DNA of 33,806 nucleotides, from positions 1-33,806 of the forward strand of contig JACQOP010000124.1 of assembly GCA_016202485.1 (NCBI GenBank). Reading direction: 5' to 3'. This document shows positions 1 through 33,806 of this stretch, in pieces. Made by a program: the position numbers and the translations under genes. Positions within the stretch are counted from its first letter, which is position 1. Each line of letters starts with the position of its first letter. The notes beneath the pieces were generated by a model. That model searched no databases, had not been told where the DNA came from, and was given only the letters and a program-made list of their open reading frames with translations. Origin of the DNA: Chloroflexota bacterium (GTDB taxonomy: Bacteria; Chloroflexota; Dehalococcoidia; Lucifugimonadales; JACPCL1).

Positions 1-389
1 CCATTACACGAGTCCAGTTACAGGACGCCACGGGGAACCCCCAGCCGACCTTCTATGTGGACAACCTCCAGTTCGTTGTAGCGGCCCCAGCAACACCCAC
101 ACCTACCGCTACCCTTGTACCTACGACTACGCCGACGCCGACACCGGCGCCTACTGCCACGCCTACAGTTACCGCTACGCCGACGGCTACACTCGCGCCT
201 ACCTCAACGCCCACCCCTACACCCACTCCCACTCCCCCTGCCACGCCGATACCGACGCCTGTGGTCACAGCAACAGCTACGCCTACCCCTGCGCCTGCGG
301 CGACGGCAACACCCATGCCTACTCCCACGCCTACGCCTAAATCTACGGGAAGCCGGTGCCCCCAGCAAAAGGGACGCCACTGCCTCTAG
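1..389 (+). CDS. C-terminal part of a surface protein with Thr/Pro-rich tail (5' truncated by the window edge)
   Basis: The reading frame is open from base 3 and runs to a TAG at 387-389, so the start lies outside the window. About 25 residues before the tail (reading ...NPQPTFYVDNLQFV) resemble the last strand of a beta-sandwich carbohydrate-binding-like module, where a 'xxDNxxFV' ending is common; this is a weak family hint only. The following roughly 90 residues are almost entirely Thr, Pro, Ala and Val in TPTPT-type repeats, typical of linkers or wall-spanning stalks of exported bacterial proteins. The last 18 residues change to a basic, Cys-containing stretch (ending KGRHCL) with no recognisable sorting signal. 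It lies convergent to the exopolysaccharide locus; a surface role would fit, but substrate and function are unknown. Confidence 0.6.
   Translation, partial: ITRVQLQDATGNPQPTFYVDNLQFVVAAPATPTPTATLVPTTTPTPTPAPTATPTVTATPTATLAPTSTPTPTPTPTPPATPIPTPVVTATATPTPAPAATATPMPTPTPTPKSTGSRCPQQKGRHCL
84..350 (+). repeat. Low-complexity Thr/Pro-coding tandem repeat
   Basis: Degenerate repeats of ACN-CCN codons (TP, TPTP, TPTA) run through this stretch and encode the Pro/Thr-rich tail. The repetitive composition leaves several frames open on both strands by chance; those are not genes. Confidence 0.7.
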
Positions 390-545
390 TAATCCGCTGG
401 CGGAACCAATGTTCGCTGAACGGCGCCCCACCTCCAGCCCGTGAGACGAATGTCCTGCCGTTGCGTGCAGGGCCACAACGCGAACGAAGGGACCTCTAAC
501 TTTTCAAGACTCTTCGCGCCCAGCCACGGTTCCTAGCAATAAATA

Positions 546-586
546 AAGGAGCCTCTCCCGCGGCGTTACCACGAGAGAGGCTCCTT
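546..586 (-). terminator. Rho-independent terminator of the exopolysaccharide operon
   Basis: A 12-bp perfect stem (AAGGAGCCTCTC at 546-557 pairing with GAGAGGCTCCTT at 575-586) has a 17-base loop. Read on the minus strand the stem is followed by a T-rich run (CTTTATTTATTGC), the form of an intrinsic terminator. It lies about 50 bases past the stop of the DegT aminotransferase gene, the last of the minus-strand series. It could also help stop plus-strand transcription from the gene ending at 389, although no T-tract follows on that strand. Confidence 0.75.
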
Positions 587-634
587 GCAAGCAAGCCTGC
601 TTGCCACCCTACACAAGATACGAGCATGCGGGGG

Positions 635-1762
635 TCATGCCACAGCCTGTCTTTGTTGAAGCCCTTGCAGCACATCTGTCACCGCCAAAGCCACCCTCTT
701 CACCTGCTCTGGTGTCATATCGGGGAACATGGGCAGAGACAGCACCTCCCCGGCGGCACGCTCGCTCTCTGGAAAATCGCCGGCCCTGTGCCAGAGGGCG
801 CTATAGGCTGGCTGCAAATGCAGGGGAACGGGGTAATGGATCCCTGTTTCTATGCCCTGGTCTTGCAGCTTTTGCCGCAGCGCCTCACGGAAGGGCGTCC
901 GGACGACAAACATATGGTACACAGACTCTGAACCCCGGTCCTCTGGTGGAAGCGCCAACAGGTCGGGAACAAGGAGCCTCCGGTAGAGGGAAGCGACTGC
1001 ACGGCGCCTCTGGTTCCAGGCATCCAGGCGCCGCAGCTTCACCCGCAGGACTGCAGCCTGTAAGGTGTCCAGCCGTGCGTTGACTCCTAGTTCCACATGC
1101 CGGTACTTGTCCCTCCTGCCATGGTCCCTGAGCAGGCGCACCCGGTCCGCGACCTTGGGATTGCTGGTCACCACCATGCCGGCATCGCCAAAGGCCCCCA
1201 GGTTCTTGGCAGGATAAAAGCTGAAACATGCCACGTCACCCAGTGACCCTACCCGTCGCCCCTCATAAGCGGCCCCGTGGGCCTGAGCTGCGTCCTCAAT
1301 AACATAGAGGTTATGTCTCCTTGCCAGCCTGAGAATGGCGCCCATTTCTGCAGGCCGCCCATACAGGTGTACGGGCAGGATCGCCTTGGTACGCGGGGTG
1401 ATGGCCTCTGCAATCTTTGCGGCGTTAATGTTGCAGGTTCTGGGGTCTATGTCTGCAAAAACGGGGGTAGCGCCCACTTGGGAAATCGCCTCGGCAGTGG
1501 CAATGAAGGTGAAGGGCGTGGTTATGACTTCGTCACCTTTACCGACATTGAGAGCCATGAGGGCCAACACCAGAGCGTCAGTACCCGAGGAGACGCCTAC
1601 CGCCTCACGGGCGCTGCAGTAAGCAGCAAACTCCTGTTCCAGCAGCTTCACATCCTGGCCTTGAATGAAGTCACCCCGTTCCAGGACTGAAGCTATAGCC
1701 TCATCAACCTCAGCCTTTATGGAGAGATAGTTGGCCTTAAGGTCTACGAGGGGTATCCTCAT
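635..1762 (-). CDS. DegT/DnrJ/EryC1/StrS-family sugar aminotransferase
   Basis: 375 aa, normal length for PLP-dependent aminotransferases that aminate keto groups on nucleotide sugars. Visible features: the N-terminal 'PLVDLKANY' opening, the SSGTDAL cofactor-phosphate region near residues 58-64, the Asp of EDAAQAHGA (about D157) that contacts the PLP ring nitrogen, and the Schiff-base lysine in SFYPAKNLGAFGDAG (about K186). The ATG at 1762 has an AAGGA ribosome site about 8 bases upstream. It follows the Gfo/Idh oxidoreductase gene by 33 bp, so dehydrogenation then transamination at C3 of a UDP-hexuronate (WbpB/WbpE style) is the natural reading. The substrate is inferred from context, not from the sequence itself. 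Confidence 0.9.
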   Translation of the reverse strand: MRIPLVDLKANYLSIKAEVDEAIASVLERGDFIQGQDVKLLEQEFAAYCSAREAVGVSSGTDALVLALMALNVGKGDEVITTPFTFIATAEAISQVGATPVFADIDPRTCNINAAKIAEAITPRTKAILPVHLYGRPAEMGAILRLARRHNLYVIEDAAQAHGAAYEGRRVGSLGDVACFSFYPAKNLGAFGDAGMVVTSNPKVADRVRLLRDHGRRDKYRHVELGVNARLDTLQAAVLRVKLRRLDAWNQRRRAVASLYRRLLVPDLLALPPEDRGSESVYHMFVVRTPFREALRQKLQDQGIETGIHYPVPLHLQPAYSALWHRAGDFPESERAAGEVLSLPMFPDMTPEQVKRVALAVTDVLQGLQQRQAVA

Positions 1763-1795
1763 GGATGTTTCCTTTCACTAAAGTTAAAGCCAGCT

Positions 1796-2830
1796 TTATA
1801 CCACAGCAAGCTGCCCGCCCACCTTCACTGGCGCGCCATGCCGCTCTAGTGAGGTGTTTGCGGCCTCCAACACTTGTACCACCTCAAGACCGTTGACTCC
1901 ATCGGTTATGGGGCGTTTGCCTTCCCGGATGCACTCAATAAAATGAGCGCATTCAATTGCCAGCGGCTCCACCATGTCAATCTTGGGTTCAAAGATATCT
2001 CCGGAGTGGAGCCGGTAATGGAACTCCCCAAACTGAGGGGCTTTATCATCAGGGATTTTCCACACACCCTTGTCATAGACCTTCACTTTACCCTCATCGG
2101 CCACATCGTCATAGACAATCATCCGCTGAGAGCCAACAACGGTGACTTTCCGCACCTTGCTGGGGTCAATCCAGCTCACATGGATATGGCCGATGATCCC
2201 ACTGGGGAAGAACAGGGTGAGAAAAACGACATCCTCCAGGCCCTTGGTAAGGTACGAAGCGCCGTGGGCTGAAACCTCGTAGGGAAACTCCCCCACCAGG
2301 TGCAGGGCTATGGAGATATCATGGGGCGCAATGCTCCACAGGGCATTGATGTCCGTTTGGATGCGACCCAGGTTGACCCGGTGGGAATAGAGATAGAGCA
2401 TGTCTCCGAGGTAGTCTTGCCTGCATAGGTCCTTGACCTTGTGCAGAGCAGGGTTGTACAAGAAGGTATGCCCCACCATCAGGACTCTTCCCTGAGCATC
2501 GGCGAGGCGCACCAACTGCTGGGCCTCGTTAGAATTGGCAGCCAGGGGCTTTTCCACCAGGACGTGTTTGCCGCTTTGGAGGGCCTGGCTCACCAAGCTG
2601 AAATGACTCCTCACTGGGGTGGCGATAGCTATTGCGTCTACCTCTTTGCTTTCCAGGACTTCCTGGAAGCTGGTGGTCATCCCGGCGGTTGGATAGAGCT
2701 TTTTCGCCAGGGCAAGGCGTTGAGGGTCCAGGTCGCAGCACAATACAAGGTTACACGAGTCCAATTGGAAGAAGTTCCTTACCAGGTTTGGCCCCCAATA
2801 GCCATATCCAACGACTGCGACGTTGATCAT
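1796..2830 (-). CDS. Gfo/Idh/MocA-family NAD(P)-dependent sugar dehydrogenase (WlbA/WbpB-like)
   Basis: 344 aa. The Rossmann motif VVGYGYWGPNLVRNF is at residues 6-20, and the family's EKP motif is in LVEKPLAAN (about 93-95). A conserved histidine segment (APHDISIALHLVG, around 170) matches the region that holds the substrate C3 in UDP-N-acetylhexosamine-uronate 3-dehydrogenases. The start at 2830 is set by GGGAGGG about 4 bases upstream of the ATG. It sits between UDP-glucose dehydrogenase and a DegT aminotransferase, so it probably makes a 3-keto nucleotide sugar for the aminotransferase. Other Gfo/Idh substrates cannot be excluded from sequence alone. Confidence 0.88.
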   Translation of the reverse strand: MINVAVVGYGYWGPNLVRNFFQLDSCNLVLCCDLDPQRLALAKKLYPTAGMTTSFQEVLESKEVDAIAIATPVRSHFSLVSQALQSGKHVLVEKPLAANSNEAQQLVRLADAQGRVLMVGHTFLYNPALHKVKDLCRQDYLGDMLYLYSHRVNLGRIQTDINALWSIAPHDISIALHLVGEFPYEVSAHGASYLTKGLEDVVFLTLFFPSGIIGHIHVSWIDPSKVRKVTVVGSQRMIVYDDVADEGKVKVYDKGVWKIPDDKAPQFGEFHYRLHSGDIFEPKIDMVEPLAIECAHFIECIREGKRPITDGVNGLEVVQVLEAANTSLERHGAPVKVGGQLAVV

Positions 2831-2925
2831 ATTCCCTCCCTTTGGTGAGCCAGCGGTCGCTTGGCTGCTCCCCTGGCATTGATAAAACCTAGCAACGCAC
2901 GGGCCTCAATACCACATTCCTGCCG

Positions 2926-4299
2926 TCACTTGGATGATTCCACATGGACTAGTTCCCCGCGTTCAGTGATGGCGGCCTGGTTTTTGGCAGGCGCCGGCAA
3001 TCTGCTGCGTCCGACCCCGATATAGGTGAAGCCTGCTTCCTGGGCTTTTTCTGGATCTATGCTGTTGCGCCCGTCTACCAGGATAGGGCGGGACATCTCC
3101 TGGGCAAGGCGATGCAAGTCCATTCCTAGAAACTGCGGCCATTCAGTAGCCAGAACCACGGCGTCACAACCCTGGGCGGCAACATAGGGGTCATGCAGGC
3201 ACTGCACCTGACCCCGGAAGGCGTAGGCGGCCCGGTTCCACGCCACAGGGTCGCACCCCCGCACCTCAGCCCCACGGAACTGCAGCTCGTTAATGAGGGA
3301 GATGGCTGGAGCACAGCGGATATCGTCGGTATTGGGTTTGAAGGCAAGCCCAAGGACGGCGATCCGCCTACCTGCCAGGCCGCCCAGGGCATGTTCCAGC
3401 TTGTCTACCAGCCTGAGGGGTTGCTCGCCGTTGATACGCATGACATGCTGGAGCAGCCAGGGCTGCAAGCCGTGGGCTACCATAAGCTCCGTCATGGCCT
3501 GGGTATCCTTGGGCAGACAGCTTCCTCCGTACCCAACGCCTGCGTCAAGAAAGTCGCGCCCAATCCTGTGGTCAAACCCCATCCCTTGGGCCAGCTCTGT
3601 CACATCCGCCCCAACGCTCTCGCAGAGGGCCGCAACCTGGTTGATGAAGGATATCTTTGTTGCCAGGAAGGCATTGCTTGCCAGCTTGATCAGCTCCGCC
3701 GTGGAGGGATCCGTCATGATAAGCGGGGCATTTACTTGCCGGTACAGGTCTGCGACAGCCTCAGCAGCGCAGGCGTCCGTGGCTCCGATGATGATCCGAT
3801 TGGGGTTCTGGAAGTCATGGACCGCCCGTCCTTCGCGGAGGAACTCAGGGTTGGAGACAACGGGTTGAACGCCCTTGGCGTTGCGCATCCTGGACAGCAA
3901 CGCCGCCATCTCTTTGCTGGTCCCAGGTGGAACGGTGCTCTTGATGACCACCCTGGCAGCACTGGCAGCAAGGAAACCGGCAAGGCTCGTGAACGCGGTG
4001 TACACATAGGTCAGGTCAATGCGGTCTCCATTCAGAGGCGTGCCCACGCATACAAAGACGAAGTCAGGGCTTGGGTCGGTGTCGCGGATGTCGGTGGTGA
4101 AAGACAACCTGCCTGATTGCATGTTTCGCTGGACCAGGGGTTCAAGCTGCGGCTCGTACAAGTCCACAATGCCGCGGCGCAGGAAGCCCACTTTTGCTTC
4201 ATCAATGTCCACGCATGCCACGCTGTTGCCCATTTCGGCAAAGCAAGCAGCGGTCACGAGGCCCACATAGCCAGCGCCAATCACGGTGATATTGCTCAT
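2926..4299 (-). CDS. ugd: UDP-glucose 6-dehydrogenase (UDP-glucose/GDP-mannose dehydrogenase family)
   Basis: 457 aa. The N-terminal NAD site (VIGAGYVGLVTAACFAEMG, residues 6-24) and the acidic VDIDE end of beta-2 are followed by a YEPQLEPLV segment; this resembles the YEPGLEELV of the UDP-glucose type rather than the UDP-GlcNAc (WbpA) type, with G replaced by Q. FVCVGTP (82-88), NPEFLREG (150-157) and the catalytic cysteine in GYGGSCLPKD (C261) are intact. The C-terminal UDP-binding domain has AVLGLAFKPNTDDIR. It oxidises UDP-glucose to UDP-glucuronate in two NAD-dependent steps. The AAAGGAGGG ribosome site about 7 bases before the ATG is very strong. The start overlaps the stop of the preceding kinase gene in an ATGA junction, indicating translational coupling. 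Confidence 0.93.
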   Translation of the reverse strand: MSNITVIGAGYVGLVTAACFAEMGNSVACVDIDEAKVGFLRRGIVDLYEPQLEPLVQRNMQSGRLSFTTDIRDTDPSPDFVFVCVGTPLNGDRIDLTYVYTAFTSLAGFLAASAARVVIKSTVPPGTSKEMAALLSRMRNAKGVQPVVSNPEFLREGRAVHDFQNPNRIIIGATDACAAEAVADLYRQVNAPLIMTDPSTAELIKLASNAFLATKISFINQVAALCESVGADVTELAQGMGFDHRIGRDFLDAGVGYGGSCLPKDTQAMTELMVAHGLQPWLLQHVMRINGEQPLRLVDKLEHALGGLAGRRIAVLGLAFKPNTDDIRCAPAISLINELQFRGAEVRGCDPVAWNRAAYAFRGQVQCLHDPYVAAQGCDAVVLATEWPQFLGMDLHRLAQEMSRPILVDGRNSIDPEKAQEAGFTYIGVGRSRLPAPAKNQAAITERGELVHVESSK

Positions 4300-5264
4300 T
4301 GAAGTCCCTCCTTTGGGGATGGTGTAGACGGTGCGCCGGACAGGTCAGACCGGGATGCACTCACTCCCGCCCAACCCGCCCGGTGTGTTTCCAGAGACGC
4401 CTCAGCTTCCAAGCGGGAGTGCACTCGCTGGGGGACACCTTGCAACAGCAGATGGGATGCGCCCTTTGCGCCCAGGCGGTCCAGGATACGATGGACCAGG
4501 GGTACGTTTCGCCGTTCCATGCCAGTCACATATCTCTCCAGGATGTGCTTCAAGGCATAATTGCCCACCACTGCGTGCACCACATCGTCAAGGTGGTCCG
4601 GCATATAGACCAGGACGCCATGGAGGTAGATGCGCACCGCCCGCGTCAGCAGTGCCTCCAAGCTCATGCTGGGGTAGTCCTCTGGGTGCTCCAGGTCAAA
4701 CCAGACGGTGCTGTCGGTTTCCAGGTCATACATGATGTTCCAGGGGCCAGGATCCCTATGCACCAGGCTCTTCTTGTCCCGGTGGAGAGCAAGCTGGTGC
4801 TGCGCCGACAGAGCGCGGGTCACTGCGGCCACAATGCTGAGTTTGCGCTGGGCGGGGATCGCTGGGTCGTTAAGGATGGTGTACATCGTTGGGAAAGGTA
4901 GTCCAATACACACCCGCGTGTCCGGAATGGAAACGGGGATTACCTGGGGCACAGGCAGCCCCTCTTGCTGCCACTCCAACAGCCTGGCGATTTCACTCTG
5001 GGCCTGCTTTCTGCTCAGGGCAAGGTCGTGCTCGCCGTACAGCAGGTTCCGGAGGCGACGTTTGCCCTGGAGCTTGAGGTGCTTCCACCAACTGGGCAGC
5101 CGCTTCACGATGATGAAATCCTTCCCATCGGCAGAAATGGGTATTCTGTAGACACGGTTGGTGCTGCCGTGAAAGCGGTATTGCTCCAGCAGATGGCGGT
5201 TGTTGGGCAGGAACAGGATATGGAGAACCCGATCAACGCGTTCCTGCAGGGCCCACCCATCCAT
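4296..5264 (-). CDS. APH/lipopolysaccharide-kinase-like phosphotransferase
   Basis: About 322 aa from the ATG at 5264; the frame is open to a TTG at 5483 with a possible GTG at 5378. I prefer 5264 because recognisable sequence (RVDRVLHILFLPNN...) begins only there and the upstream part is low-complexity and polar. The eukaryotic-like kinase catalytic loop is visible as HRDPGPWN (HxDxxxxN), and the metal-binding Asp as WFDLEHPED. The small-lobe lysine is probably in FIIVKRLPSWW. This fold phosphorylates sugars, lipids or aminoglycosides. Inside a polysaccharide operon, modification of a glycan or lipid carrier is likelier than resistance, but the substrate is not readable. The stop overlaps the ugd start by 4 bp. 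Confidence 0.75.
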   Translation of the reverse strand: MDGWALQERVDRVLHILFLPNNRHLLEQYRFHGSTNRVYRIPISADGKDFIIVKRLPSWWKHLKLQGKRRLRNLLYGEHDLALSRKQAQSEIARLLEWQQEGLPVPQVIPVSIPDTRVCIGLPFPTMYTILNDPAIPAQRKLSIVAAVTRALSAQHQLALHRDKKSLVHRDPGPWNIMYDLETDSTVWFDLEHPEDYPSMSLEALLTRAVRIYLHGVLVYMPDHLDDVVHAVVGNYALKHILERYVTGMERRNVPLVHRILDRLGAKGASHLLLQGVPQRVHSRLEAEASLETHRAGWAGVSASRSDLSGAPSTPSPKEGLQ

Positions 5265-5434
5265 AGCCGGAGCCGGCCTCTCCTGGCCCTCATAGCGGGC
5301 ATGGCTGGATGGGCCACGGCTGAGACCGCTTGTCAAACAACCGGTCCTCTGGTCGCTCTTGCTGTGCTTTCTCTCCACGGTACTGCACTCCCTCATATGA
5401 GGCGCTGCTTGTCCAGAGTCACGTTCCCGCCCGG

Positions 5435-6295
5435 TTAGGAATTGCTCTGCTGCCCCAAGGTTTGGGCCCGAAGGGTTATGCAAAAACTCTCGCTGATTGC
5501 CAGGGGCACGGGGGCCAGGAATTTGGGCATGTGGGACGCCACCTTGTAGGTCCCCGTGGCCAGGAACAGGAAAGGGCTGGCTATTGCATTGGGGATGATG
5601 GGTATTTCATAGAACCCGTTCTGGAATATAGGCAGGCGGGTGATCACTGGGCGGACTCGTTCTACCGTGATCCCATAAGGCTTGTAGGCCGCCGCAATCT
5701 GTCCAGGGGAAAGCAGGGTCTGTGGTACGCTCCTGGAAGGGTCTCCGGGGTTCTTTGAGTGTTCCCACCTATGGAGCAGGCGCATTCGCCCTCTCCAAAG
5801 GGAGAAGCGGGTCTTGGTGACAAGGACAATGGTCCCCCCGGGCGCCAGCAAGTCGGCAATCTTAGCAGCCGGCAAACGGTGGTCTCCCATGTACTCAATG
5901 GCTCTCAGGGAGAAAATCTTGTCAAACTTGCCTTCAGGACGGGACTTGAGGAAATCCTCGTGAATGAACTGCACGTGGTGAGGGGTGGTGTACTGCTTTG
6001 CTAGGCCGACCATGCCTTCCGACAACTCAACCGCCACCATTTCTTTGCAGAGGGGGACAACCTCTCGGGTCCAGGTCCCAGGGCCGCAACCAATCTCAAG
6101 GATGCGCTCATGGGGACGAGGCTGGAGCTCCTCCAGCAAGGTATGCCGGGTCATGGCATAGTCCCACCGGGTTGACCGGCTTTTGAGCCAGCGCCGGTGC
6201 ATGTACGCCGGTGCATTGGCATCCATTGTCTGGCGGAGAGGGCTACGTTCCTCTGAAACGCCTGTCGTGCTTTGGGACAACCAGTTCTGTTCCAT
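5435..6295 (-). CDS. Class I SAM-dependent methyltransferase
   Basis: 286 aa from the ATG at 6295. That start is chosen because a near-perfect AAGGAGGTG ribosome site sits immediately upstream; the longer open frame to 6415 would overlap the deacetylase gene. Motif I (LEIGCGPGTWTREV, residues 66-79) and the acidic end of beta-2 (VAVELSEGM) bind S-adenosylmethionine. Motif II/III-like segments follow (KFDKIFSLRAIEYM, then LLAPGGTIVLVTKT). Such enzymes in capsule loci commonly O-methylate sugars or cap chains, which is inference here. The C-terminal about 100 residues are less conserved and might hold the acceptor site. Confidence 0.85.
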   Translation of the reverse strand: MEQNWLSQSTTGVSEERSPLRQTMDANAPAYMHRRWLKSRSTRWDYAMTRHTLLEELQPRPHERILEIGCGPGTWTREVVPLCKEMVAVELSEGMVGLAKQYTTPHHVQFIHEDFLKSRPEGKFDKIFSLRAIEYMGDHRLPAAKIADLLAPGGTIVLVTKTRFSLWRGRMRLLHRWEHSKNPGDPSRSVPQTLLSPGQIAAAYKPYGITVERVRPVITRLPIFQNGFYEIPIIPNAIASPFLFLATGTYKVASHMPKFLAPVPLAISESFCITLRAQTLGQQSNS

Positions 6296-6338
6296 TTCAC
6301 CTCCTTGGAAGATAGTCACACGTAGACGCGTTGCCGAG

Positions 6339-7142
6339 TTACTGGAGCGACCGAACAATACCTCTCTTGATAAAGCGCACCACGGGCATGCGGCGGGTGT
6401 AGAAGTGCGCCCCACGCAGCTTCAGCCGCCAGGTGAGCCCCGTGCCTTTACACCTGGGAGCATCAATACGGCTCAGGTTGAACAGCCGGTGTTCCCGCTG
6501 CTCAATGCCGCACGCCGCAACGTAGCCAGCGTCTGCCACCATACCCTCCAGAACGGGTGTGGACCGCCCATATGGATAGCTGAAGACGCCCACGGTTGCA
6601 GACAGGGCCTGCTCCAACTGGCATTTTGAGCTGGAGATCTCGTCCCATGCCTCCTGAGGAGTGAGAGTAGTCAGCGGCCGATGGGTGCAGCCATGGGCGC
6701 CGAAGGAGACGCCAGCGTGCCGCGCCTGCCGGAGCTCATCAAGGCCCATGAGGGGGACCCGTTCAATTTTCCCCTGGTCCCAACGGTTATAGCTGCCCAA
6801 CTGACCGCTTACCAGGAACACCGTTGACTTGAGCCGGTACTTCTGCAGGACAGGCAGGGCGTTTTGAAAAAAGTCCATATAGCCGTCGTCAAAGGTAATG
6901 GCAACGGTCTTGCCTCGGGCGCACTGGCCAGGACTACAGGCGAGGTCTTCAAGAGACACGGAGCGGTAGCCATGGTGCACCAGGAACCGCATCTGCGCCT
7001 CAAACTCACCAGAGGAGACGCAGAGGGCATATGGATCGGCATGGAGCAGTACGTCCGCGATCCGGTGGTACATCAGGACCGGCATCCACCCTGGTTGTGG
7101 TCTTTTCAAGCTTTCAGCCCTGGTGGGATGGGTAGTTGTCAT
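6339..7142 (-). CDS. Polysaccharide deacetylase (CE4/NodB-like)
   Basis: 267 aa. The NodB signature is clear: AITFDDGYMDFF (residues 81-92) supplies the catalytic base and metal-binding aspartates (TFDDG), and FGAHGCTHRPL gives the two metal histidines (H150, H154). The C-terminal FSYPYGR motif is also present. The MYHRI segment near residue 24 is common to bacterial members acting on exopolysaccharides or peptidoglycan. No signal peptide is evident, so either it acts in the cytoplasm or on the inner face on an intermediate, or the N-terminus is unusual. It would remove N-acetyl groups from a GlcNAc-type residue. It lies 43 bp before the methyltransferase. The ribosome site is weak (AGAGAAC). 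Confidence 0.9.
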   Translation of the reverse strand: MTTTHPTRAESLKRPQPGWMPVLMYHRIADVLLHADPYALCVSSGEFEAQMRFLVHHGYRSVSLEDLACSPGQCARGKTVAITFDDGYMDFFQNALPVLQKYRLKSTVFLVSGQLGSYNRWDQGKIERVPLMGLDELRQARHAGVSFGAHGCTHRPLTTLTPQEAWDEISSSKCQLEQALSATVGVFSYPYGRSTPVLEGMVADAGYVAACGIEQREHRLFNLSRIDAPRCKGTGLTWRLKLRGAHFYTRRMPVVRFIKRGIVRSLQ

Positions 7143-7205
7143 TTCAGTTCTCTGGTGTTGTCCTTAGCTGTTGCTCTCTGTTCCAGCAGCGCTGGGAAGC
7201 GTGCC

Positions 7206-8234
7206 TTAGAGAGCGGCCCCAGAGGCTGCCGGCACAGGGATGTCCTCAGAAGGCTGGGCACTGCTTCGCTCGGCGATCTCAAGGACCAGGCGGGCGAGCC
7301 TGCCAGGGGCATGGCGGACCAGTTTCTGTCGCATGGCTACATCCGCCAGCACCACGTGAAGCACTTGCTGTTCCAGCCGCTCCAGGTCTATCTCCACAGG
7401 CGCCGCATACTCGCCTGCATACCGAGTCCGGATTGATAGAGGGAACTGGTAGGAATTAACGACGGCATAGTCCAGTGCTCCCGGCCCACCCAGGTAGTTG
7501 ACCACCTCTGCTACGAAGGTGGAGGCAGTGAAGCCATCGGTCTCACCATGCTTGGTCATCAGGTTGCAAACATATATCCGGGCGCCTTTGCAGTCCCTTA
7601 TGGCCTCAGGCACACCCTTCACCAGCAGGTTGGGTATGAGACTACTGTACAGGTCGCCTGGGCCAAGGACCACCACATCGGCGTTTCGGATAGCTTCCGC
7701 CGCGGGAGGATAGACTGTCGCCCCTGGAGCAAGGTACACTCGCTGGATCCCCACTTCTGACTTTACCGTCCTCACGTCTATGTTGGACTCCCCCATGATG
7801 ATGGTGCCGTCTTCCAGCTCTGCATGAAGACGGACGTTTTCTGTTGTCACAGGGAGGACCCTGCCGCGGACGTTCAGGAGGCGCGCCGCCTCTTCTATGG
7901 CCTTCTCGTTGCTGCCCATCAGTTCTGTGAGAGCTGTCAAGAAGAGGTTACCAAAGCTGTGCCCGTTCAACCCGAAGCCCTTCTCAAACCGGTATTCAAA
8001 CAGCGCCCGCAAGGTGTGGTTCACCTCCCGGTCTGTGCTCAGGGCAATAAGGGAACGGCGAGTGTCACCTGGAGGCAAATGCCCGAAATCATCCCTTAGA
8101 CGACCGGAGCTGCCGCCATCGTCAGCCATGCTGACAACAGCAGTCAGGTTGTGGCAGTACCGCTTCAATCCAATGAGGGCCATGTAGACCCCTGTACCGC
8201 CCCCGATCACCACGATGTGCTTGTCTTTCTTCAT
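7206..8234 (-). CDS. yvcK: YvcK/CofD-like family protein (gluconeogenesis factor)
   Basis: 342 aa, close to the family's usual 320-ish. Hallmarks are visible: VVIGGGTGVYMALIGLK (residues 8-24), the highly conserved SMADDGGSSGRLRDDFG (35-51) and LPPGDTRRSL. YvcK binds UDP-sugars (UDP-GlcNAc) and is needed in Bacillus for growth on gluconeogenic carbon and for envelope morphogenesis. The related CofD transfers 2-phospholactate in F420 synthesis, but its distinguishing context (cofE, cofC) is absent here. In most genomes yvcK sits with rapZ and whiA; here it lies inside the exopolysaccharide operon, 6 bp after a GT2 gene. A role in UDP-sugar sensing or envelope precursor control is a reasonable inference. 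Confidence 0.88.
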   Translation of the reverse strand: MKKDKHIVVIGGGTGVYMALIGLKRYCHNLTAVVSMADDGGSSGRLRDDFGHLPPGDTRRSLIALSTDREVNHTLRALFEYRFEKGFGLNGHSFGNLFLTALTELMGSNEKAIEEAARLLNVRGRVLPVTTENVRLHAELEDGTIIMGESNIDVRTVKSEVGIQRVYLAPGATVYPPAAEAIRNADVVVLGPGDLYSSLIPNLLVKGVPEAIRDCKGARIYVCNLMTKHGETDGFTASTFVAEVVNYLGGPGALDYAVVNSYQFPLSIRTRYAGEYAAPVEIDLERLEQQVLHVVLADVAMRQKLVRHAPGRLARLVLEIAERSSAQPSEDIPVPAASGAAL

Positions 8235-8240
8235 GGCCAG

Positions 8241-9350
8241 CTACTCCGAACGGAGGTTGTCCTCAAGCGGTTCCTTGATACTCCCGCCAAGGCCGGTAGG
8301 GGCCCTTGTGGGAGCAAATCGCCCATCCTCTGGGACGGGGCCTACCTTTTCAGGAAACCCTGGAAGCAGCCCCCGCTGGACAGCCCGAAGGAAAGTGCTG
8401 CGTCCCCCAAGCTCGTCAGCAGCGCCCTGCCAGTACTGGAGCTTATAGATTGCGCTGTACCCCAGGTGAGCAAGGGCATGGAGCCTCAAGGCAGTCCACA
8501 GGCTGGAACCCCAGTGCAACCCGCCCATGAAGACACTGCGGAGACGGGGACGGTCCAGGGACAATTCCAGCACCATCCTTACAGGGGCCGCTTGGCGCTC
8601 GTACCACTGGAATATCTCCGGCAGGACGTTGTGGCGCTTTTCCTTGGCCAGCAGGACGTCACACCGGCCATAGACGTAGGCGGAACTGCACCAGGAGAGG
8701 AAACTGCGATACCCGCGATGGACGGCGACGGCGTTGTGGTTGTAGTAAAAGGGGAGGCCCGCTGCCTGCAAACGAAAGCCCAGTTCCACATCCTCGCCGC
8801 GCTTCAGCCGCTCATCAAACCCTCCGGCCTCCAGGAAAAGGCTGCAGGCCACGGAGAAGTTGCCGCTGTAGAGCCTTCTGCCGGCGGCAGGCCGCTCGCC
8901 CACCAGCATCTTGCCATAGTGTTTTTCCAGCACCCGTTCCTCCCAAATGTTCCAACCCCCCTTCCCTGCAGTTCCCTTGACAGGAATAAAACGGCCCAGC
9001 ACCACAGCATGTACATCCCCACGGTGGAGACGGGCGTGTTCTTCCACTAACGGCGCGCAGGGGAGCAGGTCGTCATCCAGAAACAACAGCAGGTCGCCTG
9101 TAGCCAATCGGGCTCCGTGGTTGCGTGCAGCGGCAGCGCCGCCCTGGGCCTGGGAGACGGGCCGCACTGCATAGGGCATTGACAATCCTTCAAGCATTTC
9201 AGCAGTACCGTCAACACACCCATCCATGACCACAATCACCTCCAGCAGGTCAAGGGGATAGGTCTGCTGGCAAAGGGAGTGCAGCATCTCCAACAGCATG
9301 TCCCGCCGGTTGTGGGTAGGAATGACTATGCTGATCCTCTGAAGGTCCAT
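8241..9350 (-). CDS. Glycosyltransferase family 2
   Basis: 369 aa with a GT-A fold at the N-terminus. RISIVIPTHNRRDML (residues 5-19) starts the nucleotide-sugar site, VVMDGCVDGTAEML follows, and LLLFLDDDLLPC (about 88-99) carries the DxD-type metal-binding aspartates. A later RGEDVELGFRLQAAG matches the ED catalytic-base motif of family 2. The C-terminal third contains hydrophobic/aromatic helices (HWGSSLWTALRLHALAHLGY) that may be membrane-associated. The start at 9350 has GGGAGG 7 bases upstream. It should add one sugar of the repeat unit; donor and linkage cannot be deduced. Confidence 0.9.
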   Translation of the reverse strand: MDLQRISIVIPTHNRRDMLLEMLHSLCQQTYPLDLLEVIVVMDGCVDGTAEMLEGLSMPYAVRPVSQAQGGAAAARNHGARLATGDLLLFLDDDLLPCAPLVEEHARLHRGDVHAVVLGRFIPVKGTAGKGGWNIWEERVLEKHYGKMLVGERPAAGRRLYSGNFSVACSLFLEAGGFDERLKRGEDVELGFRLQAAGLPFYYNHNAVAVHRGYRSFLSWCSSAYVYGRCDVLLAKEKRHNVLPEIFQWYERQAAPVRMVLELSLDRPRLRSVFMGGLHWGSSLWTALRLHALAHLGYSAIYKLQYWQGAADELGGRSTFLRAVQRGLLPGFPEKVGPVPEDGRFAPTRAPTGLGGSIKEPLEDNLRSE

Positions 9351-9376
9351 TGCTCATCCTCCCTTTTGCAAGCCCT

Positions 9377-10873
9377 TTACAGGGCCGCCTTCTTCCTCAC
9401 AGCGGCTACTACAAACCAGATATCGCCCAAGGTAATGGCCTTCAGAGAGACCACCATCCCCACATAGGTGATGCCGGCTATGCCAGCGGCAGCCAAAGCT
9501 GGGAGGCCAACAAGCTTCAGCAGAAGGCCCAGGCCCAACATGCCCGCACTGGCGACGGCGATACTGAGCAGCTTCGCACCCACCGCCGGGCCGATGACAT
9601 CCCTGGACATTAGATGGATGCCCACGATAACCATCAGGGCCTCGGAGATGATCGTGGCCACCACAGCGCCGATAGCTCCGTTCCCTGTGCTGTTCTGGAA
9701 GTAGGAGATGAACAGAGCATTGAGGAGCACGTTCAGGAGCAAGGTGAATCCCAGAGCGCTTGCCCATGCCTTCTGCCGGTCTGCGGCCACAGCAATGGTG
9801 CCCAAGATGGTGAGGAGTGCGGTGATTGGGGTAGCGAGGCCCAGCAGCATAATCAGCGGGATGGAGTTGGCAAACCCATCAGGGTAAGGGAGCAGGGCTA
9901 TGACCCAGTCTGCAATGAGCGTCATCCCTATCGCAGCAGGCACCATGAGCAATGCCCCAAGGACAATGCTGTTCCGCGCAATGGACGCCATGGCGGCGGT
10001 GTCACGGGCGTGAAGCCGCGCCACCGTGGGGAGCAGTGCAGTGGTGAGCACCAGGGGGATGAACTCTACAGTCCGGAAAATCTGAAGGGCTGCCGCATAC
10101 CATCCCACCACAACCTCGTTGGCAAAAAACCGCACCATTACCACGTCAATATGGCTGTAGACGGTGACGAAGAAACCCATCATCAGAAAAGGCATTCCGC
10201 CGACGAGCAGGACCCTTAGACGGTCCCCGTGAAAATTTACCCGCAGGGGGGACCACCGGGACACATATCCAGCATTAAGGGCGAACTGGAGCAGTGCCCC
10301 AGCGGTGAGAACCCAGGCATAGGCTATGACACCAAAGCCATTGACCAGCAGCGCAATCCCCAGGACGACCACCAGCGCTTTGTTGGCGAGGTCTGCCAGG
10401 GCCATCCAGCCCATGCGCTCCATCCCCTGCAGGATAGTGGCCATGAGTTGCCCAAAGGAGGTGGCCACCATCCACAGGGCCGCCACGTAGATCACCGTCT
10501 TTGCTTGGGAGGAATAGCCCACGAACTGCACGCCGATGACGATAACAGAGAGGACGATAACAGCCATTGCCAGACGGAGGCCCATAGCGGCGCCAAGATA
10601 GGTCCTTACAAGGGAAGCGTCCCTGGCCACCTCTTTGATGAGGTACTGCCGTACCCCAAGGACCAGCCCGGTACTAAAGATGGATACCACGGCCAGAGCG
10701 AAGTAGAGCTGTCCCATGCCCTGTTCTCCTAGATACCGGGGTAGGAACAGGACTAGGATGCCATTCAAGCCCCACAAGGCCAGGTATCTGACAAAGAGGA
10801 TGGCAGTGTTACGGGTCAGGGTAATTGAATCTGCGCCTATCGGCTGTCTGACCGGCGCCGTTACGTGTTGCAT
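9377..10873 (-). CDS. Wzx-like polysaccharide flippase (MOP/RfbX superfamily)
   Basis: 498 aa, about 12-14 predicted membrane helices spread over the whole length, the standard size for the polysaccharide-transport branch of the MOP superfamily. The first helix (FVRYLALWGLNGILVLFLP) is followed by YLGEQGMGQLYFALA, a region matching the conserved G-x-Y-xx-A start of flippases. It would move the undecaprenyl-linked repeat unit across the cytoplasmic membrane for polymerisation by the Wzy-like protein encoded upstream. The ATG at 10873 is preceded by GGAG at 8 bases. It lies directly after the initiating sugar transferase gene (59 bp gap). Confidence 0.9.
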   Translation of the reverse strand: MQHVTAPVRQPIGADSITLTRNTAILFVRYLALWGLNGILVLFLPRYLGEQGMGQLYFALAVVSIFSTGLVLGVRQYLIKEVARDASLVRTYLGAAMGLRLAMAVIVLSVIVIGVQFVGYSSQAKTVIYVAALWMVATSFGQLMATILQGMERMGWMALADLANKALVVVLGIALLVNGFGVIAYAWVLTAGALLQFALNAGYVSRWSPLRVNFHGDRLRVLLVGGMPFLMMGFFVTVYSHIDVVMVRFFANEVVVGWYAAALQIFRTVEFIPLVLTTALLPTVARLHARDTAAMASIARNSIVLGALLMVPAAIGMTLIADWVIALLPYPDGFANSIPLIMLLGLATPITALLTILGTIAVAADRQKAWASALGFTLLLNVLLNALFISYFQNSTGNGAIGAVVATIISEALMVIVGIHLMSRDVIGPAVGAKLLSIAVASAGMLGLGLLLKLVGLPALAAAGIAGITYVGMVVSLKAITLGDIWFVVAAVRKKAAL

Positions 10874-10932
10874 CTATCTTGCTCCGGGGCTGCTCGTTCA
10901 GCCCTCCGCTGGTGTTCAAGCACCGAGGCGAG

Positions 10933-12483
10933 CTAAAATGCCCCTCTACCTGACAGCATGGCGGGAATGGTTTTGAGCATGATCTTCAAGTCCAATCCCA
11001 GAGACCATTCCTCTATGTACTCCAGGTCCATCTGGACCATTTCTTCAAAGATGATCTCGTCGCCGCGGCTGGTCTGCCAAAGACCGGTGATGCCAGGGAC
11101 CGCCTCAAGCCGCCGCAACTGCCAGGGCTCGTATTGCTCCAACTCGTGGGGCAAGGGGGGACGCGGCCCAACAAGGCTCATTGTCCCTTCCAACACGTTA
11201 AAGAGCTGAGGCAACTCGTCAAGACTCAACCGGCGGATAACCCGCCCCATGCGGGTAATACGCGGGTCGTTTTTAATCTTGAACATTGCGCCCCTGGCTT
11301 CATTCTGTGTTTGAAGGCCCTCCAGCATTTCGCTGGCGTTCTGGTGCATAGACCGGAACTTATACATGTAAAATTGTCGCCCTTGCCTGCCCACTCTGAG
11401 CTGGCGGAAGAGGATGGGGCCTGGAGAGTCCACTTTTATGGCGATGCCGATAAGTAACATGAGGGGGGCCGCCACAATCAGTGCCATGAGCGTCAGAATG
11501 AGGTCAATAAGCCGCTTGACCACCTCGTAGTGCCATGGGAAGGCACCCACCTTCAACTGAGCGGTGAAAATGCCGCCATCCAGGCCATCTACCTTTTGTA
11601 CAGGGAGCTCGTCCAGGGGTGGATACATGGCCAAATGCACCCTGGTGCCTACCGGCACATTAGCACGCAAGGCCGTTTCCAGACCGCTCCTCTGGGGAAT
11701 GGGGTCAGCTATCAGGACCTCGCAAGGCCCATAAGCGTCAATAACGGCTGGCAGGTCTTCCAAGTCGCCCAGCAAAGCCTCATCGGACCTGACAACTGCT
11801 CTAGAGCCATTCACGTTCACGTAGCCAATCACCTCATAGGGTGAGGCATCGTGGCTGAGTCGACGAATGGCGTTGAGAGAATTGGCCGTATTGCCCACCA
11901 CCAGCAACTTCCTGTACCCGATACCGTGCCGGTTCAGCGTGCGAAGCACGTATGAGTGAATGGCTCCCGATAGAAGAAGGCATCCAATGGCAGCCCCCCA
12001 AAGCAAGGTCTCGCCGGTCAAGCTTGGTCCCGTGCCGACCACCGGGGTCATGACGGCATAAAAGGCTACGGTGGCGAAAGAAATAGCGCCCAATAGACGC
12101 GGGCCTTCCCTGGCGATGGACAGGATGACTGGCTCCGCATACCTTCTGGCTGCACTGAGAGCGATGAAAGTAAAGGCGATAAACACTAAAGGCCGAGACA
12201 CCGGTCCAACGACAGGGGACTCATCCAGTACCACTGGGCCCGTCCACGTGTAGAGGGGGGCGGCTAAGCCAACTGCACAGGCCAGCAAAGGCAGGTCCAA
12301 TGCAAAGAGCAGGAGCGCCTGGTAGTGAGACTGGGACCAACGGGCAAGACGAAGCTGCCATGACCTCTGCAGGGGATAGGAGGCGCCTGGGAACCTGCTT
12401 CTGGTACTGGTTCTGGCCTGGATATCGCCATGGCGTCCGCCATCTTGAGTGGGATAACCGGGCCGCTTCCCTGAAATATCCAT
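10933..12483 (-). CDS. Polyprenyl-phosphate sugar-1-phosphate transferase (initiating transferase, WcaJ/WbaP type)
   Basis: 516 aa in the two-part layout of large initiating enzymes. Residues about 55-320 hold several membrane helices and a CoA-binding-like Rossmann region (KLLVVGNTANSLNAIRRL). Residues about 320-516 form the bacterial sugar transferase domain. That domain shows the re-entrant helix (KRLIDLILTLMALIVAAPL), the conserved VDSPGPILFRQLRVGRQGR, YKFRSM, and the DELPQLFNVLEGTMSLVGPRP block with catalytic Asp/Glu. It attaches the first sugar phosphate to undecaprenyl phosphate. The N-terminal about 50 residues are polar and probably variable. A hairpin precedes the gene, and only a weak GAAAGAAG ribosome site is seen. 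Confidence 0.93.
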   Translation of the reverse strand: MDISGKRPGYPTQDGGRHGDIQARTSTRSRFPGASYPLQRSWQLRLARWSQSHYQALLLFALDLPLLACAVGLAAPLYTWTGPVVLDESPVVGPVSRPLVFIAFTFIALSAARRYAEPVILSIAREGPRLLGAISFATVAFYAVMTPVVGTGPSLTGETLLWGAAIGCLLLSGAIHSYVLRTLNRHGIGYRKLLVVGNTANSLNAIRRLSHDASPYEVIGYVNVNGSRAVVRSDEALLGDLEDLPAVIDAYGPCEVLIADPIPQRSGLETALRANVPVGTRVHLAMYPPLDELPVQKVDGLDGGIFTAQLKVGAFPWHYEVVKRLIDLILTLMALIVAAPLMLLIGIAIKVDSPGPILFRQLRVGRQGRQFYMYKFRSMHQNASEMLEGLQTQNEARGAMFKIKNDPRITRMGRVIRRLSLDELPQLFNVLEGTMSLVGPRPPLPHELEQYEPWQLRRLEAVPGITGLWQTSRGDEIIFEEMVQMDLEYIEEWSLGLDLKIMLKTIPAMLSGRGAF

Positions 12484-12788
12484 CTTCTTTCACCAACACA
12501 CTGCCAAAAGACCAGCGGGCGCTGTCAACGCCCGCTGAATCCCGTTGTTGCCATTTCCTTGATAGTACTGAGCCAGCACCCGCATCACTTCGCCCTTATG
12601 TGGAGTTCCAGACTGCGGAATGGACTATGCCCAACAGGTGTGAAGAGGCAGCAAACCAGGGAAAAGCAACTCTTTCCAGCGGTCAAAAAGGACTACGTCG
12701 TAATGATTTAGCAGGCGAAAGGACAAACAGAGACAGAGGGGGAAAGGTGTCCCGGCGATTAGCTGATTGGGAAAGCACGCAGGTAAGG
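12484..12788 (-). other. 305-bp intergenic spacer inside the exopolysaccharide gene series
   Basis: No protein-coding frame is supported. The spacer separates the seven promoter-proximal genes from the initiating transferase and the genes after it, so it may hold an internal promoter. Candidate -35-like TTGACC (minus strand, near 12680-12690) lacks a convincing -10 at 16-18 bp. The only clear structure is the hairpin at 12513-12537. Confidence 0.5.
12513..12537 (-). terminator. Attenuator/terminator-like hairpin in front of the initiating transferase gene
   Basis: A perfect 9-bp inverted repeat, CAGCGGGCG (12513-12521) and CGCCCGCTG (12529-12537), has a 7-base loop. Read on the minus strand it is followed by GTCTTTTGG, a short T-run, 30 bases before the ATG at 12483. 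This is the shape of a leaky intrinsic terminator that could lower or condition read-through into the distal genes. The short T-run makes it weaker than the terminator at 546-586. Confidence 0.45.
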
Positions 12789-13973
12789 TCAGGAACGAGG
12801 AGTCCTTACCCATTGAGACTTGCCAGGGAGCACACTGACCAGACAGAGGGTTACTTTCCAAAGAATGAAAATAGGCGCAAAGAGAAAGGAGCGGTAAACC
12901 GTGCTGGGGAGTTTCGCCGACCTAATGCCAAGAAATACGTGTCCCGCCAGAGCGGCCAGCGCTGCGGCGTTAACTGCCAGGGCGAAGATGTGGCCTGCCA
13001 GCACCGATAGCCCCAGCAGTGCAACGACGGCTGCTGCAATGACTGAAAGGGGTGGGACGGCCTGTTCCAGGGCAGCATCAATCCGCCGCCAGTCTCTACG
13101 CCTTACTCCCTTCCACACCAGTCCGGGACACTGTTGGACCAGCATCTGTAAGCGTCCCTTTTCCCACCGTACGTTCTGGCTCCGAGCCTCCCTAAATGAA
13201 CCCGGCATTGGGGACCAGACTGTGGCTTCGGAAGCGAACTCAATACAAATTCCCTGGTCAACCAGGTCTAGAAAATACTCTATGTCTTCAGTTAAGCTGT
13301 ATGCCTTCCAGGTGTGTTCTTGGATAACATCCTTGCGAAAGGCCATGCCTGTACCAAACAGTCCACAGGATAGGCCCAGGATTGCACGTCCCTGAGGACG
13401 AACCCAGTGCTTCAGCGCCATGGCCACGTGCCTCAGTGCTGAGACGTGGGTCTTGAACGGGTCCGCCACGGTGTAGTAGCTCTGGACCACCCGGCTGCCC
13501 CGCTGAAAACGCTGGTCCATCACCTCCAGGAAATTTTCAGAGACCGTGCAATCTGCGTCCAGCAGTACGTAGACGTCATAGAGGTGAGAACGGCTGGTGA
13601 TTTGATGAAGCAGCCAGTTAAGGGCGTAACCCTTGCCCCGTTGGTGCTCGTCAAAACGTTCAAAAACGGTGGCGCCCCAGGCTCTGGCTGCGGCGGCAGT
13701 CCCGTCCAGGCAGTTGTCAGCCACTACAAACACGTCCGCCAGCCCCTGAGGATACCTTACCCTCTGGAGGCTCTCCAGCAAACGGGGCAAGGTCTGTTCC
13801 TCATTATGGGCAGGCACAAGAAGGGCAAACCGGGTGGTCTGCCTGCGTGGGATGGAGCGCTGGGGACGATGCCAGAAACCGGCAATAGTGAGCAACAACA
13901 GGTAGAGGCCGCTCAGAAGCAGCACCGAACCACCTGCCAGCGATATGGAGACCAAAAGCGCCTGTCCCAACAT
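12789..13973 (-). CDS. Membrane glycosyltransferase family 2 (processive-type, cellulose/HA-synthase-like core)
   Basis: About 394 aa. One N-terminal membrane helix (LLSGLYLLLLTIAGF) precedes a GT-A domain with FALLVPAHNEEQTL, VADNCLDGTA, and LLDADCTV (the DxD site), then TEDIEYFL (catalytic base) and QNVRWEKGR (the QxxRW motif of GT2 enzymes). C-terminal hydrophobic helices (VIAAAVVALLGLSVLAGHIFALAV and the next) suggest membrane anchoring. The start is uncertain: AGGAGGT directly abuts the ATG at 13973, too close for that ATG. The TTG one codon later has 4-base spacing, while in-frame starts at 14015 (ATG) and 14039 (GTG) lack a ribosome site. It could add a sugar to the repeat or a side chain. 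Confidence 0.87.
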   Translation of the reverse strand: MLGQALLVSISLAGGSVLLLSGLYLLLLTIAGFWHRPQRSIPRRQTTRFALLVPAHNEEQTLPRLLESLQRVRYPQGLADVFVVADNCLDGTAAAARAWGATVFERFDEHQRGKGYALNWLLHQITSRSHLYDVYVLLDADCTVSENFLEVMDQRFQRGSRVVQSYYTVADPFKTHVSALRHVAMALKHWVRPQGRAILGLSCGLFGTGMAFRKDVIQEHTWKAYSLTEDIEYFLDLVDQGICIEFASEATVWSPMPGSFREARSQNVRWEKGRLQMLVQQCPGLVWKGVRRRDWRRIDAALEQAVPPLSVIAAAVVALLGLSVLAGHIFALAVNAAALAALAGHVFLGIRSAKLPSTVYRSFLFAPIFILWKVTLCLVSVLPGKSQWVRTPRS

Positions 13974-14080
13974 ACCTCCTGGTGCAGCTAGCCCTGAACG
14001 GCCATGGGGAGCCATATATACACGTACTGCATCGTACACGCGTCGCTGCTCATGGCCGGTGCTGATGCCAACAACAACTG

Positions 14081-14890
14081 CTAGGGACTGTTACGCCGCC
14101 GCTGGGCCAGCGCCTTGGGAGCAAGGCCCAGCAGGGTAGGCATATCTCCCAAGAGGTAGCGCCTCCACATACGGCGCGGTTCTCTCAGCAGGCGGTAGGA
14201 CCACTCCAGCCCGGCGCGCTGCATCCATGGGGGGGGACGTCTTGTCCTGCCTGCCAGCACATCCAGGACGCTACCCACCCCTATGCATACTGTGGCCCCA
14301 ACCGCCTGGATATGACGGCTGATCCAGAACTCTTGTTTGGGGCATCCCAGGGCCACCAGAAGGAAGTCCGGCCGCTTGGCATGTACCCGTTCTACCAACT
14401 CCTCCTCATCCTGCCGCTGGACGCCATATCCTTCGCTGGTAAAATTGCCCTGGAATGCCCCAGCAAAATGGAGGCCCGGGTACAGGGCTTGCAGGCGTTG
14501 GGCCGCCCTGTCGCCTACACCCGGCGCACCTCCCAGAAAAGCCATAGAGTACCCCTCGCGGACCGCCAGTTGGGCGCACAGGTGCAGCATATCGTGCCCG
14601 GTAATCCGCTGGGGAATGGGGGTCCCCATAAGGCGGGAGAGCCAGAGGAGCGGCATACCGTCCGCCACCACCGTCTCGGCCCTATTCACAATGCCGGCAA
14701 ACTCCGCGTTCTTACGCGCCAGGCTAAGAAACTGTAGGTTTGCGGTTACCACCTGGTGAGGCGCTCGTCTCCTGATGGCCTCGGAAAACCGCTGTGCTAC
14801 CTGCAAGGCGTCTACTGGGTCTATGCACAGCTCGCCTATGGGGACCCGGTTGCGCTGAGAACGGGCTTCCTCCTGCGTTGCGCCTTTCAT
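14081..14890 (-). CDS. WecG/TagA/CpsF-family glycosyltransferase
   Basis: 269 aa, near the family's about 245. The start at 14890 is chosen because GGAGGG lies 8 bases upstream and family similarity begins soon after (RVPIGELCIDPVDAL). Hallmarks: VVTANLQFLSLAR (the T-x-N motif), the catalytic Asp in VVADGMPLLWLSRLMG, ITGHDML, FLGGAPGVGDRAAQRL, and LVALGCPKQEFWI. Family members transfer ManNAc, ManNAcA or glucose/glucuronate onto a polyprenyl-diphosphate-linked sugar, usually the second step of a repeat unit. The first 167 bp overlap the 3' end of the ManC-like gene in a different frame on the same strand. Confidence 0.9.
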   Translation of the reverse strand: MKGATQEEARSQRNRVPIGELCIDPVDALQVAQRFSEAIRRRAPHQVVTANLQFLSLARKNAEFAGIVNRAETVVADGMPLLWLSRLMGTPIPQRITGHDMLHLCAQLAVREGYSMAFLGGAPGVGDRAAQRLQALYPGLHFAGAFQGNFTSEGYGVQRQDEEELVERVHAKRPDFLLVALGCPKQEFWISRHIQAVGATVCIGVGSVLDVLAGRTRRPPPWMQRAGLEWSYRLLREPRRMWRRYLLGDMPTLLGLAPKALAQRRRNSP

Positions 14891-16484
14891 AGACTGTGCC
14901 CTCCACATGAGACTGGGACTGGTCTGCCCGCCCGTAAGTGTCCTGAAAGCGAAGGATATCGTCTTCGCCCAGATAGCTTCCCACCTGTACCTCAATAATC
15001 TCCAGGGGCATGGCGCCGGGGTTTTCCAGCCTATGGGTCTCACCTATGGGGATGTATGTGGACTGGTTTTCCACCAGGAGGAAGGTCTCTTCCCCCCTGG
15101 TAATCCTTGCGGTACCCCTCACCACTATCCAGTGCTCGGAACGATGATGATGCATTTGAAGGGAGAGGGACGCACCGGGCCTTACCACAATCCGTTTCAC
15201 CTGAAACCGCGGCCCGCTATCAACAACTTCATAATGGCCCCAAGGGCGGTATACCCTCTGGTGGCCCACCTGCTCCGGCCTATGCTCCTGATGGAGCTGC
15301 TCCACCAGCGCCTTTATGTCCTCCATGCTGGACTTGGAGGCAACGAGCACGGCGTCAGGGGTCTCCACCACCACGATCTCCTCAAGTCCTGCCACCGCTA
15401 CCAGCCGCTTCTGGGAGATGATGAGAGAGTCTCGGGTTGACCTTACCCAGGTATCACCTTCTAAGACGTTCCCATTTGGGTCCGTGGAATCAGCTTGCTC
15501 GCTCAGGGCAGACCAGGAAAGAACGTCTGACCAGCCTGCATCCAGCAGGTATACTACACCAGCTCCATTCTTTTGCAGGTCGTACCCTCCCCTTCTGTTA
15601 GCCAGAAACCGGTCCTCCTGTTCCAGCTTTTCTATGATTGCATCCTCTATGGGACCGCTGGGGCAAGATGAGAACAGTACTCCATCGGGACGGAGGAAGG
15701 GGCCATCCCACGTGCTCATTGCATGAGCCTGCCTGCATACCTCCGCCATCTCCGGATTCCACCTGTCCATCTGGGCCAGCCACACAGAGGCGCGCATCAG
15801 GTAGATACCGCTATTCCATAAATATCTACCGGACTGCACCAGGGCCCGGGCTGTTGGCGCATCAGGCTTCTCCCGGAAGTCTGCAATGGCAAAGCAGGCC
15901 CTGGTAGGCAACCTGACCGCTACCCTACCATTGTCGGTTGCCCGGCTCCCGTTTCTCCCATCTGCTAGAGCGCCCACAAACCCATCCTCCAGCCGTTCTC
16001 CCAAACCGATATAGCCGTACTCCGGCAGTGGAGCAGTGGAGGTAACCCCAAAGGCAACAACGTACCCCTCCTCTGCCGTCTTGTACCCCTGAGCTACGGT
16101 GGACTGAAAGGCCTCCACATCCTTGATCAGGTGGTCTGCCGGCATCACCATCATTAAGCAGTCGCTGCCGCGGGACAGTTCCAGGGCAGCCAGCGCCCCC
16201 AAGGTTGCCGCCGGGGCAGTGCCCCGCGCAACAGATTCCAGGAGGAGGACAGCAGGACGGGCACTGGTAAGGTTGATCTGGTCTCTAACAAGGAACCGGT
16301 GCTCTTCATTACAGACAACAATGGGGGATTGCACTAAAGGCAAGCCCTCCAGCCTGGCGACTGTCGCTTGCAGCAGGCTGCGGCTTCCCAGGAGAGACAG
16401 GAATAGCTTGGGATACTGCTGACGGGAGAGGGGCCAGAGTCCTGTTTCAAAGCCGTCCGCCAGTATCACCGGTACCACATTCAT
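14724..16484 (-). CDS. ManC-like bifunctional mannose-1-phosphate guanylyltransferase / mannose-6-phosphate isomerase, atypical
   Basis: 586 aa from the ATG at 16484 (GGTGAGGG ribosome site 7 bases upstream); the open frame upstream to 16841 overlaps the Wzy gene and is not conserved. The C-terminal cupin isomerase domain (about 408-519) is intact, with VYRPWGHYEVVD, the metal histidines in LQMHHHRSEHW, and GEDDILRFQDTYGR. The N-terminal transferase has REKPDAPTA, YLWNSGIYLM and LDAGWSDV. However, the signature normally reading AGGSGTRLWPLSR is here ADGFETGLWPLSR, with changes at three glycines/serine positions and the usually invariant Arg. After DTYGR, where ManC proteins end, 67 more residues run out of frame through the WecG gene. 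Guanylyltransferase activity is therefore doubtful; the isomerase role is likelier. Confidence 0.85.
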   Translation of the reverse strand: MNVVPVILADGFETGLWPLSRQQYPKLFLSLLGSRSLLQATVARLEGLPLVQSPIVVCNEEHRFLVRDQINLTSARPAVLLLESVARGTAPAATLGALAALELSRGSDCLMMVMPADHLIKDVEAFQSTVAQGYKTAEEGYVVAFGVTSTAPLPEYGYIGLGERLEDGFVGALADGRNGSRATDNGRVAVRLPTRACFAIADFREKPDAPTARALVQSGRYLWNSGIYLMRASVWLAQMDRWNPEMAEVCRQAHAMSTWDGPFLRPDGVLFSSCPSGPIEDAIIEKLEQEDRFLANRRGGYDLQKNGAGVVYLLDAGWSDVLSWSALSEQADSTDPNGNVLEGDTWVRSTRDSLIISQKRLVAVAGLEEIVVVETPDAVLVASKSSMEDIKALVEQLHQEHRPEQVGHQRVYRPWGHYEVVDSGPRFQVKRIVVRPGASLSLQMHHHRSEHWIVVRGTARITRGEETFLLVENQSTYIPIGETHRLENPGAMPLEIIEVQVGSYLGEDDILRFQDTYGRADQSQSHVEGTVYERRNAGGSPFSAQPGPHRRAVHRPSRRLAGSTAVFRGHQETSASPGGNRKPTVS

Positions 16485-16716
16485 AACTACCCTCACCAGA
16501 TGATTCTGCCAGGGTCGTGGAAGCGCCACTCTGACGGCAAGACCACTGTAAGCAAAAAGCAGGAAGGGATGATATGGCTTGCGGGATGAAACAGTAAGTG
16601 ACCCTTGGACTAGGCCAATGCTGCGCAAGATTTTCACCGGACCAAGCGCTCCAGATACAAAGGAAGAGTGACAGAGGCACTTATTGGAAGAACCCAGTAA
16701 CAAAGCGCAGACGAAC

Positions 16717-18336
16717 TTAGGGTATGTGCAGGCGAGCAGCAGCGGAGTTTGGGTCATAGGCCAGCACTCTCGGCCTCTGGACTTGGACAGTCGCAGCCGA
16801 TTCTGGTCCGCTGCTCGCCATACTGGGCAGGCGTGAAGCAAGGGCGATCAAAATCCCAACGAATAAGGTTACTCGGAAATCAGCAAAGCCCATATCAATC
16901 AGCCCCAGGGCAAGCCAACCGGTAACACCTGCTACAGCCAGCACAGCGATGGCCTGCATATAGGGATCCCTCACCTCCTTGGCAATGAGAGAAGAGCCAA
17001 CGATAAAACGGCCTGCCATGTACCAGAAGATTACAAAACCAAAAAATCCAACCCGCAGCCACAGCCACAAAACGGTGTTGTGGGGTATCAGGTCCCAGAA
17101 CTCAAAGACACGCGACAAGTCCGGCAAGTCCAGAAACATGACGATGCTTTTGCCATACCCCCGTCCCCATAGGGGGTCCATCATGATATTGAACTTGACA
17201 TTCTGAGTCTCTATCTCCCGGTAGGTGTTGGAGGAGAGGTCGCGGGGGTCGGGGATAAAGACAGAGGCGATAGCCCTCGCCGGCTCGCCAATCAGGCTGT
17301 TGCTGCTGGCAAAAGCCAACACATACGGGGGAATAGCTATTATCGCAGCGATCGCCAGCAGTACCAGAAGCCTTCTCCGATGCCTGGCAAGGGCATATAC
17401 CAGGAGAACAGCCACCAGGACGCCTAAGACCAACACCAGAGTACCTGCCCGCCGTTCGTTGGCCGCAAAGGCCAGGAGGACCGGCGGTGACAGGAGGAGG
17501 GGAATCCACACCTGTTTCCTCCAACCACGTAAGAGGAACACGGCGATAATGAAGATAAAGAACAGCGCAAAGAAGAAGCTCTCCTCATGGGACAGTAAGG
17601 AGTTAGAGCGGGAAACCACCGGTATTAGGCTCAGGTCTCCACCTAATGTAACCAGGTATCTCCAAGTTCCCACAAGCCCTTTAACGACCACGGAAGCCAG
17701 AAAGAACCAGAGCAGCAACGTTAGCTGCCGCTGGTTGTTCACAGTGTTATAGACCAGCAGATAGGCCAGAAGGAGGTACGCCTGGGGCCTTGCCTCCCAA
17801 AGGGCCCGCTCTATATTGCCCCCTGTGCCAATACCGTGGACAAGGCCAAACCCCACGGCCAGCATGAAGAAGGCAATGGGCCAAAAAAATGGCCCCAGTT
17901 CTAGAGGCCGCTGGCGCACCGCCATACGCTTTAACATAACAAAGGCGAGTGTGCCCAAAAGGAGCAGCTCCACTGGCAAGAAGGGCATGGGTACCGGAAT
18001 ACCAGTACCACCGAGGGACCGGAAGAAGGGTATTTTGTCTGTCAAAGAGTCAGAGAAACCAAGGCTAAAGGTCTCAAACGTAACAGTGCCGATGACCAGG
18101 ATGTAGACAGCTAGGGATGGGCGATACCAGAGCACCGGCACCAAGAGTACAGGCAAGGCCAGGACAACAGCCAGGGCTGGTGAAGCAGTGAGGCCAAGCA
18201 CCATGCCCAAGAGCAAGGCCAGCAGCAACGCGCCTGCCCCAAGGGCCAGGCGGCGGCGCAAGAGCGCATCCGCATATGTCCGAAGGGATGCCCCAGTGCC
18301 CCCAGTGACGATGAGAGGTGCATTGCTTGTAGTCAT
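16717..18336 (-). CDS. O-antigen polymerase/ligase-like membrane protein (Wzy/WaaL superfamily)
   Basis: 539 aa with roughly 12 membrane helices, beginning with LALGAGALLLALLLGMVLGLTA. A large hydrophilic loop with periplasmic character (about residues 340-400, containing NTYREIETQNVKFNIMM and DPLWGRGYGKS) matches the long loop of O-antigen ligases and Wzy polymerases, including a G-x-G near PLWGRGYGKS and a PHNTVLWL segment. The HN of 'PHNT' is a recognised feature of the ligase superfamily. It would polymerise flipped repeat units or ligate the glycan. The start at 18336 has only a weak ribosome site. It sits next to Wzz- and CpsD-like genes, which favours polymerase. Confidence 0.85.
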   Translation of the reverse strand: MTTSNAPLIVTGGTGASLRTYADALLRRRLALGAGALLLALLLGMVLGLTASPALAVVLALPVLLVPVLWYRPSLAVYILVIGTVTFETFSLGFSDSLTDKIPFFRSLGGTGIPVPMPFLPVELLLLGTLAFVMLKRMAVRQRPLELGPFFWPIAFFMLAVGFGLVHGIGTGGNIERALWEARPQAYLLLAYLLVYNTVNNQRQLTLLLWFFLASVVVKGLVGTWRYLVTLGGDLSLIPVVSRSNSLLSHEESFFFALFFIFIIAVFLLRGWRKQVWIPLLLSPPVLLAFAANERRAGTLVLVLGVLVAVLLVYALARHRRRLLVLLAIAAIIAIPPYVLAFASSNSLIGEPARAIASVFIPDPRDLSSNTYREIETQNVKFNIMMDPLWGRGYGKSIVMFLDLPDLSRVFEFWDLIPHNTVLWLWLRVGFFGFVIFWYMAGRFIVGSSLIAKEVRDPYMQAIAVLAVAGVTGWLALGLIDMGFADFRVTLFVGILIALASRLPSMASSGPESAATVQVQRPRVLAYDPNSAAARLHIP

Positions 18337-18434
18337 TTCAGGGCCGCCAAAGAAACCCCTGCTCGTGTTGAGAAGCGGAATTGTCTTACAGACCGACGTT
18401 ATTCACATGGATTCAGGGGTATTCAAGCAAAGGG

Positions 18435-18575
18435 TTACCAGTTCAGATAGAACGCCGCAGGCACGACGATGGAGATGACGAGGATGAGCAGCTTTATTCT
18501 CCAGGTGTTTTGCCGTGCGAACAAGGAAATCCCCAGATAAGTTCCTACCAGGACTGCAAGCAAAGAAAACTCCAT
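18435..18575 (-). CDS. 46-aa two-helix small membrane protein
   Basis: An ATG at 18575 opens a 46-codon frame ending in TAA at 18435. It has two hydrophobic stretches, residues 3-20 (FSLLAVLVGTYLGISLFA) and 29-45 (LLILVISIVVPAAFYLN), joined by a short basic turn (RQNTWRIK). A GAGAG ribosome-like sequence lies about 5-6 bases upstream. It fills most of the otherwise empty 260 bp between the CpsD-like and Wzy-like genes, in the same orientation. A hairpin-like two-helix topology with a cytoplasmic basic loop is predicted. I know no named family for it; position suggests an accessory subunit of the Wzz/CpsD/Wzy machinery. Confidence 0.6.
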   Translation of the reverse strand: MEFSLLAVLVGTYLGISLFARQNTWRIKLLILVISIVVPAAFYLNW

Positions 18576-18596
18576 GCCCGCTCTCTCTACCCTTCA

Positions 18597-19334
18597 TCAA
18601 ATGAGTTGCTGAAGCCAGCCTGGAATGGCGGAAGACTCACCAATATAGATTGCTCCAAGCAAGCGGCCTTTCCCGATGGCGGATGCAGCCTCAGCTACTT
18701 TGTCTCGCGGGGTTATGCCGGCCCGCACCACAAGGAACTGCCCATCCAGAGTCTTCTGCCAGACCTCCGCGTTGATGTTCTCCAACACGGGGGGCAGGTC
18801 CACCACTATGTACGACAAACGGCGCTTCAAGTCAGCGATGATCCTGCCCAGGTTATGCCTGAGCAGGCGGTCTAGCTGGCCTGAAGTCACGCTCCCCTTC
18901 AAGCTGCTGATGCTCCCCGCGGGCAGCAAGGCAAGATATCCCAGAGCAGGCGAATGGATGAGTACATCCTCCAGATATTTTTCCCCTGTCATGACGCTGA
19001 GAAGGCCGTGCTGGCCCGGTACCATCAAGTCAGCGGCAATGCAAGGGCTGTACACATCGGCCTCTACCAGCGCAACCGGCTCCTGGGTTTCCAGAGCCAA
19101 GGTAGAGGCAATGCCAAGGGCATTAGTCGTCCGGCCCTCGCCCCGGAGGGTGCTGGTAACGCCAATGGCAAAGGGTACAGAAGTTGCTGGTGAGTGCAGC
19201 AACTCATTTACCATTCGCTGCCACACATGCCGCCAGCTTTGAAGGGTCTCACCCTGCCCCTTAGAGAGCCTTGCCCGCGGCACACTGCGGCGAGGGGGCT
19301 CAACTACGATGTTCCGTTTTAGCATTTGACTCAT
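18597..19334 (-). CDS. CpsD/CapB/Wzc-like P-loop ATPase (BY-kinase fold, variant Walker A)
   Basis: 245 aa, the size of separate cytoplasmic BY-kinase partners of Wzz-type proteins. The fold signatures are recognisable: Walker A region GVTSTLRGEGRTTNALG (58-74), Walker A' VALVEADVYSP (87-97), and Walker B YIVVDLPPV (175-183). In the Walker A the lysine of the usual GEGKT/S is Arg (R68), and the A' motif lacks the usual DxR. No C-terminal tyrosine cluster is present; the protein ends IPGWLQQLI. It therefore may be a weak or inactive kinase that acts as a structural or nucleotide-sensing partner of the Wzz-like protein. The start overlaps the Wzz stop (ATGA), with GGGAG 7 bases upstream. Confidence 0.85.
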   Translation of the reverse strand: MSQMLKRNIVVEPPRRSVPRARLSKGQGETLQSWRHVWQRMVNELLHSPATSVPFAIGVTSTLRGEGRTTNALGIASTLALETQEPVALVEADVYSPCIAADLMVPGQHGLLSVMTGEKYLEDVLIHSPALGYLALLPAGSISSLKGSVTSGQLDRLLRHNLGRIIADLKRRLSYIVVDLPPVLENINAEVWQKTLDGQFLVVRAGITPRDKVAEAASAIGKGRLLGAIYIGESSAIPGWLQQLI

Positions 19335-20206
19335 AGCAAAGCTCCCTGGTCATAGGCAATGGCAGAACGCAGGTTTCTTGCAGCACGGCCTTTGATCTTT
19401 GGCGCTACTGAGAGGTGCGCAATCAATGGGGTATCCAACAGTTCTTGGAGTTCCTCCCTTGTCCTGACGGTCTTATCCAACCACGTCAGCAAGATGATAG
19501 GAACGATCCCGATAATCCCGCCGACGCCAATTCCAAAAAGCACTGTCATTGCTATGGCGCGTTTGGTGAAGCCGGCGTCTCTCACCACTTGCGGAGGGTC
19601 CACCACCTGGATGTTCTGGCTGCGGCTAGAGGGCGCCGCTCTTTCCGCAACGGTTATTTCCCGGTACAGGATGATCACCTCTTCCAACAGCCGTGTACCC
19701 AGTTGGGGGCTATTTCCCACATACTTGAGCTGTACCAGGTAATCGCCCTCCGGGGCCACTGTTACTGAATCCTTTACCATGTTCATGGCCCTGTCTCGTC
19801 TAGCCACTGTAGTTTGAGGAATCAGCAGCCCTGCGGTCCTCAGCATATCCCGCACCCCAGGGATGCGGGTGACGCCCAGCGCGTTGAGCTGGCGCTCCAG
19901 CGGGGAAGGAACGGGCCAGGCGCCCTCTTCAATCAGTTGAAGAAGCCCCACCCGTTCCAGCACCTGGAGTCGGAAAGACTCCGTGAGGAGCCAGCCTCTC
20001 AAGGTCTGGGCTTCCAAGTCACTGGGCCTGGTGCGCGATTCACTAAACGGGTCATGCAAAGGACTGGGTTGCACCCAGATCAAAGCATCACTCTGATGCT
20101 GCCGGCCTGCCAGGAACATGAACATCAGGGCGATAATAGGCACGACCAAGATGGGCACAAGGAGCAGTTCTCTAGCTCTGAAGAGTGTTTCCAAGTATCG
20201 TCTCAA
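19331..20206 (-). CDS. Wzz/polysaccharide co-polymerase (chain-length determinant) protein
   Basis: 291 aa. An N-terminal membrane helix (LLLVPILVVPIIALMFMFLAG, about 14-34) is followed by an extracytoplasmic region rich in helices. A second membrane helix follows (AIAMTVLFGIGVGGIIGIVPIILL, about 216-239), preceded by the VDPPQVV Pro-rich motif seen before TM2 of Wzz proteins. The short cytoplasmic tail would contact the CpsD-like ATPase encoded next. The start is a TTG at 20206 with a good GGAGGG site 4-5 bases upstream; no better ATG exists. It is the first gene of the minus-strand exopolysaccharide series. Confidence 0.88.
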   Translation of the reverse strand: MRRYLETLFRARELLLVPILVVPIIALMFMFLAGRQHQSDALIWVQPSPLHDPFSESRTRPSDLEAQTLRGWLLTESFRLQVLERVGLLQLIEEGAWPVPSPLERQLNALGVTRIPGVRDMLRTAGLLIPQTTVARRDRAMNMVKDSVTVAPEGDYLVQLKYVGNSPQLGTRLLEEVIILYREITVAERAAPSSRSQNIQVVDPPQVVRDAGFTKRAIAMTVLFGIGVGGIIGIVPIILLTWLDKTVRTREELQELLDTPLIAHLSVAPKIKGRAARNLRSAIAYDQGALL

Positions 20207-20429
20207 GGCGCCCTCCGCAAATGATGAAGAGACCCTTCCACAGGCTTGTTAACTACAACCTATAGCACTGCTCCTGGGGGGCACACCTCTTTCTCTGCTA
20301 ACACTGCGCATGGAATCAATTACTCTTTTTGGTTGAAAAATGTAACAAGGCAGTCCAACACGACTAGTCCCCCCCTTGCACAGTTGGTGTAGAATGTAAA
20401 GTGGCTTATTCTGAGGGACGCGAAGGCAC
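20207..20429. promoter_or_regulatory. Divergent intergenic region between the exopolysaccharide locus and the BTAD regulator
   Basis: These 223 bp must carry promoters in both directions. An extended -10-like TGCTATAGG is present on the minus strand (20259-20267) and a TAGAAT on the plus strand (20390-20395); neither has a good -35 box at 16-18 bp, so both are tentative and may need an activator. TGTAAAGTG (20395-20403) differs by one inserted A from the TGTAAGTG repeats found in front of the peptide gene at 23677-23695. Confidence 0.4.
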
Positions 20430-23400
20430 ATGGAAACTGCATTTCTCACGAGTTTCCAGGTCCCCCGTTTACGAAGCGACCATATCCAACGTCCCAGGCT
20501 CCAGGAAAAGCTTCGGAACCCAGGGGGACAACGGCTTATCATCGTGGCAGCCCCTGCTGCCTACGGTAAGACCACGCTGCTTTCTCAGTTTGCCCATGAG
20601 TCCCAGCGCCCCCTTGCCTGGTATTCCGCTGACCCATCCGAAGCAGACCTGAAGACGTTCTTCCACCGGGTCTTCGCTTCTCTGGCGTCTGTTTTCCCTG
20701 AGCTTACCTCCCCTCCAGAACTGGACTCGTCAGAGGCCCCCGCGACCCTTGGGAATACCCTGGTCGTGAGGCTGGTAAACCAGCTCCACCTGCAGAGGGG
20801 AGGGGGCGTCCTTATTTGGGACAACTTCCACCACCTGAACGCCAACCCTGAGATCATTGCGGCGGTGGACTCCTTTGTGGCCCACATGCCCGATGACTTC
20901 ACCCTTATCCTGGGGACCAGGGTTATCCCCAGCCTGCCCAGCCTCCAGCGATTTCTGGGATACCGGGAAGCTACGCTGATTCTCCCGCAGGAGTTGTGTC
21001 TCACGGAGGAAGAGACTGCCTTGCTCCTGAGCACCATCCGTGGCCGGGAAGTCCCCAGTGAACTAGTGAAACAGCTCCAGGAAAAGGCCCAGGGCTGGAT
21101 GGGCGGCATCCTTGCCCTGGAACTGAACCCGGAGCACCCTGAGCTGGACGACGCTGCTTCAGAGGAGGTGCTCCGCTATTTTGCCGAGTCCTCCCTCACA
21201 CCCATTCCGGAGCAGCAGCGGTGGTTCTTCAGGCTGACCAGTCTGCTGCCCCACCTCAGCGTGGAGGCATGCAATAGCGTCCTGCGTATTACCGACAGCG
21301 AGGGCTTTCTTCATAACGCATACTCAAAAACAGGGTTTCTGTCGCGCATAGACGGGCCCTCGCCGGTCTACAAATGGCATGACCTCATCCGTGAGGGCCT
21401 GGAGAAGCAGTTCCGCCTGGAAGACCCAGGGGCCTATGCCTACATGGCGAAGGCCACAGCCCTGTACTGCAGGGAAACAGGGAGCTTTGAGCAGGCCATT
21501 TCTCTTTTCTTCAAGACCGGTGACTTTGAAGAGGTTGCCCTCTTGCTGCTGCTGAAGGGAGATGCCTACATACGCGCCGGCAAGTGGCGTCTCCTGGAAA
21601 GCTGGCTCACCCAGCTCCCGGAGCAGACCCAGGAGGAGCAGCCCCAACTGCTGGAACTGCGAGGGCGTCTGGCCACCCGGCTGGGAGAGAAAGAGCAGGC
21701 GGTGGCCTACTTCAACCGCGCCATTGCATCGGCCACAGAGCGCCAGGACGACAAGCTGCAAGCCAGGTTGCTGATCACCCGCAGCGCAGCCTTCCGGCTC
21801 ATGGGGTATGAGGCAGAGGCAGAGGCAGACGCCCGGGCCGCCGTCCAGCTCCTGGAAGACGCCAAGGGGTGTCAGAGCGACCTCATACGGGCGCTGCGGC
21901 AACTGGCGACCATACACGTTTACAAAGGGAAGTATGAGGAAGCCGAACAATGGTTTAGGAAGGCCCTGGAACTCCTACGGTCGCACCCCGATGAATACGA
22001 GAGCGCTCTCTTGAATGGCGCTGCCGGCTGGGCCTACCTGGAGCTTGGCAGGATGGGACTGGCCCAGAGCCATCTGGAAAAGGCGGCCCACGTCTGGAAG
22101 CGGACGGGCAACCAGGCCCAGCTTGCAGTGAGCCTCAACAACCTTGCACTGCTCTGGCACCGCCAGGGAGACCTGGAAAAGGCCAGGGAGCTCCTGAACG
22201 AAGCGCTCCGCCATGCCCAGGAGAGCGCCTATACCCGCTTTGAGGCCATTATCCAGGTGAGCCTAGGGGATGTGGAACGGGACTGCGGGGAACTTGATGC
22301 AGCCCTGGAGTGGTACGAAAAGGGCCTTGCCCTGGCGGGGCAGGTGGTGGAGGCCAACCTGATCAGCTATACAACCGCTGTAGTGGGGGACACCTACCGG
22401 TTGAAGGGAGAAATGGCCAGGGCAGAGGTGTTCCTGGACCAGGCCAAGAGCCTGGCCAGTTCGCAGCAGCAGTCCTACGAGTCGGCCCTTGCCTCCATGT
22501 ACTCCGGCCTTCTGGCGGCCTCCAGGGGCGACTTGCAGACCGGAAAAGCACATCTGCAGGAAGCCGGGGCCATCCTTGAGGAAAACACCAATGCCCATGC
22601 CAGGGCACTGCTCTCCCTGTACAACGCAGAGGTAGCGTTCTTTGCCCGGGACATCAAAGGCGCAAAGGCCCACCTGGAAGGGCTGTGCAAGGAATGCACA
22701 GAGATGGGCTATTGGGGCTTCTTGAAAGCAGAGGCCCTCCGCGCCCCCGCCCTCTTCGCCTGGGCGGCGACCACTATCATCGGAGACGGTTTCTTCCATC
22801 AGTTTGCCGGCGCTCCAGGCTCTGCCGACAGGGGCCAGCTTGCGTCCTCTCCCGCCGGCCGCCTCTCCCTGAGCGTCCGGGCCTACGGCTTCGGGACGCC
22901 CCGGGTCTACCTGGGGAACGAGCTCATCGGCTCCAATGTGTGGGAAAGCCCCCGGGCCACGGAGCTCTTCTTCTACCTCCTCGCCAAGGAAGGCCCAGTC
23001 TCCCGCGACCAGGTCATTGTGGACCTGTGGCCCGAGACCAGCCCCACCGCCGGCTACAACAACTTCCACACCAGCATCCGCCGTGTGCGTAACGCCATCC
23101 ACCCCTCGGCCGTCATCTTTGAGTCCGGGGGCTACGCCATCAACCCCGACCTGGACATCTGGTTTGACCTGCAGGAGTTCTTTAATAAGGTCCGCGCCGC
23201 CGACCACATGCCCGCGGGCACAAGGGAGCGCGCCGACGCCCTGGAGGAGGCCCTTTCCCTGTGCAGCGGCACGCTCTTTGAGGACTTCTACTCCGAGTGG
23301 GCCGAGGCACTGAAGCGCAAGGCCGATACCCTGTACCTCAGCGCCCTGTCCAATCTTTCGGGCTTCTACACCGCCCAGAAAGACTTCTCCCGGGCCCTGC

Positions 23401-23609
23401 AGTTCCTTGAGCGTGCGGCCAGCTACAACCAGTTGGAAGAGACCGTCGTCATGGAGACGATACGGTGCTACATTGCCAAGGGCGATGGGGTCGCCGCCAT
23501 GAAGACCTACGAGCAGTACCGGGAGACGCTGGAGACGGAGCTTGACGCTGAGCCTGCGCCTGCCCTGCAATCGCTCCGAAAGGAAGCCATGAGACTGCTG
23601 GTCCGATAA
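20430..23609 (+). CDS. STAND-ATPase/TPR transcriptional regulator with C-terminal winged helix and BTAD domain (MalT-SARP hybrid)
   Basis: 1059 aa. Residues about 15-330 form a MalT-like P-loop ATPase: Walker A APAAYGKTTLL (41-51) and Walker B-like VLIWDNFHHL (127-136), then a winged-helix-like end (YKWHDLIREGLEKQF). Residues about 370-790 are tetratricopeptide repeats (for example EQWFRKALELL, ALEWYEKGLALA). Residues about 810-905 are an OmpR-type winged helix (WESPRATELFFYLLAKEGPVSRDQV, then NNFHTSIRRVRNAI), and about 915-1059 the bacterial transcriptional activation domain typical of SARP proteins. Such proteins integrate an effector bound by TPR/STAND parts and activate promoters at direct repeats. 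The ATG at 20430 has GAAGG just upstream. It is divergent from the exopolysaccharide genes and upstream of a peptide operon with SARP-like direct repeats. Confidence 0.92.
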   Translation: METAFLTSFQVPRLRSDHIQRPRLQEKLRNPGGQRLIIVAAPAAYGKTTLLSQFAHESQRPLAWYSADPSEADLKTFFHRVFASLASVFPELTSPPELDSSEAPATLGNTLVVRLVNQLHLQRGGGVLIWDNFHHLNANPEIIAAVDSFVAHMPDDFTLILGTRVIPSLPSLQRFLGYREATLILPQELCLTEEETALLLSTIRGREVPSELVKQLQEKAQGWMGGILALELNPEHPELDDAASEEVLRYFAESSLTPIPEQQRWFFRLTSLLPHLSVEACNSVLRITDSEGFLHNAYSKTGFLSRIDGPSPVYKWHDLIREGLEKQFRLEDPGAYAYMAKATALYCRETGSFEQAISLFFKTGDFEEVALLLLLKGDAYIRAGKWRLLESWLTQLPEQTQEEQPQLLELRGRLATRLGEKEQAVAYFNRAIASATERQDDKLQARLLITRSAAFRLMGYEAEAEADARAAVQLLEDAKGCQSDLIRALRQLATIHVYKGKYEEAEQWFRKALELLRSHPDEYESALLNGAAGWAYLELGRMGLAQSHLEKAAHVWKRTGNQAQLAVSLNNLALLWHRQGDLEKARELLNEALRHAQESAYTRFEAIIQVSLGDVERDCGELDAALEWYEKGLALAGQVVEANLISYTTAVVGDTYRLKGEMARAEVFLDQAKSLASSQQQSYESALASMYSGLLAASRGDLQTGKAHLQEAGAILEENTNAHARALLSLYNAEVAFFARDIKGAKAHLEGLCKECTEMGYWGFLKAEALRAPALFAWAATTIIGDGFFHQFAGAPGSADRGQLASSPAGRLSLSVRAYGFGTPRVYLGNELIGSNVWESPRATELFFYLLAKEGPVSRDQVIVDLWPETSPTAGYNNFHTSIRRVRNAIHPSAVIFESGGYAINPDLDIWFDLQEFFNKVRAADHMPAGTRERADALEEALSLCSGTLFEDFYSEWAEALKRKADTLYLSALSNLSGFYTAQKDFSRALQFLERAASYNQLEETVVMETIRCYIAKGDGVAAMKTYEQYRETLETELDAEPAPALQSLRKEAMRLLVR

Positions 23610-23624
23610 TCCAGGAAAACCCTG

Positions 23625-23660
23625 AAAAGAGGCCCGCCATCCGATTGGCGGGCCTCTTTT
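23625..23660 (+). terminator. Rho-independent terminator after the BTAD regulator
   Basis: A 15-bp perfect stem including the flanking A/T pairs (23625-23639 with 23646-23660), core GAGGCCCGCCA/TGGCGGGCCTC, has a 6-base loop and a run of T residues. It begins 15 bases after the regulator stop, so the following peptide gene needs its own promoter. Confidence 0.93.
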
Positions 23661-23676
23661 TACCCTCCTCCAGCTT

Positions 23677-23710
23677 TGTAAGTGTTCTGTAAGTGCCCGT
23701 GTTTTATGAT
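23677..23710 (+). promoter_or_regulatory. Candidate SARP/BTAD-type promoter: 11-bp-period direct repeats plus -10 box
   Basis: TGTAAGTG occurs twice without mismatch at 23677-23684 and 23688-23695, so the repeats lie one helical turn apart (8 bp plus 3). A good -10 hexamer, TATGAT, is at 23705-23710, 9 bp after the second repeat. The position 17 bp upstream of it (23682-23687, GTGTTC) is no recognisable -35 and is straddled by the repeats. SARP activators are known to bind 11-bp-spaced direct repeats about 8 bp from the -10. That, plus the BTAD gene immediately upstream, supports an activator-dependent promoter. Binding itself is inferred. Confidence 0.65.
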
Positions 23711-23746
23711 ACGGCCAACAACTTAGAACAAGCTAAGCAACGCAAC

Positions 23747-23753
23747 AAGGAGG
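23747..23753 (+). promoter_or_regulatory. Strong ribosome binding site of the 39-aa peptide gene
   Basis: AAGGAGG is a full match to the anti-Shine-Dalgarno complement, 4 bases before the ATG at 23758. It is among the strongest sites in the window, which argues that the short frame is translated. Confidence 0.8.
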
Positions 23754-23757
23754 CGTC

Positions 23758-23877
23758 ATGAACAGGTCCAAGAAGTTCCTTTCCAGCAAGGCAGCCAGGG
23801 TTGTCCTGACCATCATGGGGGTTATCGCCCTCATCGCAGCGGTGCTCGCCCCCGGCGGCGACGGCGGCGACGACTAA
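23758..23877 (+). CDS. 39-aa single-helix peptide with basic N-terminus and Gly/Asp C-terminus
   Basis: ATG at 23758, TAA at 23875-23877, with its own promoter-like sequence, a full ribosome site, and a hairpin just after the stop. Layout: a cationic N-region (MNRSKKFLSSKAAR, residues 1-14), a hydrophobic segment (VVLTIMGVIALIAAVLA, 15-31) and an acidic, flexible tail (PGGDGGDD, 32-39). This is the three-part layout of a signal peptide or a single-span micro-protein with its tail outside. V-L-A would suit signal peptidase at -3/-1, but a Pro at +1 normally blocks cleavage, so it may stay membrane-bound. No family is recognised. Its place directly behind a STAND/TPR/BTAD regulator makes a signalling or envelope-stress role possible. 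Confidence 0.75.
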   Translation: MNRSKKFLSSKAARVVLTIMGVIALIAAVLAPGGDGGDD

Positions 23878-23893
23878 TTCTTGCCAGTCCCCT

Positions 23894-23929
23894 GTGTGCC
23901 TGTGGGTAAGAGGCGACCCACAGGCACAC
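23894..23929 (+). other. Strong intercistronic hairpin without T-tract
   Basis: A perfect 14-bp inverted repeat, GTGTGCCTGTGGGT (23894-23907) and ACCCACAGGCACAC (23916-23929), has an 8-base loop. It lies 16 bases after the peptide stop and 27 bases before the DUF5317 start. It is followed by CCCCCAACTATCC, not by T residues, so it is not a classical intrinsic terminator. It could stabilise the upstream peptide mRNA, mark a processing site, or partly terminate, giving more peptide than downstream membrane protein. Confidence 0.7.
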
Positions 23930-23956
23930 CCCCCAACTATCCAATCTGAGGTCCTC

Positions 23957-25042
23957 ATGGGCGGTCTTCCACAGAAGATAGTCATCTCTATCAGCCTGCA
24001 CCCGAGAATGCTGGGGCTGGCTTTGTTGGGCTTTGCCCTGCAATACTTCCTGGTCAAAGAGATGAACGACCCCTTTGCAGCAAAAGCAGTCCTTGGGATT
24101 TCCCACTTTTTACTTTTGGCTGTCATTGTTGTAAACCGGAGGAACCTTGGTTTTCTCGTGGTGGGCTTGGGATTCGCATTGAACCTCATCGCTATCTATG
24201 GCAACGGCGGGCTTATGCCCATCGCGCCCCAGGCCGTCGTCAACCATGGACTGGCCGGCAGCAACACGGAGCTGGTGGAAGGCTCTCGCTTCGGGGCCAA
24301 GAACGTGCTGCTAGACCCTGCCTCCACACGCTTCTATGTCCTGAGCGACCGCATACCCACGACCTTCCCCAGGCCATTCCTGGTCTCGGTTGGGGACATC
24401 GTTGCGCTGGCCGGCCTGGGCATCATCCTGGCGGGGCAGATAGCAGCCCTCGCACGGAAGGATAGCGCCCCTGTACCGGACCGGACCAGCCCTGCACCAG
24501 GACACAGGCGGTGGCTGCGGATGGCGTCCCGCTGGCGCTCCCGGGTGTTGAATGCTCACGCCGCCATGCAGGAGACACGCTTCCTTGAGGAGTGGCAGGA
24601 GCACTGGCTCAAGCTGACAGGCGCTATAAGGAGCTACGTGACGGCGGAGAGCACGGCTGGGCGGCAGGCCGCCGAACGGCAATTCGCCAGAGAACGCACC
24701 TGGCTCCTGAGCCGCCGCTGGCGGTTCAACGACGTTTGGAGGCCCTATCAGCACTGGTCGGGAGGCAGCGCCATAGGACGCTGGCACCCGCTGGATCCGC
24801 GCCAGCTAGTGTTCTGGGGCCCCAGCGACCCTTATGCCGGCATCTACGAAGGGAACTCCATTGCCGCCGTGGTCTCTTATGGGCAGGTGCGAAGCGAACA
24901 GGACATGCAACTGCTGATGGAAGCGCTGGACCTCCTGGACAGGGAAGTAGCGCATATCTTTGCTAACAGCCAAAGGAAAGGGCGGGGCAAGGCTATTCAA
25001 GGCGGCAGCATTACATCTCACGGCTCCGAGGCGCTCCCATGA
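23957..25042 (+). CDS. DUF5317-family membrane protein with a C-terminal soluble extension
   Basis: 361 aa from the ATG at 23957 (GAGG 5 bases upstream); the frame is open to 23894 through the hairpin, but that stretch is unlikely to be translated. The N-terminal about 180 residues have 4-5 membrane helices with the DUF5317 pattern: an NRRNLGFLVVGLGFALNL segment, the conserved NGGLMPI turn, and PRPFLVSVGDIVALAGL before the last helix. The C-terminal about 180 residues are soluble and rich in Arg/Trp/Glu (RFLEEWQEHWLKL, TWLLSRRWRFNDVW), a part I do not recognise. The function of DUF5317 is unknown. The stop overlaps the next start (ATGATGA), so the two membrane proteins are translationally coupled. 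Confidence 0.8.
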   Translation: MGGLPQKIVISISLHPRMLGLALLGFALQYFLVKEMNDPFAAKAVLGISHFLLLAVIVVNRRNLGFLVVGLGFALNLIAIYGNGGLMPIAPQAVVNHGLAGSNTELVEGSRFGAKNVLLDPASTRFYVLSDRIPTTFPRPFLVSVGDIVALAGLGIILAGQIAALARKDSAPVPDRTSPAPGHRRWLRMASRWRSRVLNAHAAMQETRFLEEWQEHWLKLTGAIRSYVTAESTAGRQAAERQFARERTWLLSRRWRFNDVWRPYQHWSGGSAIGRWHPLDPRQLVFWGPSDPYAGIYEGNSIAAVVSYGQVRSEQDMQLLMEALDLLDREVAHIFANSQRKGRGKAIQGGSITSHGSEALP

Positions 25043-26049
25043 TGACTCCCACCGTCCATACTAGCCGCCGGGGTGTCGCCATTTTAGGCGCAAGGTTTGG
25101 GCTGGGACTGGCCATTGGAGGGGCTGCCCTGTGGTTTCTGCTGAGCCGGATTGAGTGGCCTGCTACCCTGGCGTATCTGGCGAGGATTTCCCTCGTGGAA
25201 ATGGCTGCATCGCTCTGCCTGGTCGGTTTCGGCAGCTTCCTGGGGGCGATGCGTTGGAAGCTGCTGCTGGGAACGGACGGAATAAGCCCTGGGCGACTCT
25301 TTTTCGTCCAGAACACCGCTCACGGGGTGGACGTGTTCAGCCCCCTGCGCATCTTCAGCATCCCGGTCCAGGTCTTGATGCTGACTAAGAGCGACGGGCT
25401 GCCCATCCAGCGGGTGTTCGCTTCCATTGCAGGGAAGCGGTTCATGGACGCTCTGGTTATGGGCGGCGTTGTGGTCGTTGGCGCCCTGCTTACCCACAGC
25501 CTCTGGCCGATGCTTGCCTTCGCCTTGCCCCTTACCACCTGGGCGGTCGCGGCCTGGGGCAGTGTGCTGACTATCGGCAAGGCCCTGGCCGCCAAACCAG
25601 CGCCCCAACCTGAGCCTGCTACCCCTACCCCTCCATCCTTGAGACAGGGCCGTTCGCGCCTGCAACTGCTAGGCGTCACTCTCTCGTTGACCCTTGCAAG
25701 CTGGATGGCCATCGGCCTGGCGGGGTGGGTGCTGGCTTCTTCCGTGGGGCTAGAGATAGGTGTGTGGCACGCCATTCCCATAGCAGTGGGCACAATCCTG
25801 ATAGCGGGGGCGCTACCCGGGCTTCCGGCAGCGTTTGGCCTGTTTGAAGCTACCTTTGTCCATCTCATGGGTTTGCTGGGGTACAGCGCAGACCAGGCCC
25901 TTGCCGCAGCCCTCTTCTTCCATGCAGTCCTCATCCTGCCCGCTCTTGGATGCGCAGTGGTCGCCTTCTTCAAGGAGTTGCCGTCGCCCCTACAGATCCT
26001 GTCGCAAGTGCACAAGGCGGGCCTAGTCCCCAGGCATGGAGGCTCATGA
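25039..26049 (+). CDS. Lysylphosphatidylglycerol-synthase TM-region-like (UPF0104/AglD-type) membrane protein
   Basis: 336 aa with about 8 membrane helices. Family features: the early GSFLGAMRWKLLLG (about residues 66-79; the conserved R-W-x-x-LL), and near the C-terminus LPGLPAAFGLFEATFVHLMGLLGYSADQALAAALFFHAV, which matches the 'P-G-G-x-G-x-x-E' core of the family, with the glycines partly replaced by Pro/Ala. There is no synthetase domain, so this is the stand-alone membrane part, thought to move or handle lipids in the bilayer. A Pro-rich cytoplasmic loop (KPAPQPEPATPTPPS) lies mid-protein. It is coupled to the DUF5317 gene by a 4-bp overlap. The substrate is unknown. Confidence 0.85.
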   Translation: MMTPTVHTSRRGVAILGARFGLGLAIGGAALWFLLSRIEWPATLAYLARISLVEMAASLCLVGFGSFLGAMRWKLLLGTDGISPGRLFFVQNTAHGVDVFSPLRIFSIPVQVLMLTKSDGLPIQRVFASIAGKRFMDALVMGGVVVVGALLTHSLWPMLAFALPLTTWAVAAWGSVLTIGKALAAKPAPQPEPATPTPPSLRQGRSRLQLLGVTLSLTLASWMAIGLAGWVLASSVGLEIGVWHAIPIAVGTILIAGALPGLPAAFGLFEATFVHLMGLLGYSADQALAAALFFHAVLILPALGCAVVAFFKELPSPLQILSQVHKAGLVPRHGGS

Positions 26050-26103
26050 CAAGTCCCAAGCAGAGGTGTAAGCCAATTCCCTTTCCCTCTAGGTAGATGT
26101 CCC

Positions 26104-26538
26104 ATGATATCAGAGCAATTTTTCCGAACACTGCTTGTCGCCGATGACGACGAGGCAAATCTTTTGCTGTTGAAAGAGACCTTCAGGGACGACGGACGCT
26201 ACAAACTCCTCGTCGCAAAGGACGGCCCTGCTGCTCTTGAACTGGCGCTCAGGGAACGACCGCAGGTCATCTTGATGGACGTCATGCTCCCCGGCATGGA
26301 CGGGTGCGAGGTGTGCAAGACCCTGCGTGGTATACCGGAAACTGCGTCTGCCAAGATTGCCCTGGTGAGCGCAATGGCCCAGGAAAGCGATATCAGCCGC
26401 GGCCTCAGGGCGGGCGCCGACCAGTACATCGTAAAACCGTACAACATTGTTGCACTTCTGCACCTGGTTGACCGGTGGTTCAGCGAGCTTTCCAGCCAGA
26501 AGAGCTACCAGACCGACCGCCTTTCTTGCTATCCATAG
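26104..26538 (+). CDS. Single-domain CheY-like response regulator
   Basis: 144 aa, one receiver domain with no output domain. All phosphorylation-site residues are present: the acidic pair in VADDDEANL (D14-D16), the phospho-acceptor in VILMDVMLPGMDG (D59), the switch Ser in IALVSAM (S89) and the lysine in QYIVKPYN (K111). No histidine kinase is encoded nearby, so its partner is elsewhere. It lies 54 bp after the LPG-like gene on the same strand and may be co-transcribed; only a weak AGG ribosome site is visible. The 18-residue Ser/Gln/Tyr-containing C-terminus (from SELSSQKSYQ) is beyond the domain. Confidence 0.88.
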   Translation: MISEQFFRTLLVADDDEANLLLLKETFRDDGRYKLLVAKDGPAALELALRERPQVILMDVMLPGMDGCEVCKTLRGIPETASAKIALVSAMAQESDISRGLRAGADQYIVKPYNIVALLHLVDRWFSELSSQKSYQTDRLSCYP

Positions 26539-26624
26539 CCCTTTGCACCCCTTCCTGTTTTCACCCCTGGGATCAATTCGGGCGGTGAACAATCCTGGAG
26601 CCGCCAAGGACCCACAGCATCTCC

Positions 26625-27782
26625 CTATTCCAGCGCGCTCAGGCCGGTGATCTCCCGCCCCAGGATCAGGGTGTGAATGTCGTAGGTCCCTTCATAGGTA
26701 TCCACCGTCTCCAGGTTGAGCATGTGGCGTATGGCGTGATAGTCCAGGGTGATGCCGCCGGCGCCCAAAATATCCCGGGCGCTGCGGGCAGCGTTGAGAG
26801 CCGCCCGCACATTACGGCGCTTGGCCAGGGATACCTGGCCATAGGTGAGCTGCCCCTCGTCCTTGAGCCTTCCCAGCCGCCAGGCGAGGAGCAACCCCTG
26901 TGTATGGTCTGAGAGCATATCCACCAGCTTGGCCTGGACCAACTGCCGCGAGGCGATGGGCTTGCCAAAGGTGCTGCGGGTCTTGGCAAAGGCGGCGGCT
27001 TCGGTGTGCACGGCTTCCAGCGCACCAAGGGCTCCCCATACGATGCCGTACCGCGCCTGGGTGAGGCACCGCAGGGGCGCTCCAAGGCCGCTGGCCTCCG
27101 GCAGCCGGTCCACGACAGGGATGCGGACATCATCCAAGATCAGCTCGCTTGTGACCGAGACGCGCAGGCTCATCTTGTGCTTGATGTCCCGCACGGTGAA
27201 ACCTGGGGCATCCCGCGGGACGATGAAACCCCGAACAACACCTTCCTCATCCTTTGCCCAGATAATAGTGATGTCTGCAATGCTACCATTGCTGATCCAG
27301 ACCTTTGAGCCGGTGAGGACATAGGCATCACCGTCTCTGCGCGCAGCGGTCTTCATTGCCCCAGGATCAGAGCCGCCTTCGTGCTCGGTGAGACCGAAGC
27401 AGCCCACAATGTCACCGGCGGCCATGGCCGGCAGGTACCGCCGCTTCTGCTCTTCAGAGCCGTGGGCATAGATGGCATACATGGCCAGGGCCCCCTGAAC
27501 GCTGACAAAGCTACGCAGGCCAGAGTCTATTCGTTCCAGCTCGTACATAATCAGCCCGTAAGCGATGCTGCTCAGGCCCGCTGCTCCATAGCTGGAGGGC
27601 AGATTTGCCCCCAGGAAACCCAGCCTGCCAAACTCTTTGACCAAATGCCTGGGGAAAACCCCTGCTTCCCACCAGTCCGTGATAGAGGGCAGCGCTTCCG
27701 CCTCTAGGAACGCCCGAGCCGTGGCCTGGACCTGCCGTTCCTCTGGGGTGAACACGGCGGATAGCTGGTAATAATCAAGCAT
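26625..27782 (-). CDS. Acyl-CoA dehydrogenase, glutaryl-CoA dehydrogenase-like
   Basis: 385 aa from the ATG at 27782, which has GAGG 7 bases upstream; the frame continues to 27884 without similarity. It shows the full family layout: N-terminal helices, the FAD-site segment CFGLTEHEGGSDPGAMKTAA, the WISNGSIADITIIWA strand, and the C-terminal bundle with KTRSTFGKPIASRQLVQAKL. The catalytic base is in TYEGTYDIHTLILGR (about E364), the position used by glutaryl-CoA dehydrogenases. That enzyme oxidises and decarboxylates glutaryl-CoA; without the substrate-site arginine mapped I cannot exclude a plain acyl-CoA dehydrogenase. It stands alone, convergent with the response regulator. Confidence 0.9.
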   Translation of the reverse strand: MLDYYQLSAVFTPEERQVQATARAFLEAEALPSITDWWEAGVFPRHLVKEFGRLGFLGANLPSSYGAAGLSSIAYGLIMYELERIDSGLRSFVSVQGALAMYAIYAHGSEEQKRRYLPAMAAGDIVGCFGLTEHEGGSDPGAMKTAARRDGDAYVLTGSKVWISNGSIADITIIWAKDEEGVVRGFIVPRDAPGFTVRDIKHKMSLRVSVTSELILDDVRIPVVDRLPEASGLGAPLRCLTQARYGIVWGALGALEAVHTEAAAFAKTRSTFGKPIASRQLVQAKLVDMLSDHTQGLLLAWRLGRLKDEGQLTYGQVSLAKRRNVRAALNAARSARDILGAGGITLDYHAIRHMLNLETVDTYEGTYDIHTLILGREITGLSALE

Positions 27783-28118
27783 CTTGGGCCTCTTTCGTTC
27801 CTGAATGCCGCGCAGCAATGACGTATGCCAGGCATCAGCCCTTGAAATCCCATCCACTATCCTACTTCCCCCTAGCCCTGGCAACCATTACAGGGGTGGA
27901 GGAGCCTTTGTTTGCTGCGGGCACTCCCAGCCTTTATCTGGGGCCGAGGGGAGGTAATCTGGGTGTGCATGGTGCTGTGATAAGAGACATGCCAGTGAAG
28001 GGCGCTGGCAATTGGGGCAGTCGGAGGGTATTCTTGTAGAATGAGCCTTACCGATGGGCAAGAAGACCCCTGCCGGTCTGGTCGTCAACGAACCACCACA
28101 TCCAAAGCGTAATTCACA
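27783..28118. other. Divergent intergenic region, acyl-CoA dehydrogenase / MBL hydrolase
   Basis: No coding frame is supported. A short dyad ATTCT-tgt-AGAAT (28030-28042) includes TAGAAT, a possible -10 for the plus-strand gene, but no -35 is found at the right distance. Nothing else stands out. Confidence 0.3.
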
Positions 28119-28859
28119 GTGAACTTCTTCAAGCCCATTTATATCGCCCCTAATATCCATCAGCTCCGGGCCATCGGGGCGCGCGTCACAGTTGTTAAAG
28201 GCAGCGAAGGCGTCGCTCTTGTGGACACCGGCGGGCCTGGCAGCACCGGCGCCATTACCTCCGGCCTGAAGGCGCTAGGCCTTTCTTTGGCCCAGGTGCG
28301 CTGGATAGTCCTGACCCACTATCATCCCGACCATTCAGGTAGCCTGGGCCGGCTGGCGCAGAAGACAGGGGCGCAGGTGGCGATGCACACCAAGGAATGG
28401 CCGTTGCTGTCCCCGGGTGGTGTAACGCCCAGCCCTTTCAACAACCACGTTCTGGCGCGCCTGACGGAGCCGGTGGTCCAGCAATTGTATGATCCCCCAG
28501 CAAAGGTTGACCGCCTTCTGGAGAACGGGGACGAGCTTTCCCTAGGCGGCTCCGAAAAGCTGGTGGTAGTCCATACGCCGGGGCACACCCCTGGGAGCAT
28601 CTCCCTGCTGGCAATGCCTCAGCGGGTCCTCATTGTGGGAGACGCGCTGATGTACCGCTCCAGGAAGCTAGGCCCGCCAGCACCCGGGGTCACTCAGGAC
28701 GCTACCCTGGCAATGGACTCTGTGCATAAGATGATCGCCCTAGATATAGAAATGCTCTGCTTCAGCCATTTTCCCCACATGCGTAGCGGGGCCAAAGAGG
28801 CGCTGCGCCGCAGGTTTGGAAGTCCTGACATCTTGAGTTCCACCAATAAAACAGACTGA
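28119..28859 (+). CDS. MBL-fold metallo-hydrolase
   Basis: 246 aa beginning with GTG at 28119; no clear ribosome site, so the exact start is tentative. The metal-site motif is complete: THYHPDHSG (H67, H69, D71, H72), VVHTPGHTPGSIS (third histidine, about H152), VGDALMYRS (bridging Asp) and CFSHFPH (last histidine). This binuclear-zinc layout is that of glyoxalase-II/lactonase/quorum-quenching-like hydrolases, and the sequence does not distinguish among them. It is divergent from the acyl-CoA dehydrogenase across 336 bp and has no pathway partners next to it. Confidence 0.88.
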   Translation: MNFFKPIYIAPNIHQLRAIGARVTVVKGSEGVALVDTGGPGSTGAITSGLKALGLSLAQVRWIVLTHYHPDHSGSLGRLAQKTGAQVAMHTKEWPLLSPGGVTPSPFNNHVLARLTEPVVQQLYDPPAKVDRLLENGDELSLGGSEKLVVVHTPGHTPGSISLLAMPQRVLIVGDALMYRSRKLGPPAPGVTQDATLAMDSVHKMIALDIEMLCFSHFPHMRSGAKEALRRRFGSPDILSSTNKTD

Positions 28860-28954
28860 GCATACCAAACCAGGATGGTACGAATGCACCTAGGACAACC
28901 TGCCCAAACTGCATAGGGTGAGGGACAGAGCTTGCATCAAGGAATGATTGGCCA

Positions 28955-31336
28955 ATGCAGTGCCAGCGGTGCGGTCGCGAAAACCCTGACGGCGGGGCAT
29001 TCTGTATTTTCTGTGGAGCGCCCCTGCTCAGCAGTGCTGCGTCCACAGACTCTCCGGCATCGCAGGCTGCTCTGAGGGGAGACCCGAGCGTCCCCCTGGA
29101 GCAGCAGGTGCGAGACATAGTCCGAACCCTTATCGCCCTCAGCGACCGTGTGTCCGCCCTTGAGCGCTCCGCAGGCGCCACTGCCCGGACTCCAGCGCCA
29201 GCGGCGCCTTCACCTGCCATAGTCAGGCTCCCTGGTTCCGCTGGTGTTCTGCCAACAGCAGAGGAGGCCGAAGGCGCTCCACCCCCTACCCTACCAGCAC
29301 CTGGTGTGGGTGAGACGCCTCCACTCTGGGGCCGGGGGATTGACTGGGAGCAGGTGCTGGGGATGAACTGGCTAGCCATCATCGGGGCTGTCGCCCTAGC
29401 CCTGGGCATCGGCTTTTTCCTGAAGCTGGCCTTTGACAACAACTGGATCGGGCCAACGGGCCGCGTGGCCCTGGGCATTGGCACGGGAATGGCCCTCCTG
29501 GGCGCAGGCGAGTACACCAAGGGACGATACCCCAGATGGGCGCAGGCGGCAACGGGCGGCGGCGTCTCCATCCTGTACCTCTCCGTGTACGCCGCCTATG
29601 CCTTTTACGGGTTGCTGCCTGCCTTTCCCACCTTGTTGCTTCTTGGCCTCGTGGTCGTCGTGGCTGGCGTGGCAGCATTGCGGTACGAGTCCCTGGTCAT
29701 TGCCCTCATGGGCATCTTTGGCGCATTCCTGACACCGGTCCTGCTGGGCCAGGACGTCCCTGACCAGCGGTTCCTCCTGGTCTACATCTTGCTGGTAGAC
29801 GCAGGGGTCTTGGGCGTCTCCACCTTCCGGCACTGGCGGTGGTTCAACCTCCTGGGGCTACTGGCATCCTACGCCCTCTTCAGCTTGTGGGTGGAACAGA
29901 TCCCGGCAGACTGGACGCTCCTGGCACAGGCTGGCCTCACGGGGATATTCCTCATCTTCGTAGGGGCCACCACCCTTTTTCATGTACTGTGGAAGCGTGT
30001 CCCTAATACCACGGACATGGCACTAATGACCCTCAACGCCGCCGCTTATTTTGGAGCCACGTACAGCTTGCTCTGGGCGGACTATCAGTCCTGGTTCGGC
30101 GCCTTTGCCCTGGCCCTAGCCCTCTTTTATGGCCTGGTGGGACTTGCCGCAACCCGAAGGTCCGGCGCGCCACCTCAGGTGACGCTGTTCTCCTGGGGCA
30201 CGGGCCTGGTGTTCCTCACCATCGCGGCCCCGCTGCAACTGACAGGCTCGTGGATCACCGTGGCCTGGGCCGCAGAGGCTGTAGTGCTCGTGTGGGTCGG
30301 CTTTGTGGCTGGAAGCTGGCGCGCCCGCGCCTTTGGCCTGGGCGTTTTTGCCATAGCAGCATACCGCCTGTTCGTGTACGACACCCTGGTGGACACGGAG
30401 ACCTTCCGCTTGTTCCTGAACAGCCGATTCCCCACCTTTGCCATATCGGTAGCCGCTGCGGTGGTAGCTGCCTGGCTGTACAGGAAGAACCAGTATCGCC
30501 TTGAGGAGTGGGAGGAGTACATGGCCGTCACCCTGGCAGGAGCGGCCAACCTGCTGGCCCTGTGGGTCCTGAGCGCCGAGGTCGTCTCCTACTTTGACCA
30601 CCAGATAGTGCTGGCGGGGGAGTTCCAGGCTGCTGAGAACAGCAAGCTCCTGACGCTGACGGCGCTATGGGCCGTGTATGCACTGGGACTGCTGGGCGTT
30701 GCCCTGGGCACCCGCTGGCTGGCGGCCCGCCTGGCGGGGGTGGGCTTGCTGTCCCTGGCCGCCCTCAATCTGGTGCTCTACGACACCTGGGCCGTCCGGC
30801 TCAGCCCCCAGAGCTATATCCTCGTGTTCAACGTGCAGTTCCTGACCTTCATCTTGGTACTGGCAGTATTCTGCTTTGCCATCTACCTGTACTGGCGGCA
30901 GCGGGAGGCCCTGGAACCGTGGGAGGGCCAGGTGCTGGCAGGAGTGCTCGTCGCCGCCAACGCCGTCGCTCTGTGGGGACTCAGCGCCGAGGTAGCCCGC
31001 TTCTTCAATAGCCAGGAGGTTATGGCTGGGCGGGACATGGAAAGCGCAAAGCACCTGGGCCTCACGGTGCTGTGGGCGGTCTACGCCATAGTCATCATAA
31101 GTGTAGGGATCGCCCGGGGGAGCAGTACAGTCCGGTTGGCGGGCCTGGCCCTTCTGGCCCTGCCCGTGGCAAAGCTCTTCGCTTTTGATGTTTTCCTGCT
31201 GGAACGAGGCTACCGGGTGGCTGCATTTGTCACCCTGGGCGTCCTGCTGCTGGGCACGGGACTCGTCTACCAGCGGTACAGCGTGCAGGTGAGGCGGTTT
31301 CTCTTTGGCAAGGCACCTCCACAGGAACAGGCGTAG
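28955..31336 (+). CDS. DUF2339 multi-span membrane protein with N-terminal zinc ribbon
   Basis: 793 aa. Residues 1-26 form a zinc ribbon (MQCQRCGRENPDGGAFCIFCG: two CxxC pairs), followed by an Ala/Pro-rich linker with a short coiled-coil-like stretch (VRDIVRTLIALSDRVSALE). From about residue 128 the DUF2339 core starts (WEQVLGMNWLAIIGAVALALG, KLAFDNNWIGPTGRVALG) and continues as about 20 membrane helices. The last third contains a duplicated unit (about 488-605 and 624-730) sharing WALWVLSAEV/ALWGLSAEV and LTALWAVYA/LTVLWAVYA. A 28-30 kb neighbourhood gives no clue to its function, and the family's role is unknown. An AAGGA site lies 11 bases upstream of the ATG. Confidence 0.85.
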   Translation: MQCQRCGRENPDGGAFCIFCGAPLLSSAASTDSPASQAALRGDPSVPLEQQVRDIVRTLIALSDRVSALERSAGATARTPAPAAPSPAIVRLPGSAGVLPTAEEAEGAPPPTLPAPGVGETPPLWGRGIDWEQVLGMNWLAIIGAVALALGIGFFLKLAFDNNWIGPTGRVALGIGTGMALLGAGEYTKGRYPRWAQAATGGGVSILYLSVYAAYAFYGLLPAFPTLLLLGLVVVVAGVAALRYESLVIALMGIFGAFLTPVLLGQDVPDQRFLLVYILLVDAGVLGVSTFRHWRWFNLLGLLASYALFSLWVEQIPADWTLLAQAGLTGIFLIFVGATTLFHVLWKRVPNTTDMALMTLNAAAYFGATYSLLWADYQSWFGAFALALALFYGLVGLAATRRSGAPPQVTLFSWGTGLVFLTIAAPLQLTGSWITVAWAAEAVVLVWVGFVAGSWRARAFGLGVFAIAAYRLFVYDTLVDTETFRLFLNSRFPTFAISVAAAVVAAWLYRKNQYRLEEWEEYMAVTLAGAANLLALWVLSAEVVSYFDHQIVLAGEFQAAENSKLLTLTALWAVYALGLLGVALGTRWLAARLAGVGLLSLAALNLVLYDTWAVRLSPQSYILVFNVQFLTFILVLAVFCFAIYLYWRQREALEPWEGQVLAGVLVAANAVALWGLSAEVARFFNSQEVMAGRDMESAKHLGLTVLWAVYAIVIISVGIARGSSTVRLAGLALLALPVAKLFAFDVFLLERGYRVAAFVTLGVLLLGTGLVYQRYSVQVRRFLFGKAPPQEQA

Positions 31337-31374
31337 TTTTCACAGGATAGGACCAGGAGATTCCAGAAGGCACA

Positions 31375-32907
31375 TCATCCTGCGAGGCTTCCCTCCAGGG
31401 CTGCGGCTATCGCCAGCAGGCGGCCGTCCTCCAGGGGCGCGGCCACCAGTTGCACCCCTACGGGCAAGCCGTCGGAGGTAAACCCCATAGGTACTGACAC
31501 CGCCGGGAACCCGATGAAGCTCCAGGGGGCGCAGTTCCGGGAAAGTACCGTTAGGTATTGCCCTGCATCCTTGCTATGGGGCGCTACTATGGGGCAGGTG
31601 GGCATCAGGAAGCCGTCAAACTTCTCCAGGTGCTCCAGGGTCCGCATGCGGAACTCGGCGCGATACCGCTGGGCTTGCACATAGTCGGCTGCAGTGACCT
31701 TCGCCGCCGCCTCCAACTGCTCCGCCGCCTGCTGGGAGTACCGACCCCTGTTTTGCTGGAACCTCCAGTGGAACGCCACGGCCTCGCACCGGCTGATAAG
31801 CAGGCTCATGCTGCTAGCGAGATGAAACTCTTCATCCGTAGGGGACCCAGTTTCCACCACATCAACGCCCGATTCCTTAAACCCGGCAACAGCCGACTGG
31901 AAAGCCGTCATCACGGGGGCCTCCGCCCCATCAAGGGCAGGGTTAGGCACAGCCAGGCGAAGGCCCCGCACATCCTTATGCAGGTACGTGGTAAAGTCCC
32001 GCTTGCGGCGCGGTACCTGCGCCCCACCCAGGGGCCCCCCGATGGCCAGAGCATTGAGCAGGAGCGCCGCATCCTCTACGCTCACCGTCATGGGGGCCAC
32101 ATGGTCCAGGCTCCACGAAAGGGTGATGCTTCCCGCTGTGGGCACCAGGCCAAAGGTTGGCTTGAAGCCCACCACACCGCACAGGGCCGCCGGCAGGCGG
32201 ATGGAGCCACGGGTGTCGGCGCCCAGGGAAGCTAGCCCCATCCCTGTGGCAACGGCAATGGCCGAGCCGCCGCTGGCGCCGCCCGGCTCCCTGCTGGCGT
32301 CCCAGGGGTTGCGGCTCTGGGGCGTCACGACATCCAGGCCAAATTCGTGGGTCTGCGTTTTGCCCAGGATGATAGCCCCCGCCCGTTTCAGCAGCCGGAC
32401 AGCCACGGCGTCCTGGTATGCCTTCACGCCCGCCAGCACTGAAGAGCTGGCGGTACTGGGCATCCCCTCCACATAAATGCCGTCACTCACGGTGATAGGG
32501 ATGCCATGCAGAGGCCCCCGCACCTTGCCTACCACCCGTTCAGTGTCCAGCTTGGCCGCCTGGGCCATCAGGTCCGGCTCCGGGGCCATAGAGACGAAAG
32601 CGTTGAGATGGCTGTTACGCCGAGCAATTGCCTGTATAGAGTCCTGAACCAGCTCCGCAGAGCTAAGGCGGCCCTCGGCGACCATGCGGGAGGCGCTGCC
32701 AACGTTGCGACCATCCCGGCGCAGGGGACGCCGCTGGCTGGGAGACAGATCCCGGAGAGAGCGGCGCTTGCGGGGGAGGAACCCTGTCACCGGCAACATA
32801 AACGCAGGAGGGGCGTCCACGCCGGCTACCAAAAGGCGAGAGAGGTCTTCTAGGGCAGCCGGGAGGCTTCCCTTAGCTGCGCTGGGTGGAAGAGAGGGCT
32901 CGTTCAT
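31375..32907 (-). CDS. Amidase-signature-family protein lacking the catalytic lysine
   Basis: 510 aa. The amidase-signature core is unmistakable: RGPLHGIPITVSD (130-142), AGAIILGKTQTHEFG, PGGASGGSAIAVATG (208-222), and DTRGSIRLPAALCGVVGFKPTFG (231-253). The nucleophile (S235) and the cis-serine (S212) are present. The lysine of the Ser-cisSer-Lys triad (normally ...VKD) is Ser141 (codon 32485-32487, AGT), and the usual DTGGS reads DTRGS. The N-terminal about 70 residues are basic, variable and unlike typical amidases. It may be inactive or act by another mechanism, or carry a binding role. It is alone, facing the DUF2339 gene. Confidence 0.87.
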   Translation of the reverse strand: MNEPSLPPSAAKGSLPAALEDLSRLLVAGVDAPPAFMLPVTGFLPRKRRSLRDLSPSQRRPLRRDGRNVGSASRMVAEGRLSSAELVQDSIQAIARRNSHLNAFVSMAPEPDLMAQAAKLDTERVVGKVRGPLHGIPITVSDGIYVEGMPSTASSSVLAGVKAYQDAVAVRLLKRAGAIILGKTQTHEFGLDVVTPQSRNPWDASREPGGASGGSAIAVATGMGLASLGADTRGSIRLPAALCGVVGFKPTFGLVPTAGSITLSWSLDHVAPMTVSVEDAALLLNALAIGGPLGGAQVPRRKRDFTTYLHKDVRGLRLAVPNPALDGAEAPVMTAFQSAVAGFKESGVDVVETGSPTDEEFHLASSMSLLISRCEAVAFHWRFQQNRGRYSQQAAEQLEAAAKVTAADYVQAQRYRAEFRMRTLEHLEKFDGFLMPTCPIVAPHSKDAGQYLTVLSRNCAPWSFIGFPAVSVPMGFTSDGLPVGVQLVAAPLEDGRLLAIAAALEGSLAG

Positions 32908-33206
32908 GAGAAGTCAGTAACCGCCATAAGAAAAGGGATGAGATGGGGACGGCCCTGGAGCCGCATCCTGCGTGGCCACAGACGCACACGGCCCTTCCTA
33001 CAAGTCTGGAATGCAGGAACTGAAGCCATCCTAGCCAGGACTTGTTTCGCAGCCGTTACGGGGGCGTTACACGGAGGTAACGTTGCCTGGGAGAGGCCCA
33101 CACAGGTAGAGGAGGGAGGTAAAAGAGAAAGGCTTGCTTGAAGTGGATTTATATTCTAGGATTGCCTTACGATACGTTACTTTCTCAACTGCTGGAAGGG
33201 AATCTC
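32908..33206. promoter_or_regulatory. Divergent region between amidase-like gene and Trm112-like gene with CGTTAC repeats
   Basis: 299 bp without a supported gene. CGTTAC occurs at 33054-33059, 33065-33070 and 33175-33180, and as its complement GTAACG at 33077-33082. The second and the inverted copy make a dyad CGTTAC-N6-GTAACG, the size and symmetry of an operator for a dimeric repressor. A TATATT (33150-33155) may be a -10 for the plus-strand gene, but no -35 is seen. The regulator is unknown. Confidence 0.4.
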
Positions 33207-33389
33207 ATGCGTAAGGACATCATGGACATCATGGCCTGCCCCCTGTGCAAAAGCCCCCTCACCCTGCGGATAGAAGAAGAGAAGGACGCCGAGGTGGTCA
33301 AAGGGTCTCTCACCTGCACCAAGTGCGGCGAGGCTTATCCCATAGAGGACTCCATCCCCAACCTGCTGCCGCCGAGCCTGCGGGGATAA
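33207..33389 (+). CDS. Trm112-like small zinc-ribbon protein
   Basis: 60 aa from the ATG at 33207, chosen because GGAAGGG lies 6 bases upstream and the family start (MRKDIMDIMACPLCKSPL) matches; the frame is open further to 33138. Four cysteines (C11, C14, C37, C40) form the zinc knuckle, and the AYPIEDSIPNLLP ending is typical of the YcaR/Trm112 (UPF0434) family. Bacterial members are small proteins thought to partner with methyltransferases or other enzymes; the partner is not identifiable here. It is followed at once by a perfect hairpin. Confidence 0.9.
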   Translation: MRKDIMDIMACPLCKSPLTLRIEEEKDAEVVKGSLTCTKCGEAYPIEDSIPNLLPPSLRG

Positions 33390-33390
33390 G

Positions 33391-33427
33391 ATGCCAAATC
33401 CCCGCCCTATGGGCGGGGATTTGGCAT
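33391..33427. terminator. Perfect 17-bp-stem bidirectional terminator-like hairpin
   Basis: ATGCCAAATCCCCGCCC (33391-33407) pairs completely with GGGCGGGGATTTGGCAT (33411-33427) around a TAT loop. It begins one base after the Trm112-like stop and lies 41 bp from the stop of the convergent gene ending at 33468. The AAAT...ATTT parts of the stem put a short T-run after a GC-rich core on both strands, so it can end transcripts from either side. No long U-tract follows. Confidence 0.75.
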
Positions 33428-33467
33428 GACAGTAAAGGGAAAAAGCCTACAATGCCCCCGGACCTCT

Positions 33468-33746
33468 CTAGCTGCTAATGATGTTGTGCGTGGGCAGGAC
33501 AGTAGGCTGGGGAAGGGGGTCTACCCCATGCCGGGCGAGAAGAGGCATGAGTACCTGGCCAAAGGCCTGGAGTTCCTCTGGGGAGTCCCAAATATCCACA
33601 ACATACCAGCCCTGTCCCCTGGGCGAAGCCACGTGGAAGCGCCGCCCCTCGGGGTTGCCATTACCCGTTACCTCTAGCTCCCGGATGACCGCATCGTACT
33701 GGGCTGCCGACATCCGCTGGATATCAAAGACGGCAGTAATCGCCAT
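33468..33746 (-). CDS. Small dimeric alpha-beta-barrel (ABM-like) protein
   Basis: 92 aa with a GGAGGT site 6 bases before the ATG at 33746. The pattern ITAVFDIQRMSAAQYDAVIREL, then HVASPRGQGWYVVDIWDSPEELQAFGQVLMPLL, alternates beta strands and helices like the ferredoxin-like dimeric alpha-beta-barrel proteins related to antibiotic-biosynthesis monooxygenases. The GWYVVDIWDSPEE segment is typical for uncharacterised small members. No cofactor residues are certain. Length and single-domain form fit; enzymatic activity is unproven. It is convergent with the Trm112-like gene. Confidence 0.75.
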   Translation of the reverse strand: MAITAVFDIQRMSAAQYDAVIRELEVTGNGNPEGRRFHVASPRGQGWYVVDIWDSPEELQAFGQVLMPLLARHGVDPLPQPTVLPTHNIISS

Positions 33747-33772
33747 GCTTTACCTCCATCTACTCTGTTTTG

Positions 33773-33796
33773 GAGTATTGTGGCAGCAGTATACTC
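33773..33796 (-). promoter_or_regulatory. Possible operator/promoter of the ABM-like gene
   Basis: A dyad GAGTAT (33773-33778) and ATACTC (33791-33796) with a 12-bp spacer overlaps a minus-strand -10-like TATACT (33788-33793), about 42 bp upstream of the ATG at 33746. The expected -35 would fall beyond the end of the window. Tentative. Confidence 0.35.
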
Positions 33797-33806
33797 TACT
33801 TTAGAG

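Follow-up and report, generated by a model that had tools for sequence, protein, structure and literature searches.

Among described systems, AfsR-afsS of Streptomyces resembles the locus analysed here in that a regulator combining a STAND NTPase, TPRs and a SARP domain acts on a target gene for a small protein (PMC10936776, PMC6988585). The AfsR operator, known as the afs box, consists of two 11-bp repeats at -40 to -30 and -29 to -19 with a poor -35 element beneath them, and the binding of an inducer to the AfsR sensor has been stated to be an open question (PMC10936776). In SARP promoters, the repeats lie 11 or 22 bp apart, the 3' repeat is about 8 bp from the -10 box, and a poor -35 is overlapped. 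AfsS itself contains short repeats, which we do not use as an argument. The SARP-LAL regulator PimR acts at pimM, a gene of the PAS-LuxR type within an antibiotic cluster, through the heptamer CGGCAAG with 4-bp spacers. The RRNPP systems (Rap, Rgg, NprR, PlcR, PrgX, ComR) resemble our locus in the placement of a TPR receptor gene beside a gene for a small, apparently membrane-targeted propeptide, and in the tandem precursor copies found in some modules. MalT of Escherichia coli shares the N-terminal NTPase and the TPR-like sensor.

How does our locus compare with these systems? The window, that is, the whole 33,806-nucleotide stretch of Chloroflexota DNA that was analysed, comes from a metagenome-assembled genome of 1.87 Mb that is 77% complete, and contains the following features.

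20430-23609, + strand: STAND NTPase-TPR regulator P0001, 1059 aa, with a C-terminal winged helix and BTAD domain; the proposed activator (ORF, Pfam, structure match).
23623-23662, + strand: intrinsic terminator, placed after the regulator gene and ahead of the promoter (folding energy of the hairpin -32.1 kcal/mol, z -8.2, U run at its end).
23677-23687, + strand: upstream 11-bp repeat unit TGTAAGTGTTC (sequence; conservation seen in a congener and at one further site).
23688-23698, + strand: downstream 11-bp repeat unit TGTAAGTGCCC (sequence; likewise conserved).
23705-23710, + strand: -10 box TATGAT (sequence; TACACT and TATCAT at equal distance in the other two sites).
23717, + strand: predicted transcription start, from the -10 box.
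23747-23753, + strand: Shine-Dalgarno sequence AAGGAGG (sequence).
23758-23877, + strand: 39-aa peptide MNRSKKFLSSKAARVVLTIMGVIALIAAVLAPGGDGGDD with a basic N-terminus, one hydrophobic helix and a short Gly/Asp tail (orthologs in a congener).
23957-25042, + strand: membrane protein with DUF5317, encoded after the peptide in the putative operon (Pfam PF17248, E 1.4e-20; order kept in relatives).
25039-26049, + strand: LPG_synthase_TM-family membrane protein, whose gene overlaps that of DUF5317 (Pfam PF03706, E 2e-30).

The regulator P0001 matches the Pfam families BTAD (E 1.4e-16), TPR_MalT and AAA, and its last 259 aa match structures of AfsR (E 4e-10) and EmbR across the winged helix and BTAD domain. 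The NCBIfam MalT model matches residues 9-554 with an E of 8e-52, which is below the model cut-off, and the AfsR model is far below its own. The protein begins with a MalT-like NTPase, continues with a TPR array and ends with a SARP-type output domain; the OmpR-type winged helix followed by BTAD is thus present, but at the C terminus, unlike in classical SARPs. AfsR has its SARP domain at the N terminus, a NOD in the centre and the TPRs at the C terminus, and because this order is reversed in P0001, we regard the latter as AfsR-like and not as an AfsR ortholog. The locus differs from AfsR-afsS also in its target, a single-helix peptide and DUF5317 instead of AfsS, in its repeat sequence and in its phylum. 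RRNPP receptors have 250-500 aa, whereas the regulators considered here have 1059-1100 aa with a STAND NTPase and a SARP domain, belong to another phylum and bind peptides only putatively (PMC10075063). MalT differs in having a LuxR-type HTH and a sugar inducer, and the LuxR-type relatives found here are without a peptide module. The module is therefore neither AfsR-AfsS, by its domain order, nor RRNPP, by receptor size and architecture, and would work like a mixture of both.

Between the regulator gene and the peptide gene, TGTAAGTG occurs twice, at 23677-23684 and 23688-23695, with TTC between the copies (period 11), and the 9-bp spacer CCCGTGTTT leads from the second copy to TATGAT. An earlier note on this DNA had described perfect direct repeats at an 11-bp period ending 9 bp before this box, close behind a BTAD gene and without a consensus -35. 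The sequence agrees exactly with the first point; the BTAD gene has its last base at 23609, which leaves 67 bp to the first repeat; and no consensus -35 or sigma-70-type promoter is called in 23500-24000. The 39-aa ORF at 23758-23877, the terminator and the phylum-wide module described below were not part of that note. If transcription starts at 23717, the upstream unit spans -40 to -30 and the downstream unit -29 to -19, exactly the coordinates of the afs box, and as in AfsR-afsS the two 11-bp direct repeats take the place of a good -35. The period is 11, and the -10 box lies 9 bp from the 8-mer and 6 bp from the 11-bp unit; SARP-type promoters are already known, and the window promoter fits this type. 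Its heptamers are also spaced by 4 bp, as at pimM, and TTGTAAG agrees with CGGCAAG at four of seven positions, whereas PimR has its operator outside the -35 region. The hairpin at 23623-23662 is visible by folding and was not called by a simple terminator scanner; because it stands with its U run between the stop at 23609 and the repeats, the latter probably open a new transcription unit. On its own, the repeat says little, since about 0.9 perfect 8-mers at 11 bp are expected per shuffled window; a repeat followed by TA...T 8-10 bp downstream appeared in 0 of 60 shuffles. The weight of the evidence lies in the conservation, in a congener and more widely.

The earlier note had envisaged a search of the genome and its relatives for such repeats followed by a -10 box, and this search returned one more site in the same genome and one in the congener G001. 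The repeat pattern (at most two mismatches) occurs twice in the 1.87-Mb genome and the layout including the -10 box is present at both sites, with none for the reversed-pattern control in either case; genus-wide, the layout scan gave three sites (two in the window's own genome, one in G001) against none for the reversed control. The second site, TGTAAGCGCCTTGTAAGTG-N9-TATCAT (G000:C33:14650-14683, - strand; about 1487-1520 in L002), precedes a stand-alone LuxR-type HTH ORF at a contig end, and no counterpart was found in the congeners. PimR activates the LuxR-type gene pimM, and the second site may act likewise. The G001 ortholog has TTGTAAGGCTTTTGTAAGGGGCCGCCTCCTACACT at the equivalent place, and behind it come three peptide genes in tandem and DUF5317. 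Common to all three sites is AGCTTTGTAAG-N5-TGTAAG; the TGTAAG form is missing in the congeners G002 and G003, and G002 has a diverged pair. With only two such sites in the assembly, the regulator seems to be dedicated to local activation and not to act globally.

The 39-aa peptide ORF is the first gene of the predicted transcription unit. It is conserved and is under purifying selection, with pS of 0.70-0.74 and pN of 0.20-0.25 between the window peptide and its congener orthologs. The 4-bp overlap with the DUF5317 gene makes the LPG_synthase_TM-family gene a possible last member of the operon. A structure model of the DUF5317 protein (mean pLDDT 71) had no PDB match with E < 0.001, so we did not infer its function, and our search found no paper mentioning the family, which is weak evidence because few subscription papers were covered.

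Direct repeats with an 11-bp period often follow BTAD genes in the window's order, with sequences such as TGTAAG, TGTAAC, GTGAGCA and TTGGTTA. Regulators of about 1080 aa in other families have repeats downstream, together with a 30-48-aa peptide and DUF5317. The Anaerolineae type has TTGAAGC at a 12-bp period, which falls outside the spacing of SARP promoters, and still has 11 bp between heptamer and -10 box. Downstream of BTAD regulators, perfect 7-mer repeats peak at periods 11 and 12 only. At period 11, they were found in 8 of 22 regions of the window's order (0.34 expected) and elsewhere in 13 of 60, with 21 of 60 at period 12 (about 1 expected); these rows are partly dependent, because some loci come from a single genome reached by two routes (e.g., L131 and L149), and many of the Anaerolineae sequences are related. 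The counts are conservative, because the automatic search was limited to 300 bp and missed visible repeats (e.g., L132, L140, L199). LuxR-type controls gave a smaller excess from few cases (2/21 and 3/21 at periods 11 and 12, 0.2-0.4 expected); control loci with perfect repeats at these periods include L201 and L221. Some BTAD regulators had neither repeats nor a peptide. The named relatives recovered were nearly all Chloroflexota, one of them labelled Dehalococcoidia. The window probably belongs to the class Dehalococcoidia.

A scan of named genomes with an Anaerolineae alignment yielded 50 STAND-TPR-BTAD regulators, and 22 LuxR-type relatives served as controls. A short peptide gene lay downstream of 30 of the 50 BTAD regulators, as counted by inspection, and of none of the 22 controls (Fisher p 3e-7). 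The 40 hydrophobic peptides compared, hydrophobicity being one selection rule, all share one plan: the N-terminus carries a net positive charge, a single helix ends in small residues, and 5-18 residues follow as a tail. The helix end is A-x-A-like in 40/40 under a lenient rule, often with proline next. Proline after an A-x-A-like site is unfavourable for signal peptidase I, and release of the tail is uncertain for this reason. Three of the 30 modules carry tandem-repeat peptide precursors instead: that of Thermanaerothrix daxensis GNS-1 has four PQASGDISR units, and those of two Anaerolineales MAGs have four NQPLGGGIGT and four HPVGGGVGTGP units. Summed over pairs of tandem units, there are 29-31 synonymous and 0-1 nonsynonymous differences; purifying selection on the units is thus nearly complete and maintains the repeated peptide as such. 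The T. daxensis unit resembles helix-type tails such as APSDGGGISR (0/500 shuffles); the likeness of the other two units to tails did not exceed that due to composition, so the argument from tails applies to L173 only. A search of 400 genomes for the L188 tandem peptide gave one match, apparently intergenic noise. Of the 30 peptide modules, 20 have DUF5317 nearby; it was seen neither near a BTAD regulator that lacks a peptide nor near any of the three tandem precursors, and it may thus be a partner of the helix type alone. In at least eight modules, the peptide occurs with no DUF5317 inside 3 kb. ORFs with weak to clear matches to the RiPP-like Os1348/NHLP family (L173 9835-10137, L188 9609-9824, L195 9648-9863, L168, L189) adjoin peptide genes, mostly tandem-repeat ones.

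Do the repeats change together with the protein encoded beside them? Across 33 modules, repeat distance correlated with recognition-helix distance (r 0.64; registers assigned by eye, one-base shifts allowed), and the partial Mantel correlation given BTAD-domain distance was 0.48 (p 0.0002); once the helix is known, BTAD distance adds little (0.16). An FH-type helix is common to distant regulators (window, L142, L177), whose repeats read TTGTAAG or TGGTAAG. No other computational result speaks as strongly as this co-variation for the adjacent protein as the reader of the repeats.

Judging from these sequence comparisons, the adjacent regulator very probably binds the repeats and activates the promoter. 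The SARP/BTAD-type promoter proposed in the earlier note is supported by the layout kept in the congener, by the co-variation over 33 modules and by the afs box register, and we think with good confidence that the element is an AfsR-type operator-promoter within an activator-promoter-peptide module resembling AfsR/afsS. Two copies of P0001 would lie side by side from -40 to -19, with their winged helices on the 11-bp units; the bound pair would substitute for a -35 element and set RNA polymerase on TATGAT, and, following the AfsR literature, the dimer would contact sigma region 4 and recruit the polymerase. Chance repeats without function would fit the expectation of roughly one perfect 8-mer at 11 bp in each shuffled window, but this explanation is extremely improbable in view of the second site, the period peaks, the co-variation and, as a strong counter-argument, the conservation in the congener. 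A PhoB/OmpR-type response regulator might bind the repeats instead of the adjacent BTAD protein, since proteins of this kind, too, recognise direct repeats spaced by one turn; AfsR and PhoP sites overlap at afsS (PMC6988585), and a receiver-domain gene is present at 26104-26538. However, Pfam showed no DNA-binding domain for this receiver protein, the repeats change in step with the recognition helix of the BTAD protein, and their enrichment is higher behind BTAD genes than behind LuxR-type relatives; we consider a response regulator very unlikely.

Activation by P0001 would yield a short operon from about 23717 encoding the 39-aa peptide, DUF5317 and probably a second membrane protein. What the peptide might do is harder to say. 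By analogy with ComR-ComS and Rgg-SHP, its C-terminal tail might be released outside the cell as a signal and possibly as the inducer of the TPR sensor, closing a positive feedback loop, an idea to which we give a little less than an even chance. More tentatively still, the Chloroflexota might have a widespread non-RRNPP form of signalling, in which STAND-TPR-SARP receptors sense a peptide cut from an adjacent precursor (single-helix or tandem-repeat) that they themselves activate. It is conceivable, if also clearly short of an even chance, that the peptide is a small membrane protein working as a partner of DUF5317, for instance as one subunit in a membrane complex, under SARP-type control only and without being a signal: DUF5317 accompanies 20/30 peptide modules and no peptide-less BTAD regulator, the segment KINRQHIQ before the helix is conserved in Anaerolineae peptides, and the proline after the A-x-A-like site runs contrary to signal peptidase I cleavage. 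On the other hand, DUF5317 is missing from the 3 kb around the peptide in at least eight modules, helix-less tandem-repeat precursors replace the peptide in three modules, and the Thermanaerothrix unit is similar to helix-type tails. The product could also be an AfsS-like small regulator inside the cell, as is the 63-aa AfsR target AfsS (PMC6988585), or a natural product synthesised on the ribosome and then modified, given the ORFs weakly matching the Os1348/NHLP RiPP family next to tandem precursors, in either case not a signal sensed by the regulator. We regard this as unlikely, because the basic N-terminus and helix suggest membrane insertion with the tail outside, and an unsystematic look identified no modifying enzyme beside the modules.

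If the signalling reading is true, the peptide inducer becomes a candidate ligand of AfsR-type TPR sensors. The modules would then offer a candidate class of inducers for such sensors, encoded beside the receptor, with one example in T. daxensis GNS-1. A single promoter motif becomes a recurrent regulator-operator-peptide unit in a phylum for which we found no comparable system in the literature searched: neither a relevant paper joining Chloroflexi, BTAD and quorum sensing nor a closer system was found, which is weak evidence, because few subscription papers were covered. It is possible that this regulator-site-peptide unit, recurrent across the Chloroflexota, is a peptide-signalling system not previously described. 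DUF5317 gains a genomic context, and the correspondence between repeat and helix is a first step towards a recognition code of SARP-type proteins.

We also observed several variants of this arrangement. Two peptide-DUF5317 pairs, L139 (G463:C9) and L091 (G109:C263), have intact repeat promoters and no BTAD gene directly upstream, and their regulator may act in trans. Downstream of regulators L159-L162, the next gene encodes an ABC-transporter substrate-binding protein and not a peptide, and no clear repeat promoter was found there. In L193 (Tengunoibacter tsumagoiensis), CTGCGAAC repeats with period 11 and a -10 box precede a NusG-like gene, with no peptide. In L182 and L202, a CCGGCGA-type repeat promoter and a short non-helical ORF (MRQIRNSIKW.. 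or MKNRTRNAIKW..), both duplicated in tandem, lie downstream of the regulator, and the helix-type peptide after these ORFs ends in AAQSPLF or AAQSPLI. Finally, a second class of wHTH-BTAD regulators (L009 1474-1776; L022 about 1374-1139, - strand; L025 about 514-281, - strand; L075, L077 and L197), several of them with a PAS-like N-terminus, has TGTAAG/TGTAAC-type repeats downstream, and the next gene encodes a 70-100-aa protein with the motif SFVMRLWLEP that matches no known family.
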